A DNA stretch of 64,000 nt from Nitzschia sp. pyKryTriq1 (taxonomy: Eukaryota; Bacillariophyta; Bacillariophyceae; Bacillariales; Bacillariaceae): the NCBI GenBank assembly GCA_956465555.1, contig OY101125.1, positions 312,501 through 376,500 on the forward strand, written 5' to 3'. The translations under genes were made by a program, and so were the position numbers. Numbering within the stretch: the stretch's first letter is position 1; every line of letters starts with the position of its first letter. Positions 1 to 64,000 of this stretch are shown here, in pieces. The notes below the pieces were generated by a model. The model ran no database searches. It was not told the DNA's origin and was given only the letters and a program-made list of their open reading frames with translations.

Positions 1-427
1 CTTGACGCTCGAGAGCAATGAGAATCTCTCTCTCTGTCTTACGCGTCGAAACAGACAACCCAGAGATTGACTCAGTGGACTCTTTTCACGCGTACGGGAT
101 TATCAGCGGTAAAGTAGTAGACAAGCTCAAGAGAGTAGAGTAGAGAGTAGCTAGCCCACTTCCGTATTTCCGTAATCTACCAGCTGTAATTAGAGCATAG
201 AGAGCATCATCCATGCAAGCAAAATGGAAGAGAGGTATAATATCGTACCACTCGTAGATACTCTAGTAGTGGAATAGATGCGGTGGTGCTGTCGGAGTCA
301 GATGCATGTGACTCACGATGTTAGTAGAAAGACAATCTACTACTACTAGCCTTCAAACCTTTCGAACCGTAACAGCAGCACACGAACGAATCGTGCGAAT
401 AAACTGCTCGCACTACAGTATGTACTG
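1..427. other. Intergenic, left edge
   Basis: No coding frame here looks real. The stretch is rich in CT/GA dinucleotides and GAGTAG/TAGAG words. It holds one copy of a 49-bp dispersed repeat (65-113). Its right part should include the 3' untranslated region of the leftward gene that ends at 428. Confidence 0.5.
65..113 (+). repeat. 49-bp dispersed repeat, copy 1
   Basis: This segment matches 39572-39620 at 42 of 49 positions with no gaps. Both copies contain GATTGACTCA/GTGGACTC followed by TTTTCAC, then CGGGAT, ATCAGCG and TAA. Both are non-coding and in the same orientation. Origin unknown: a decayed dispersed element or a shared regulatory block. Confidence 0.6.
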
Positions 428-2728
428 CTACCAAATGATTTCGTCTTCCGAGACCTCGTCAGCTCGCTTCTTGCCCCGGTTTCCTGGCGAATAGTCGTCC
501 AACAGACGTTCCACCCGTTTGGTGGATCGTTCTTTCTTCGTCCACGGCAAATAGTCTGCATCTCGGCGACCGTACTCTCCATTCTCCCATTGGTTGTAGC
601 CGCTCCGAGTTGTCGTGCGTCGCCGTCTTGCCAATCCACTCACTCGGGAGCTATCTCCCATGCTCCGGTCCTTGGAATCCACGGCACTCGAAGCAGGCAT
701 TCCACGATAATTGCGTTGATCTCCAGTAAAAAAGTGGGTCCGTCCAATGACGACTTGCATGCCTTCATCCCAATCATCGTCATTGTCCAACCACATTTCA
801 ATATCACTGGCATTGATTTCTTCTTCATCGTCCAAAATCGTATAATCATTGGAAATATCATTCCCGCCCACTTGTCCTTCCTCCAAGAGCAGTTGGATCT
901 GCTTTGCAATCGAACCCTTGCCATCCTCGCCACCATCATCATCATCATCACCATCCTGCGTATCCTGTTCTTGTCCCATTAACATTATTTTGGCATTGCA
1001 TCCCCAGGGTTGTTCCATCCATTCATTGACTGATTCGGGAGAGAACTTGTAGCCATCAACATTTTCCATGTCCCGAATTTGTTCCAAATCTTCTCCGTAA
1101 TCATCCCGACAGGATAAAATATGCAAATCATTGACTTGGAACGTCAATGGCTCTCCCCACAATCCCTTGAGACGTCGTGCGACTTGCATGGCGGGATGCA
1201 AACTTTCAAAGGAGGCAATCGGAATGAGGGGTCGATATTCATCCGGTTGAAACATGGGTTCCCTAATATAATTCCAACTGTAGATGGAAGACGGCGAGGA
1301 ATAATATCCAGACGTTTTTGTGGTTTGGTCGTCACCGTCACCGTCACCGGCACCATCGCTGTCGTTCTTGCCCAGTAACAAGAGTGCCAATTCTTCACGT
1401 AACTCTTGCAACAGCTGTTTCGATTCGGAATTGGGTTCCAAACACAATAGACACGGTCCACCAAAGTCTTCGAATTGTTGCTGCTGCTCTTCAAACATTC
1501 GAGAAGGATCGGAGGAAGCCGATGGCCTATGATCATAATCGCCATTGTTATCATCCTCAGTATCATCTTTATCTCCGTCGACACTGGAATCATGTTGTTT
1601 TCGAATCTTGGCTGCTGCCTTGGCTGCTTTGGATTGCGCCAATCGTTCTTTTCGGGCTTGTGCCTTTTCCAAACCAATCCTTTCTTCTTCTTCAATCAGT
1701 TTTCGTATTTCGGCATCTTCTTGTCGCTGCGTATCATAATATTCCCAATCCATCGAATTGTCCTCATTGTCATTGTCGTCGTCGATGGGCGTGACCGTTT
1801 CTGAAGTCATCCATGCGGCTTCCACTGCTTCTAGATGGGGCACAATCACCCAGGTATCCAAGGTAATTTCAAAAGGTTCCAATTCTAACTCTTCCACCAC
1901 TTGAGCGACATCCAACGCCGATGCACCTGATCCAGCACCACCATTGGTGGTGCTGGTAGTTGGAAAGGGATGGAATAATCGAATGGCCGGTGGCCACTTA
2001 TGAAAGAGTTTATCCCGTGCGAAATGCCGTGCACGTTGCAATCTATCCCAGTCGGGCAAGGGCGGGACAATGGCCAAGGCCGTTTGAAAATCTGTTGCAT
2101 TCTTGTTCGACCAGCGGGGTGATCGAGCCCCGCCCGGAGACGACGAAGGAGGCGAAGAACCATCCCCATAATAAAAGGAACTGGGAAGGACATGTAATCG
2201 AGTACAAGTACGAGTAATACTGCTTGCACCAGTTCGTCTTATTGCACCGTTCGGAAGAATCATCGTCATCAAAGGCTGGGATGGAGTGAGGACGAAGCTT
2301 TTCACCAGCGGTGGCGACCAAGCCAGCACCACCACAAAACCTGCAAGTAGTAGTATTACTACCATCGCGGCATCAAGCCCTGCCTTCTTGGTGGGTCTTC
2401 TTCTCCTTCTCCTCCCCCTTCTCGTCGTGGTCGCCATCATCGTGACTGTCATTGACCGATCGTGGTTCTGGCCTCCAGAGTGCACTTTTAGCTTGGACAG
2501 TAGTGACCGCGAGGAAAAGGTTGTACGACCTCTAACAGGTGCAGAGTTCCGACCGATGCGAGAGGATGCGATGATGTGAATGTGAACGAATGATGATGAT
2601 GACATAGTGATGATGTGTTGTTGTTCGCAGCGACACGCGCGCGCGGAGGAGGCGAAGAAAGAAGAAAGAGACGGCGCCGCCGCGAGTAAAAGCCCACGGC
2701 CGGGACTGACAGAGAAAACGCGAAGCAC
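428..2728 (-). CDS. LigT / 2'-5' RNA ligase-like protein with N-terminal membrane or targeting segment
   Basis: Single open frame of 766 codons. The middle reads AIVPPLPDWDRLQRARHFA, then KWPPAIRLFHPF, which resembles the start of plant and algal proteins of the 2'-5' RNA ligase / cyclic phosphodiesterase (2H) superfamily. The segments FEITLDTW and LTFQVNDLHILSC may be further core strands. The two H-x-T/S catalytic motifs are not clean, so activity is uncertain. Acidic low-complexity inserts (poly-D/E) interrupt the domain. The true start is unclear: an ATG at 2452 (MTVTMM) gives a basic stretch (RRGRRRRRR) before a hydrophobic helix and KSF/VLTP, compatible with a signal anchor or a bipartite plastid presequence; the frame stays open to 2728. 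The neighbouring LysM gene is divergent. Confidence 0.55.
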   Translation of the reverse strand: MLRVFSVSPGRGLLLAAAPSLSSFFASSARACRCEQQHIITMSSSSFVHIHIIASSRIGRNSAPVRGRTTFSSRSLLSKLKVHSGGQNHDRSMTVTMMATTTRRGRRRRRRPTKKAGLDAAMVVILLLAGFVVVLAWSPPLVKSFVLTPSQPLMTMILPNGAIRRTGASSITRTCTRLHVLPSSFYYGDGSSPPSSSPGGARSPRWSNKNATDFQTALAIVPPLPDWDRLQRARHFARDKLFHKWPPAIRLFHPFPTTSTTNGGAGSGASALDVAQVVEELELEPFEITLDTWVIVPHLEAVEAAWMTSETVTPIDDDNDNEDNSMDWEYYDTQRQEDAEIRKLIEEEERIGLEKAQARKERLAQSKAAKAAAKIRKQHDSSVDGDKDDTEDDNNGDYDHRPSASSDPSRMFEEQQQQFEDFGGPCLLCLEPNSESKQLLQELREELALLLLGKNDSDGAGDGDGDDQTTKTSGYYSSPSSIYSWNYIREPMFQPDEYRPLIPIASFESLHPAMQVARRLKGLWGEPLTFQVNDLHILSCRDDYGEDLEQIRDMENVDGYKFSPESVNEWMEQPWGCNAKIMLMGQEQDTQDGDDDDDGGEDGKGSIAKQIQLLLEEGQVGGNDISNDYTILDDEEEINASDIEMWLDNDDDWDEGMQVVIGRTHFFTGDQRNYRGMPASSAVDSKDRSMGDSSRVSGLARRRRTTTRSGYNQWENGEYGRRDADYLPWTKKERSTKRVERLLDDYSPGNRGKKRADEVSEDEIIW

Positions 2729-3131
2729 GAGCTCTGCGTTTTCGGAAAGGACAGAAAGAGACCCAATAAGATGAAGTCCTTGGTCGGTCTGATAAATCCT
2801 TGGTCTAATCAGTCAAAGTCGTCACGACTCAAAAGTTTTGCGGTGCTACAGGAAAAGTAGTAGGTACAGGTACTGTGCCTGGTACCAAGTCGCCGTAGAA
2901 TTCTACAGCTCGCTCGTTCGAAATTGACGCCATGATGCATGGTGCGATCGTGTTTTGTTCTGTTTTATTGTGTTTTGCGCGGCGGCGGCATCACTATTCT
3001 CCATTTACTCTCTCTACTCTCTCTCTATCTCCACAAGCCGTAGCTCTCTTTATTTTATAGTCAGTTCATCTACAAAATAATATCACCGACATCTATTATT
3101 ATTATTAATAATAATAATAATAATAATAAAA
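2729..3131. other. Divergent promoter region
   Basis: Shared upstream region of the leftward LigT-like gene and the rightward LysM gene. It has palindromic GTAC words near 2859-2888, a CT-rich run at 3004-3030 and a TAT/AAT hairpin directly before the ATG at 3132. No gene seen. Confidence 0.5.
3094..3129. repeat. Self-complementary TAT/AAT microsatellite
   Basis: A run of TAT units turns into a run of AAT units, so the two halves can pair as an almost perfect AT hairpin. It ends three bases before the LysM gene ATG, so it lies in the 5' leader or core promoter. Confidence 0.8.
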
Positions 3132-3704
3132 ATGTCAGAAGGAGGACTCTTTGCTTGGAAGCGACAACACGTGGACCATGGTCGAGGCCCGGCGGGTTCC
3201 TATCACAATCTGCGACGTCCGCTGCCCGAACCCCCCAAGGACATGCACTGGATTCAAGATTTGGACACGCACGAGTGGCATTTGACCAAGATCGTCCCGG
3301 CCCTGGGGGATGAAAAGGAAGCCTTTGGCATCCAAGATGCCAGCACTATTCCTGGAATGATTGAACACAAAGTCTTACCCACGGATACGTTTCAAGGAAT
3401 TTGTCTCAAATACAAAATCACTCCTACCGAACTGCGACGGGCCAACGGAGGGTTCAGCGGTACCAACCTGTATTTGGTTCCCAATCCTTTGCAAATTCCC
3501 ATCAACTCTCAATACCTCCAACAAAAACAAGCGGCGAGTACTACTACTTCTGGTCGTATTACTCCGGCCCAAAAGATTCGTCAGCTGCAACTCGGGTTTT
3601 CACCGTCTTCTCTTTCCACGTCCGAAGCCAAGTGCTATTTGGAACTCAATGATTGGGATGTGGACAAGGCCATGGAAAACGCCAGAGACGATGGATTTTG
3701 TTAG
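3132..3704 (+). CDS. LysM domain protein with UBA-like C-terminus
   Basis: Intronless, 190 residues. Residues about 76-121 form a LysM domain: IEHKVLPTDTFQGICLKYKI, then TPTELRRANG and LYLVPNPLQIP, matching the family pattern of a repetitive start, a helix-helix core and a final L-x-I-P. LysM domains bind N-acetylglucosamine polymers outside cells, but intracellular eukaryotic LysM proteins of this layout also exist. No signal peptide is visible, so the intracellular type is more likely. The last 35 residues (LSTSEAKCYLELNDWDVDKA, then MENARDDGF) look like a UBA-type three-helix fold. The N-terminal WIQDLDTHEWHL is unassigned. The start follows the AT-rich leader directly. Confidence 0.75.
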   Translation: MSEGGLFAWKRQHVDHGRGPAGSYHNLRRPLPEPPKDMHWIQDLDTHEWHLTKIVPALGDEKEAFGIQDASTIPGMIEHKVLPTDTFQGICLKYKITPTELRRANGGFSGTNLYLVPNPLQIPINSQYLQQKQAASTTTSGRITPAQKIRQLQLGFSPSSLSTSEAKCYLELNDWDVDKAMENARDDGFC

Positions 3705-4038
3705 TTAGTTAGTTAGTCAGTCCGTTAGTTGGTTACCTTGTTAGTGAAACAATGTGATAATGATGAATGCTATACTACAGTGCAACACTAATAATATCAT
3801 GTCGTGTGGCGATCTAATATCGCATACTGCACGAATACTCTACCGGTACTGTGTACGGCATACTCGTAGACTCATATACTACTACTGGTACTAGTAGTAG
3901 GTTGTTCTGTTCATTCAGAGTCAGTAGGAGAAAGCTGTAATCATAGTCTCTACTAGCTTTTTAAGTTGTTCTTCATTCAGAGTCAGTACAGTACACGTAC
4001 ACGTACACGTACTGTAGGAGAAAGCTGGACTACTACTA
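3705..4038. other. Convergent intergenic region with duplicated segment
   Basis: Lies between the stop codons of two convergent genes. A GTTA tandem run follows the LysM stop (about 3702-3720). The rest contains a duplicated segment with a palindromic insert (3901-4027), probably in the 3' untranslated region of the PPC-repeat gene. Confidence 0.5.
3901..4027 (+). repeat. Imperfect direct repeat, one copy split by a 28-bp palindrome
   Basis: Copy 1 (3901-3937) and copy 2 (3965-4027) share GTTGTTCT, TCATTCAGAGTCAGTA and GGAGAAAGCTG. Copy 2 carries an extra 28 bp (3989-4016), an ACGTAC-rich palindrome bounded by CAGTAC and GTACTG, inserted between TCAGTA and GGAG. Confidence 0.75.
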
Positions 4039-7000
4039 CTAGGGCATATCCGTGGAAGTCATTGCGCTTTGTGATTGTTGTTCTTCGACCAGTGTAGGAT
4101 AGACACTCAATTGAAAGTTGCCAGTCGAAGTCAAGTAGCCATGGACCAAAATGTAGTACGTGACACCCGGAATCGTTTTCCATTCAACCAAACTTTGATC
4201 ACCACAATATTGATCATTGCCATCGACACACTCCATCAAGGCCATGCTGGCCGCTCCTCCTCCTCCGCTGCTGCTGCTGCTCGTAGTACCACAATCTCCC
4301 GTAAAGACGGAAAGTTGAGTATCAAAGTCCGTGAGAGAATTGCAAGTCGAAGCGGTAAAGTCTTGACCGTCTCCGACAATCTTGTACCAAACACCATTGG
4401 AAACGACCGATGTGGCTTCTCCACACCAAGTCAAGAGTGGATCGGGACTCGCCTTGGCAGTACTACCAATGGTTTCCGTGTTGAGAGCGACTGGGACGGC
4501 GGTTTCGCAAACATCGCTCGTACCATCGCCTACTAGAACATCATCATCACCACCCTTGCCGATTTGAGCGCTAAGCACGTATTCGCCAGCGCCTGAACCA
4601 AAACCGTTCAATCGGACGTGATAGATAACGCCAGGCTCTCCCACGAACGATACGGTACTCCTGCAGAGGAGATTAAAAAAAGCCAAAGGTTAGCGTACGA
4701 GGGATCGGCAGAGACATACAACCATCAAGCCAAGAAAGAAGACAGCGACAAAAAATCAAACGTACCTTGTAGTATCAGGACAGGAGGGGTCATCGTCGCT
4801 GTCCACAACACACGCTAAAGCATCACACTCGCCGGTAAAGATGGAAAGCATCGTGTCAAATGTGGTTCCATTGTTGCATGTCGAGAGAGTAATCATTTCA
4901 TCGGCACGCCCCTCGACGACGAACCAGACATCCGGGCTCGTACTTAGGCCAACGAGGTCGCAGGCACCAGCAAAGGTAGTTGTCGCACCTTGCGTATCGC
5001 CAAACACTTCTTCTGTGGTAGCTCCTCCCTCGAGAAGAAGTATGGGATCAACACACTTGTTGTTTTCCAAGGTGATATTCCGTCCCGACACTGTCAATTC
5101 AAACGTACCACTACTTTCCCCGTAGCCGTAGACTCGGATGTAGTAGGTGGTACCAGGCGATGCAAACCATTCGACCTCGCTGGCGGCGTCGCAAAAATCG
5201 TCATTGGAATTCACGCAAATGGTGTCGCAACTATCCCCATCGGCTTCATAGATAGCAATTTCGGAATCGTAGTTGGTGTTGCCACCACACAAGGATGCGG
5301 TCAACGACATTCCAGTTCCTTCCACTCGGTACCAAACATCAGGGCTGCTTCCAAATGATGATGACAAGCACCCAATCGCACCCGAGTCCAGCGCGTCGAT
5401 GGTCGATCCAAAGATGGTACCATTGTTCGGCACAATATCAATGGCCCCCGAACACTCATCGTTGGGAGGTACTTCTACTGAACGTACAGTCAGGCCAAAG
5501 TCCCCTCTGGCTCCAGCGTAAGCGCCGTGGACTAGAATTGTGTAATCAACTCCCACTTGGGTACGAACGACCGATCTTGTCCCGGAATAGGTTGCTATAG
5601 TGCAATTGAAGTCATTGAAGGCGTCCGTGGCGACGCACTCCAGGTCGTCACAATCACCAGAGGTGATACTGAGAGCGGCGTCAAAGTTCAACTCTTCGGA
5701 ACACGTGGTAATGGCGTAGACGCCCCCATCCCCAAGCAAAGAGTACCATACGCCCGAGGTTTCGGCGTAGGAGCAATTGAAGCTTGAGCCAAAGCCTGTG
5801 GAATTGAGGGTGGATCCCAAGATCATTCCGCTATCGGGCTCCACTGGGGTAGCGGTGGAACAAATATCGTTCGATGGAGTTTCTACGGAGGTAATCGTCA
5901 GAGCAAAATCTCCAGACGCCCCTCCGTAGGCACCACTCACGAGAATGAAATACTCGCTTCCAGCTTCAGTTCTAGTCGTATCGAGAAAGAAGGGGTCGCA
6001 AAGTAAGTAAAAAGCAATGCAGTATTGTTAAGAGAAAGTCATTCAGTGCGGGCCATCAATGAAACTTACCTGAAGAGAGCGCGGGCACTGCCAGAGAAGG
6101 AAAGGTCACAAGTGCCGTAGCTGTAACTGTCATAGGCAAGGCACTCAAGCTCCTCACAACTTCCCGAGTAGACGGCAATACTTGAGTCAAAGTTCAGCTC
6201 GCTCGAACATGTCGAGACGGACATGGCATCGCCTGTACCCATCAGTTTGTACCAAACACCCGGTGCATAATCAGTGCGGTACTCCTCCCCACAAACGGGT
6301 CCATCGGCGAGGGCATTGGTAGTGGATCCAATGATGGGACTGTCTGCGCTCGAAACCAGAATGGCCCCGGTACAGGCATCATTTTCATCAGTTTCCATTT
6401 CTGCCACAGAAACGGTAAAGGTCTGATTGCCATCATACCCATAGGTGGCAAACATGATGGAGTATCGTACACCTTCTTCAGCAAAAAACCTGACGTTGGC
6501 ACCGGAATAATCGCAATTAACCACACTCGCGGAGAGCTCACAATCGAGGTCGGAGCAAGAATCCCCAGTGAACACCTGGAACCGTCCAGAGACGGTGCTG
6601 TTGTAGGAGCATGTAGAAACTTCAAGGGCGGCTCCATTGCCGTCCAGGTAGTACCACAAGGTTGGTTCGCTAGGAGAAAAGTAGGTGCAGTTGCTAAATA
6701 GTTCATTGCCTTCGGGAGTGGCACCATCCAAGGAGCCCTCCAAGGACTCGCCAATGATCAACTCGGCCGCACCAGAGCATTGATCATTGTCGGCGGGTTC
6801 AAAGGTCGACACTGTGAGGCCAAAGTCGCCTGAAACGCCATCACTGAGGCCGTGCACTCTGATGTAGTAGTTGACAAAGAGCTCGGACTCCCATACGATA
6901 GAACTTGATAAGGTGAAGCAGCCATCGTCGTTCGATCCAACGCAATCGAGATTGCCACAGATACCTCGATAGACACTAATCACCGAGTCAAAATTGGTTA

Positions 7001-9314
7001 TCTCGGAGCAAGTATCAGCCCTCATTGAGCCTCCGGTTCCGACGACAACATACCAGAGGCCTGGGGCACGGGAGATGTAGTCGCAGTTGCCCAAAAAGCC
7101 GTCATAGATTGCCCTGTCAGTGCTGGAGAAAGTAGTGTTCCCGTCGGGATATACTTGGACAGCGGCGGAACACTCGTCATTCTCGACAGGTACAAAGCTT
7201 CTCAATGTGAGGTTGAAGGTGCCTTGCGCTCCGAATTCGTTGGGACTGATGAGCACGTAGTAGGTCTCTCCTGCCTCAGTGGATACCCCACCGGAACGTT
7301 GACCATAGGAATATGCTGAGCAGTCGTTGGGGTAGTTCCAGCTTGCTGCACCAGCGCACTTGAGCGAACCGCAAGAGCCGCTATAGATCGAAGCGAAGTG
7401 GTTAAAGTCGTTGGAGCAAGATGTCGCCTGAACGATATCGCCTGTGCCCACAAACGAATACCAGACTCCTCCTTGGACACTTGAGTCCTGAATACAGTCT
7501 GACATCATCTCATCCGGAGACATGGTGGCATCCGCCAGTGATCCGTTGAAATTCTCTCCGATGTCAATCATTATAGCATCTTGACATAAGTCATTTGCCG
7601 GAGGATTGAGGGTACGAAGGTTGAGCTCATAAAAGGCAATATCGGCAACCATTGGGCCCCAAACGGCGATCTTGTAGACTTCGCCGGCGGTGACTTCAAA
7701 GTTGACAATGTTGCCATTATCACCACAGCCTGAAATGTACGAGAAAGGACTGCTTTCGGCGATACAGACCTGGCTGTCACAACTTCCACCCACAATGGTG
7801 ATTCCAGTGCTCCATCCAAAGGTGCTGCTTGAGCAGGTCGTCGCCTGAAGCGTTGCATCAGCAGTAGCGGTAAATTCGTACCAACCCTCTCCGTCGTTCT
7901 CGAACACCATACCACAAGCGGTAAGGTCGGCCCCCTCTGGAAGGCGTTCGGCAATTCCAACGACGGAATCACCATCCACTTCAATGTTGGCAGAGGTAAG
8001 GCATTGGTCGTTGACTGGCTCCTCAAAAGCGGTCAAGGTGAGGTCGAAGTCGCCGGAACTTCCATACCTGTCGGTGATATGGATAAAGTAGGTAGTTCCG
8101 ATTTCGGTGGGAAGAGACACGGCAGTTCCACCGTAGTAAAGTCCACCACAATAGGGGTCTTGAAAGAGACCCGTCACGCACTGCAAGAGTCCGCACTCGG
8201 ATCCTTGATACACGCTGACGAGATTTTCCGAATACGACCTTTTGAAATCGTCGTCTTCTGGAGGGCCAGCGCAGGTGGAAACGACCATGGGCGTTCCCGT
8301 CCCTTCGAAGATATACCAGACACCCAATTCCCCCTTCTCGGTGATGGCGGGGCAGGAAGGTAGAGAATCGACCTCGGGATTAGCGTCCTTTACGGTGCCA
8401 GAAACGGAATCACCGGCAGCGACAACAGTGGCATTGGTGCAGTTGTCATTGTATGGTGGAGGACCAGGGGGTGGCTCGATGCACTCAATAATGTCATATT
8501 GCAGTCCTTGGAACACACCGGGCGGTACAGGAGCTTGACAAGCGTTGAAACTGGAATTGGCAACAACGTTTTCACAGTCCACATTGTACTGGCCGTAACC
8601 CCCCCATTGGTCGACACAGAGGGTGCAACTGTTGCACAATTCCGAGTTAACGTAGGCACGGCAGCCGGCGCAAACATAGTTCTCGTCACAGTCGTATTGT
8701 TCCAGGGTAAAGGTTTCATTGCGACCATTGACTCCATCGTACTCAAAGGTGGCTGTAGAACCAGAACTGCCTCCCATGTAACCAAACGCGTCGGTCAGGT
8801 TGGTAATATACGTATAGTTTCCACAAGAAGTATTGTTCCTGGAGTTGGCTGTCGCACGTCGTTCGCAAAAAATGCAGTTGTCCATGCATTCCAAGGCGAC
8901 AATTCCATCGTCAAAGGGCGTACAGGTGCAGTTGCTCCCGTACTCCCTTGACTGCTCAGCCGTCCACTCACAATACTCCAAAACGGTAGCACCATCCGGT
9001 AGGATTGGGTCTCCAAATACAGCATCATCATCAGTGGCGACTTGCTGCTCGTCCTGGTTATTATTGTTGTTGTTGTTGTTGTTGTTGCCCTGACGAGTCT
9101 CTTTATCACGATTTAGGAGTGCAGGATTCCTCAAAAAGTTACTAGTGCCATGGGCTACAAAATGGGAAGGTGCGACTAAGGTAAGTGGCACGTCTAGCAG
9201 CAATCAATCATTTTGGACTTTCGTTCCAGCTTTGGCCGATGAAAGAACTGCACGATGCGACTTACCACTCCATGACATCCAAACCAACGTTAGGATTGCA
9301 GAACGGATCATCAT
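4039..9314 (-). CDS. Large secreted protein with about ten PPC-like beta-sandwich repeats
   Basis: Four exons by eye: 9314-9266, 9175-6070, 5971-4766, 4660-4039, giving 4983 nt and 1660 residues. The short first exon encodes a signal peptide (MMIRSAILTLVWMSW) with a GTAAGT donor, and the join restores frame to VAPSHFVAHG. A poly-Asn run and a Cys-rich region of about 200 residues follow. Then come about ten repeats of roughly 135 residues. Each has an N-D-x-C start, a G(V/L)WY strand, a STC/ATC Cys, FD(S/T)..SVY.G.C, L.C, and YYI(R/L)VHG before G.F.LT. This pattern resembles the PPC (pre-peptidase C-terminal) beta-sandwich, often found in secreted adhesins and hydrolases. No enzyme domain is visible, so a cell-wall or matrix role is inferred. 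Introns 2 and 3 sit at the same place in repeats 6 and 9, both in phase 2 of an Arg codon. Confidence 0.8.
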
Positions 9315-10369
9315 TCTTGGGGTCAAGATGTACCGGTACTGTATGTTGGTTGTTTGCTTTCAAAGTTTCAACCTCAATATTTTATGCGGCATCAATCTGT
9401 TGAAGCCAGGAAAATCCATCGCTTCCGATTTCCTCTGGTTTGTGTGTATGTATGCCATGATGTTGTTGTATCCGAACCTTCATGCTGCACATCGATCATC
9501 TCGCGGGGATGAAAGACAGCGCGTCGGGCGGGTCTCAAGTCAACCTCGTTCCGATCCGAAGCGGCCGGCGTCATAAATCTTTTTGGATTTTGGAAGTGTA
9601 GTCGCATTTCTCTTGGAGGGCCAAATCGCTTCTAAAACTCGTTGTTTGATAAGTAAAATAAACTATTTTTTCATGTCACCCAAATCGTTTCTCTTCAAAA
9701 CGCATCCTTGAAAAAGTGCTCTCTTATAAATTAGGTTATGGGTTTCGGGGAAGCTTGATAATTGGCGCAAATCGACGAATTCAAATTATGTGCTTCAGTC
9801 GTGGCATCCATCCCGGTATATTTCGCAGGGCAGACGCCGGCCGCCGCCTTGAAAATTGAAACCCGGAAGGGAATAAGGGAGGAGTCGTCGACGCAGTCGT
9901 ACGTGTTCTTGAGTTGGTTAATAGTTAGTCAGTCGGTCACGCACGACGCGATCTTCACTTTGTGTCTCCATCTACCGGTACTTATTGTACCCCTCTCTAG
10001 TAGAGTCTCTTATTAGAGAGAGTACACACGTAGAGCTAGCTCTAGTAGAGAGTAGAGAGAGGTAGCAGAGCTGTACCGATACATAACGGTACCTGGTACG
10101 TAGAGGTCTGGAAAATGGTTAGAACTACGAGCCAGCTCTAGAGCGCTATCGTCACGGTAGTAGTCTACTAGTACAGATGCCGTCGAAAATACACTCCGAA
10201 AACAAAGAGAAAGATTCTTCAACAAAATAACTAGCTACGAGATCAGCCAACCATGCGGACTCGTAACGTCCAACAGTCAGACCTTTGGATTCGACTGAAA
10301 GATCACCGTCGTATTCGTAGTACTTGTCCTGGACAAAGTGAGCAGGGAGTGTCCCAACGGTAGTAGTAG
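9315..10369. other. Intergenic, about 1 kb
   Basis: Upstream region of the PPC-repeat gene and downstream region of the first P4H gene. Only weak short frames are present. A palindromic CTAG/GAGAG tract lies at about 10011-10065. No gene, RNA or mobile element recognised. Confidence 0.5.
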
Positions 10370-12033
10370 CTAGTGGCAACCCTCACCATTCGGAGTCTTG
10401 AAATCACGCTGATGGAACCATGCGTTGGCACCATACTTGAGCCCGGCTTCGACTGGTAACGCTTGATGGGTGGTTCGGTCATCCTTTTGGTGAGGGGCAT
10501 CATCCAATACCGAAGGCCAGAGGAGGGCGCGCCCGCGCTTCGGTAGTACAGTGAGATTGAGCTTGTCGAAATTCGTTCCACCTCCCGCTTCTACATCATT
10601 CAAATACAGATACAACGTCATGATTCGAACGCCCGGTTGACTAGGAGACGAAACAACAGTCAGCAGTGAGCAGTCATCAGCAAGAAGAACAAGGTTGTGT
10701 AAGTACAAGTAGTCCAGAAGGGCACGAACGATCGAAGAATATTTGTGCTTGGGGCTCCCAAGCCACAGCGCCATGAACCAGACGCCACCATATATCCTTA
10801 CCGCTTTAAGTGAAGGGGAATGTAATCATGATGGACTTCATATTTTTGACTGACATCGTATTTCAAAAGCTGAAGATCTGTAAGAAGATGTCGGGAACAA
10901 CAACGAGGAGATTAGAAGTGTTCGTAGTAGTGGTCGGTCCGAAAATAATTGTTTGGAACCATACCACTGTGGATACGAGTATGATATTTAGTAAAGTAGG
11001 ATACCTACATTCGGAATTGGTTTCGTTGATTCCCGTGATGGTGGAAAGTCGTTCGACGACCCGCAGTGCCGTTTCGTCTCGGTAGCACTCAGTCTGACAC
11101 CAGGCATTGCTAGAAGTCCGCGCTGCATGAACAGTATTACCCAAGGTTCCATCGGCCTTTAAACCTCCGTCAGTAGAAGATCGCTTATAACCTTCCGTGG
11201 TACCTGAAGAAAGGAAAACGAAAACATTGGAAGCAAGCGTTGAGTAAGACTCCTCAGACAGAATCATCAATAGTCTTTCATAACAGAGGGAATCCAAAAA
11301 TATACCTCCCCCAGAGTACTGCGTCCGCACCTAATTCAATCAGTCGATGTGCTTCTTGTTCGCTCACAATATTCTCCATCGTAATCACCCATGGACCCCC
11401 AGTAGTCTTGGGCGAGGACAAGACTTCTACCGAGTAATCCGAAAGAAAGGGTTCCGAACTCAATCGCGAAAACATGGCATCCAAATCTCCTGGACCCCAC
11501 GCATTCGGAGCATTGGGATCAATCGGACAACGATCTTCCACACTCAAATATTCACACGACAGACAAGCCGGAGCACACCACCTTTTCATATACTTTTCAT
11601 TGGTCTCGCATTCTCCCGCCAGCGCCCACGTTGTACAATGTTCATGCGCGTTGCGGCAGAGTTCTTTCAATCCTTTTCGGAGTTGCACGGTCTCCAAATA
11701 CTGGCGTGTCTCGAGAATACGAGCCGTGGTAGCGGCGGCACCGATGTGAAAGCCCGCATTCACAAGTGCCTGAGCGACACCAAAGTCAGCCCCCAACAAT
11801 GCGAATAAAGCATCATCATCCGACTGTTTCATCATCGTTTGCGGTAAATTCGATGTGGTAGCAGTTTTAGCAGTATTCGTAGTTGCACCACAAGTGCCGT
11901 CGTCGTCCTCGGCCGAGCACATTTGTTCTTCGACGTTTTTGGTGGCCGCCATCGTCAGACCCCAAAGCAATAACATCACCCAACAACAATAGCAACATAA
12001 TATCGGCTTTCTTCGAGTAGTGACAACCATCAT
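10370..12033 (-). CDS. Secreted prolyl 4-hydroxylase with one ShKT domain (P4H-A)
   Basis: Four exons: 12033-11331, 11203-11009, 10877-10802, 10640-10370; 1245 nt, 414 residues. It should hydroxylate proline in secretory-pathway proteins using 2-oxoglutarate, O2 and Fe(II). Residues 1-30 are a signal peptide. A ShKT domain spans about 126-160 (CRNAHEHC, GECETNEKYM, CAPACLSC). The catalytic domain follows from about 215: Fe ligands H315-x-D317 (VHHDYI) and distal H383 (HQALPV), with K393 (GLKYGAN) as the likely 2-oxoglutarate anchor. TLYLYLNDVEAGGGTNF is the typical core strand. All introns are GT-AG and all junctions keep phase. The paralogue next door has the same last three introns and near-identical last exons, but carries an extra N-terminal ShKT domain that this copy lacks. 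Confidence 0.88.
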
Positions 12034-12517
12034 TTTCCTTTGTAATGTAAAGGGAAGGGATGAGGACTATGATGTACACAAAGTGATATCGGTATCAAAA
12101 GTCAGTATTCAGTATCATCAAAGTAGATCCAACGCGGTACCATCAGGCTACAGCACCGGTACGTGTACCTGGTGGATTTTTTACTTGTTTTTATCGCGCA
12201 GAGATCACAGATGACGCGCGTGCGCAAGCAACGGCTCTTTTCGAAAGATTGAGCTCATTCGTTACAGTATTCGTTTCTTGCGGCAGCCAGACAGACGGTC
12301 CCATCGACCGTCATCGTCTTCGACTACTCGGATTGAACTCAGACGAAGGAGGGGTGGACTTTTTGGGCTGACAGACCCTACCGTATCTACGTATCTACTC
12401 GCACTCGTTTGACTTGCAAGTCTCTACTAGTAAACATGCATTAAACAATATTAATCCTGGAGGGGGGGGGGGGGGGGGTGTGAAAATACTTTGTCCATGC
12501 TGGCGGTCTCTTCCACT
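12034..12517. other. Intergenic between tandem P4H genes
   Basis: Upstream of P4H-A and downstream of P4H-B. It holds GGTACC/ACCGGT palindromic words near 12138-12172 and a 17-G homopolymer near the P4H-B stop. No other gene seen. Confidence 0.5.
12462..12478. repeat. G17 homopolymer (C17 on the P4H-B strand)
   Basis: Seventeen G in a row, 40 bp beyond the P4H-B stop codon, so a C17 tract in the predicted 3' untranslated region. The length is likely to vary between alleles or reads. Confidence 0.85.
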
Positions 12518-14560
12518 CTAATGGCAACCCTCCTTGTTTGCCGTCTTGAAATCACGTTGATGGAACCACGCATTGGCGCCGTACTTGATCCCCGCTTCGA
12601 CGGGCAACGCTTGATGGGTGGTGCGGCCATCCTTTTGATCGGGTGCCTCATTCAATACCGAAGGCCAGAGGAGGGCTCGACCTCGTTTGGGTAAAACGGT
12701 TACATCAAGCTCATCAAAGTTGGTTCCACCACCCGCTTCTACATCATTCAAATACAGGTACAACGTCATGATTCGTACGCCCGGTTGTCTAGAAATCCAA
12801 GAAGCACAGTAATCGTTTTGGGTCAGTATCTAAAATCAGTCCATCATGACGCGATCACAGGTATCGGCCAGAATATACTCGTAGTCAAAAATTAAACTTA
12901 CCGTGTCAGATGATGCTCAATGTAATCATGATGAACCTGATACTTTTGACCGACATCGTACTTCAAAAGCTGAAGATCTGTATATAGTGTTGGTACGAAG
13001 AATGAAGTGAGACGTCAGTGCGAAACGTTCGACAAAGTTTACTCCTACAGACCGGACGTTCCAGTCGACAGTACGAGTGTATTTATAGGGTATGGTACGT
13101 GATACGTACATTCCGAGTTGGGTTCGCTGATCCCTGTGATATTGGAAAGTCGCTCGGCGACTCTCAGTGCCATTTCATCTTGGTAGCACTCATTCTGGCA
13201 CCATGCATTGGTCGAGGTCCGACCTTCATTGACATTCGATTCAAACGTCCCGTCGGGCCTCATGGCACCCACATCGGACGATCGTTCGTAGCCTTCCGTG
13301 TGACCTGATGGAATGGAAGAAAGGAAAGGAATAAGCGTGTTGTTGGTGTTGTTGTTAGACGAGTCTGATCGTATCCATCAACCAACCATCCAAATAATTT
13401 TTCCATCCGACGAGTACATAATATATGTACGCACCTAATTCAATCAATCGTTTCGCCTCGTCTTCGCTCACAACATTTTCCATGGTAATCACCCATGGAC
13501 CGCCCGTGGTCTTGGGCGATGACAAGACTTCGACTGAATACTCCGAAAGAAAGGGTTCCGAACTCAATCGCGAAAACATGGCATCCAAATCTCCTGGACC
13601 CCACGCATTGGGAGCATTGGGATCAATCGGACAACGATTCTCTACCAGCATATAGTCACAGGAAAGACAGGCTGGAGCACAAGACTTTTTCATGTATTTT
13701 GCATTGGCCACACATTCTCCAGCCAGCGCCCACGTTGTACAATGTTCATGCTCATTGCGACAAATTTCCTTCAATCCCTTCTTCATCGGGGTCGTCTTTA
13801 AATATTGACGCGATTCCAGAATCCGAGCACTCGTCGCCGCTTGACCGACTCGAAAGTCATCATTGGCCAGTGCCTGTGGCACGCCAAAGTCACCTCCTAG
13901 TTCCAAAATAGTCCCGTCCACCTGTGGACTGCATGATGTACGGTATGAATACATGCATTTATTGCGCCCCAAGAATATACAAAAATGAGTATTCCCTTTA
14001 ACCAGAAGCAAGATCCAGTGCCACGTCTAGCTGTGCGGTAGCGTATAAAGCTATTCGTACTTGTACTTACGCGGAATCATCATGGTTCGAACAAATATCG
14101 CAGCTTTTACGACAATTGACATGCATATCTGAAGTACAGTATTAGTCGGAGTATAGAGATTGGGATGAGAACAAGAGTGAGAATGATGGTAATGTACCAT
14201 TCATTGTATTACAGTAAAGTACGAGTACTGGAGTTCCCGCTTCTTCATATATTCAGAACGGACCACACGCCAGCATCAGCACCGCCAGTACACTATGATA
14301 TGAACCATGATTAACGTACATCCTGGATTTATGTCACATTCTCCAACGTCCGCCCAATAGCCACAGGCACTCTCCACATCGACGCAGGAGGATGATGACG
14401 CTGAACTCGAGGTAGTGGTAGTGGTACAAGTGCCGTCGGCCGAGCACGTTTGTTCGGCTACTTCCGCCGCCACCGACGACAACGACTCCAGTATGCTCCC
14501 AAGAAGCAGCAGCAAAAAGTAACAGTAGAGCGAGGACTTATTTCGATAGACTACCAACAT
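12518..14560 (-). CDS. Secreted prolyl 4-hydroxylase with two ShKT domains (P4H-B)
   Basis: Six exons: 14560-14320, 14128-14071, 13928-13435, 13304-13110, 12977-12902, 12788-12518; 1335 nt, 444 residues. The ATG at 14560 (MLVVYRNKSS) gives a basic n-region and a leucine-rich signal peptide; the frame is open upstream to 14623. The first ShKT domain is split by an intron (CGYWADVGECDINPG / YMHVNCRKSCDIC). The second reads CRNEHEHC ... GECVANAKYM ... CAPACLSC. The 2OG-Fe(II) core keeps H-x-D (VHHDYI), the distal His (HQALPV) and Lys (GIKYGAN). The last three exons have the same lengths as in P4H-A (195, 76, 271 bp), showing tandem duplication. Confidence 0.87.
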
Positions 14561-15350
14561 TGCTGATGTTTGGAATGGAAGGTAGCGCCACAAAAGGATA
14601 CAAGTAAAGTAGTACGTAAACAACTGCTACTCACTCGTGTATGATAACAACAACAGGGTGCACCAATGCAGTACCAGGTATGCCGGTGGTACAAGTACCC
14701 CGCCATGGTGACCGTTTAAAATTCGGGGGCCAAGCGGCAAATAATGGATGGGGTCGTACTGGTACCAGGTACTGTTCAGTGCAGCATTGGTACCAGGTAC
14801 ATACGTTCCGACCGTGTATTCTGAACGATGAGCAGAACCCTCCCCCGCAATTTTTAAAAATTGTATGTACGCAGTACGGTACACGTACCTACTCTGCTGT
14901 GTGTAAACTCAGCAAAGATGCAATATCAAGTATTCTCGCATATGCCGGTTCCTCTCTAGAGAGTAGTAGTAGAGACATCAAATACCACCAAACCGATCCC
15001 TACTAGTAGCAGGCTTTTTTGTGGCTGCACATCAATAAAATAATTAGAGTGGTGACCGCAGAAACAAGTTTTCATACGAGTACGTAGGGTACCACTACAA
15101 GATGACAACAACATATACATGCTAGAAACACTTTTCATTCGACATCTATCATCCACCATTCAATTATTTGTGCACATTGCAGTAGTCACGGGAGTGGAAT
15201 TCAACACTTTCTTTCGATACAAACAAGACTTGACAAGTTGCTCGCTCGCTCGTTCGGGATCGTCCATGCATCAGATTCCCCAAGGATCACGTGCACAAAC
15301 ATCTTCACAACCAAGCAACAACATATACTATATACGTCTAACACGCCGTT
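14561..15350. other. Intergenic with palindromic GTAC words
   Basis: Promoter side of P4H-B and 3' side of the first four-pass gene. The word GGTACCAGGTAC occurs twice (about 14760 and 14790), and AATTTTTAAAAATT forms a palindrome near 14850. No gene seen. Confidence 0.5.
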
Positions 15351-16156
15351 TTACTTTTTGCAAATCGGTTCCGGTTGGGGCGTGCTGCAGTAGTACGGGC
15401 GCATTAAAGTCCACGAAAGAAACGAATGAACAACAAAACGCGGCATAGTGTGAGATCATGACACCAAAACATAATCCTTTATCAGAGCTGATGCATGCAT
15501 GCATGCATGCATGCATGCATGAAATCATCTCCATGTCACCTTCGTTCATTCGTTTATTCATTCATTACATATACTTACCAACAAAGCAAAATGCCACAAC
15601 ACAAATATGTCACGTTGGCAACGATCATGTACGAAGAAGCGGGTCCCCACTCGCACAACGGGTCCTCACCGTCACTAACACTGCATGCGTCGATTCCATA
15701 CATTGTGAATGTGGCGCTGTTATTATTATTTGTTTCATTGATATAAAATATGAATAGATACATGCAGTGCAGGTTGTTAGAAGTATGTTTGAAGAAGGTG
15801 CGGTCGAACCAAAACCAAAATGATATAGAGAGCGATCAAGATAACGAAAGAACACAACGTACCCTCCCGCCACCCAAGCGATACAGAATCCAATTCCTTC
15901 GACACAACCGGCACAACAAATTTCACATAAAATCCATTCGATCGCCACCAAGACACCCGTAATAAAGCCCGCACATGTGGCAAAAGTCAAGGCCGTCTGG
16001 GACCCCGTGACATATCCATCCGTTGTGGGCCACTCGACGCAATCCCCGTTCTCATCCTCAATGTACCAAATTCCAACACCACCGTTGGGGGTCAAAATGA
16101 AATCACAAGCAAAGGTTGCCAGGAATTGCATAGTGAGCTGAAAGACACAAACACAA

Positions 16157-16194
<38 letters not shown>

Positions 16195-16367
16195 TTTGAA
16201 CAAGATGAAAGTTGAGATTCGTCATGTGACATTGGCGGCGTCGAGGAAGCATCACATATGATTTACAGTACGAACGTAACATCCGGCTTGCGACGAGGAG
16301 GACTTACCCCGAGGGCCACACCACCGACAATGCAGAGGCGAAAGATGTTGCCCAAAGTGTTACACAT
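15351..16367 (-). CDS. Small four-pass membrane protein, tandem copy 1
   Basis: Four exons: 16367-16308, 16137-15863, 15716-15579, 15384-15351; 507 nt, 168 residues. The start has a good context (CCACCACC before ATG) and matches its neighbour (MCNTLGNIFRLCIVGG here, MCNSIGNISRLCIIGG there). Four hydrophobic segments are visible: about 8-30, 68-95 (ending CEICCAGC), 98-118 and 137-158. The first loop has GIWYIEDENGDCVEW and the second has a Cys pair (DACSVSDGEDPLCEWG). The tail is CCTPQPEPICKK. The GIW..C pattern recalls claudin/PMP22-like tetraspans, but that is only a resemblance. No known family assigned. The first intron has a CA/GA microsatellite, the third an ATGC microsatellite. Confidence 0.72.
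15491..15521. repeat. ATGC tetranucleotide microsatellite (self-complementary)
   Basis: About 7.75 perfect units of a self-complementary tetranucleotide, inside the third intron (15385-15578) of the first four-pass gene. It can form a hairpin in DNA or pre-mRNA. Confidence 0.9.
16157..16194. repeat. Compound CA/GA microsatellite
   Basis: An AC run passes directly into an AG run, within intron 1 (16138-16307) of the first four-pass gene. On the transcribed strand it is a TC/TG tract near the 3' splice site and could act as an extended polypyrimidine tract. Confidence 0.85.
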
Positions 16368-17240
16368 GGTGGTGGCTTTCAAAGGGAAAATGAGCTAAAG
16401 CAGCTATTATTTGGATTGCCGGTACGAGTAATCTTAGCAGATACACTGAAGTGAAGTCTCCTACAGTATCTCCTATCCGCGATGTGTATGATATGTAATC
16501 TTTATCCCGTCGCTCCCCGCTCTGCTCTCACGCGTGGGGCGAAGGGTCACATATTATTTGTCAGTATGATGAAGAAGTGAGCTTTACATAAGAGAGGGAG
16601 ATTATGATCTACTCTACTCTCTCTAGTAGTAGAGTGGAGGGTGCTCGGACCTTGCTCGGACGTGTGACGTGGCGGCGTCAATGGACTGAGTCACTAGTCA
16701 TTCGTGACTCTATCCTGACATCCTCTTCGGCGGAGTGAAGGAAACAATCATATCATGATGTCATGGACCAGGGACTGGAATGTATTCTTGCCCAAAGCCT
16801 TCGTACAAATATCCGACCAATTCTCGTGAGATTCCACCCATACAGCGTTGATGATCTTTGCAGCAATTGCCTGCATACCGATGTAAAATCATACATAATG
16901 TGGTACCAAACGATACATACTCGTAGAATGATCATAGCTTCTAAAATCCACCGTTTTTGAAAAATGCGCCGAACAAACTACTTTCGTAGCTGGTGACTAC
17001 TAGAAAATACAGAAGAGCATCCTCCTTCTCATCATCATCATGGTCATCGCCATCGATTGTTTTTCCTCAAGAACATCCGACCCATCCTCCTTTTCGATTG
17101 GTCCTTTGCTTGTATGACGTAGGATGTATGCATGCAACCATCCAATCCCGCATTTCTTGTACGCTCCGCCTCAAGTCCCCCAAACATAATGTATATTTTC
17201 TCAACGGTATTTCGCTCACTCCCCCGACAAAATATCCGCT
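16368..17240. other. Intergenic between the tandem four-pass genes
   Basis: Upstream region of copy 1. About 300 bp before its ATG is TGACGTGGCGGCGTCA (16665-16680), an inverted pair of TGACG half sites. It is followed by GAGTCAC ... GTGACTC arms (16688-16710). The remainder (16760-17240) shows no supported gene. Confidence 0.5.
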
Positions 17241-18243
17241 CTATTGTTTGCAAATAGGATCCGGTTTCGGTGTGCTGATGATGATAATGATGCGTGTAAT
17301 AGAGAAGAAGGAGATCGATGGATTAGATGTCTACTGCAAGACGACAACGATGATGCCAGCACTGTACTATCTTTGTGTAGTACTCTACTTTCACTTGTCT
17401 CCAAAACGATAAGGACGAAGAACGTACCAACAAAACACCACACCGCACGCCAGATAGGAAAAACAGGCCACTGTCATGAGCGTAGAATCGGAGCCCCATT
17501 CACAGCCGCTATCACCTTGCAAGTCGATTGTCTCTGCGGAAGCGACGTAATCTCCACACTCCGGAACACCTAGGTACAGGAGCGATAGATAACAGACAGA
17601 GAGTGAGTCATCGCCGTGGTCGAATACCTTACGAATATTATAATATCATCATCATCATCATCACTATAGACTGCTACTCACCGTAAATCATAAAGACACA
17701 CCCTCCGAACAGCCATGCTCCACAAAAGGCGAGACCTTCAAAGCATCCCGCACAACACACTCCACAAATCAACCATTCAAATAATACCAAAGCGCCCGCA
17801 AAAAATCCGGCAATGGTACTAATCGTCAAGGTCGATTGAGCTCCCGCCAAGACGGGATCCGATGCTTCTGCGGGCCAATCCACACAATTCCCAGTACCAT
17901 CGTCAACATACCAAATTCCAATGTTTCGTTCGGGTGTGGTGAGAAAGTTGCATTGGAAGGTCACAAAGAATTGCATTGCCAACTAAATGTATTATTATTA
18001 TAATTATCAGCATCATCATAATCAAAACAACAGAGGAATAAGAACAACAACAGCAGCAGCAGCAAAAAGAGAAGTATAGATGAGTCGTTGTCGGTTATCG
18101 ATCCAGTTGATGTTGTCCTTTTTCATTCTTTTCAATGATCTCAGCATCATCATTCTCATTCTCTACATAATAATAATACGTACCCCCAAGCAACAACCGC
18201 CGATGATACAGAGGCGAGAAATGTTGCCAATAGAATTGCACAT
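17241..18243 (-). CDS. Small four-pass membrane protein, tandem copy 2
   Basis: Four exons: 18243-18184, 17982-17682, 17569-17428, 17274-17241; 537 nt, 178 residues. Exon 1 is 60 bp and exon 4 is 34 bp, exactly as in copy 1. The protein reads MCNSIGNISRLCIIGG, then LAMQFFVTFQCNF, GIWYVDDGTGNCVDWP, a hydrophobic segment ending CGVCCAGC, and GLAFCGAWLFGGCVFMIYG. A loop with C-x(n)-CEWG follows, then a last membrane segment ending GVVFCCTPKPDPICKQ. The second intron differs from copy 1 in phase and position. Role unknown; the Cys-rich membrane edges and the conserved C-P-x-P-x-P-I-C tail are the notable features. It is divergent from P4H-C. Confidence 0.74.
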
Positions 18244-18833
18244 GTTGTTGTTGTTGTTGATGATGTTGATGTTATAAGAAAAATATGCCAATCCAACAAA
18301 ACTCAATAAGAAAAAAATAATGAGAAGATGGCGTGTCATATATATTATTATCACCTCTGTCACCGCGCAGCCGACCGTTAGCATTGCACCCTGGTCGAAA
18401 TTTTCAAATTCGGAAGGCAGTTTTCGCCGGCGAGTTTTAGTCGTGACCCGACTCCTCACACCGTCCGCACTTCGCCTGCCCAAGCAAAAGGGCAGCAAGC
18501 GGCGGCAGGCGGCAGGGGGGGATTTGGACCCATCCGACCAAATTATTCCCCTATTTCGGTTGATTTGTACCCCTTTCTATGAACTCATTTCCCCCCTTTT
18601 TGGGTAGAACGGCTGAAGTGAAGTCTGTACGCCGGCCGCTAGTGGGAAAGATCCGAACGGATATTTTCGCGGGGTTCGCAAATGCGCGCAATAATGACCA
18701 TCAACGCCATATCGCGACAGCGACAAAAATGACCATGATGCGCAAGACGGAAGACCAAGAAGATGTGTGTCATAAACACTTCGTGCTGCACTTCACCTAA
18801 TAGTACATATAAGGATACCTCCGCAACAGCAAG
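18244..18833. other. Divergent promoter region
   Basis: Lies between the starts of four-pass copy 2 (-) and P4H-C (+). It includes a GC-rich stretch near 18420-18530 and ATCCGAACGGAT (about 18651-18662), a short inverted repeat. No gene seen. Confidence 0.5.
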
Positions 18834-21190
18834 ATGATGATTCGATATTATCCAGCTTCCACGTTCCTTCTCTGGTTGATCTACAGTGCCACTTCTAGTA
18901 GCAGTACCGGTAGTAACGGTGGTGGTGGTGTCGTGGTCGTCCAAGCCGCGGGGGCCGAAGAACAAGTCTGTGACGCCAACGGTGTCTGCAAGTCCGTCGG
19001 CAGCAGCAGCACGTGTTCCGACAATCATGAAGAGTGTGAGACTTGGTACTCGCAGGGAGAATGTGACGCCAACCCCAAGTACATGTTGGTAGAATGTCGA
19101 AAGTCGTGCTTTGTCTGTGGGACGGACGACGATTTTGAAAGGGCACCCGGCGATGGTTCCGACTTTGGAGTGCCCCAAACCTTGGGCAACGCCCAGTTCA
19201 TGGCCACGGAAGTGTTGGCCAAGCAACGTCTGGCGCGGGTCAATCGGTACATGAAATATGGGATTGCCGAAATTCCCGACGATATCCAAGCCAAGTGTCG
19301 TAATTGGCATGCGGATTGTATCAATTGGGCCGTCGGTGGGGAGTAAGTATATACGAATATACTGGTAGTGGTGCTGCACTGCACTGCACTGTACTGTACT
19401 GTACTGCAAGAAGTACCAGCATTTTTTGTTTTGGAGGAGTGTTTGTCTCATTCCGTTCTTTCATCTTCTTTTGTGTAATACCATACTTTCAAATTAAAAC
19501 ACACAGATGCGATGGAAATCCAATCTGTAAGTGGTCATCGTGATGGATCGCAAGTGTGTGCTTGATGACTTTCTCATTTCCTTATATATTTCGATTCTTG
19601 TATTCATTCAATGTACTCAGGGATGAAAAAAGAATGTGCCCCCGCATGTTTGTCTTGTGAGTTTTTGGTCATGGAACAACGTTGTCCGATGGATTCCGAC
19701 AGTGATCAAATGAAGGATGTTTGGAAGGCGGATGATTTGAATGTCATGTTTGAAAAATTGACGCAAGAACCGTATCTCTCGGACTATTCGGTCGAAATTT
19801 TATCGTCGCCGTCCAAAAACAATGGTCCTTGGGTCATTCAATTGGACAATGTGTTGAGTCCGGAAGAAGCGGCTCATCTCATTGAATTAGGAGGTACGTG
19901 ATAGAAGATGGAACATCAAAAGGACCTGGTGGGAGGGGGGGTAATATGTGTATAAGGCTATGCTGCTCACCTTGCCCTCTACTTTTGAATGGAAAACACT
20001 ACATACTGTACTACGCCTTCCTCTTTCTGTCCGTTCTCCCATCCTTTTTTTTCATTTTTCAATAATCATCATCATAATAATTATATTAGCCATTGAGGGA
20101 TACCAACGATCCGCGGATGTGGGCAAACTCTCAGTCACTGGAGGTCATGATGCCAAGATCAGTACCGGTCGTACCTCGACGAATGCCTGGTGTATGGGGG
20201 TGTGTTATCACAATGCCACGGCACAGGCGGTGATTCATCGACTTTCGGATTTGACCGGAGTACCCGAAAGAAACTCGGAATATGTAAGTATGAAGATCAT
20301 ACGTATTGTCTATTAATAGTCGGTGGATATGATACCAATACGAAACTCGGCAGCATCGCATCGCATCGCATTACCAACATTTTGAGAGTGTTATGTATGG
20401 TCATCATCATCATCATCTAACCGAATGTCTTATTATTTCTTTCCAGCTACAAATGCTCCGTTACGAGCCCGGCCAGTATTATAATGTACGTCTATTTTGG
20501 GATGATATTAATAGGGGCATCATGAAGTGGATTGCAATTACGAAGCTACAAAAAATAATCTCACCCATCTACCTTCTTTTTCGCTTTTTTCTTATGCTTT
20601 TATTGTACAGAGTCATCATGATTATATTGGTCACCATCTCGTCAGGTAAGAGAGACAGAAGACAGCCATCACACCTCACTAATACTCTACGTCTACAGTA
20701 TCATCGTCGTACGTACTGACACATCTTCCTTGCGCTTATCTTTATCATACGTGGTACCTCAATCCTCATCATCAGACAACAAGGTCCGCGGATCTTGACT
20801 TTTTATCTCTATTTGAACGACGTCGAAGCGGGAGGGGGCACCGAATTTGACAAGCTAGGATTGGAAGTCAAGCCCAAGGTCGGACGTGCGGTACTCTGGC
20901 CGTCGGTACTTAATGAGGCGCCCAGTCGCAAGGACGACCGAACAATGCACGCGGCCCTCCCCGTCGAGGCTGGAATCAAGTACGGGGCCAATGCATGGTT
21001 TCATCTCCGAAGTAAGTATTTTACATATGATGCTATGCTATGCTATGGTATGCTATGGTATGCTGTATGGTATAGATATTCCACGACACGACTTGCCCTC
21101 ATTGACGACAACTCACACACTATCATTCTTCTTTTGTTTATTGTTGTTTCATCAGACTTCAAAGAACCGTATGCTACAGGTTGCATCTAA
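18834..21190 (+). CDS. Secreted prolyl 4-hydroxylase with two ShKT domains (P4H-C), eight exons
   Basis: Exons: 18834-19342, 19507-19526 (20 bp), 19621-19893, 20090-20283, 20447-20485 (39 bp), 20611-20645 (35 bp), 20776-21011, 21156-21190; 1341 nt, 446 residues. A signal peptide opens the protein (MMIRYYPASTFLLWLIY). ShKT 1 is CSDNHEECETW ... GECDANPKYM ... CRKSCFVC. ShKT 2 is assembled over three exons: CRNWHADCINWAVGGEC, DGNPIWMKKEC, APACLSC. The catalytic core has SHHDYIGHH (H-x-D), the distal His in MHAALPVEAG and Lys in GIKYGANAWFH. The protein is cut by more introns than its paralogues. The intron after NSEY lies 2 nt downstream of the matching intron in P4H-A, -B and -D. All junctions are GT-AG and in frame. 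Confidence 0.87.
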
Positions 21191-21368
21191 TCGAAATGAT
21201 CAAAAGGATGGAAGAAGAATCGTATGGAAAAAATGTCGTGGGTTCATTCGAAACATCTGCAGTCGAAACCCTCGCTCGTTTTGTTGGATCCGTGGATCGA
21301 GCTCCGATGATCCATTCTGTGTTAAAACAAATGCTCTACTAGTGATAAGATAACATATTCGTGCGTCT

Positions 21369-24300
21369 CTATAAAAGAACCAAGTTTTCCTCCTGCAAGT
21401 GGTACATCAGATAGCAAACCACGGAGCGATATGGCGCCCATTCATTCTTTTCTGCGACTTCGTCGATCAAATTACGATTTGTGGCATTGTCGGCAAAGTC
21501 GGCAGCCGACTCCAACAGCGTTTCCGATTCGAAATGATGGTTAATGTCGTATAGATCGTTCAAAAAGTTTCGCACTGTAAGGTCCCCATAAAGCATGATG
21601 TCGGCTCGGGATAGAAACTGCATGAGCACACCACCAGCACACCAGTCGCCGATTCCCTTCAATTCCATCAGCATTTTGGCAGCTTGGCGATCGGAGGCCT
21701 TGGCTATCTTTTCACCTGAGATTTTTCCTGTTTCAAAATCGTGGACGAGCGAGATGATGAAATCAGCTTTCATCCTCGAGTATCCAGCACTCACTGGCTC
21801 GCCACCGGAATGGAATGCAGCTCGGGCCTTGTCTAGAAAGACGCTGTGGTCATCATTCTTGCCACAAGGATGCGTCACCCCACACAAGTGGGGATACCCA
21901 GTGCGCTTGCCGTGCTCCTTCTCGCAGTCATGCACGAGGGCCTGGACCATTTCGTATGAAAACAGCACTTCGCGGTGACGCCCCGCCAAAAGCAATTCCA
22001 GTAAATGTGTTGGACTCTCCACGTTCGACTTCTCGCCCGATTCTGTCACTGCCTTGAATATTTGTTGCAACAGTTTCTTCTGTTGAGATGGTGTTTTGCG
22101 CTCAATACACACGCCAGCTTTGATGGCAAGTCTTCGAAGAAAGGAGTTGCCTGCATCAACGGAAACCATTGTAAATGTAATGGAACGAATACATTTATCA
22201 AAAAGACGGGCCTGCGTCGGTTGCCTGGGAGTACCGCAATCGTTGGCAAGGGCATCAGCGCCAACTCGCGCGATGAGTGCTGCAAGTTTCGGATCCTTTT
22301 GAGAGAGGTGGGTCACAGCTTGGGCAATTGTATTTCTATCCAAAACGACCGGCGGTGTGGTGTCGGAGAAGCGCATAAGCGACTCCTTCGGTAGAGCTTT
22401 TGCCTTGCCCTTGTCGCGTCGAGCGATGACAGATTTAGTTGGGGGAAAGAGCCAATTACGAACGGTAAGCGAGGCTTGCCCTTGTTTGGCTAGTGCCTTG
22501 GCTTGCTTGACGGCTCTGGGGTCCCCTTTGTTTCGTTTGACTTTGTTCAAAGGCTTGTATTTCGATCCAATCTCTTTCTTCTTTTTTGCTGGCTGTTTCG
22601 TATCCTCCTCTAAGAGCTCGTCGTCATCAGAAAGCATACTGCCTGAATCAATACTTGCGGTTGTGCTCGTGCTTGTAGCCACGGTACTATCTTCGCAGAA
22701 TTGGGCGAATGCGCCAGATTGCCCAGCTTCCTCTAGAGAACGCATCCAGGCACCACTTACTGTCCCCTTTTTTAGTTTCTTCGTCCCAACTACGGCCAAA
22801 GTGGCCTCAAGATCAATTCTTTCTCGATATTTTGTTGCCACTGGAGCAATATACTCGCGAAAAAAGTTTCCTGCTAGTCGAATGTTTGAAAATTTTGCTT
22901 CCTCAATGGTGTGTTCGGCCATCAAGACTACAAGAAGTAGATCCTTCGTGGTTTGACCTGGACGATCAATGCGACCTTTCATTTGTTCCAGGTGGTCGCC
23001 TGGTGTTGGGCGGCAAATAATTGTGTCCGCGTGTCGCTGCATATTGATCCCTTGCCCCTCGACAGTTTTGACTGCCACAATCACCCGTTTCTTGGCAGAA
23101 TCTTTCTTCCCCGAAGCTCCGACCGCTTCTTGAGAGACAGACGCCCAAGTACATGTATCCAGTCCACAAGCACGAAGTGCCCGCACGAGAAAATCTGCTT
23201 CTTGGGAAGTATCTGCAAAAATGAGTGGTTTGCGACCTTTCCGAAGAAGACTCTTTGCGACATGGGCAAATGCATCGCTCATTACCGATGACTGGAGATA
23301 CGTGGATTTTGACGCCCTTCCCTCATAAGCAGATCGAAGGAATTTTTCCAAATCAACCCAAAGTTTTCTGCCGTCGGCTTCTCCAGGCTCGTTGATTTGC
23401 TTTCGCTGGAAGGCTTCGACGATTCTGCGATATTTCTGTAGATCGCTGTTTGAGAGAGCCACCATTTCTCCTTTCATTGTCCATGATCTGTCCGTCTCGG
23501 GAACTTGACAGACGATGTGTTCATGGATGGTGGCTGGAAGCCATGGCAAAGTTGGCGGCAGCGGCGATCGAAGCATTCGGATCATGTAGAACAGCTGATC
23601 GTACTTGGACCGAAAAAAGGTAGCCGAGAGCATGAGAACGCCACAAGTTGAGACCTCAATCTGCCGCCAGGCTGACGGGGTTCGTTTGGCAGCGGCATTC
23701 TGCACCGAAAGGCACTCGTCGACAATAACAAAATCCCAGGCCGCCTGTCGAACGAATGGATGGCGACAAACGCGATCCAACGTCGAGATAACTATCGTAT
23801 TGGCGTCAATAGGAGGATGGGACTTAGCGTAGGTCAAGGAAAATAAAGATCCATCCTCCCGTTGCTCGACAACATGAAATCGTTTTGTATGGGTCGCGAT
23901 TTCCAAAAGCCATTCACGAATCAGAGCTTTCGTGGGCAACATGATCAAAACACCATGTCTTGAATGCCCCGACTCCTCGAGCCCTTTTGCGAGGCGGACC
24001 ACTGTCGCTAATGCAGTGAGAGTCTTTCCAGCGCCAACCGCTGACGCATCTGCGTGTCCTCTCCTCCCCTTTTGTACTCCTTCAACGACTTTCGAAACCG
24101 AAGCTTCTTGGTGGTCCCAGAGATGCGTTGTAATTTGTGGCAAAGGCAAGCAGTCTTCTTCATCACTAGTCGATTCTGAAATGACTTCATCCAAATCATT
24201 CTCGATTTCAAAGTCCTCCTCGTCCTCGAATTTTATCTGTCTTCTCCTGGAGTGCGCCTTCGTGTCCGTAGACCATTCTAACGAGATTTGTCTGGATGCT

Positions 24301-27300
24301 TTTTCTGAGGCTAAAGCAGCTGCACGGCGTGGGCGCTTTGCTGAACCGCCGTCGGGTTTCATCTCCGTCGTCTTCCTCTTCCTCTCTAGGTCACCACTGT
24401 GCGAGCTAATTTTGCTCCGTAACTCGTCTCTTCCAAGTCTCTCCAAGCAAATGAGAAGGTGGTAGTAGCCTGCTCCTCTGGGCCTAATGCGGAATTTCAT
24501 CGCTCCTTCCTTTCGTAAGGCGGTGGGATAAAGCATCTCGAGCCCGTGGAAGACTCGAAGCAAGACCCCTTCTGTCATGTCCCGCGGTGTACCTTCGCAA
24601 AAAGAAGCATGTGAGGAATTCAAGTGGTGTGCGCAGCCCATTCCAGATTGCATACGTACCTGTGCCGTCGTTGCATACCCCCTTACCGAGGACAACATGA
24701 TCCGTATCTCGTGTTCTTATCGCTAGTAAGATATCTCTCCAAGTATGTGAAGGTATGATGCTCTTCGTGGCAAGGGGTATCCAGTCGTAAATAATGCCCT
24801 CGCTGGGTCCAGCATTGCTGTCGTTTCGATCGGCCTCAGCCAACGAATGCAAACTAGACATTGCGTCAAGAATTGCTTTGCCGAACAACTGAGAAGATCC
24901 TAAACCATCTATACCTTCAACGTAGAGGACTGCGCGAAGCAGTTCGTAGCGCTCCGTGCCCTCATCCAATGGTACGGGCGGATACTTTGGATCGTCAAGG
25001 GTCAATGCACAAGCCGAAATCACCGAGCGAGCATCGAAGGGTTCTACCTTGACCCCCCCGACAGCAAATTGCCAAACCTTCCCTCCACTCCCATCGTCGA
25101 CCAACTTGGCGCTTCTTGTAACTTGTTCTTCACCACCCGGAATGTCCCACTGCATTCCCATCGGAGGGAGGGGCATGGGCAAAGTTACACTATGCCAGTA
25201 CTTGGCCACGGCCAATTCGGCGGCTGCCATGAGCATTTGCTCCCCCTTGGATCGATTTCGCTGTACGTAGCCAAGTGATGGTACGGCTGCAGCTCCCGAT
25301 GTCGCCCCTCCTGTTGTGGCTAATTCTTTACCCTCTTTCCTTGCCATCCCAATGCGTTGGACCAGAAGAGGCTCGTCGATGTCTCCACAAAACATGGCGG
25401 AAACAGTCTCCTTTTTCGAAGAATCGTTTGGATCCGGGGTCACTTCGATCTCAATCGCTGATGCGAAGGCTAGGATAAATGCAATTCTTCCATCATATTG
25501 TGTCAATGAAGGTCCAGCTTGGATGTGCTGAATCGCTTGAGGAAAGCCCTCAGGAGACGTATCCGATGCAATCTTCGAACTAGCGCTACTCTCGATCGCC
25601 TCAAAACAATCAACGATCTCAATTTCTCCGCTCGACAATTTGCCTGTAGGAGTAACGACCTCCCGGTACGAGCTGTAGCTACTCTTCATGGCCGATACAA
25701 CCTTCAGCGTGCTCGAATGTACCACGGATACACCTTCAGGATCTTTACCCCACGTGGCCAACCTAGCTAGCTGCACTCGTTCTTGAAATCTCGGATTGGC
25801 TTCACTAATGAGCTTTCGAACTTGTCGCGACAATGCAGGCAGGCTGTGTTTCTTCCACCTGACTGGTGGACTTTGTAAACAGGCCTGTAGGAGCACCAAC
25901 GTATAGGGCATGATACTTGGCTCGATGGCTGCAAGCCGACACTCGTTGTCCAGCTTTAAAAGACGAGTGTCACATGGGACAGCAACTTCACCTCGTTCCC
26001 ATTTTTGGATGACTGATTTCTCCCCCGCCAGTGACGCAGGAGCCTCGGGCAAATGCGATCCCTTCCAGTCGTACCAGTTCAAGTAGGCTAATGCAGCGGC
26101 TGCGGTGGTATCCCCAATGAACGCATTCCACTTGCCCCAAGCGAGGCGTCCTCCAGCAACGGACTGCGTAACCCGAATAATATTTCGAAGGTTGAGAGCT
26201 TTCTGGGCAATAAGATCTGTTGCTTGAATCGCGTTCTCGAGCTTCCACCAATCGTCATCCCGATCTACAAAACCAACCCAAGGCTGAGCGGTCACAACGC
26301 TGGCAGTACGCAAAGCCGCTGCAACTACTGCTCTACGCAAGGTGGAAGGTAATTTCCAATCCGGATCGGCCTTGGCAACCAAAGAAAGGAGGAGAAGACT
26401 TGGAAGTCCAAGACAGCCTTCGCCGTCATCAAAGGGGGATGCATCTACAAGCATGCATCCCCAAATGGCTTTGAGACACGCCAATATGGAGCCCCGTGGT
26501 GTTTGACCAAGCAAAAGCTTTGAGCAGGCTTCCAATAGAGGTGTTGGAGAGCATAGTAGGCTGCCGCGGCGCATCGCTTTTTGTAGCAGTGATGCAGGAA
26601 GTCGAATTTGAGAAACTTTGGAAGACGGACGAGGAAGCAGATCGGTCCCACATTCGGTATTTGGTGTGTCGTTGGACATCACTTTTTCTTCTGTTGCATG
26701 TTGGTCTCCAATTAATGATGTTGGGACGCCCAACATCACCGAAGGAAGATCCTTACGGTCTCCTTCGATCAGTGCCCATTCCACATCATCTGATTTGCCG
26801 CCAAGCGATTCTTCATCCTTGTAATACGAGATGGAACTGGATAGCCCCAGCTCCCCATCCCATTCTATCCTGACGACAAATATGGCTTCATCGCCAGCGT
26901 CTGGTCCAAGAAGCCCAGCTGATACTAGTCGAGCAGAAGTGAACTCCCGAGACGCAAAGGGAGGATCAGCAACGGCTACCATCTCATAGGTAGCGACTAA
27001 CCGCCGTTCAGTACTTCTAGTAGTGCCAGACCGCTTTGACAATGCACCATGGAACTCCTTGGCAGATGTAAAAGTCTTACCCACAAAGTCAGGCGGAAAC
27101 CAATCGTCTTGACTGGGAGTAACGACCAAGAAAGGACAAGGAAGCTCCACTGTTGCAGGATGGCAATAATAGTGCGATGAAGCCTCATGATCCAATGGTC
27201 GTACACTTTCTAGAGCGCGAATCGTCAAGCCGTTTTGGCGCGCCAATGCACCACGAGGAAGACCTCGTACAGCAACACTATGAGGATCATTCTTCTTCAA

Positions 27301-27984
27301 TGCTGGTGGAGGAGGGAGCGGTGCGGATCTCTTCTTCTTCTTCTTCTTTGGCGATGGTGTCACCGTGACCACAGCGGCAGCAGAGACTCCTCCTCGTCGA
27401 TGTCGTTTGGCTGGGCTGGATGTCACGATCGGCAAAACAATTTCGCATTCTTCAGAACTATCGTCGTCGTCGTCACCCGACGATGATGCTCCCGAATATT
27501 CAGACTCGATGTCATCATTCGCGTCTTCTTCTTCTTCTTCTTCTTCTTGATCTTCGTCCGATGATGACGCTAACTCGCCCTGTTTGGAAATCAAAATGGC
27601 ACGAAGCTCTCCTGCGTCATACTCTTCCACATCGCCGTCCTCGTAGACAACTTTGTACAGTCCACCAATTAGTTCAGGGTCGTCCCCTCCTCGGTACGAC
27701 GTGACTTTGCCTTGGAACATCCCAAAGCCCGGAAAGAACTAAAAAACATACGAAGAATGAATGAACGTACCGTTCGCATCATGTGTACGATGATTATTAT
27801 TGAGTGCCACGATCACCGGCGAGGAGTACACACACACAAAGTGTGCCTACGCACGTACCTTTTCGACTTTGGATCCCAACGGAATGATCATGGTGCCGGA
27901 TGGTGAGGATTCATCTTGGCTTTCAACATCGCCAACCTTCTTTTGGACGACACAGGAGCGATTATTCCGCGTTGTTCGAGTCAT
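21369..27984 (-). CDS. Tudor-like / SNF2-type helicase / AlkA-like HhH-GPD DNA glycosylase fusion
   Basis: Three exons: 27984-27859, 27738-24660, 24592-21369; about 2142 residues. Exon 1 gives MTRTTRNNRSC and joins in phase 0 to FFPGFGMFQGKV, then YKVVYEDGDVEEYD: a Tudor/PWWP-like chromatin reader (about 43-90). Acidic and basic low complexity follows (110-210), then about 850 unassigned residues. The SNF2-type ATPase has a Walker A AVGAGKT (about 1253-1259), DECL in place of DEAH (about 1360), a motif III-like LSAT, and motif VI QMKGRIDRPGQ (about 1605-1615). The C-terminus is an AlkA-type glycosylase (about 1890-2140): the HhH motif LKGIGDWCAGG (about 2046-2056), a likely catalytic Asp in LYGDLTVRNFL (about 2072), and WAPYRSVVCYLMYHL. 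Likely nuclear and base-excision related; the substrate is unknown. No frameshift seen. Confidence 0.85.
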
Positions 27985-29020
27985 CGTGCAACATACTGCA
28001 AGAGATACAACAATATCCGCAAAAGGTTAGAACAGCGGCGCGGCCTGGGGCGGTGATGTACAGCTCCGCGGCAATATTTTTTCCTACTTCTTGTCGCTGC
28101 TCCTCGTCTTTTCACTCACCGCCAATCACCAAACAAAAGGGTACTGCACATACACTCTGCAGATACTACAGCATATTTCGCGATACTGATCCGTCGTCAC
28201 GACAGCTCTACTGGACGAGTACGGCATCATCGGATCGGAGCGTCCGACGATCCGCCATGGTGGATCTTCCTTTGTTCCTTCTTCTCGCATCGCCCCCAAA
28301 AAGATCTCGCTTCGAAATGGTTCGATTTTGTATTGTCGATGGATTAGTCTCCAGCTTGGGGGTGAACGACATCACTTGTCGGAATTGGATTTTCCCGCCA
28401 GAAATCCCTTTTTCGCGGTGCCGTTACGTACCGGTACATACAGTACACGTACCGGGACGGTACCTGGTACGTACATCGTTCGTTTGAGGCACTGGTATGT
28501 GTATGCACGTCTGAAAATAATTTCAAGTCGACCAGCACGACCGCCAGATACGGATCGAGGACGAGTATCGATAGTAGCCTACTACTACTAGTAGAGAGCA
28601 AGACCAAGCTCCCATTGTGCATCCACCGTGGCTCTGTTTTACTAAAACCATCATGCAGCATACCAGCGGCTTCGCAAAGCAATAGCTTCTGGAAGCTATG
28701 ATCTGGTGGGGAAAAGTCTGACGCCTCATGGTGCATCTTGCTGCTGGCAGCAAACAAATAAATAATGCATGTTCAACGAAAAAAATGCCGACTCCTACTA
28801 GTAGAGTGGCATCCTCCATGTCAATAAGAAGTCGAGATTCCTAGGAAAGGGCGATCGAAAGTAGTGTCGTCATTCAAGCTAATTCTAGAAACGGTTTAGA
28901 GCAAGGATTGTTCTTCATGGTATAATAGTTGTTCTATCGATGGCAGTTTTCTTATTCATATATATTGTTTTCTAGTAGTAGTGGAGAACCACTGAGTGGA
29001 AAGAGACATTCTTGTCTTCT
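27985..29020. other. Intergenic, about 1 kb
   Basis: Promoter side of the helicase-glycosylase gene and 3' side of the nitrilase-like gene. GTACC/CCGGTAC words cluster at 28426-28475. A plus-strand open frame (27900-28487) overlaps exon 1 of the helicase gene and shows no domain, so it is not called. Confidence 0.5.
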
Positions 29021-30700
29021 TTAAAAGGGAGTGACCGTGGCGATATCAATCGTATCGAAAATCGTAAGTTGAGGAGGATACTTCTTGGTCGTGAAGGAGC
29101 CATTGAGAATGGTTTCCCATTCATCCTCACCGTACACGTCGTATCGATGCCACGCATCCAAAGCTCGATGTTCGAAAAAGACATCGGTACTGGACAAAAA
29201 GGCACGACGAGTAATGGCCTCGGTACCTCCTTGGAATTGCAAACCAAATTCACATCCATTGCTCATCCAAGCTTCACCATTGGTGGCATTGCTCAAACCG
29301 TCTTGCAAAAAGAGCGTTCCGTGTTGGGTCAAAGCGAGTGATTCCGGCATGGCAGTCATACCGGCGCTGGAGACGACTCCAATCTGGGCTTGATACTCAG
29401 GAATGTGAACATACTCCAAACCACGATCCGACGAGCTGGGAATCATGGTATGACGACCCGTGGTCATGTCCGCGGTGTAGGCGTTCAATGCCGTCTTGAC
29501 TTGATGGTCGAGACAAATTTCGAGCGAGAGGGCCAATCCATCGAGCATCAACCAACCGTGTTCCAACAGGGCATAACCAAGGCCGTCCAACTCGCCCTTG
29601 TAGTCGATCCACATGTCAAAATCGTACTTGCCACGAGTATAGATGGGATTCATGACTGTCGTTTGTTGATGAACGGACAGCTCGCCGTCAGGATCGATTA
29701 GTTCCGTAAAGGCCGATGTATCCAAGTTCCGGTAGGGGGTCATAAAGTCGGACGTGGACAAGTATCGCTTGGGTGCAATGAATCGCTTGCCGGCTGGTGA
29801 GGACTTTTTCGGATCGTATCCCTTGTAGACAGGAGCAAAGTTGTAAAAGAGCGAATCGTAACTGTTGTGTCGATCCTTGCTGAGGGGTTCACGAGCAATG
29901 ATGCTTCCAAACAAGAAGAGCCAATCTTCGAATCGCTTGTCCGCTACCATCTCCTCCAGTCCCTTGAGAATTTCACAGACGGGTCCACAGATACTGTCGT
30001 CACCGGGCGCTTCGTCTTCAAAGGTATACGCTCCATTGACTCCACGAAAGAAGAATTCGGGAGCAATAAAGATCTTGAGAATTTCTCCGTCGGGACCCAT
30101 ATCGCCCGGACGGCTGCTGCCGGCCAAGTGGTAGGCTTGTTCGACGGCATCCTTCATGATGGCAAGACGGGTTTGAACGTCTTGTTCGAGGTCGTAGTTT
30201 CCAATGTAACACTGGAGTTCTTCTCCGTCGTCGGTCGTCATGCTGCCGTAGCTATTCAAGCCGCGGCATTCCGGATTGTGCGTTCGGACCGTGTAGCCGT
30301 CATCATCGGTGATGTTGATAAAGGCGGGAGCACCTCCCGTATAGATTTGAAATCCCATTCCTTGGACGCGATTGTACTTGGAATTTGTGGTCGGGCGCTT
30401 GCTTTTGAAAGTAGTCGCAAAGGAAGATGATGACGATGCATCATGATGCGAGGACGCTTGATAGCGAGCAAAGCCCAGCAATAAAATAGAAGAGGCGAAA
30501 ATGGCCAAATTCAAAGCTTGGACGAGGCTCAAAAACTTGCCATGCCAAAAAGGGTGGTAACCATCGTCGTCCGATCGTTGCGACATGTTGGACGGCTCGT
30601 CGGTCGAAGTACCACCGAGCAGGTTGGTCGTTTCATCGGCATTGCGAGGCGCCATGTTGTTGGTGTTGGGAAGATGAGAGATGGGTGATGCCGATGGCAT
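29021..30700 (-). CDS. Membrane-anchored carbon-nitrogen hydrolase (nitrilase-fold) protein
   Basis: Intronless; 559 residues from the ATG at 30700 (MPSASPISHL). A later ATG at 30655 and an earlier one at 30841 are possible. The nitrilase-type triad can be placed: Glu in FIAPEFFFRG (about 215), Lys in IAPKRYLS (about 311) and Cys in LSLEICLDH (about 396), in the usual order. One hydrophobic helix (about 56-78, FLSLVQALNLAIFASSILLL) follows an N-terminal tail with NLLGG, so a type II anchor with a lumenal or extracellular catalytic domain is likely. The family hydrolyses or transfers amide and nitrile groups; the substrate is unknown. It is divergent from the GGCT-like gene. Confidence 0.72.
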   Translation of the reverse strand: MPSASPISHLPNTNNMAPRNADETTNLLGGTSTDEPSNMSQRSDDDGYHPFWHGKFLSLVQALNLAIFASSILLLGFARYQASSHHDASSSSSFATTFKSKRPTTNSKYNRVQGMGFQIYTGGAPAFINITDDDGYTVRTHNPECRGLNSYGSMTTDDGEELQCYIGNYDLEQDVQTRLAIMKDAVEQAYHLAGSSRPGDMGPDGEILKIFIAPEFFFRGVNGAYTFEDEAPGDDSICGPVCEILKGLEEMVADKRFEDWLFLFGSIIAREPLSKDRHNSYDSLFYNFAPVYKGYDPKKSSPAGKRFIAPKRYLSTSDFMTPYRNLDTSAFTELIDPDGELSVHQQTTVMNPIYTRGKYDFDMWIDYKGELDGLGYALLEHGWLMLDGLALSLEICLDHQVKTALNAYTADMTTGRHTMIPSSSDRGLEYVHIPEYQAQIGVVSSAGMTAMPESLALTQHGTLFLQDGLSNATNGEAWMSNGCEFGLQFQGGTEAITRRAFLSSTDVFFEHRALDAWHRYDVYGEDEWETILNGSFTTKKYPPQLTIFDTIDIATVTPF

Positions 30701-31319
30701 AATATGTTGTAGTTTATATTTTTTGTGAAGAACGGTTTGGGTGGTCGGCGTTTTTAGGAACGCAATTCGTCGATGGACGGGGATCCGTTGTGAATGGGAA
30801 TTGAGAGAAGACGTACTTGGTGGTTGGTCGGTGCGTGGCAATGCATTTGTGCATTTGTGGGCGAATGCATGACTGAATCTTCCGGATTCAAGTGCGGCAT
30901 TCGAGTGGTGGTCGTCGTCGGTGCGTTGTTGGGGCCTTGTGAATGTGCGGGCAGGAATATGCCACCGATGTTTGCATTTTCATCGTCACCCAGCAAAAAA
31001 GTGAGAAATTCGCTACGTGTACGGTATCCTTCGCCATTCGGAGTTGCCAGTAACTGTACCGGTACTGTACGAACTGTACCGGTTGGTCTACTAAAGGAAA
31101 GTGGCGATCGTGCGTTGAGCGTGTGGGAACCCTATGAACGCAATTGCACGTTGCATTCTACGGAGGATGGACGGACGGACGATATTTGGGTCGAATGGTT
31201 CAAATTAAAATGCCGCGTTGGGTGAAAAAAAAATCTTTTTTTCGTAGAGATTCATTCGACAATGGTCCCAGCGACCTATGACGGCACTTTGATTTGTATG
31301 TTTCCTCTCAGTCCTTTGG
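30701..31319. other. Divergent promoter region
   Basis: Separates the nitrilase-like gene (-) from the GGCT-like gene (+). ACCGGTAC words lie at 31057-31082. A 143-codon plus-strand frame (30794-31225) has no recognised domain; see rejected items. Confidence 0.45.
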
Positions 31320-32243
31320 ATGCAACATCATCAACGTTCCAGTATGACAACAACAACCCACGAGCAGCCACTCAATAAGTCTAGCGAGGAGTTCAACAAC
31401 AACAACAACTTTCCAGAAGCCCTCCGACCCGACGGAGAAATCACAATGTTGGCGTATGGTGCCTTGCTCAGTGAGGCATCGAGTCGATTGACCTTTCCCG
31501 ACTTGACCCATTTTCGACATGTTCGTGTTCGAGGATTACGTCGAGTCTTTGGTCATCCACATTTGTTTCTGATACAACAAGGACTGGTCGGAAAGAAACA
31601 GGATAATACTAATCATCATGACGATGATGCTGATGATGATGATGATATTACCGATACACTGCCGCTGCCGCTGACAATGGCCAGTCTTTCGGCCGAACCT
31701 ACCGTCGACCCAGAGAGTTCCTTTGTGGTGGCAGCCTTTCAAGTCACTTTGAATGATGAACAACGCAAGGCATTTATCGAACGAGAAGCGTCCTACGACA
31801 TAATTTCCGTTCCCTTTTATGAATTGGAAGAACGCAGCAGCAGCAACAACAACAAAGAACAAGAGCAGCAGCAGCAGCAGCCTATGAGTATTGGGCATGG
31901 AGTCATTTGTGTGAAATCGACCGATGAGAAAAATACGGATATTCTTAGCAAACTTCCATCGTGGTTGCCGTATTCCAGTATTTGGTCATGGCCGGATACG
32001 AGTGGATTGTTGCCGGCCGATATTTATTTACGACACGGGTTATTGGCGGTCGAAAAGGGAGCATCATCATCATCATCATCATCATCTCCGGGTGGACGCA
32101 CTGCCAAGGAATCGTTTTGGAAAGACACCTACTTGGCCGATCGCAAAACGACCTTGGCTGAGTATTTGAGTGATCCCGCAGTCCATAAAAGGGTGATGGA
32201 TAGTCGTCCCCCAGCGGCACTGGCGACTCGGTTTGGTGGATGA
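31320..32243 (+). CDS. Gamma-glutamylcyclotransferase-like (GGCT/AIG2 fold) protein
   Basis: Intronless, 307 residues from the first ATG; the ATG at 31344 is an alternative. The core begins ITMLAYGALLSEASSR, the Y-G-x-L entry of GGCT-like folds, followed by FRHVRVRGLRRVFGHPHLFL. The second half has FVVAAFQVTL and FIEREASYDIISVPFYEL, where the R-E-x-x-Y element is where the family puts its catalytic Glu. It continues to WPDTSGLLPADIYLRHGLLA and a C-terminal YLADRKTTLAEYL. Poly-Asp, poly-Gln and poly-Ser runs are inserted between strands. The family releases 5-oxoproline from gamma-glutamyl compounds, but this branch may do something else. Confidence 0.68.
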   Translation: MQHHQRSSMTTTTHEQPLNKSSEEFNNNNNFPEALRPDGEITMLAYGALLSEASSRLTFPDLTHFRHVRVRGLRRVFGHPHLFLIQQGLVGKKQDNTNHHDDDADDDDDITDTLPLPLTMASLSAEPTVDPESSFVVAAFQVTLNDEQRKAFIEREASYDIISVPFYELEERSSSNNNKEQEQQQQQPMSIGHGVICVKSTDEKNTDILSKLPSWLPYSSIWSWPDTSGLLPADIYLRHGLLAVEKGASSSSSSSSPGGRTAKESFWKDTYLADRKTTLAEYLSDPAVHKRVMDSRPPAALATRFGG

Positions 32244-33276
32244 AAAAGAAGAAGAAGAAGAAGAAGAAGTGCCGTGTTTACAAGTACGTACAGTAGTGCA
32301 CAGCGGTAAAACGAGAACGAATTTGGCCTTTTTGAGCGACGATCAATAATAGTCTATGCGGCAAACTAATAGCTACAGTACGAGTAGTAGTAACAAAAGA
32401 GTGGCGACCGCATGGATTGGCCGAGGCGAGTAGCTGCTGTCCAACTAGCGATACGTAATACTACTGTTTGTACTAATATGTCCTCTATCAACGAGTTCAT
32501 GTTATCATGGACAGGCATCCGACAGACTGGTAACATTCTTCACTCAAACTACAACCAGCCGGAATCAAAAATAAAACTCTAGAGGTAGAGGGACCGAGCT
32601 GGTACGGTACATGTAGTGGAGTAGGCTTTTCTTGCTAGTGGGTACTAATACTAGTAGAACGCACGAAAGAGTTCTTCTGTCTTCTGGTGGACATCCTTTC
32701 CTTTCTATTCCGTAGACTTGGAACAAAAAAAGGAATCGATAAATCTCAAAATATTCGCTACATACTCCGTAGTACTGTAATCTGGGATAGAGTGCTCGGA
32801 GGGTGGTACATGGTACCCCCGTACCATTAGTGGTTCTCGCAGTTCTTGACGCCAAGGGCCAAGGGTAAGAACTAGTCGATCAAGTCGTCTTTCGTCGTTT
32901 GATTCTGTCGACTTGTACGAGGACCTCTTTTCCGCCTGGCCGCCGCACACCCCCAGCAAGTACGGAAAGCGGATGAAAGCAGGGCACGCGCATTCGTGAC
33001 GCGATGTTGGCGACATTTTTTACGGAGCAGCCAGCGAGCGGCGACAATTATAATGGCGGAGCCGAGAGCCTGCTCTATACTCTCTCTAGAGTAGTAGAGC
33101 GCCGCCGCGCTGCGAGTACGAGTATTGCTCGATGTTGCGGCTCTTTGAAAGACAACGGTCTTCACTCTTTCCTCTCTATTGCACCGAGTGTACTCTATCT
33201 AGAGTTCTTATCCAGTCAGTACAGACACAAGCCAGTAGTACTACCGCACTGACAGTACAGTAGAAGGATCAATATC
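32244..33276. other. Intergenic, about 1 kb
   Basis: Starts with an AAG/GAA tandem run after the GGCT-like stop (about 32246-32270). Further on there are GGTAC words (32599-32830) and a CTCTCTAGAGTAGTAGAG palindromic tract near 33082-33100. The right end is the EMC3 promoter. No gene seen. Confidence 0.5.
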
Positions 33277-34176
33277 ATGGTGTCTACCGCCGAGACGAAT
33301 ATCTTGTTGGATTCCAACATTCGCGACTGGGTCGTCCTGCCCTTGTTTGTGATTATGGTCGCCGCCGGGCTTTTGCGATTTTACATGGGCAATCTGCTCA
33401 AACCCGCCCCCAAATCGCTCTCCAAAGTCTTCCAACGCACTCAAAACACGATGCGAAGCACGAGTATTCTCAAGACGGGCGCCACCCACTTTTTGTCCAC
33501 GTCCAAATTGGAAGCCCGCAAGGCCGCCTATCCGGAAATCTTGAAGGACCAAGTCGAGTGGTGTGAAACGCATCTGGATGAAAAGGAAGCCGAACAAAAT
33601 GAAGGTGGGGATGGTGGCGAAATGCCAAGTCCCTTTGCCGCGATGGAAGGAATGGGAGGGAATATGGTATTCATGGTACAAAACATGGTCATGATGCAGG
33701 CGATTCAACACTTTTTCTCGGGATTTATTCTTTTGAAAGTCCCCTTTCATTTAACCATGGGATTCAAGCAAATGTTTCAACGGGGACTCGAAGGCCTAGC
33801 AACATTGGATACAGCGTATGTTTCAAGTGTGAGCTGGTACTTTCTCGTCATGTTTGGCTTGCGAGGATTCTTCCGTTTGGTCATTGGAAGCCCCAATATG
33901 GAAACCATCCAAAGCCAGCAACTCGTCTCTTCGTTTGGGAACAAACCGGGAGGCGGTGGTCCGGCGGCCAATCCGGATGACGATGCGATGATTAAGAAAA
34001 TGTCCGAAGAAGCAGACAATCTTCCCATCATCCTACCGAAACAGTTCAAGAGTCACTTGGATACGGTAGAAAAGCGACTCTTGAAGAAAAAATATCCCAA
34101 AAAGAAGGCCACACTTAGTAGCGACAGCGACTTTTTGTTGCACAAGTCAGCGACGACTACTAAAAAGAACAAATAA
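33277..34176 (+). CDS. EMC3: ER membrane protein complex subunit 3 (EMC3)
   Basis: Intronless, 299 residues. It matches EMC3, a YidC/Oxa1-type subunit of the ER membrane insertase for tail-anchored and multipass proteins. Three membrane segments are visible: about 18-38 (WVVLPLFVIMVAAGLLRFYM), about 126-150 (MVFMVQNMVMMQAIQHFF) and about 185-206 (SWYFLVMFGLRGFFRLVIG). Between the first two are the basic stretch and coiled coil expected of the family (RNxMRSTSILKTGA-like, then EARKAAYPEI). VPFHLTMGFKQMFQRG and the loop before the third segment also fit. The C-terminal tail is Lys-rich. The length is close to the usual 260-300. Confidence 0.93.
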   Translation: MVSTAETNILLDSNIRDWVVLPLFVIMVAAGLLRFYMGNLLKPAPKSLSKVFQRTQNTMRSTSILKTGATHFLSTSKLEARKAAYPEILKDQVEWCETHLDEKEAEQNEGGDGGEMPSPFAAMEGMGGNMVFMVQNMVMMQAIQHFFSGFILLKVPFHLTMGFKQMFQRGLEGLATLDTAYVSSVSWYFLVMFGLRGFFRLVIGSPNMETIQSQQLVSSFGNKPGGGGPAANPDDDAMIKKMSEEADNLPIILPKQFKSHLDTVEKRLLKKKYPKKKATLSSDSDFLLHKSATTTKKNK

Positions 34177-34673
34177 CCGTACGGATGTATAATCTGGTGG
34201 ATTTTAGGTCCTAGTACTTCTTCCCTTTATCTTGCTAGTAGTACGTGTACTTTGTAGCGCACTTGACCTCCGTTCGCTCAGACTACGAGTATTATGAGAT
34301 GATGATTCGAGGCATGTTGTAGAACAACACAGTGGTCTGTCGGTCAGCCTATACTGCACAAGTACCTGGTCCACATGGAATCAGGAACTTTTGCCTTTCA
34401 ATTTTGCACGACGCGACGAACGCCCATTCGATTTTTAGTCGGAGTGGTCTAAAGAAGGCGCGAAATTAATGAAAAACGATCGATGGTTTTCCCCCCCTCC
34501 TCGGCTTGCTTCGACGATGGTGGACGACTGAGGTTTGCGCATGCAGCGGTCGGTGGATCGTGGATCCACCTGAACCATTCCTTTCTTCCTTCCTTCATTT
34601 GTCCATCGTATTGTATAGAGCAGGAAATCATTTTACACATCGCTCACTCTGACAAACAACGACACAAATCAGC
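34177..34673. other. Intergenic upstream of NAR1
   Basis: 3' region of EMC3 and promoter of the NAR1 gene. No supported gene. A C8 run lies near 34490 and a TTCCTTCC run near 34578. Confidence 0.5.
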
Positions 34674-37271
34674 ATGAATCGTCATTCTGCTGCGGTGGTC
34701 CTAGACAATGTCGACGACTACTTGGCACCCTCACAGGCGTGCATCAATCCTCTCTTTCAGCCGCCATTGCCAGCGGACAAAGACGACGACGACAAGGCTA
34801 AGCAGCAGGACAACGACTACCCGTCATCCAAACCCGCTGCTGCCGCTACTGTCGTGGTCCCTCGTCGTCGACGACGAGTTGTACGAAGGCCCGTGGAAGA
34901 ACCACCAGCACCAGCAACCATCGAAAGATCCAAGCAGGAGGAAGAGAACAGTATCAACGTTGCTGGTACCACCGACAACCAAAAGAAAGAGCAGACACCG
35001 GCTGTCAAGGCCTCAATTGCCGACTGTTTGGCTTGTTCTGGATGTGTCACGACCGCGGAAACCGTATTGTTGGAACAGCATCATTCCTTGACGTCGTTGC
35101 GTCAACGACTGCTGGTGGATAATACGAATAAGAATGATATGGGTGATGTTGGTGATGGGAAGAATAAGCAACGCCGTCACCGTCGTCGAGCCCTGACGAT
35201 ATCTCCCAATTCCATGGCAGACTTGTGTCGACACTGGAATTTGACATCATCGCGGTCCTCCAGCAGCAGCAGCAGCAAGACAACTCACACGTCAAGAAGT
35301 AGTACCACAAGTACTGTCATGGCCTCTTTGGCCGTGTTACTCGAGCAAATCTTGCAAGTTCAATTGGTGATTGATGGAAATGTGCCTTTAGAATGGACTT
35401 GGCAAGAGGAAGCTCAAGAATTTGTGGAACACTATCGTCGGCGTATCGTCAATAAGAAGAGTAAGGCCCAGCATCATCATCATCCACCACCATCAACAAA
35501 AACCAAGCCGCCGCCGCCGCCACCACCACCACCATCCGTGGCCATTGATGCCACTCACACCATGTATTATTTGCCAGACGGTACCACTCCCGTAGTCGTC
35601 ACCCCAACGACGACGACAGCATCTTCTGGTAATGATGATGATTCTGCTGCCAACGATGATGATCATGTTGACCACGATCCAGCATATTTGCCCTCTACTA
35701 CTATTTTGGAGTTTCCATTAATTTCGGGATCTTGTCCGGCATTGGTCTGTTTGGTTGAGAAATCCATGCATTCCTTGGTCCCTCACTTGTCCAAGACTTT
35801 ATCTCCCATGAGTCGAATGGGATGGGCATTGAAACAACCACAACCAGTGGAGAATCCAAATGAAACGGATAATGCTGATGATGATGATGCTGCTACTACT
35901 ACTACTTCGTCGTGGGAACATTGGGCCGTCATGCCTTGTCACGACAAAAAATTGGAAGCTTCTCGTAAAGACTTTTTGTTCAATAAGAAGCCAAATCACG
36001 GAGATGGTTCAAACGATGGTACAGCAGTAGCTGCTGTGGATTTGGTCATCACCACGGTAGAATTGGTCGAATTGGTGGAAGAATGGAGACAAACAACAAC
36101 AACGACAACAACTTCATCATCATCGTCGTCGTCCTTGTCCATGCGAGACTTTTTGGATACCTTGCGAGCATCATCATCATCATCGTCGTCGTCGTCGGCA
36201 GCTCAGATCTGGTGTCCGGGAGACAATTGGTCCATTTCAGAGCTGGAACATCAGTTGGAACAATCCCGTGTGATTGTTTGGACCAACAACAGCAACAGCA
36301 ACAATGACAACTTTATGGATACTGCCGACGGCGACGGCGACGACGACGAGGACGACCCATCCACCATGATGATATCCGACTCCAACTCCTCCTTTTCCTC
36401 GAAGAACATAATACCGAAACTAGCGTTTGCCTCGGGTGGTCATGCGGATTATATCTTTCGCTACGCCGCACGAGAATTGTTTGGCTACACCTTCTCCTCT
36501 TCCTCCTCGTTGGAACAGGAAAAGGTCGTGTGGCAGCCCACCTTTGGTGGTGGTGGCGGCGGCGCTGCTGCTACTGGTGCTGCTGCTACTGGGAGTAATA
36601 CTACTATCAAGTCTCTTCGATTGGCCAATCAACAAAAGAAACAACAGTCGTATCAAGCCTGTTTGTATCGTCACAAGGATGGAAGTTTGTCGCAGCAGCC
36701 ACCACCACTGCCACAAACAAAACCGATCGACAAGAATCATGACGATCCTGCTGCTGCTGCTGCGGGAGAATCATCAGCATCCTCCTCCACCCCAATCTTA
36801 CGATTTGGTATTGTTCGGGGAATGCAAACCATGCAACGAGCTTTGAAGGATATGATGCAAGACGACGACGGAGATTCTTTGGATTATTTGGAGGCCATGG
36901 CTTGTCCACATGGATGTGTCAATGGAGGTGGAAGTGTTCGTAGTACCAATACTACCAGTACTACACCACTTCTTCCCACTACCACCGCGACAAACACGAT
37001 TGGTGTTGGGAGTATTTCTTCCATCAGTACGACTACTACTGCTACTGCTGCTGCGCCAAGTGGCGTTTTGGTCAAGGAAACTCCTACGGAAACCAAGTTA
37101 CGGGTAACTCAAACCCTCGACCACTTGGTGGTTCCACCACCATTATTTGCAGCGACCATGCCAGCTCTTTCCAAGAGACCACGGTATCAAACGCATTATC
37201 ATGTGGTGCCTCCGATGCATCATACCATGGGTGCGGCAGCTGGAGTGAAAGTACAAGACATGCAATGGTAA
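34674..37271 (+). CDS. NAR1: Cytosolic Fe-S assembly factor NAR1 (iron-only hydrogenase-like)
   Basis: Intronless, 865 residues. NAR1 works in the cytosolic iron-sulfur assembly (CIA) pathway, passing clusters to the targeting complex. All eight expected Cys positions can be placed: ACINPLFQP (first Cys), DCLACSGCVTTAE (three), GSCPALVCLVEK, VMPCHDKKLEA, and ACPHGCVNGGG (two). The hydrogenase-like segments KLAFASGGHADYIFRYAARE and LRFGIVRGMQTMQ also match. The protein is much longer than the usual 450-600 residues because of poly-Ser, poly-Thr, poly-Asp, poly-Pro and poly-Ala inserts between the conserved blocks. It ends in Trp (VQDMQW), which fits a C-terminal aromatic CIA-targeting tail. 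Confidence 0.93.
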   Translation: MNRHSAAVVLDNVDDYLAPSQACINPLFQPPLPADKDDDDKAKQQDNDYPSSKPAAAATVVVPRRRRRVVRRPVEEPPAPATIERSKQEEENSINVAGTTDNQKKEQTPAVKASIADCLACSGCVTTAETVLLEQHHSLTSLRQRLLVDNTNKNDMGDVGDGKNKQRRHRRRALTISPNSMADLCRHWNLTSSRSSSSSSSKTTHTSRSSTTSTVMASLAVLLEQILQVQLVIDGNVPLEWTWQEEAQEFVEHYRRRIVNKKSKAQHHHHPPPSTKTKPPPPPPPPPSVAIDATHTMYYLPDGTTPVVVTPTTTTASSGNDDDSAANDDDHVDHDPAYLPSTTILEFPLISGSCPALVCLVEKSMHSLVPHLSKTLSPMSRMGWALKQPQPVENPNETDNADDDDAATTTTSSWEHWAVMPCHDKKLEASRKDFLFNKKPNHGDGSNDGTAVAAVDLVITTVELVELVEEWRQTTTTTTTSSSSSSSLSMRDFLDTLRASSSSSSSSSAAQIWCPGDNWSISELEHQLEQSRVIVWTNNSNSNNDNFMDTADGDGDDDEDDPSTMMISDSNSSFSSKNIIPKLAFASGGHADYIFRYAARELFGYTFSSSSSLEQEKVVWQPTFGGGGGGAAATGAAATGSNTTIKSLRLANQQKKQQSYQACLYRHKDGSLSQQPPPLPQTKPIDKNHDDPAAAAAGESSASSSTPILRFGIVRGMQTMQRALKDMMQDDDGDSLDYLEAMACPHGCVNGGGSVRSTNTTSTTPLLPTTTATNTIGVGSISSISTTTTATAAAPSGVLVKETPTETKLRVTQTLDHLVVPPPLFAATMPALSKRPRYQTHYHVVPPMHHTMGAAAGVKVQDMQW

Positions 37272-37744
37272 AAATAATAATAATAGTAATAATAATAATA
37301 ATAATATATCACAGAAGAGAGAGCAGGAGTGAGTGAACGAGCCATGATTTTTCTCTAGACTAATACTACTTTCCTTGTCGACTACTCTACTAGTAGTAGG
37401 AGCCATTCCGTCACTAGCTCCACTCTACTACTACTGTACTAGCTACTAGTAGTTGTCTATTAGATGATGCTGCAAGTTTTGTTTCGTTTACTCTAAAAAG
37501 TGTGTATGTACTATTTTGTACTATATATTTGTAGTTTTGCGCCTCAAGTGGGCGCTGTTGTTGTGGTTGTTGTGGTTGTTGTCCTCTTGTACTTTTCTTG
37601 CGAGTGAGTGAGCGTGGTGTAATAGGATGAGTTGTGTGGCGTCTACTGTACTCGTAAATTCCTTTTGAGGATGACGTGTTCTTCTCTCTCCCCTCCTGCT
37701 TTTTTTCTATGATGATGTATGTATGTAGGTATGTATGATGGTTA
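37272..37744. other. Convergent intergenic region
   Basis: Lies between the NAR1 stop and the stop of the TPR-like gene. It has an AATAAT run just after NAR1 and CTACTAGTAGTAG palindromic words at 37380-37452. Both 3' untranslated regions must fit here. No gene seen. Confidence 0.5.
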
Positions 37745-39001
37745 TTATGCAGCAGTAGCGGTACGCCCAATCGGGCATTGATCCATCAAATGGGCAGCAT
37801 TTTCAAAGACTTCCGAGAAACATTCGACTTGGGAGGTGCCTCCCAACACATCTAGAATGCACCACAAGTGAGTCAAGGCTTGTTGCCAGTGGATGCTCGC
37901 CTCGGCGTCGTTGCCAGTGGAATGGTAGGCGCATGCCAAGTTGTTGGGCAAGGCGACTGTATAGGTCGGACTCCAGAGCGGACTGTGGGGATCCACAATG
38001 GCATCCTCCGTTTCCTCCAAGTGTTGTTGCTGTTGTTCCAGCAAATCGCTAGCCAACTTGTAGAGTTTGGTAATGCGAGACCAGGTAGAAGCTCCCTGTT
38101 TGCTGCGGGGAAAGCTACTTTCTCCAAGACTATTTGATGCTGCTGCGGATGACGACAGAGCTTGGAGTTGGTAGGCCAAGGCCAAATTGTAGACGACATA
38201 AATGGCCAATTCGATCGAGGAAGGAATTTGATATCGATCCATCACGCGCAAAGGTTTTGCGTAGACATGTTTATGTGGGACTTGAAGAATATCTTCCGTA
38301 ATCACAACCACATCTCCTTGTCCCGTCAAACGGCCCATGGCAGATCGAGCACGTCGCCGTTGAGGATGCGGAGAACTGGTATTGTTATTGTTATTTGGAT
38401 GATTTGTCCGATGATGACGCCTGGATTCTCTATTGCGAGAAGGACGGGACGATGCCACTTCTTTACTTCCGGTACTACCAAAGCTGTTGCGTCGTTTATG
38501 TTTGCGGCGACGTGTCTTTTTCGGTTTGGCAGCCGCCGCCGGAGGACTTGTGTCGTCTTCTTCTTCCTCCTCCCGTATAGGCTTGCTGGTACCGCTTCCT
38601 CTGATGGCAGTAGTTGTAGTTGCAGCAGCTACCGCCGTGGCAATGGGCGGCACACCACTCGTAGGAATTTCCGCCACGGCCGCTCGCAACTGCGACGCTA
38701 CCGATCCATGCTCGGTAATATCATTACTGCTGTTGCGGTTGCTGTTAGTAGTAGTAGTAGTAGTACTCGTGCCGCCGCTACTACTACTACTACTACTTGC
38801 AGTATTGTCTTCCTCCTTCATGGCAATCGATAGAGCCGAAGTCAAGGTCGAAATCGCTTCGACAAACATGGAATTCTCCAAATGAGACGCTCCTTCATTG
38901 TTCAACTCGGCCAAGAGTTCCATAGTATTATCAGTAGTGACGAGTACGACTGTTGCATCTGTCGCATCTGTCGCATCTGTAACTGTATTGGAGGCAGAGC
39001 C

Positions 39002-39037
<36 letters not shown>

Positions 39038-39088
39038 ACGATGATGATGATGATTCATCGTCGTCGATGGTGTTGTCGTTGTCGTCAT
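37745..39088 (-). CDS. TPR-like protein, paralogue 1
   Basis: Intronless; 447 residues from the ATG at 39088 (MTTTTTPSTT), or 461 from 39130. After poly-His and poly-Gln runs comes ELLAELNNEGASHLENSMFVEA, a TPR-type helix pair. A basic low-complexity linker follows (KPKKTRRRKHKRRNSFG). The conserved core is IELAIYVVYNLALAYQLQAL, KLYKLASDLLEQQ, and TVALPNNLACAYHSTGNDAEA. The A-x-x-x-Y-N-L-A-L and L-Y-x-x-A patterns also occur in the two neighbouring paralogues. It ends TATAA. I associate this architecture with diatom families of unknown role. Confidence 0.72.
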
Positions 39089-39571
39089 TCGTATGGTCTT
39101 GATGAAGAAAGAGAAACAGCAGGCGTGCATAATACCGATACTCTACATCTCCCTCGGTATACTCGTACCGGTATTTTAGTAGGTAGCTCTATTCTTCGTA
39201 ATCTCTACGGTTAGTAGTACTCGCCCGGCTGCCAGTACAAGTACCGGTAGTACGGGGTAGTAGTAGTTCAGTAGCATTGTTACGGCCTCGTACCAAAAAT
39301 ATTTTAGGGATTTTGGTTCGACTTGCCGGATTGGTCATTTTGGAATCTCACGGTGCTGGAATTCTTGAATCAGCAATCTAAAATGAACAAGAATAATCAA
39401 TAGAGATTCCATCATGAATTTTTTATATGTTATACATTCACTACGATTGAATAAAGTATATCGTAAAGCAGCGAAAAAGTGCACTGTCTAATTTAGTTGC
39501 TACCTTGACGGTTGAGAGAAATTAATCTCCTCCCCGCCGGAACGATACCATCTACGCCAGACAGTCCAATT

Positions 39572-39620
39572 GATTGACTCAATGGACTCTTTTCACCCTT
39601 TCGGGATCATCAGCGCTAAT
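39572..39620 (+). repeat. 49-bp dispersed repeat, copy 2
   Basis: Ungapped match to 65-113 at 42 of 49 positions, including the block GGACTCTTTTCAC. It is intergenic, about 480 bp upstream of TPR-like paralogue 1. No terminal inverted repeats or target duplications are evident. Confidence 0.6.
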
Positions 39621-40090
39621 CTGCACATCTCAAGAGACGATGGAACCTAGTCCTATGCTTGCAGCTTTCCTCGACCTCAATAATTGAGTTGAGTAGTAGC
39701 TCGGGCTGTTCCCAGTGGGCACGTAGAATTGCAAGCTTCTCTTCCATGCATAACTGGCAACGTAGGACTCCGAACGTCTTCATACAACTAATTGCTTTAA
39801 CAAGTGTCCCATAAATGATCTACGCTTCGTAAGACATCAAACAAGACGGGATTTCATTTCTCGCGACAAATTTAGCTGTCGTAGTGGCCCATGTACTGCT
39901 CGTCCGGATCGGGATACATAGCGCGTACTCCCTCTAAAACGCACGCTGGGAGCGTCACACGATTTCCGCGTCCGAGCGGTCCGAAAAGGTGCATCGTGAT
40001 GGGCGATCTTGGATGTCTTGTGAAGTAAGGATCGCTTCTAGCTGAAATGCATTAGTCTTGACAGCCGTGTCACGACTAGTAGGAACGCTA

Positions 40091-40146
40091 TGACGTCACG
40101 CAGTGTCAGCATGACGTCGAGGGAGGGACGGACAGACCGATGACGT
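40091..40146 (+). promoter_or_regulatory. Cluster of three TGACGT (CRE-like) elements
   Basis: TGACGT occurs at 40091, 40112 and 40141, spaced 21 and 29 bp. The first is the full palindrome TGACGTCA. Such elements bind bZIP factors; in Phaeodactylum, TGACGT-type elements mediate CO2/cAMP control of a carbonic anhydrase gene. The cluster lies about 730-780 bp before the ATG at 40872, so its target gene is not certain. Confidence 0.45.
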
Positions 40147-40871
40147 CGACAGGACACTGCATCCTTGGATTCTTGATGATTGTTCTTGTGGGTTCTTGTC
40201 CTGCGGTTTTATCTGGTCAGAATGATGTGGCGAAGTTGAACGTGCGTGGCGAACAGTGTTCCCAGCAGGAACCTTCTTGCTGGAACTGACGACGAACCAA
40301 AATCGGAAACGAGAGATTTTTCAATCCGTTCTCGCCGAGTTCAATTAGGGCGTTAGGGCCATATTATTATTTGCGGTTCTATCTCGCGATGACTGATTCT
40401 TGGCTCATACTTAGAGGTTTTAAAAACGACGTTTTACAATCATTAATCAATCACAGAGGCGAAGGTTCTCAATCAAGATCTTCCGATTTCGACATGGCTA
40501 ATTGGAAAAGATTCCGACATTCTAACGGAGGTTGCAGACGAGCAGTTGCTTGTACCTGTGTACCAGGTCTACCTGGTACTGATACAGTACAATGTACAGT
40601 AGCATACCTGGGTCTAAATGCTGCATATACCGTATGCTGCATCACGCACAGGGAAGGAATGCGAAAAGCATGAAGATGACTACAGTATGACGACTTATTC
40701 GGCAGTACCGGTACAAGTACCGCATCAGGTACCGGTACATAGATTCGACAACAGGGAAACTTTACGCGGACTACCGTTGTTGTTGCCCTCAATACTTCTT
40801 CTCACAACTAAAATCATTATTCGAGAAGAGAAAAGCGCATTTAGATCCCTGCTACTATTAATATACAAGCC

Positions 40872-41744
40872 ATGGCGCAAATCTTTGTCCAAACCGACGC
40901 AAAGAACCAGCAGTGGTGCTCCTGTCCTGATCAAGAAGGAAGAATTCAGCAGGTTGTTAATTGTCTTCGCCAAGCTGTTCAGCTTAATCATGAAGGTGTT
41001 ATGCTTCTGGCGTCCGGCGAAGAGCAAGCGATTGACCGCTTCAAGCTTGGTCTGAGCCACTTGAAATCTGGTCTCACCATGAACCCAGCACTGGGAGAAG
41101 AGCTATCGCCAATGTTCGGTCCTACCCAAGACCGCAGCAAGAAGAACTCCGCAATCCTTCTCATCCCGGTCGCCGTGGCCTGTCCTGGTAATTTGGATGA
41201 ACAGTTCTATCTTTACAAGAATGCCTTCACCGTGAAGAATATTCCCAGCGGACAAGAAGGAGATGCTGCATCGAGGCTGATCAACGTGGATTTGCTGAGC
41301 GCAATCATGATCTACAACATGGCACTTTGTGTCAGTCTCCGATCAATGCGAACGAACTCTTCGAACATGCAAGAAAGATCTCTTCGCCTGTACGAGATGT
41401 GTCTTGGATTGCTCCACACTATCCACCGCAGGAATGGAGGCGAAGAGGATACGGGGGGATACGTACTACTATACGCCGCCTGTTCAAACAATGTAGCACA
41501 AGTGGCATACCAGCTGTGTGACTATGAGCGCTCACGACTTATGATGAGTTCACTACAGAACTTGATCAATGTCACGCTGAACGAGAAGAGGCGTCGCCAC
41601 GAACAAGATGCTAGTAGTACTGCTGACTACGATGATCTATCGCCCGCGGCGGCGTCCTCCTGCCTCTTAGGAGACGATGATATCCAAGGCTTCACATTGA
41701 ACATAATGTGCTCTTACCCACCTACGACTGCTCGGGCAGCTTAA
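40872..41744 (+). CDS. TPR-like protein, paralogue 2
   Basis: Intronless, 290 residues, the most compact of the three paralogues. It reads VVNCLRQAVQLNHEGVMLLA, then GEEQAIDRFKLGLSHLKSGL, a TPR-like helix pair. The shared core follows: DLLSAIMIYNMALCVSLRSM and RSLRLYEMCLGLLHTI, then VLLYAACSNNVAQVAYQ and DYERSRLMMSSLQNLI. The tail IQGFTLNIMCSYPPTTARAA ends like the other two copies (TA-x-AA). The start is the first ATG of the frame (CCATGG context). It lacks the long homopolymer runs of its neighbours. Role unknown. Confidence 0.75.
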   Translation: MAQIFVQTDAKNQQWCSCPDQEGRIQQVVNCLRQAVQLNHEGVMLLASGEEQAIDRFKLGLSHLKSGLTMNPALGEELSPMFGPTQDRSKKNSAILLIPVAVACPGNLDEQFYLYKNAFTVKNIPSGQEGDAASRLINVDLLSAIMIYNMALCVSLRSMRTNSSNMQERSLRLYEMCLGLLHTIHRRNGGEEDTGGYVLLYAACSNNVAQVAYQLCDYERSRLMMSSLQNLINVTLNEKRRRHEQDASSTADYDDLSPAAASSCLLGDDDIQGFTLNIMCSYPPTTARAA

Positions 41745-42576
41745 GGGGCTTTCTGCTTCTTCTTCTCGTGGATTTGGTGGCAGCTCCTACTATCGGGCCC
41801 GTGCTTGTTGCTTCTTCTTGTCGTTGTACATGCCGCAACACGCATTCAAAGACGGCAAGAAGACCAAGAAAAACGGTGTCCATTTTCCTTCCAGTAGACT
41901 ACCAGCCACCACAACCGAGAATTTTGAGAATTTTGGGACACGCCCCACCGCCACCACCACCACCACCACTCGCACTTCTTCTTTCGTCGCTGTTGTTTTC
42001 TTATATTGTTACTATTTCCCCCTAAGAACATCGCATGCTGTACATGACACCATCACCATTTTTACTAAAGAATCCTTTTTTAGAACTATTACACGCTAGA
42101 ACCTGCTATAATGCTGAACACCAACAAAGTACTAGTACTACTATGATTTTAGCCGCCATGCACCATACTTGCACGTCCACCGTGTAGTAGTACTCGTAGT
42201 ACTATTTCGAGAGCAGGAGCACCAGAGAAAGTGGTGATTGTAATACTCTAGAGTATTACCGGTAGTATCATCTACCGGTAGCACAGTAACGATACTGGAA
42301 CATCCAAGGACCGAGCGCTCACGCGGTGACTCCTCTTGGTCACGGTGCCTGGCCTACAGTACAGTACTAGTGGGTACTCGTACTGTAGGCCAAGGTTCTG
42401 GTACGAGTGTATGCTCTCTAGCTACTAGCTAGTATGTATGTACTGTAGCTGCGGCAAGAAATAAGACGAGAGGAGAGAGAGCAGGAGGCGAGAACCACCG
42501 GGACAGGCGAGAGATTTGAATTGCTGTCTAATCATCAAACTAATTAACTGGACTGCTGGTGGTAGCACTACTATTG
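41745..42576. other. Convergent intergenic region
   Basis: Separates the stops of TPR-like paralogues 2 and 3. A poly-purine/pyrimidine CCACCA run lies at 41950-41971. ACCGGTAG words and CTCTAGAG occur at 42245-42282, and a strong hairpin at 42351-42391. Short frames present are not convincing. Confidence 0.5.
42351..42391. repeat. Hairpin with 12-bp perfect arms
   Basis: GGCCTACAGTAC (42351-42362) is the exact reverse complement of GTACTGTAGGCC (42380-42391), with a 17-nt loop. It lies between two convergent genes and could shape 3' ends, but no function is shown. Confidence 0.75.
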
Positions 42577-44115
42577 TTAGGCGGCTTTCGCGGTCAAGGG
42601 CATTTGACTTTGATCCATGAGCATAACGTTCAGAATGAAACCTTCAATCTCGGCATAGTTGAAGTAGTAGAGACCCGGCGATGACGGTGACCGTCGTAGT
42701 CCTCGCCTTGTTCTTCTTCTTGATGAGACTACTGCTGCTGATGCTGGTCCTTCTTCTTCTGACGATGAGGATGCGTCGTCATCGCTGCTGCTGCTGGACG
42801 AAAGGGAAACAACCACATTGTTGTTGTTGTTGTTGTTGCCACCACCATCACCAGTGGAAGCTGTACCAACACCGTCAGCAACGTCTTCTTCAGTTAAATC
42901 ATTGTTTGCGATAGTGCTGGTGGAGGTAGTAGTAGAACTACTACCAGTGATTATGGGCATTCGTCGGCCCGCCGAAGGTATGTGAGGATCGTGCTCGCTG
43001 TGCAGCTGTTCCTGGTGCTGAGGAGGACCAAGTTGCTGTCTTCTTTGAATATTATCAAGAAGCCGCTGAGGAAGAGAATCAGCGACACGGCAGATCCGAC
43101 TAATAGTTTCCCACAAGACTTTGAGCATTGATCGGGCGGTATCGACTTCACCTTGATCAAATAAGAGTTTGGCAGCGTTGTTCGCGGACGCAGTCAGGAG
43201 AACCCATGCATTCAACGTCCAATCAGATACATTTCCAGTATTGACCAGGCCGCCAAGAAGGCCCAAACTCATCAAATAGAGACGTCGACTGGTATCTTTT
43301 AAAGTAGCGATGCTCATTTCGAGGCGAGGGCCTAGTAAGCACTTCTTCTTGAGTAGAAAAGCTCCAAGCACGCTGTGAGAGAGTGCCATGTTGAAAACCA
43401 GGGCAGAGCTCAGAATGTCCAATGGTAGCCGATGATGATGACGAGAACACAAAGAAGAGCCGCTGTTGTTTCTTCCCGCCGATTCTTCTTGAGATTCCAA
43501 TGGCGATGCTGGCACGGCAATCGTGCTGGGCCCCGCAGCAGGACGATCATGACGATGATGATGATGGCTGTTGCTGAGTCTCCTTTTTCGACAACTGCTA
43601 GGTCTGTTGGTGGCGTCGTCCTCCTCTGGGGACGAGAATGTTGGCGGTGTTCTTGCTATTGTGCATCGAGAGATCCTGAACCCGCGATGATAGACGAAGA
43701 AGAATCCATTATCATTATCATCACACTCATCGCCGAATGGTGCGTGATGATGGTGGGGTATAGATAGAGTAACAGGCTCTAAGCAATCTTTCGTTTCCTC
43801 CTCTGGAGTGGCACTAGTCTCCAACAAGGCGGCATGGTGTTCTTCGCAATGAGCGTCATTGTCGCTCCTGGTGCGAGGAGGCGGAAGGCCTACTGGTACC
43901 GTCGGGTTGTTCTTGGACCCTGCTGTTTTTTCTTCTTGATGATCGGCGCCACCCAATTGGTTGATCAAAGTCAGTGCTTGGCGGAAACTGGCAATGGCCT
44001 CTCGTGGGTCACGGCGTCCTCTTGCCAACAGAGAAACCCCACGATTGTTTAGCTTGACGAGCTCGTCGTAGGACGAGTATGGCGTTGATGTAGTAGTAGT
44101 AGTAGTAGTAGTCAT
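42577..44115 (-). CDS. TPR-like protein, paralogue 3
   Basis: Intronless; 512 residues from the ATG at 44115 (MTTTTTTTTSTPYSS). The frame stays open to 44355, but that upstream part looks like translated leader. It opens with YDELVKLNNRGVSLLARG and EAIASFRQALTLINQ (TPR-like). The shared core is DILSSALVFNMALSHSVLGA and SRRLYLMSLGLLGGL, with VLLTASANNAAKLLFDQGEV. The tail is EIEGFILNVMLMDQSQMP ending LTAKAA, parallel to paralogue 2. Poly-Asn, poly-Ser and Glu-rich runs separate the core from the tail. Confidence 0.72.
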   Translation of the reverse strand: MTTTTTTTTSTPYSSYDELVKLNNRGVSLLARGRRDPREAIASFRQALTLINQLGGADHQEEKTAGSKNNPTVPVGLPPPRTRSDNDAHCEEHHAALLETSATPEEETKDCLEPVTLSIPHHHHAPFGDECDDNDNGFFFVYHRGFRISRCTIARTPPTFSSPEEDDATNRPSSCRKRRLSNSHHHHRHDRPAAGPSTIAVPASPLESQEESAGRNNSGSSLCSRHHHRLPLDILSSALVFNMALSHSVLGAFLLKKKCLLGPRLEMSIATLKDTSRRLYLMSLGLLGGLVNTGNVSDWTLNAWVLLTASANNAAKLLFDQGEVDTARSMLKVLWETISRICRVADSLPQRLLDNIQRRQQLGPPQHQEQLHSEHDPHIPSAGRRMPIITGSSSTTTSTSTIANNDLTEEDVADGVGTASTGDGGGNNNNNNNVVVSLSSSSSSDDDASSSSEEEGPASAAVVSSRRRTRRGLRRSPSSPGLYYFNYAEIEGFILNVMLMDQSQMPLTAKAA

Positions 44116-45896
44116 GGTGAGACAAGTAGCTGATGTTGTGTTGGAATGCAAGGCTTTTGAGTGTTGCGCGTGGGGTACTGTATGTTGTGTTGTTGACTTT
44201 GCTATGTGGGTAGATCTACCGGTACGCACCGGTACTACGGTAATACAGCTACCGGTATCGATATTGCGTTTGTGGTTTTGTGAAGCAACAACGCGGCGGT
44301 TTTCGCAATGTTTCGATTTTCGCATGTTGTTGTACGTACCGGTACGTAGAGGCATCTATCATCTGTCTTCTGCACCAAAGGAACCGGTAGAAACTGTAGG
44401 AAAACCAAGTTGGTTCGAACATTCGGGGGAGAAAGTGCGTCGATTTCGGACTGGTACTCAGAGCCTTTCAGCATAGTGTAGCGAAGACATTTTTATTGAT
44501 TGATGCAATTGACATGAAGTGAATCCCAATCACCAAAAGGGTCGCTTGTGCCGGTCACTTGCCTAATTTTATTTAACATTGAATCATTTCTTAAAGATAA
44601 ATTCACTTAACGAATGCTTTTTTGATAAGGGTTGACGAATTCAATAGAACGACATTATTTAAAACATTTTCTTCACGGTCTTTAAAAATACCACTGGGAA
44701 GAAAAGGCGCATGCAGGCAGTGGTCAGTTAGATAGATGACGTTTTTTGGTGTCATTCAGCTTGCTTGTATTGCGTGTTCTTCTACCAAGTTGCTCTGGTG
44801 ACGTGGTGGTGGGTGCGGTCCGTTTGCGTACTGGTACCAGGTACAGAGTACTCGTAGGATTACCTGGTGCCGCCTCGGTAGCCGCCTGCGTTGGCGATGA
44901 TTCGGGCGAAGAAAAGATCAGCCACGTAGATACTAGCCTCGAGAGTACGCTACGGTACGAGTAGTACGAACGAAGAGGCCAGGGGCCAGTATGGCAGAAA
45001 CGTGAATGACTAATGAATGGACTGAAGGGGAGAGTCGATTCCTCCGATCCAAGAAGATTCGGGATCGGGGAACTAGACTTCCACGAAACTTCATTAGCTT
45101 CGCTCAGCCGGGTGGGAGAGGTGGGAGAAAAAGAAACGAAGTCCTAATGACAAGATGGGCATCCGGCCCGCCATTGTCGAGGATTCAGCATTTGCAAAAA
45201 CAATGATGCTGATCTTCAGAAACTGTCCAACTTTGGTGCCGACCATGGCCATCACAAATCTAAAATAAGTGTCCTTTCGCAATACTATATCATTAGAACA
45301 GCTACTAAGAGTTGTTTAAAGCCTCGAAAGGACATTTATGTTGAGGTAAATGTGGATCTACTACCGGCAGCTACCCATAGTGAAATCATAGTAAAATCAC
45401 GCGGTGGGGTGTGCTTGTTCTGGCGCTCAGATACACCAAATGCCAATCCGATCGCCCGCGCGCCTGATCGATCGATGGTCTTTTGATGATTTGATACATC
45501 TGACTAAAAGGTTTGACATATTTGACTAAAAGAACAATTCTGGTTTTCGGGGGCCCTCGAAACTCGGACCCCTAAAAGTGTTCCATGCGCATCTGCGCTG
45601 TCTCCTAGTAGTAGTGGCTACGGCTGAATATAATATTATCGCGTAAAATCCTCGCGCATTCTTATCGTTTGACGGAGTTCGTACCGTACTATGGTAAAAT
45701 TGGTACCCCCGAGCAATGACAGAGTTTGTGCGTCGAAGAGTCGTCGTCGGTACTTGTACCTTGTACGGTATTTTTGTGTCATTTCATCCGGAATCATATT
45801 ATACTCTTAGACTACATTTCAGCAATAACATCCTTGCTTGACCTCGCTCCTCCTCGTTGTGCTGTGTTATTCCAATAATTCAATAAAGGCAAAAAT
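44116..45896. other. Intergenic, about 1.8 kb
   Basis: Contains palindromic TACCGGTA tracts (44217-44256, 44333-44350), an AT-rich part (44480-44700) and an unassigned part with weak frames (45006-45290). GACTAAAAG occurs twice at about 45500-45530. The right end is the P4H-D promoter. No gene supported. Confidence 0.45.
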
Positions 45897-47953
45897 ATGC
45901 GGCTGGCCGGATTCTCATTACGAGTACTAGTACATTGGATGATGGTGATGATTCTGTTTCTTCATCATGATGATGGTGATGATGATTCTGTCGTTGTTTT
46001 TGTCAAGGGAGAAGTCTTATCATCTTCGTCGTCGTCAGCATCCTTGGAAACATCAGCAAAAACGACTACGACTACGACTACGAGTTCGAGTACTGGTGAA
46101 ACTTCTTGCTCGGCCGAACAGCATGATGATGATGATGATGCCGCCGCCGCCGCCGAAGGTACTACATCCAGAAGTGGTGTCATTGCCAGCACCATTGACA
46201 CTGACAGTACCAGTACCAGTACCAGTACTATTACTACAAAGGAGGAGGCGGAGGAATGCCAAAGCGACAACGAAGATTCCAATCCTCAATGCGCGTATTG
46301 GGCCAGTATCGGTGAATGCGAAAACAATCCACAATACATGCAACGATTCTGCAAGTCCTCGTGTGGCATAACGACATGTGATAACAACGACGACAACGAC
46401 GACGATGACGACGTAATACCGCACCATCATCTTGAATTGAAACGAGACGCTAGGTCAAAAAGTATCGGAGTTCCACAAGTTTTGAATGGAGATGGTTTGG
46501 GCGTCTCCAGGGAACAAATTCAAGAAAAGATTGACCAAGCGTTAGAATATGTGGCCAGCCCTCCAGTGCTGGTCAGCGGCGGGAATTTAGTCGAGCTCTG
46601 CCGCAATCAACATGAGTTGTGCGCCGTATGGGCCGCCTTAGGAGAATGTACTGCGAATCCCATCTATATGCAATCGGCATGTGCTCCTATTTGTCAATCC
46701 TGTGACAAATTGACCATTGAGAGCCGCTGTCCGTTGGATCCGAATGCTCCCAAGGCCTGGAAACCGGGATCGTTACATGAAATGTTTGAACGATTGACTT
46801 CGGAACCATACTTGTCCCAACATAATGTACAAATTTTATCGTCGCCTGGATTGAACAAGGATGAAAACCATATTGCTGAGGGTGGCGATGCAGATGTTGA
46901 TGTTGTTGATGATGATGATGATGATGGAGGACCTTGGGTAATTACCATGGATGATGTGATATCCGCCGAAGAAGCGGAGCGATTGATCGAACTCGGAGCT
47001 ATCGAAGGTTACAAGGAAAGTACCGAAGTTGACAAGCCCCTCGCCGATGGCCGTCTCGGAGAAAAGAGGAGCGGACATCGCACGTCTTATAATTCATGGT
47101 GTCAAAACGATTGCTATCGAGATGATATTGCTTTGAGAGTCGTCCACCGACTCTCCAACTTGACGGGTATTGATGAGGTCAATTCGGAGTGTGAGTTCTA
47201 CCATGATCCTGCCCTCAAACTGCGACTGGTCTAGTCGAGATACGATCTCTCTCTCTCTCTCTCTCTAACACTTTCTTATTTCTAACTTCGTTGTGTTGAA
47301 TACCAGATCTCCAATTATTGAGGTGCGTTCTGCTCTGCTCACTACGTATTTTCTATGCACGACGGAAGTGCTAGAATTCTCTCACTCAGACGTTTTCCTT
47401 TCTACTACTACTCTTTCTCCCTTACTACTACTACTACTACTACTACTATACGTCAGATACGAGCCAGGACAGTACTATCTTCCCCATCACGATTTCATAC
47501 CTACGGATGTGAAACGACAACAGGGTCCTCGAATATTGACCGTCTTTTTGTATTTAAACGATGTGGAAGAAGGGGGCGAAACGGAATTCACATCTCTGGG
47601 TCCCCTCCGAGTCGCACCCAAGCGAGGTCGGGCCCTTCTCTGGCCGAGCGTATTGAACGATGCACCCGATACAAGCGATCCCAGGACGTACCATCAAGCC
47701 CTCAAGGTCAAGGCTGGAATCAAGTATGGAGCCAACGCCTGGTTCCATTTGCACGGTAAGTTATTGTGTTCTACGAATACGTTATATAGATTGTATGAAC
47801 AATATTATTATGAGAGTCAGTTTTACAACGTGACCGACGACGATTACGGCAGAGTTGAGGCCGTATCGACGAAAACTCGACTCACACAGTTTGATCTTCT
47901 TCGTTTTTTTGTTAGACTTCAAGACGCCGAATCGCAACGGTTGCCAAGGATAG
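45897..47953 (+). CDS. Secreted prolyl 4-hydroxylase with two ShKT domains (P4H-D)
   Basis: Four exons: 45897-47190, 47307-47322 (16 bp), 47457-47755, 47916-47953; 1647 nt, 548 residues. An N-terminal hydrophobic stretch (LRVLVHWMMVMILFLH) is the likely signal. Long Ser/Thr/Asp-rich runs follow. ShKT 1 is CAYWASIGECENNPQYM with CKSSCGITTC. ShKT 2 is CRNQHELCAVWAALGEC with CAPICQSC. The 16-bp exon encodes YLQLL plus the split codons on either side and is needed to keep frame. The core has LPHHDFIP (H-x-D), YHQALKVKAG (distal His) and GIKYGANAWFH (Lys). Unlike A-C it has no intron after LIELG. The final exon gives DFKTPNRNGCQG. Confidence 0.87.
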
Positions 47954-48364
47954 GCTAAATCAATAATTAATTGGCGGACTTTTGACGCCTCTACTCTACT
48001 ACTCTACTAGCTACTAGAGTACGGATATGGGATAGCAGTAGTAGCAGCAGAGCAGCTACATACGAGTAGTCATGCTGGAGCTATAGGCCGTATTCGGAAG
48101 CCGATGAAATGGTCACGCTCACGCTTTGGAACATGGTACAGTACCAGTATAGTATTCGGTACGGTACCACTGTCGGTACAGCGCTGCTGGCTGTTCTGAT
48201 TCATTCAATCCAACGAAGATATCAATGTATCTCAAGGTCGCTTTTACTCGCCTTTCTACTCTAGAGAGGCCTAGCATAAAAGTACGGTATACTCTCAAGT
48301 AGTTGGAGTAGAAACTACAACACAAGTAGTTGTTTACAATAATGCTGTAATTTGTTATTCCAAG
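47954..48364. other. Convergent intergenic region
   Basis: Between the P4H-D stop and the stop of the ankyrin-like gene. CTACTACTCTACTAGCTACTAG and GTACGGTACC words are present. No gene seen. Confidence 0.5.
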
Positions 48365-49544
48365 TTAGTTCTCCGCTTCAGCACCATGATCATCTGCACT
48401 GTCAGTGTTCACACCCAGAAGGCGTGCCATCTCCGCAAGTTGCCTCACCACGGAAAGACTCGCCGGCACGCTATCTTCATCATCCTCCCCCAAGAGGACC
48501 ACCTTGACACGGATCAATCGATCCATGGATCCTCCGGAACAGTCATCAATATTCAGATCATCTTCGAGGAGACAAAGGAGAGAGCGTACCGAATAATGAT
48601 GTGATGATGCTGGAGTGGCACTGGTAGTACTGCTGCTAGCACGTTTCCTCGCTACGCCTGCTGGTGCTGGTGCTGGTGCTGGTTTTCTCTCGTCATTAGT
48701 ATTTGCTTCCTTTGGTGGCTTTGTTGGGGAAGAGCTGGGAGTGATGTATCGTGTCTTCTTGGCCGATGGTTGGCTTGGACTCAACGACGACTTGTCGTGG
48801 TATGTGTTGCTGTTGGAGCCATCTCGATCTCTTTTTGTAGTAGTTCGTGCTGTGGAAGAAGCATTACTTGGGAAAAGCCTTCTCAACATATCTTCTTGGA
48901 ATTTGGCAGTGTGTTTTGCAGCTTGCAATTTTTCTTGGATTTTGATTTGGATTGATTCGTCGTCGCCGAACTCTTCCCGGCAAAATGGAAGAATAGTATT
49001 TAGACAGCCTGCAACAGTGGAGATATAAGGGAATGCACTTAATTCACAGAGTGCATCATCAAGGATTTCTGTCAAGTTACAGCCAAGGTCCCTGTATCTC
49101 TGCCAGATCAATTGTGCAGTTTTCGCATCTTCATTCGCAACACTTATTTCAAAGGCAAACATGTGGTTCTTTTTTTCGTCGTCCACGTGGGCTTTAGATG
49201 AGCAAAGCGCAAGTAGTCTTTGGACTTCGACATCATTTCCATCATATGCAGCCTGCCGAAGAGCTCCTTTAGGAAAAGGGAATCTTTTCCTATTAGTTTT
49301 ACGCGATGGCGAACAAGTAGTAGCTGCAGCATTTGGTGTGGTGGACGACGCCGAAGTGTTCTTGCTGCTGCTCCTGGAAGAGATGCGAGTGATGTGTCGA
49401 GTTTTCTTGGTCAATGATTGGCTAGGATTAGACGATGACTCATCGTGGTCGTTGTTGCGGTTGGAATCGTCTCGATCTCTTTTTGTAGTAGTGGACGCAA
49501 TATTTGGAAAAGAGCTGGGAGTGATCATGTTTCGTGTTTTCATG
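48365..49544 (-). CDS. Low-complexity protein with ankyrin-like helix pair and internal duplication
   Basis: Intronless; 392 residues from the ATG at 49544 (GCC before ATG), with the frame open to 49711. The central segment KGALRQAAYDGNDVEVQRLL resembles one ankyrin repeat. It is followed by a helical region (FAFEISVANEDAKTAQLIWQ, then LTEILDDALCELSAF). Two Ser/Thr/Lys-rich blocks flank this region and are copies of one another: both start TTTKRDRD and later have PSQ, KKTR and IT-x-x-SS. They are basic and could act as nuclear-localisation or nucleic-acid contact segments, but this is inference. Role unknown. Confidence 0.6.
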
Positions 49545-50796
49545 GCGGATGATTTTGGCTCGAACTCAACTGACAACTGATTCCCTCCTTCACAGTCGTC
49601 GCTCGGATGATCATCGATGTGATGACAAAGCAAAAATAATGTTTCGTATCGTAATACGCGTGCATGCGAGGTGGACAAAAAAAAAGGTCGGTGGCGAATT
49701 AATCCGACCAACTAGACTAGAGGATACCGTGCCAACAAACCCTCAACTCTCTCGGACACTGTAGACCGATGGTATAGTACTTGGTAGTGGGATAATTCGT
49801 TGGCCTATGCCCCTGATCGATTTCGATTTGCGTAGCAAGATCGTCCTCTCTCGGGGATACCGCAGGTACCCTTGGGTACATCTCCTGGCCTCGTTCTCGT
49901 CAAGATGTAAAGGGATTGCGGGCGGGTTTTTAAAGCTAATGGATGATCCGACGGTCAAAATTCTTGGCACGGTACACATTTCTACAGGGACCTACGGCAA
50001 AATGTCTCTGTACAAGCCTCGTAAAAGATGATATCTCATCGAGGATAACACCGTGTACGTTCGGTACTGTAGAACATGGCGACGCTTTTGGGAAACCGAA
50101 AAAAAGATTTTCGATGAAGCCAAGCTACAGTACCAGGTACAGTCGGTACATCATCGAGGTGGGCATGGAGACACAGAGGTCGGGGTAGAACAGGACCACG
50201 TCTTTATCATTATGTTGCATACTCGTACAGTACCTGGTAGTCTGTGCTCCTCGATCGTGGGGCGGGCGAAGGATCGAAACCTAAAAAAAGAGCAAGATTC
50301 GCTTGGATGCTTCACAAGGCTCCTTCGCGAATCTTTCATTTTTTATGTTGATTGCCACAAAAAATGAGGAAATCTTTTTGAATCTCATAGTCCGTCAGTA
50401 CATCCAGTACGAGTACTTTACTTCGACAAGACCTTATTCCAGAGATGAGGGCGGTGAAGTCAGTCACATTCATTCATTCATTCATCGAATAATTGAATGA
50501 TGGAATGAATCATTGGTGAATCTTTTGAATATTTGGATATTCTTTGTCGATGACGTGATGAGGTGTCGGATGCAATTTCTCCCTCCCTCCCCATCCATCC
50601 AACGAAAGAATGGTTGATGCGTGGTGTGGTGTGGTGTGAATCTTTTTTTGTTGGTACCCAAAAAGATTTCAGATCAAAGAAATTTCGCCCAATTCTCACC
50701 AAAATTGATGTGACATTACTGCTCAATCTGCTCATTATAATTGACTTTCTTCTTGGAACGATAAGTATCAACAAACAACAACAAGAGCTATTTACC
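49545..50796. other. Intergenic upstream of the alkaline phosphatase
   Basis: The only plus-strand frame of note (49807-50031) has no domain. TACAGTACCAGGTAC words occur at 50126-50143. An ATTC tandem run (50467-50486) is followed by near-complementary GAATGA words. A PHR1-type site lies at 50535. The last 250 bp are the presumed phosphatase promoter and leader. Confidence 0.5.
50527..50542. promoter_or_regulatory. P1BS-like phosphate-starvation element
   Basis: GAATATTTGGATATTC contains GGATATTC (50535-50542), which fits the PHR1/PSR consensus GNATATNC. It sits in an inverted repeat with 6-bp arms (GAATAT/ATATTC), 255 bp before the phosphatase ATG. PSR-type factors control phosphate-starvation genes in plants and algae. 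One match in about 1 kb can arise by chance. Confidence 0.45.
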
Positions 50797-53787
50797 ATGA
50801 AGTTGGCAACTGCTCTTTCTGTGATCATCCTGGCCCAGCAGCAGGTCGAGGCTCACACCACCAGCGTCCGTCGCAAACAGCAAGAGGAGACGTGTCAAAC
50901 CATCGGTAAGTCGACAAGAAGGATGATGATGATGATTCTGATTCGGTGTTGGGTATCACGATCCAAGATGCAGTGATGTGATTTTGTGGTATTTGATCGT
51001 GTAATCATCTCACCTCATCGTATTTATATTTTGTTTTTTCCTATTTCTCCAGCTGAGATCGCCTGTAACACCGAGGGATTTTCCATGCTATGTTCGTCTC
51101 TTGAAAAGACTGGACTAGACAAAGTCTTGGGCGGCACCGATCCTTTTACAGTCTTTGCTCCCACTGACGAAGCCTTTGCTAAACTTGGAGCCGATGTGGT
51201 GGAAGGTCTTGATGCTGATGCCTTGTCGGATATCCTTTTGTTCCATGCGACTGCCGGAGAGATCCTCTTTGATGATCTCGTTTGCCAAGCGCTGGTACCC
51301 ATGGCCAACGGAAAGGATAGTCGCACCTACTGTCAAGATGGAGATCGGTTTCAAAAAGGATCCGGAAATCCGATCTTTAACATGCCCATGATCATCACCC
51401 CCGATCTTATGGCTTGCAACGGCTGTATCCATGTCGTCGATGAGGTTATGATGCCCCGTCCTCCTCCCCCGGACTGCGACAACGAAGGCTTTTCTCGATT
51501 CCCCAATCTCGGCGACGACAGCTCTCAACGCTTGTTGCTTCGCGAGGGCATCATCGAGGAGATCCCTTCCTCCCTGTGCCCTAAGGACCGTGTCAACGCC
51601 ACCTCCAAGAATGTGATCCTTGTCATCGGAGACGGTATGGGCTGGGAAATGGTCCGCTCTGGAGCCATCGCCCGACGAGTCCTCGACGAGTTGGCGGATC
51701 TTGGATGTGATGCTGTTTCGGGAGAATGCCCGGATGACCTCAAAGAGTCTGCCAAGGCGGCGTTCGCTGGACGCACTACTGCTGACTACTACACTGAAGG
51801 TAAAACAAGAAACTTTATTGTTGCTTGCTCCTATCTTGACTTATGCTGGCTTTGAATTGAATGACACCTGACTGACCCTCTCTTCTTGATCCAAATTTTC
51901 TCAAACAAACAGGAGCGGGATCTGGTTTGAGCTTCCAAGAGGCTCTCGATTTCATGTTGATGACCACGACTACGACTGTCATCCAAGAACCCGAACCCGG
52001 AAACCACTACGCTCCTGCCAGTTCTATGTTGGAAGGTCTTGTTGGCGACCACTTTACTCGTCAGGCCCCTCTTGCCCTCAACGAATGCGGATTCCCCATC
52101 GACTTCAGTCCCTTGGACTGGGAGATTGACGGAGGAAACATGGTTCTCTGGGACAATGTCATGGGCGGAGAATTCCCTTGGGATGAACGTTACTACCAAG
52201 AGAATCCTGATTTCTCGACTGGATTTGATCCCACCTACATTATGCAGCACGCCACCGACTCGGCCTCGACTGCTGGTACCATGGCCACTGGACACAAGGC
52301 TGCCAACAACATGGTGTCTGTAAATCTCTACGAAGAAGACGTCAGCACTTTGGTAGAGGAAGCCATGATGTGTGGAATGGCCGGAGGTGTGGTAACTTCC
52401 GTTCCCCTGCTCCATGCTACTCCTGCGGCCTTTATTACGCACACCAACAACCGAAGTAATCGCGATTCGTTGCGACGATCGTTCGAACGAGTCATGCCCA
52501 CGTTTGCCAGCGGAGTCTGCGGTGGAGATTACTACCCATACCCTGAGACTCTTCAAAGTATGCGCGACGGAGCTTTGTCCAGCCAATGGACTTTTTTGGA
52601 GCAAAACGAAAATATCACTGCCGAGGTAAGACATTACAGGTCGACCTGTCAGGATGTTTGACGACATTCTTATTTCTCAGTTCACTGACCCTATTTTGAT
52701 GTCGCTTTGTAGGAATTCTACGCTGGTGAGAGATTCACTAGTCGTGATCCCGACAATGGTGACCATGTTTTGGTTTGCTTGGGTGGTGATTTCTCGGCCA
52801 GTGGCGAGTCCAATTTGCCTTTCCGCGGTGTCGATAGCAGCTATTCCAACCGTTGGTGCTCGGAGGGAGAAGCTCTCATTGATCCAGACACTGGTGATGC
52901 TCTCTTTGATCCCGAAACTGGTGATGTCCTTGGCGTCAACGTCACCACCCCTAGCGAACCCTGCAACCACTATGAACCTGAAGAGATCGCCGTGATTCCT
53001 CACATCTCTGACAATGTGAAGGCTGCTCTTGACTTCTTGAGTAAAGATGACGATGGCTTCTTCCTCATGTACGAACAAGGAGATGTAAGTCAATTGCTTC
53101 GTTCCCTTTCCCTACAGTGCAGAAAGAAAGTCACATTGTCGAAGTGCACTGCACCAGATGTTATTTGAAACTCACCGCGTCGTATTGTTGCTTTCTTCTT
53201 CATTACCACAATAGATTGACTGGGCTGCTCATGCCAACCACATGGACGACATGCTGGGAGCCATGCTCGATATCGATGATTCCGTTCAAGTCATTCTTGA
53301 TTGGATTGCTGACAACGGCGGGTGGGAAAAAAATGCCCTCTACGTCACGGCGGACCACGACCACTACGTCACTCTTTTGGATGACTTCCCCGAAACCCTT
53401 GCCATGCTCTTGATTGATGGCATGGGCCACATGATCACTCCCCAGAGCAATTCCGATGTCAATCCTTGGGAAGCTGCCATTGATGCTGGTGTGCACTTGG
53501 ATGATTCCAAGACTCAAATCGAACACATCAAAGACTTTACCACTTGGTCCGAGGAGGACATTGTTGCCGTGAGCCACTTCTTTGGACCCCGTGGATCTGG
53601 AGGCAACGGATGGGGATCTCATTCCACTCGTCCCGTTCCTCTTTACTATGCTGGTGATGATGGCTGCTTGGAAGCACTTCTTGGTGCTGATTTCCAAGTC
53701 TTGGGACGCACCGTCAAGGGAGCTCCTGGAAAGGTCGACCAGATGCATCTTCATGCCTGCATGCAAAAACAAAAGTTTGGACTCTAA
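50797..53787 (+). CDS. Secreted alkaline phosphatase with N-terminal fasciclin (FAS1) domain
   Basis: Five exons: 50797-50905, 51053-51799, 51913-52625, 52713-53084, 53215-53787; 2514 nt, 837 residues. The signal peptide MKLATALSVIILAQQQVEA is followed by a FAS1 domain (about 37-172: DPFTVFAPTDEAFAKL, LLFHATAGEI, NGCIHVVDEVMM). A PhoA-type phosphatase follows (about 200-830): NVILVIGDGMGWEM (metal Asp), TDSASTAGTMATG with Ser402 as the nucleophile, and VTADHDH (metal ligands, about 691-697). The catalytic set looks complete. It should release phosphate from organic esters outside the cell. FAS1 domains mediate adhesion, so the fusion may tether the enzyme to the wall or mucilage. All introns are GT-AG and in frame. 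Confidence 0.92.
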
Positions 53788-54022
53788 GCAAGGAGAACGT
53801 ACACGTAGTTTTTTGTTCAAAGTGAATCGTAATAACATGTAAATACTTGTCCACGTTCTGTGTTACCCATACCTTCGCGATGCTGATGGATTCAATGGTG
53901 GCCCCCCGACTGCCAATGGAATGGAATGAATGATTTTAAAATGTCTCTCTAGCTAGAGAGTAGGAATAGTAGGATGTTTAAAAACACGACGGTTATATTC
54001 TGTATGCACAGTTTATATAGTT

Positions 54023-56074
54023 TTAAGTGGAACTCAACTTTTGCAACTTCTTCTGTTGTCCAACACTGATGGGTTTGCCATCCGGTCCCAATGCGACTTG
54101 AGGAAGGGCAGCTTCGCTATGGTACAGTTTGGGAACGTACTTGTACTTGATGTTACTCTTGGCCTTGCCACCAGCACCTCCCGGCAAGTTGGATTGACTC
54201 ATGGAGGGTCCCGCACGCATCGAACCCATCTTGTACAAGACGGGTCCCTGTCCATATTTCAAATATTGTTGATAACGTTTGGAACCCGGTGTCAAAGGAC
54301 CTGTGGCATTCACCAGTGGAGAGCGTTCGTCGGCACTCGACTCTTCATCTCCTCCTCTCATGAATCGTTCTTTGCGCATGACAGGAGTCTTCACCAAATC
54401 GGTGGCTCGGTCTTCGACCGAGGTGACAAAGTCTCGGACGGCGGGTAACGTATTAATGACAACGCCCGAAAGCATGATACAAAGCAAGACACAAAAGTAC
54501 TTGGCAATGTTGGCCGTGGCGTAGTCGTCAATGTGAGAAATTTCCGTCGTCCCTCGTTGATTCTCAAACCACCGGCTGCAGGAATGGTAGAGGAAAATAC
54601 AAAAGACATTGGGAAGTCCCCCGACGCAAAAGATGTTGGTGGCACTGGCCAGGACCTTTTTATCGGGACTGGAAGCCGTAAAGGCTACTTCATACGCGGC
54701 CGACACGGCAAAGATCTCCCCCCATCCAATCAAGATGTACGACGGCGCTTGCCACAAGACACAAATTTTTTCTCCAGTGGCATGGTAGGTGGAATGAATC
54801 ATGTGCTCGACAAAGAGAGCCCAACAAATGGCCAAGGAACCCAGACAAGAGCCAATGGCGAATTTATACGTAGTCGGGAGTTTGATACCTCGCTTGTTCA
54901 GCGCGGGGTAAATGTGGTGGGCGGTGATCCATCCAAAGCAAAGGACACTGATACAATCCAAAGAGTTCATACTGGCGACATCAATCACTCCAAACGCATT
55001 GGACATGACAGTACCCTGTACAATAAAGGTGGTTGGCATTTGATTGTATCCGACCGAAAAGGGAACGATCAAGCAAACAATGCGAAAGATGGTCGACAGC
55101 GGGATGGTTTCGCTGGACGGCAAGGCCTTCCGACTACGACTGCGCTTCTTCTTTCCAAAGGAAAAGAGGTCTCCGCGAGGAGGGGTGCGGACGTAGCGGG
55201 GTGTTCCTGCCAAAAATATGGCTGCTCCCGTAAACAACAATACCAGGGGGCAGCAGTAGGCCAAGGTCAAGTTGTGTTGGGCGATGATGGGAATGAAAAT
55301 GATTCCGGCCAGTCCCCCAGTGTTGATGCACATGTAGAATTTGACATAGTACGATTCGACCAACGAGGATTGCAACAGAGGATGAAATTGCTTGGCCCCG
55401 AAAACGTTGACGATGCTTTTGACAATGCCTGTCCCCATGGGCCACAAGGCGAGCAGAGCAAGTTTCAAGAGATTGGAATTAAAAACTTCTCCCAGTAGAC
55501 CCGGTACCGACGTGAGAGTCATGAGCAACACGCCTGGCACATAGAAACATAATAATCCAAACAAGATTGACTTGTGTTCTCCCCACACAGCATCCGCGAG
55601 AAAGGCTCCGACAAAGGGCGTCGTGTAGGCGACCATGGTCGACATGGAAACGTACGAGGCCGCCTCGACCGACGCAAATCCAGCATTCCAGTCTTCATTG
55701 TACGCTCCGGTCAAGTAGAGCGTCAGAGTGTAGTAGTAGCCATAGAAGGAGAAGCGTTCCAAGAGCTCGACCATCAAAATGAAAAAGACCGAGTACGTCA
55801 TCGGCTGCAGAGCGTACAGGAATTTATTGCCGAGGTCGTCAATGTGCAGCAAAGGTCGCGTCTCGTCGCCACTCAGACACTCCGGGGGGACCAACGGCAA
55901 CTGGCTGATATCGCTGATGTCGGATGGTAATTCATCGTCTGGAAGAGGCGGATTGTGAGGGCCGTTGCCGTTTCCGAGTGGAGCTTCACTGCGAGATTCT
56001 TGGAACATGGCGTTCCGATCGTCGGAAGAAACAGCTGCTACGATCGCCATTCTTCTTGTTCTTTTTCTTGCCAC
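54023..56074 (-). CDS. Proton-coupled oligopeptide transporter (POT/PTR, SLC15-like)
   Basis: Intronless, 683 residues; an internal ATG at 56050 is an alternative start. It has the POT signature ELLERFSFYGYYYTL, the E-x-x-E-R-F-x-x-Y-G motif for proton coupling, near residue 105. VGAFLADAVWGEHKSILFG is the next conserved block. About twelve membrane segments can be traced (for example VFFILMVELLERF, SILFGLLCFYVPGVLLMTL, YCCPLVLLFTGAAIFLAG). The loop after segment six is basic. The C-terminal 120 residues are hydrophilic. Likely substrates are di/tripeptides or, as in plant NPF members, nitrate or other solutes; sequence alone does not decide. Confidence 0.9.
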   Translation of the reverse strand: MARKRTRRMAIVAAVSSDDRNAMFQESRSEAPLGNGNGPHNPPLPDDELPSDISDISQLPLVPPECLSGDETRPLLHIDDLGNKFLYALQPMTYSVFFILMVELLERFSFYGYYYTLTLYLTGAYNEDWNAGFASVEAASYVSMSTMVAYTTPFVGAFLADAVWGEHKSILFGLLCFYVPGVLLMTLTSVPGLLGEVFNSNLLKLALLALWPMGTGIVKSIVNVFGAKQFHPLLQSSLVESYYVKFYMCINTGGLAGIIFIPIIAQHNLTLAYCCPLVLLFTGAAIFLAGTPRYVRTPPRGDLFSFGKKKRSRSRKALPSSETIPLSTIFRIVCLIVPFSVGYNQMPTTFIVQGTVMSNAFGVIDVASMNSLDCISVLCFGWITAHHIYPALNKRGIKLPTTYKFAIGSCLGSLAICWALFVEHMIHSTYHATGEKICVLWQAPSYILIGWGEIFAVSAAYEVAFTASSPDKKVLASATNIFCVGGLPNVFCIFLYHSCSRWFENQRGTTEISHIDDYATANIAKYFCVLLCIMLSGVVINTLPAVRDFVTSVEDRATDLVKTPVMRKERFMRGGDEESSADERSPLVNATGPLTPGSKRYQQYLKYGQGPVLYKMGSMRAGPSMSQSNLPGGAGGKAKSNIKYKYVPKLYHSEAALPQVALGPDGKPISVGQQKKLQKLSST

Positions 56075-56798
56075 CTGCTTGCTGTACTTGTTTGCAGACT
56101 AGGTTTAGGAAGCTAGCTAGTTCTTGCTTTTTGTGATGCAAGAAGAGAGAGAATGATTGCAGTTTCCTTGTTTGATTTGTGAGATGATGGTGATTCTCGC
56201 GGTTCCTATCGACGATGCTTCGCAATTGCAGCAATCTAAGATGAAGATGTGGCGCATGTGGCATGGTTTGTCTTTTCGAAGAATGCGCAAGGCGAAGTCG
56301 CGGAGTATCACGTCGCGCCTCTTCCAAGCCAGGCATTTGATTGGTTGCGTGACGTCCACAGAGATCGCCGCCCGGCGCGGAACAAATCCGTTACGTAGAA
56401 CTCACGTAGAATCAGTACAAATTGGATGGGAATGCCAATTTGTCTGTCTGTCCGTCGAATATGTCAGTGGTCTGTCCTCTGCTCCTTTCCTCTTCATTCA
56501 TGACGTCATTGATGTCAGCCATCAGTCCAGGGCAGTCTGTCATTCATCAGTCAGTCGTCGCGTCGTGCGTCGCTTTTCGCACCGCGCTCTGCCCGCGCAA
56601 AAAGCCACAACATCATGAAGATACGCAAACAAAAAGATCTTTTGTTGCCTGTTATGTACTTCGTACGAGCATCCATCACATCCCTAATTCCGCCTCATGC
56701 CATTCTCGCGACGGTCTAATGTCGAACCGACTTCTCTACCCCTTCTCCTCCTCCTACAGGTAGACATTGATTGCTTTCGACAATAATATTATCATATC
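56075..56798. other. Divergent promoter region
   Basis: Between the POT transporter (-) and P4H-E (+). It contains TGACGTC near 56350 and the palindrome TGACGTCA at 56501. Weak frames here have no domains. Confidence 0.5.
56501..56508. promoter_or_regulatory. TGACGTCA (CRE palindrome)
   Basis: Perfect bZIP/CRE-type palindrome about 290 bp before the P4H-E ATG and about 430 bp before the POT start. A second TGACGTC lies near 56350. It could serve either gene; a functional role is not shown. Confidence 0.35.
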
Positions 56799-58078
56799 AT
56801 GACACGGTGGAAGTTTCTTCCTTTTCTCCGATTCCAGAATCGAACGGCAACAACATCAACGGAGGATGATGTTCACGCCGACGCCGCACAAAACTCGTAC
56901 AACTTGCATATTCCCCAGCAGTCCTTTGATCGCTCCATGTGGGGATGCCAGGATGAAATTGGAGCTTCCAAATGTCTAGGACTTTCCGAACTCTTTGCCT
57001 ATGATGATGATGATGATATTGATCATGATGTGCACAGGCATGGTCCTCATGGTCTTGGAACTTGTCGATGGCCACTGGCAGAGTTGTGTTTGAGTACATG
57101 TGGCCAATGTCCTCTGGTCGAAGCTGCCCAACGTTGCATGTCTCTGGAACAAGATATGGATGCTCGTTTGGTCCATGACGAATATATTGATTGGCAAACC
57201 TTTTTTGAAGATATCACTTCTCCAAAAAACCGCACAGGATCAGAATCGTTCGAGTATTTAAAGGGAGCTCGCATCTTGAATCGTGAAACACCCTGGGTGG
57301 CCGAATTTCCCAATTACTTGACCGAACAAGAAGCGGATGAATTGATTCGCATTGCACAACTGGAAGGATATCGTATCGAAGATGAACATCCGAAACATAT
57401 TCGAGATGTCAATGTGACGAATTGTGATTCGATTACATGTATGCGACAGCCGATTGTGACGGAACTCTATCGACGCGTTTCGGAATTGATGGGCTTTCAT
57501 CCCAATAACTTTGAAAGCATGGAATTTATTGATTATGGTCCCGGTCAACATTATGTTTGGCATGCCGATGAATATGCTTGGACGTATCCAGTGCCTAGCG
57601 ATCCATTGGCCGTCTTGAGCGGACCGAGATTGTTGACCATGTTTCATTATTTGAGTGACGTGGAGGAGGGTGGAGAAACGGCATTTGCAGGACCCGACGC
57701 GACGGGGAGGACAAAACGACTGGTCGTAACACCCAAAAAAGGTAGGTGCAATGAAAATTCTTTGGATGTTGACTGTTTTAGTGGGTTGTACTAGTTGCTG
57801 TTGCCGTTGTCGCTAACACTTTTCCTTTTCGTATTTGAACTAATATTCCAATAAATATATTATTAGGAAAGGTCATTTTGTGGGCCAACATGAAACCCGA
57901 GTGGAGGTTCAATGATCCCACTGCAGTACATTCGGCCTTGCCGGTTCGAAAAGGGCGCAAGCTAGCTGGAACCCTATGGATTCACGCCGGTGGCTTTCGG
58001 GTACCGGAGCTGTATGCGGGGAAAGCTTGCCATCCACGATATTTCTACGAAGAACAGCAACAGCAACAGCAACAATAG
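56799..58078 (+). CDS. Prolyl 4-hydroxylase-like protein with degenerate ShKT (P4H-E)
   Basis: Two exons: 56799-57741 and 57867-58078; 1155 nt, 384 residues. The join is GT-AG and in frame (TPKK / GKVILWANM). The N-terminus (MTRWKFLPFLRFQ) is only weakly signal-like, so an upstream exon is possible. A ShKT-like segment is interrupted by an Asp/His insert (SKCLGLSELFAYD ... CRWPLAELCLSTCGQCP). The catalytic core is YGPGQHYVWHADEYAW (H-x-D as HAD), TMFHYLSDVEEGGETAFAG, distal His in VHSALPVRKG, and RKLAGTLWIH, where Lys is the likely 2-oxoglutarate anchor. It is more diverged than A-D and ends in a poly-Gln run. Confidence 0.82.
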
Positions 58079-58136
58079 GCAAGAGCACAGGCGGCACCAA
58101 ATGCTGCTCCATTCAAAAGTCACAGCACACGTTATC

Positions 58137-59808
58137 CTAAATTTCGCTTGGACGGATGGCGGAAGGCGGAATACCGTTATCAAGAGGAAGCCACACTGGG
58201 ATTCGACTGGCAACTGCACGACGGACAACAGCAACCAAATGAAGCCGGTAGGGGGAGTTCTGTAGTTCATCCAGGCCTGTAAAGTCCTCTCGCTCCAGGA
58301 ACGGCATGGCGTTGTAATCACTCCTGGCGTGAAGAATAGCAAAGTCTCGACGGCTATGGCCATGTGGATACTTCTCATTGATCCAGTGATAGTAGGCTTG
58401 CCAGCCATCCTTGGCAAGCTCTAAGCGCGTTGTACTCGCTTCGAACGCTCGTCCAAAACATGTATCATCCTGTTCTGAGTATTCTTCTCGGAGGCATCTT
58501 TGCCAAGTGTTCATCGCCAACATCTCCCATTGGCTTCCTGCCTCCCCGAGGAGAATATGACCAATGAAGCTTCCACGTGGATTTCCATACGGGCCTCCAT
58601 ATAGGCACATCAGGGCTGCCAGTAATTTGTCTTTTTCCAACAATTCGAAAAAAGGTTCGGAGCAATCTTCGAGGATTGCACCCGCGTCAGTATACTTTCC
58701 TTGAGTCTTCTCCTTCAGTATCGCTTCAAACGGATCGGCCTCATCAAGAAAACGGAAATCGAGAAAGTTATTATCAGCAATCAGTCGCAGTTTGGCATTG
58801 ATCTTGTCGGCAATGTCCCTCATCGTCTCCTTGTTCATGGGCAACTTGCTCGAATCACAGGCATAGGTCAACAAGACCTTTTTTACAAGAACATCATGAA
58901 ACTCCACGCACCGATCGCTGCGTTCACTGTACCCTGCAGGTAGAGCCGTTGTCTTGAGGGCGCTATCACGAAAGGGCTTATCCAACAACTCTTGTAAACC
59001 CTGAATCATCTCGTCAACCTTCCGGCGATGATCAGCTTCTTTCTCCTCGATGCGCTTGAGTGGGCGCTCCTTTATGTCCTGATAGGTCTGGTTGAATTCC
59101 TCGTAGTCTTGTTTCGGAGGGACGTGCAAAGCATTTTGCAAGTAGTCCTCCACTTGATTCAACATTATTTTCTGAATGTCTTGAACGGCAACAAGAGGTC
59201 CAATGGATTCTCCGGAGTGATCTGTTCTTGGTTTGTGCCAAAGACTGAGAAAATATATACCTTTGTCAGCCCATCTACCAGCAGCGACACGAGGATGGTT
59301 GAGGTTGGGGTTCTTGTAGGCGCGTCCAACCATCCAGGCTTTGATGAGACCATCTTGACCAACCACGCACTGATCGCACGCAAAAACTCCTAGATCCGGG
59401 GTTACAGCATCGACTCCTTCTGGTTGACAACAAAACTCGCACAAGCCTCCCGTTGACAAGTCTCAACAGTCTCAGAGCCGAGGGGGGATGCATGGCGTGA
59501 ACCTTCATCAATCGAGACAATTCTTCGATCGTCTTCTTGGCGTGCCTACCGTGAATCATGGCGGATCGTACCACCAAAGGAACAGTGATCTTGTTTCGGA
59601 GGGTCTTGCAGGTGAATGCCATGTGAAAGAGGTCTCGAGGCCCAAGGAACTCCATGACTAGCGAAAGAGCGTCGAAATTGAGCTCTGGGTGTTGTTCTTC
59701 CATACTGATGATATTCTTGCTTAGTACGTGGGATGTCTTGGCCGCAGAAGGCTGAGAAGCATTGGTGGCAGTGAGGACGCGTTTCGAATTCAATTCATTG
59801 TCGCTCAT
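58137..59808 (-). CDS. F-box protein with Cys-rich segment; one apparent frameshift
   Basis: The N-terminal frame (from 59808) encodes MSDNELNSKRVLTATNA and an F-box-like helix set (LNFDALSLVMEFLGPRDLFH, MAFTCKTLRNKI), then MHPPSALRLLRLVNG. The next frame (59459 to 58137) continues GGLCEFCCQPEGV, FACDQCVVGQDGL and about 400 helical residues. LRLLRLVNG running straight into a CEFC-type segment is the layout I expect for this diatom family. The two frames overlap without room for an intron, so a single-base shift near 59440-59455 is the simplest reading: a sequence error or a recent lesion. F-box proteins usually recruit substrates to SCF ubiquitin ligases. The F-box assignment itself is moderate. 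Confidence 0.6.
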
Positions 59809-61009
59809 GATGGCAACGGTGGAAGCAGCAGCAACAACGTTGTTCTGGCTCCTGGTGATATTCTACCGCTTTCGTTTCAGATCGGCGGCGGGAGGACTGG
59901 CTTCACGACAAGTACTACACGTCAAAGTCGAGCGAGAAGACGCTGCTTCGTAGTGTCAGGGTGTGGAATCATGAAGGACGCCGAAGGCAATGCCGAAGAC
60001 ATTCGACGTCGTGAGAACGCGTCCGTGGAGGCGCGGATCGACAAGATACCAAAATGAAAATCTTACTGAAAAAAGAAAAAAGCTGTGCGGTACCTAGCTA
60101 GCGTCGGTTCTTCTCGCTGTCGCTGAGCGTCCGGCTTCGTCCGCCAACGAATGAATCATTATCTTCTTCTGTCTTCGTCCGTTCTCGAACTCATCTGCCC
60201 GCGCGACTCAATCGAGTGTTGTAAGGACTGCCTCGACTACATCATCGCATCGGTACAAGTATGTACTGTGAGTACTTGTACCGATCAAGATGTCGGCGCA
60301 TCACCTTGTAGAAGATGTTCAGAGCTCGTAATATCACTCTCTTGACCCTACCTACAAAAGTGGCATCACCCAACTAATGTACGTTACTTATAGTCCCAGG
60401 AAAAAGTACTCTCTCTAGAGTAGGAGGAGGAGGAGGTCGTCGTCGTCCTGCACCTCCTGTTCTTCTTCTTGTTCTTTCGCGCGCTGCTGTCGTCGTCTTC
60501 TCTACTACGAGGAGTCAGTATTGTTGGTGTCGAACCTGCACACAAGCAGAACAGGTCAGTAGAAGTGAACCTCGAGTTATTACAATAGTAGGTAGTGGGT
60601 GCCGATGAGTGAGAGAGCTGCCGGTAGACTGGTAACGACGCAAAAGAATGATGAGCTTCGGGGAGAGGAGGACACGAGACCGAATGATGAAGCGGTCTTA
60701 TGCGCCATATATAGTATCCGGTATTATGCCCTCTTTGAAACATTTAAGCGGATATAATTATTGGAGTCATTTCGCTTGTTCACATTAATATGCCTTCCCG
60801 CCAAATCTTGGGCTCGTGTGGGACCGTCTTTCGGTTCTTGCGTCATGTCGAAGTGTCTTGGTTCATCCAGCAGATCATGGAAAATTATTTGAAAAGTTCC
60901 AGCACAAGCCCTTTGAAACGATACTATCCGCTGATGAATCCACAAACAAAGACAAAACGATAAGCAACGAAGCCCATCTGTCGAAATCAAATCAATAACA
61001 ACAGGAAGG
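59809..61009. other. Divergent intergenic region, about 1.2 kb
   Basis: Between the F-box gene (-) and the coiled-coil gene (+). A long inverted repeat lies at 60249-60285, and a GAGGAGGAGG run followed by CGTCGTC words at 60424-60447. Frames within 59809-60057 are weak. No gene supported. Confidence 0.45.
60249..60285. repeat. Hairpin with 13-bp perfect arms
   Basis: ATCGGTACAAGTA (60249-60261) pairs exactly with TACTTGTACCGAT (60273-60285) around an 11-nt loop. It lies in non-coding DNA between divergent genes. Confidence 0.8.
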
Positions 61010-62209
61010 ATGAGAGATCTAAAAGCACTTTTGGAGTCCCAAGAGGTAGACCTGGACCACAACACCGTCAACAGGGCCCTTGAGCTCAACGGTGAACTAG
61101 CAAAACTAAAACAAGAAAATGAAAAGCTGAAAAAGGAGAATCGTCTACGGAAGGACAAAGAGGACTTACTTCTAGAAGAATTGGAGCAACGTGAAGATAT
61201 ATTGGCTGCCACCACGGCAGAATTGAAGCGATTGAAAGAAGAAACACAACGTCAAAAAGTCAGCCTTGATTCCGTATTCAATGATTTGGAAGAATCCAAA
61301 AAACTTGTCAAGAAACTTCGGAAGGAACGATTCGACAGGCAGTTCGGACACGAATCCGAACTCAACGATGCCGACCTCAAGGAAGGAGAAAGTCAAGCCC
61401 AGTTTTTGGCGTCTGTGATGATTGAAAAACCCTCGCAGTCGCATAGTTTCTTCTCCAGTATCGGTGGTGCCAACAGTGCACAACAACGAAAAATGTACGC
61501 CCTCGAGAAGGAAAACGTGAAACTCAAGTCCGAACTTGTTCGTCTACAAGCCCAGTATCGAGAGGAAAGCTACTTGAATCGCAAAGTAATTGAAGAGCTT
61601 GCAGAAGAAAATGCAACAGCTGCGACGGAAAGTATGGACGGTTCCCTCTCGCTACACGAAGACAGCGACGACTCTATGTCTATTAGTGAACGAAACAGTC
61701 GAAGATCAAACCTTGCACGATCCAATAGTCTTCGACGTATCAAGGAGTTCAAGGAGCGAAAGGCATCCTTGCCAACTTCTATGAGTACAACCGGCGGCGG
61801 CGGAGGCAGTGGAGCGAGCACAATCCGGCAGCCTCAACGAATTGGGAGTCTGCATAGTAACCTTGCTAGGGGATCGAGGATGATCGATTCCGAAGACGAT
61901 GACCGACCAACTACCTTGCGAGGAGGTCCAGTAGCACCTCAGCGTATTCAGAGTTTATGGCCTGGAGCAGCAACAAGTGACGGAAGACCACCCTCCTCTT
62001 CTAGTAGTACTAGTACTACTAGAAATTCAAATTCGTTGTCACCGGGCATCCCCAGAACACCGCGACGAGTCCAAAGCCTTCAGCCATCTTCCGTCGTCGA
62101 GCGATCCCAATGCAACCTACATGAGATTGCCCAGGAAGAACCTTCCCGAGGCTCGTTATTTGGACGATCACAAAGCATTCGGCGAATGGGCTGGTGGCAG
62201 CAACAATAG
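61010..62209 (+). CDS. Coiled-coil protein with repeated R-x-x-SL motifs
   Basis: Intronless, 399 residues. Heptad-rich coiled coil covers about 20-125 (LAKLKQENEKLKKENRLRKD, LEELEQREDILAATTAELKR) and about 155-200 (ALEKENVKLKSELVRLQAQY). The C-terminal half is Ser/Arg-rich and repeats a short basic motif: RSNSLRR, PQRIGSLHS, PQRIQSLWP, PRRVQSLQP, RSQSIRRMGW. The spacing and R-x-x-S pattern would suit basophilic kinase sites or 14-3-3 docking, but that is inference. No enzymatic domain. Probably a cytoskeletal or scaffold protein. The start is the first ATG of the frame (AGG before ATG). Confidence 0.68.
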   Translation: MRDLKALLESQEVDLDHNTVNRALELNGELAKLKQENEKLKKENRLRKDKEDLLLEELEQREDILAATTAELKRLKEETQRQKVSLDSVFNDLEESKKLVKKLRKERFDRQFGHESELNDADLKEGESQAQFLASVMIEKPSQSHSFFSSIGGANSAQQRKMYALEKENVKLKSELVRLQAQYREESYLNRKVIEELAEENATAATESMDGSLSLHEDSDDSMSISERNSRRSNLARSNSLRRIKEFKERKASLPTSMSTTGGGGGSGASTIRQPQRIGSLHSNLARGSRMIDSEDDDRPTTLRGGPVAPQRIQSLWPGAATSDGRPPSSSSSTSTTRNSNSLSPGIPRTPRRVQSLQPSSVVERSQCNLHEIAQEEPSRGSLFGRSQSIRRMGWWQQQ

Positions 62210-62919
62210 TCTACTACAAATTTTACTCAACTACTGGTGCCAACAAACTTGAATGCAATTCCTTCCTGTCTTCTTTGAATATATACCTATATTTAAAAAT
62301 CTTTTTTTGATCAGCCTTCAGCACACAAGTCGTCAATGAAAAGTAGATACTCCTCTCTACTCCACTACTACTAGAGTATAGAGAGTCTACCGAGAGAAAC
62401 GATCGAAGATGTGTACGTATTACCGCTCGCAGTAGGTGCAGCTACTAGAAATCTCTAGAAAAGCCGAATCGGGCGAGTCGTCGTCGGAGGCAAAATACGC
62501 TGGCCGGCGCACTGAAGTCGAATCTTTACCCCCTAGAGTACTTGCATCAAAATCCGAACGATGGATGGTCAAATAATTGAAATAAAGAAAAAAGGAGAAC
62601 ATCGTCTACTCGGGGGTAAAAGATCGGATCCCAACGGTCGCGACCTCATCAGCACTGACGTCGTCACGTCGCTTGCGCGTGGAAATTCTGTTTCACGACT
62701 TTTCTCAACATTCTTCTTTTGCTTCTGCTGCGTCTGCTGCTTCTGCTGCTGCTGCTGTTGTTGACATCATACCATCCGTTTTCATCTCATTTTCTCTGAG
62801 ACAAGCAACTTATTGTCTGAGTCTGCGGTATCCGCTTCTGCTACTAGCCAAGATCGATTGTCTCTACAAAAGAAGAAGAATCAGTTATGAAGAGGTTTCA
62901 ATCGAAGGAGAAAAACACG
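62210..62919. other. Intergenic upstream of the small SH3-like gene
   Basis: Contains CTCTCTACTCCACTACTACTAGAG palindromic words at 62353-62378, TGACGTCGTCACGTC at 62656-62670 and a CTG run at 62737-62757 that probably lies in the 5' leader. No gene seen. Confidence 0.5.
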
Positions 62920-63372
62920 ATGGGCATACTTTTGTTGTTGCTTCTTCCGATGGTAGTGTCGTCTTTTCTACACTCGGGCCCGGCACGACCAATAAGAGTG
63001 ATCTCCCAGTCACTGCTGCGCTTAGTGGAGGACGATCAAGAAGTCGTATTTGGAAGCAGCGGTATCCTTGACTCCTCTGCTGCAGGAACCACTAATACCG
63101 ACCGCTTCTTGATGGAATCGCTCCAAAACCGGCAAAAAGAAATCCAGCAAGGAGTCGGGAAGCGTTACGTCACTCGTACACAAAAAGGATTCCTGAATGT
63201 GCACTACGAGCCCACCGATCCTCATGACATTAATAACGTGGTAGGAAAGTTAGAAGAGGGTCAGATTGTGACATCGACTGGTCCTCTGAGAGGCTTCTGG
63301 GTGCGTCATGAAGGTGGCTGGAGCATCTCCAAGTATGGTGGCTTCACTTGGCTGGAACCAATCGACGAATAA
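62920..63372 (+). CDS. Small SH3-like protein with secretory or plastid presequence
   Basis: Intronless; 150 residues from the ATG at 62920, with the frame also open from 62887. MGILLLLLLPMVVSSFLHSG is a signal peptide followed by Ser-Phe at the probable cleavage site, which is compatible with the diatom ASAF-type plastid entry signal. A basic stretch (PARPIRVISQ) follows. The C-terminal half (about 95-150) reads GFLNVHYEPTDPHDINNVVG, then LEEGQIVTSTGPLRGFWVRH and GGWSISKYGGFTWLEPI, which looks like a small SH3-type beta barrel. Role unknown. A plastid location is an inference from the SSF motif only. Confidence 0.6.
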   Translation: MGILLLLLLPMVVSSFLHSGPARPIRVISQSLLRLVEDDQEVVFGSSGILDSSAAGTTNTDRFLMESLQNRQKEIQQGVGKRYVTRTQKGFLNVHYEPTDPHDINNVVGKLEEGQIVTSTGPLRGFWVRHEGGWSISKYGGFTWLEPIDE

Positions 63373-63873
63373 ATTCCCTTGCATTCTAGGGGCATCGTTT
63401 CAGTAACGGTCCTTCGTCCTTTGTGGCCAAGTAACTTTGGTTGATTGGACGATCTACGACGGATGTTATGATATCTCGCGAGGAAAGAAAGTTACACGTA
63501 TTGGATGATCCATTTTTTTCTTCCAGCACGCATTTCCACATGGAACTCCTCTGCCTGTACAAGTTTTGTTTCCATTCTACTTTCAATCTCGAGAACAGAT
63601 ACGATTTAATTTCGGTGAGACGACTCCCCGGTATGGTTGTTGTTTGGATGGGTTTTGACACGAACACGGGACCACTCATTCAGCGTTCTGCGAGGTGTGC
63701 GGAGGAAAGTATTCGATGGATTATTTCGTGGGCATTCGTCAACAATTGTTACTTTATATCCAACCATCATTCTTAGATTTTCAACTCATCTTAAAATTTC
63801 TAAAGTGCCGTAGTAGTAGTTTTGTACGTATTCCAGATACTCTACTAGAGAGAGAGTGACTCAATGTGTAGGT
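63373..63873. other. Convergent intergenic region
   Basis: Between the SH3-like gene stop and the stop of the partial gene at the right edge. A 111-codon plus-strand frame (63441-63776) lacks any recognisable domain. CTCTACTAGAGAGAGAG lies near 63840. Confidence 0.45.
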
Positions 63874-64000
63874 CTACGAAACAGAGGTATTCCCGGCTTT
63901 TCGTTGCATCTGAAGCTGTCTTGTTCGTTCTTTGGACCGTTCAACTTGCTGCAAAAAGTACGAAAGATCTTGATGTTGTTGTTGTCCTTTCTTTGCGACT
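63874..64000 (-). CDS. C-terminal end of a gene cut by the window edge
   Basis: A leftward frame enters from the right edge and stops at 63874-63876. It reads QQQHQDLSYFLQQVERSK, then ERTRQLQMQRKAG, a charged helical end typical of real coding sequence. Only about 42 codons are visible, so no family can be given. Confidence 0.4.
   Translation of the reverse strand, partial: VAKKGQQQHQDLSYFLQQVERSKERTRQLQMQRKAGNTSVS

What the first reader, a model, noticed from the sequence alone, without database searches (positions are those of the whole stretch)
21369..27984. Tudor-like + SNF2-type helicase + AlkA-like DNA glycosylase in one protein
Seen: one spliced frame of about 2142 codons holds FFPGFGMFQGKV (reader-like), AVGAGKT / DECL / QMKGRIDRPGQ (SNF2-type helicase) and LKGIGDWCAGG with a downstream YGDLTVR Asp (HhH-GPD glycosylase). 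Known: glycosylases start base excision; SNF2 motors remodel chromatin; kinetoplastid JBP2 shows that SNF2 motors can be fused to base-modifying enzymes. Inference: a chromatin-targeted machine that moves nucleosomes or DNA while removing a damaged or modified base, possibly a demethylation-like or alkylation-repair route. I do not recognise this architecture as a described one.
Basis: partly seen in the sequence, partly recalled or inferred. Interest (0 to 1): 0.85.

Follow-up and report, generated by a model that had tools for sequence, protein, structure and literature searches.

The report
DNA motor fused to repair enzyme
A single large protein of an algal-looking eukaryote joins a histone-mark reader, a DNA-tracking motor and a domain of the kind that cuts altered bases out of DNA, a combination I did not find described, and the part that recognises the base looks changed from its known relatives.

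Summary
One minus-strand gene of three exons (27984-27859, 27738-24660, 24592-21369) encodes 2142 residues: a PTM/DIR17-type Tudor domain (4.1e-11), a long middle region, a divergent SNF2-type motor, and a C-terminal AlkA/Mag-type glycosylase domain with helix-hairpin-helix and catalytic Asp (D2072). Motor and glycosylase share one intron-free exon. Pfam's HhH-GPD model does not score the domain, but phmmer against solved structures (3.2e-6), an AlkA profile (105 bits; best of 200 shuffles 9.9) and Foldseek (Mag2, Mag1, AlkA) find it. A 1287-residue protein of an unnamed bacterial genome (G497) is co-linear with parts of the middle and with the motor (37% identity), runs across the second splice junction, and lacks Tudor and glycosylase. 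So a motor family without a Pfam name appears joined to a reader and a glycosylase. Catalytic residues are kept, but Gln124, Gln in 89 of 89 relatives, is Thr, and position 222, a large hydrophobic residue in 89 of 89, is Gly. Most likely a chromatin-targeted base-excision motor with shifted substrate choice; a non-catalytic lesion sensor is the main rival. Lhr is a known helicase-glycosylase of other folds.

The parts
27859..27984 (-). exon 1 (residues 1-42)
   Evidence: GT-AG model; completes the Tudor domain
27739..27858 (-). intron 1, 120 bp, GTACGT...TTTTTTAG
24660..27738 (-). exon 2 (residues 43-1068 plus one base)
   Evidence: open for 1026 codons
24593..24659 (-). intron 2, 67 bp, GTACGT...GCGAAG
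   Evidence: the bacterial homologue aligns across it
21369..24592 (-). exon 3 (to residue 2142 and stop); holds motor and glycosylase in one frame
   Evidence: open for 1073 codons
27592..27876 (-). Tudor domain, PTM/DIR17 type, residues 37-91 (interrupted by intron 1)
   Evidence: Pfam PF21743, 4.1e-11, 42.9 bits
27325..27567 (-). acidic and Lys-rich, NLS-like stretch, residues about 100-180
   Evidence: sequence
24417..26652 (-). middle region, residues 405-1127; matches a bacterial protein at 405-519 and 895-1127, not above shuffles between
22827..24176 (-). SNF2-type motor, residues 1208-1657: AVGAGKT 1253, DECL 1360, SATFF, GQGIN, GRIDRPGQ 1608
   Evidence: Pfam PF00176 and PF04851; 37% identity over 454 columns to bacterial L101
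22341..22826 (-). linker, Ser- and Lys-rich, residues 1658-1819; 0 stops in frame, 7 and 8 in the others
21378..22340 (-). AlkA/Mag-type HhH-GPD glycosylase domain, residues about 1820-2140, with inserts of about 30 (after 1897) and 60 residues (after 1934)
21630..21662 (-). helix-hairpin-helix LKGIGDWCAGG, residues 2046-2056; G2056 stands at the Tyr222 position of E. coli AlkA
21582..21584 (-). catalytic Asp D2072 (E. coli AlkA D238); Asp in 89 of 89 relatives
22170..22172 (-). T1876 in place of Gln124 of E. coli AlkA (Gln in 89 of 89 relatives)

Best explanation
A nuclear base-excision machine. The Tudor domain docks the protein on a histone mark (inferred). The SNF2-type motor, of a family without a Pfam name and with a long N-terminal region, binds and translocates on DNA using ATP, loosening nucleosomes or opening DNA (motifs shown, action inferred). 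The C-terminal AlkA-type domain flips out a base and hydrolyses its glycosidic bond with Asp2072, as a monofunctional glycosylase with no lyase Lys, leaving an abasic site for the usual repair enzymes (catalytic residues shown, activity inferred). Because the base pocket has lost the conserved Gln and the large residue at the Tyr222 position, its substrate probably differs from the 3-methyladenine class.
For: Tudor. Motor: Pfam above cut-offs; motifs I, II, III, V and VI present and largely shared with the bacterial homologue. Glycosylase: phmmer of the domain to B. halodurans AlkA 3.2e-6, S. pombe Mag1 1.6e-4, Mag2 3.1e-4; AlkA profile 105.3 bits against at most 9.9 for 200 shuffles; the 8 Foldseek rows at E<=0.001 are Mag2, Mag1 or AlkA type; W218 and D238 equivalents kept, Q124 to T, Y222 to G, W272 to Y. 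Motor and glycosylase in one exon. Functional precedent: E. coli Lhr, an SF2 helicase whose C-terminal region is a uracil-DNA glycosylase that needs an Asp and works better with the helicase domains present (PMC10953399, passages).
Against: No expression, biochemistry or second eukaryotic copy could be examined. Pfam PF00730 does not score the domain, although it scores the relatives scanned (7 of 7; 4 of 5 frames, the fifth being a motor). Pfam Helicase_C does not score the motor's second lobe. The pocket changes could mean loss of catalysis. The model has low confidence in an insert (mean pLDDT 73.5) and a moderate fit (TM-score 0.40-0.49 by query, 0.56-0.71 by target, for the 8 best rows). 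The motor is far from the remodellers of known structure (E 0.15 at best).
Confidence: 0.52

Rival explanations
1. The C-terminal domain is a Mag2-like lesion or abasic-site sensor without base excision; it parks the motor at damaged DNA.
For: The top four Foldseek rows are S. pombe Mag2, titled a glycosylase homologue that sculpts DNA at abasic sites (only titles were seen). Pocket positions Gln124 and Tyr222 are replaced.
Against: The catalytic Asp and the Trp218 equivalent are kept. Mag2 keeps Gln where this protein has Thr (alignment), so the changes are not Mag2's. PMC8620282 (passages) lists Mag2 among characterised monofunctional glycosylases, so its inactivity is not agreed there.
Confidence: 0.27
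2. Epigenetic eraser: the altered pocket accepts a deliberate modified base (for example a methylated adenine, a deaminated or oxidised methylcytosine) at chromatin chosen by the Tudor domain, giving a demethylation-like route.
For: Reader plus motor plus base-removing domain in one chain; DNMT5b enzymes, found in diatoms among others, carry SNF2 and in some cases Tudor domains (PMC9998398, passages and section 6). Pocket changed.
Against: No lyase Lys as in DEMETER/ROS1 (placement recalled); no DNMT match at E<=1; the family is AlkA, whose known substrates are mainly damaged bases. No direct evidence.
Confidence: 0.12
3. A genome-defence or anti-selfish-DNA factor, in which the motor patrols DNA and the glycosylase damages foreign or unmodified DNA.
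For: The motor's bacterial profile matches include Dpd DpdE, DISARM DrmD, Zorya ZorD and BREX BrxH helicases.
Against: Those matches are weak and general to bacterial SNF2-like motors (best PADLOC E 1.4e-11, PbeA). Of 8 neighbours of the bacterial homologue scanned with Pfam none is a known defence gene, one has no match; they were not scanned with PADLOC.
Confidence: 0.05
4. Two neighbouring genes, or an assembly error, mistaken for one.
For: No transcript was seen; codon scores at the exon 2/3 join are weak.
Against: Bacterial homologue co-linear across the join; motor and glycosylase share one exon.
Confidence: 0.04

Closest known systems
E. coli Lhr (SF2 helicase with C-terminal uracil-DNA glycosylase)
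   Same: One chain joins an SF2 motor to an Asp-dependent glycosylase at the C-terminus (PMC10953399, passages).
   Different: Lhr's C-terminal region has winged-helix domains like AlkZ; here the fold is HhH-GPD of AlkA type, the motor SNF2-type, and a Tudor domain is added.
S. pombe Mag1 / Mag2, bacterial single-domain AlkA
   Same: Fold, HhH, catalytic Asp, C-terminal WxPYRS helix.
   Different: The solved ones are chains of about 217-233 residues; pocket residues differ at Gln124 and 222; here inserts of about 30 and 60 residues.
DNMT5a/b (methyltransferase plus SNF2; some DNMT5b with Tudor)
   Same: Tudor and SNF2 modules joined to a DNA-base enzyme (PMC9998398, passages and section 6).
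   Different: No methyltransferase match here; the base enzyme is a glycosylase.
Kinetoplastid JBP2 (SNF2 plus TET/JBP oxygenase; recalled)
   Same: SNF2 motor fused to a base-altering enzyme.
   Different: Oxygenase, not glycosylase; not compared by sequence.
1287-residue protein of unnamed bacterial genome G497 (locus L101)
   Same: Same motor (37% identity) and parts of the middle region, co-linear.
   Different: No Tudor, no glycosylase: both score within shuffles.

Membership tests
AlkA/Mag HhH-GPD glycosylases | whole-domain similarity to the family | tested here: met
   105.3 bits to a profile of 89 relatives; phmmer 3.2e-6; Foldseek. Pfam PF00730 not hit.
AlkA/Mag HhH-GPD glycosylases | HhH hairpin and catalytic Asp at fixed spacing | tested here: met
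   LKGIGDW 2046-2052, D2072 aligned with E. coli D238
AlkA/Mag HhH-GPD glycosylases | conserved base-pocket residues (Gln124, residue 222, Trp272) | tested here: not met
   T1876, G2056, Y2132; Tyr at the last place occurs in 5 of 89. So it has the family's fold and catalytic residues; shared AlkA substrates are not claimed.
AlkA/Mag HhH-GPD glycosylases | excision of alkylated bases | not testable with these tools
   needs biochemistry
Bifunctional HhH-GPD (Nth, OGG1, DEMETER/ROS1) | lyase Lys in the hairpin | tested here: not met
   Trp2052 at that place (placement of the Lys recalled)
SNF2 family motors | SF2 motifs with the SNF2-type motif VI ending in RxGQ (motif names recalled) | tested here: met
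   AVGAGKT, DECL, SATFF, GQGIN, GRIDRPGQ; PF00176 36.2 bits, cut-off 24.9; Helicase_C not matched
SNF2 family motors | close kinship to a named remodeller subfamily | tested here: not met
   best single-sequence PDB motor match E 0.15, ISW1
DNMT5 | cytosine methyltransferase domain | tested here: not met
   no PF00145 match at E<=1 in residues 43-2142
Lhr | Lhr core and AlkZ-like C-terminal domain | tested here: not met
   no Lhr or AlkZ match among Pfam and NCBIfam rows; works-like only
Tudor readers | PTM/DIR17 Tudor profile over its full length | tested here: met
   1-48 of 48, 42.9 bits; ligand not testable

The most novel reading that the evidence does not exclude
A one-chain reader-motor-eraser: the Tudor domain selects chromatin, an unnamed SNF2-type motor family works the DNA, and an AlkA-derived domain with a rebuilt pocket excises a programmed modified base, a demethylation route unrelated to TET/TDG and DEMETER.
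Probability: 0.12. Interest if true: 0.88.

Novelty: new variant of a known kind. Interest (0 to 1): 0.63.

Why it matters
Base excision in chromatin is usually pictured as separate remodellers and glycosylases; a natural fusion gives a single protein in which that coupling can be tested. The kept catalytic Asp with a changed pocket makes a definite prediction of new substrate choice. The bacterial homologue marks a rare motor family without a name in Pfam, and shows which parts differ between the two. If the substrate were an epigenetic base, it would be a new eraser type.

Tried and rejected
Scans of viral contigs with the two long frames and with two motor alignments found no relatives, and an exact motif VI pattern found none. 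The AlkA alignment found 9 viral-contig loci with frames of 202-245 residues. tblastn of the motor against 96 loci (89 AlkA loci and L001-L007) at E<=1 found no motor match. PHROGs gave for the motor two DNA-helicase families and weaker ones. AlphaFold2 of the middle region without an alignment was useless (pLDDT 35).

Prokaryotes with the motor or the fusion: with motor plus glycosylase as query at E<=1e-6, 9 of 386 genomes in the phylum of G001 matched, at 24-33% identity, and 15 of 392 in the phylum of G002, of which only G497 strongly; no listed place covers both halves, but at most two first-look candidates per genome were scored. Six longer frames from these calls and one search were read: three hold a general SNF2-like motor and three an AlkA-type domain, none both. 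With the G497 motor as query: 0 of 10, 0 of 398 and 0 of 296 genomes, without a positive control there; with the G497 protein or its motor, 1 of 6 in the order and in the class of G497, the same genome; no match in phages or plasmids. Idea that the middle is a methyltransferase: rejected, no match. PIP and APIM motifs: none.

Papers: ten searches ran. Seven of them (10, 17, 20, 51, 59, 64, 65) aimed at a glycosylase-SNF2/helicase fusion or its setting in algae; in their listings I saw no title or abstract start describing this architecture. Lhr was found. One term was badly formed and could match little. The library holds open-licence papers only.
Full report
Gene. On the minus strand, exons 27984-27859, 27738-24660 and 24592-21369 join into 2142 codons; of the combinations tried that kept GT-AG ends and an open frame, this was the only one printed. 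Both introns begin GTACGT (120 and 67 bp). Exons 2 and 3 are open for 1026 and 1073 codons, while their other frames hold 38 and 51, and 40 and 42, stops. Two homology tests support the joins. Adding exon 1 extends the Tudor match to the full profile, 31.8 to 42.9 bits. A bacterial protein aligns through the exon 2/3 join: residues 1001-1150 score 143 when spliced, 68 when exon 2 is read through, 100 for the exon 3 part alone. Codon scores near that join are weak (close to zero or below in all frames) and do not decide it. Motor, linker and glycosylase are in one exon, so their fusion does not rest on a splice.

Setting. Neighbouring frames match EMC3/TMCO1, iron-only hydrogenase C-terminal domain, POT transporter, fasciclin, ShK and 2OG-Fe(II) oxygenase families. 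With the short GT-AG introns this is a eukaryote; that it is a diatom or a near relative is my inference from recalled knowledge. No genome of the window is held, and no eukaryote collection was on hand, so conservation among eukaryotes could not be tested.

Tudor and N-terminal region. PF21743 (PTM/DIR17 Tudor) matches residues 37-91 at 4.1e-11. Acidic and Lys-rich stretches follow (KRHR 153, KKKK 173; more at 1154, 1673, 1738, 1754), which look like nuclear targeting signals (inference).

Motor. ResIII (1.5e-9) and SNF2-rel_dom (4.7e-9) exceed their cut-offs; on the shorter segment the DEAD model also does. Motifs I, II, III, V and VI are present (AVGAGKT, DECL, SATFF, GQGIN, GRIDRPGQ; motif names recalled). 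Against this, Pfam's Helicase_C is not among the matches, and the best single-sequence match to a solved motor is ISW1 at E 0.15. NCBIfam, PADLOC and PHROGs give general bacterial and phage SNF2-like helicases.

Glycosylase. Against solved structures the last 320 residues match B. halodurans AlkA (3.2e-6), S. pombe Mag1 (1.6e-4), Mag2 (3.1e-4) and a D. radiodurans AlkA (1.7e-3) (organisms from the titles). In plasmids tblastn hit 10 of 72,556 records over 28-42% of the query, 7 annotated as 3-methyladenine glycosylase and 3 without a listed gene. An AlkA profile from 89 loci (80 genome, 9 viral-contig) scores 105.3 bits; the best of 200 shuffles scores 9.9 and the reversed sequence -1.5. The 80 were the best kept of 476 confirmed stretches; they were fetched with an alignment led by the window domain, and the search patterns fixed parts of GIGxW and the PYRS motif, so the invariance of those columns is partly by construction. 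The Gln124, residue 222 and Asp238 columns were not in the patterns. Against this, Pfam PF00730 gave nothing at E up to 10, although it scores the relatives scanned (7 of 7; 4 of the 5 frames, the fifth being a motor), and NCBIfam gave only weak matches, to ogg (0.04), MobC (0.045) and AlkA (0.067). AlphaFold2 with 45 rows gave mean pLDDT 73.5 and pTM 0.68, 90 or more in 86 of 320 residues and under 50 in 56, mostly in an insert. Foldseek's 8 PDB rows at E<=0.001 are Mag2, Mag1 or AlkA type, TM-score 0.40-0.49 by query and 0.56-0.71 by target; OGG1 chains follow from rank 12 at E 0.016.

Active site. By alignment with E. coli AlkA (locus L100), Trp218 is W2052 and Asp238 is D2072 (Asp in 89 of 89). 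Gln124 (89 of 89) is T1876. The Tyr222 position (Met 76, Ile 10, Val 2, Leu 1 of 89) is G2056. The position after Gln124 (Gln in 84, Met in 3 of 89) is M1877, so that change has precedents. Trp272 (Trp 82, Tyr 5 of 89) is Y2132. PMC12785776 (passages) lists Gly123, Trp218, Tyr222, Asp238 and Trp272 among AlkA residues that contact the modelled ligand and names Trp218 and Asp238 as catalytic; that Gln124 lines the pocket is recalled. The catalytic pair is thus kept and the recognition surface changed. The Lys of bifunctional enzymes is absent (W2052 in its place; placement recalled).

Bacterial homologue. Searching genomes with motor plus glycosylase gave one strong hit: G497, 45% identity over the best piece, E 2.8e-55, in a frame of 1289 codons. 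The 1287-residue protein (L101 6435-10298, minus) aligns in order with window residues 405-519, 895-1127 and 1208-1657 (motor). Local scores against 100 shuffles each: 405-519 103 (max 62), 895-1060 75 (max 52), 1025-1127 143 (max 46). Segments 520-700 (48, max 56) and 680-900 (39, max 51) are within shuffles, and the 100-400 segment is only just above (62, max 59). Tudor (28, max 50) and glycosylase (38, max 55) have no counterpart; the linker segment 1660-1830 scored 55 (max 48) at a place out of order. Its neighbours include a HEAT/LRR protein, a histone-deacetylase-fold protein and a BacA family gene; none of the 8 scanned is a glycosylase. It is rare in what I sampled: 1 of 392 genomes in its phylum, 0 of 398 and 0 of 296 in two others (no positive control in the last two); in the phylum of G001 the 9 of 386 matches were weak. 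Six longer frames from the weak hits hold motor or glycosylase, never both. Direction of transfer is open.

How it works. Shown: one gene model with homology across both joins, a Tudor profile, a motor with its motifs, an AlkA-type fold with catalytic Asp. Inferred: nuclear place, histone docking, DNA translocation, base flipping and hydrolysis, release to abasic-site repair. The nearest tested precedent is E. coli Lhr, a helicase whose C-terminal region is an Asp-dependent uracil-DNA glycosylase that acts better with the helicase present (PMC10953399, passages); it works like this but is not the same family. DNMT5b, found in diatoms among others, joins SNF2 and in some cases Tudor modules to a methyltransferase (PMC9998398, passages and section 6); here no methyltransferase is found. 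PMC8620282 was seen in passages only: Mag1 initiates alkylation repair in fission yeast and Mag2 may play a role.

Verdict. I place it as a new variant of the helicase-glycosylase kind, with an unnamed motor family. Whether it cuts normal damage, a special base or nothing at all is the open question, and an activity panel would answer it.

Noticed in passing
L069:3105-5168 (+) and L107:532-2529 (+): Two frames (688 and 666 residues) of one Kiritimatiellae MAG each join an N6/N4 DNA methylase domain to a C-terminal HhH-GPD glycosylase: a base writer fused to a base remover, twice in one genome.
   Followed up: partly
L014:402-1772 (+) and L016:3987-5357 (+): Marine Nitrosopelagicus frames of 457 residues join a RIO1-like kinase domain to an HhH-GPD glycosylase.
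   Followed up: partly
L104:629-2524 (+) and L108:791-2086 (-): Further AlkA-type fusions: DUF488 plus AlkA in L104, and AlkA plus O6-methylguanine methyltransferase in L108.
   Followed up: no
L006:1303-1836 (+): An AlkA-type gene directly follows a SacI-family restriction endonuclease and an adenine methylase on an Aeromonas plasmid.
   Followed up: no
L101:12495-13466 (-): A histone-deacetylase-fold gene and a HEAT/LRR protein lie upstream of the bacterial motor homologue.
   Followed up: no
window 34653-37271 (+): An 872-codon frame with an iron-only hydrogenase C-terminal domain, possibly Nar1-like.
   Followed up: no
window 29021-30979 (-): A 652-codon frame beside the gene with no Pfam match at E<=0.001.
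   Followed up: no
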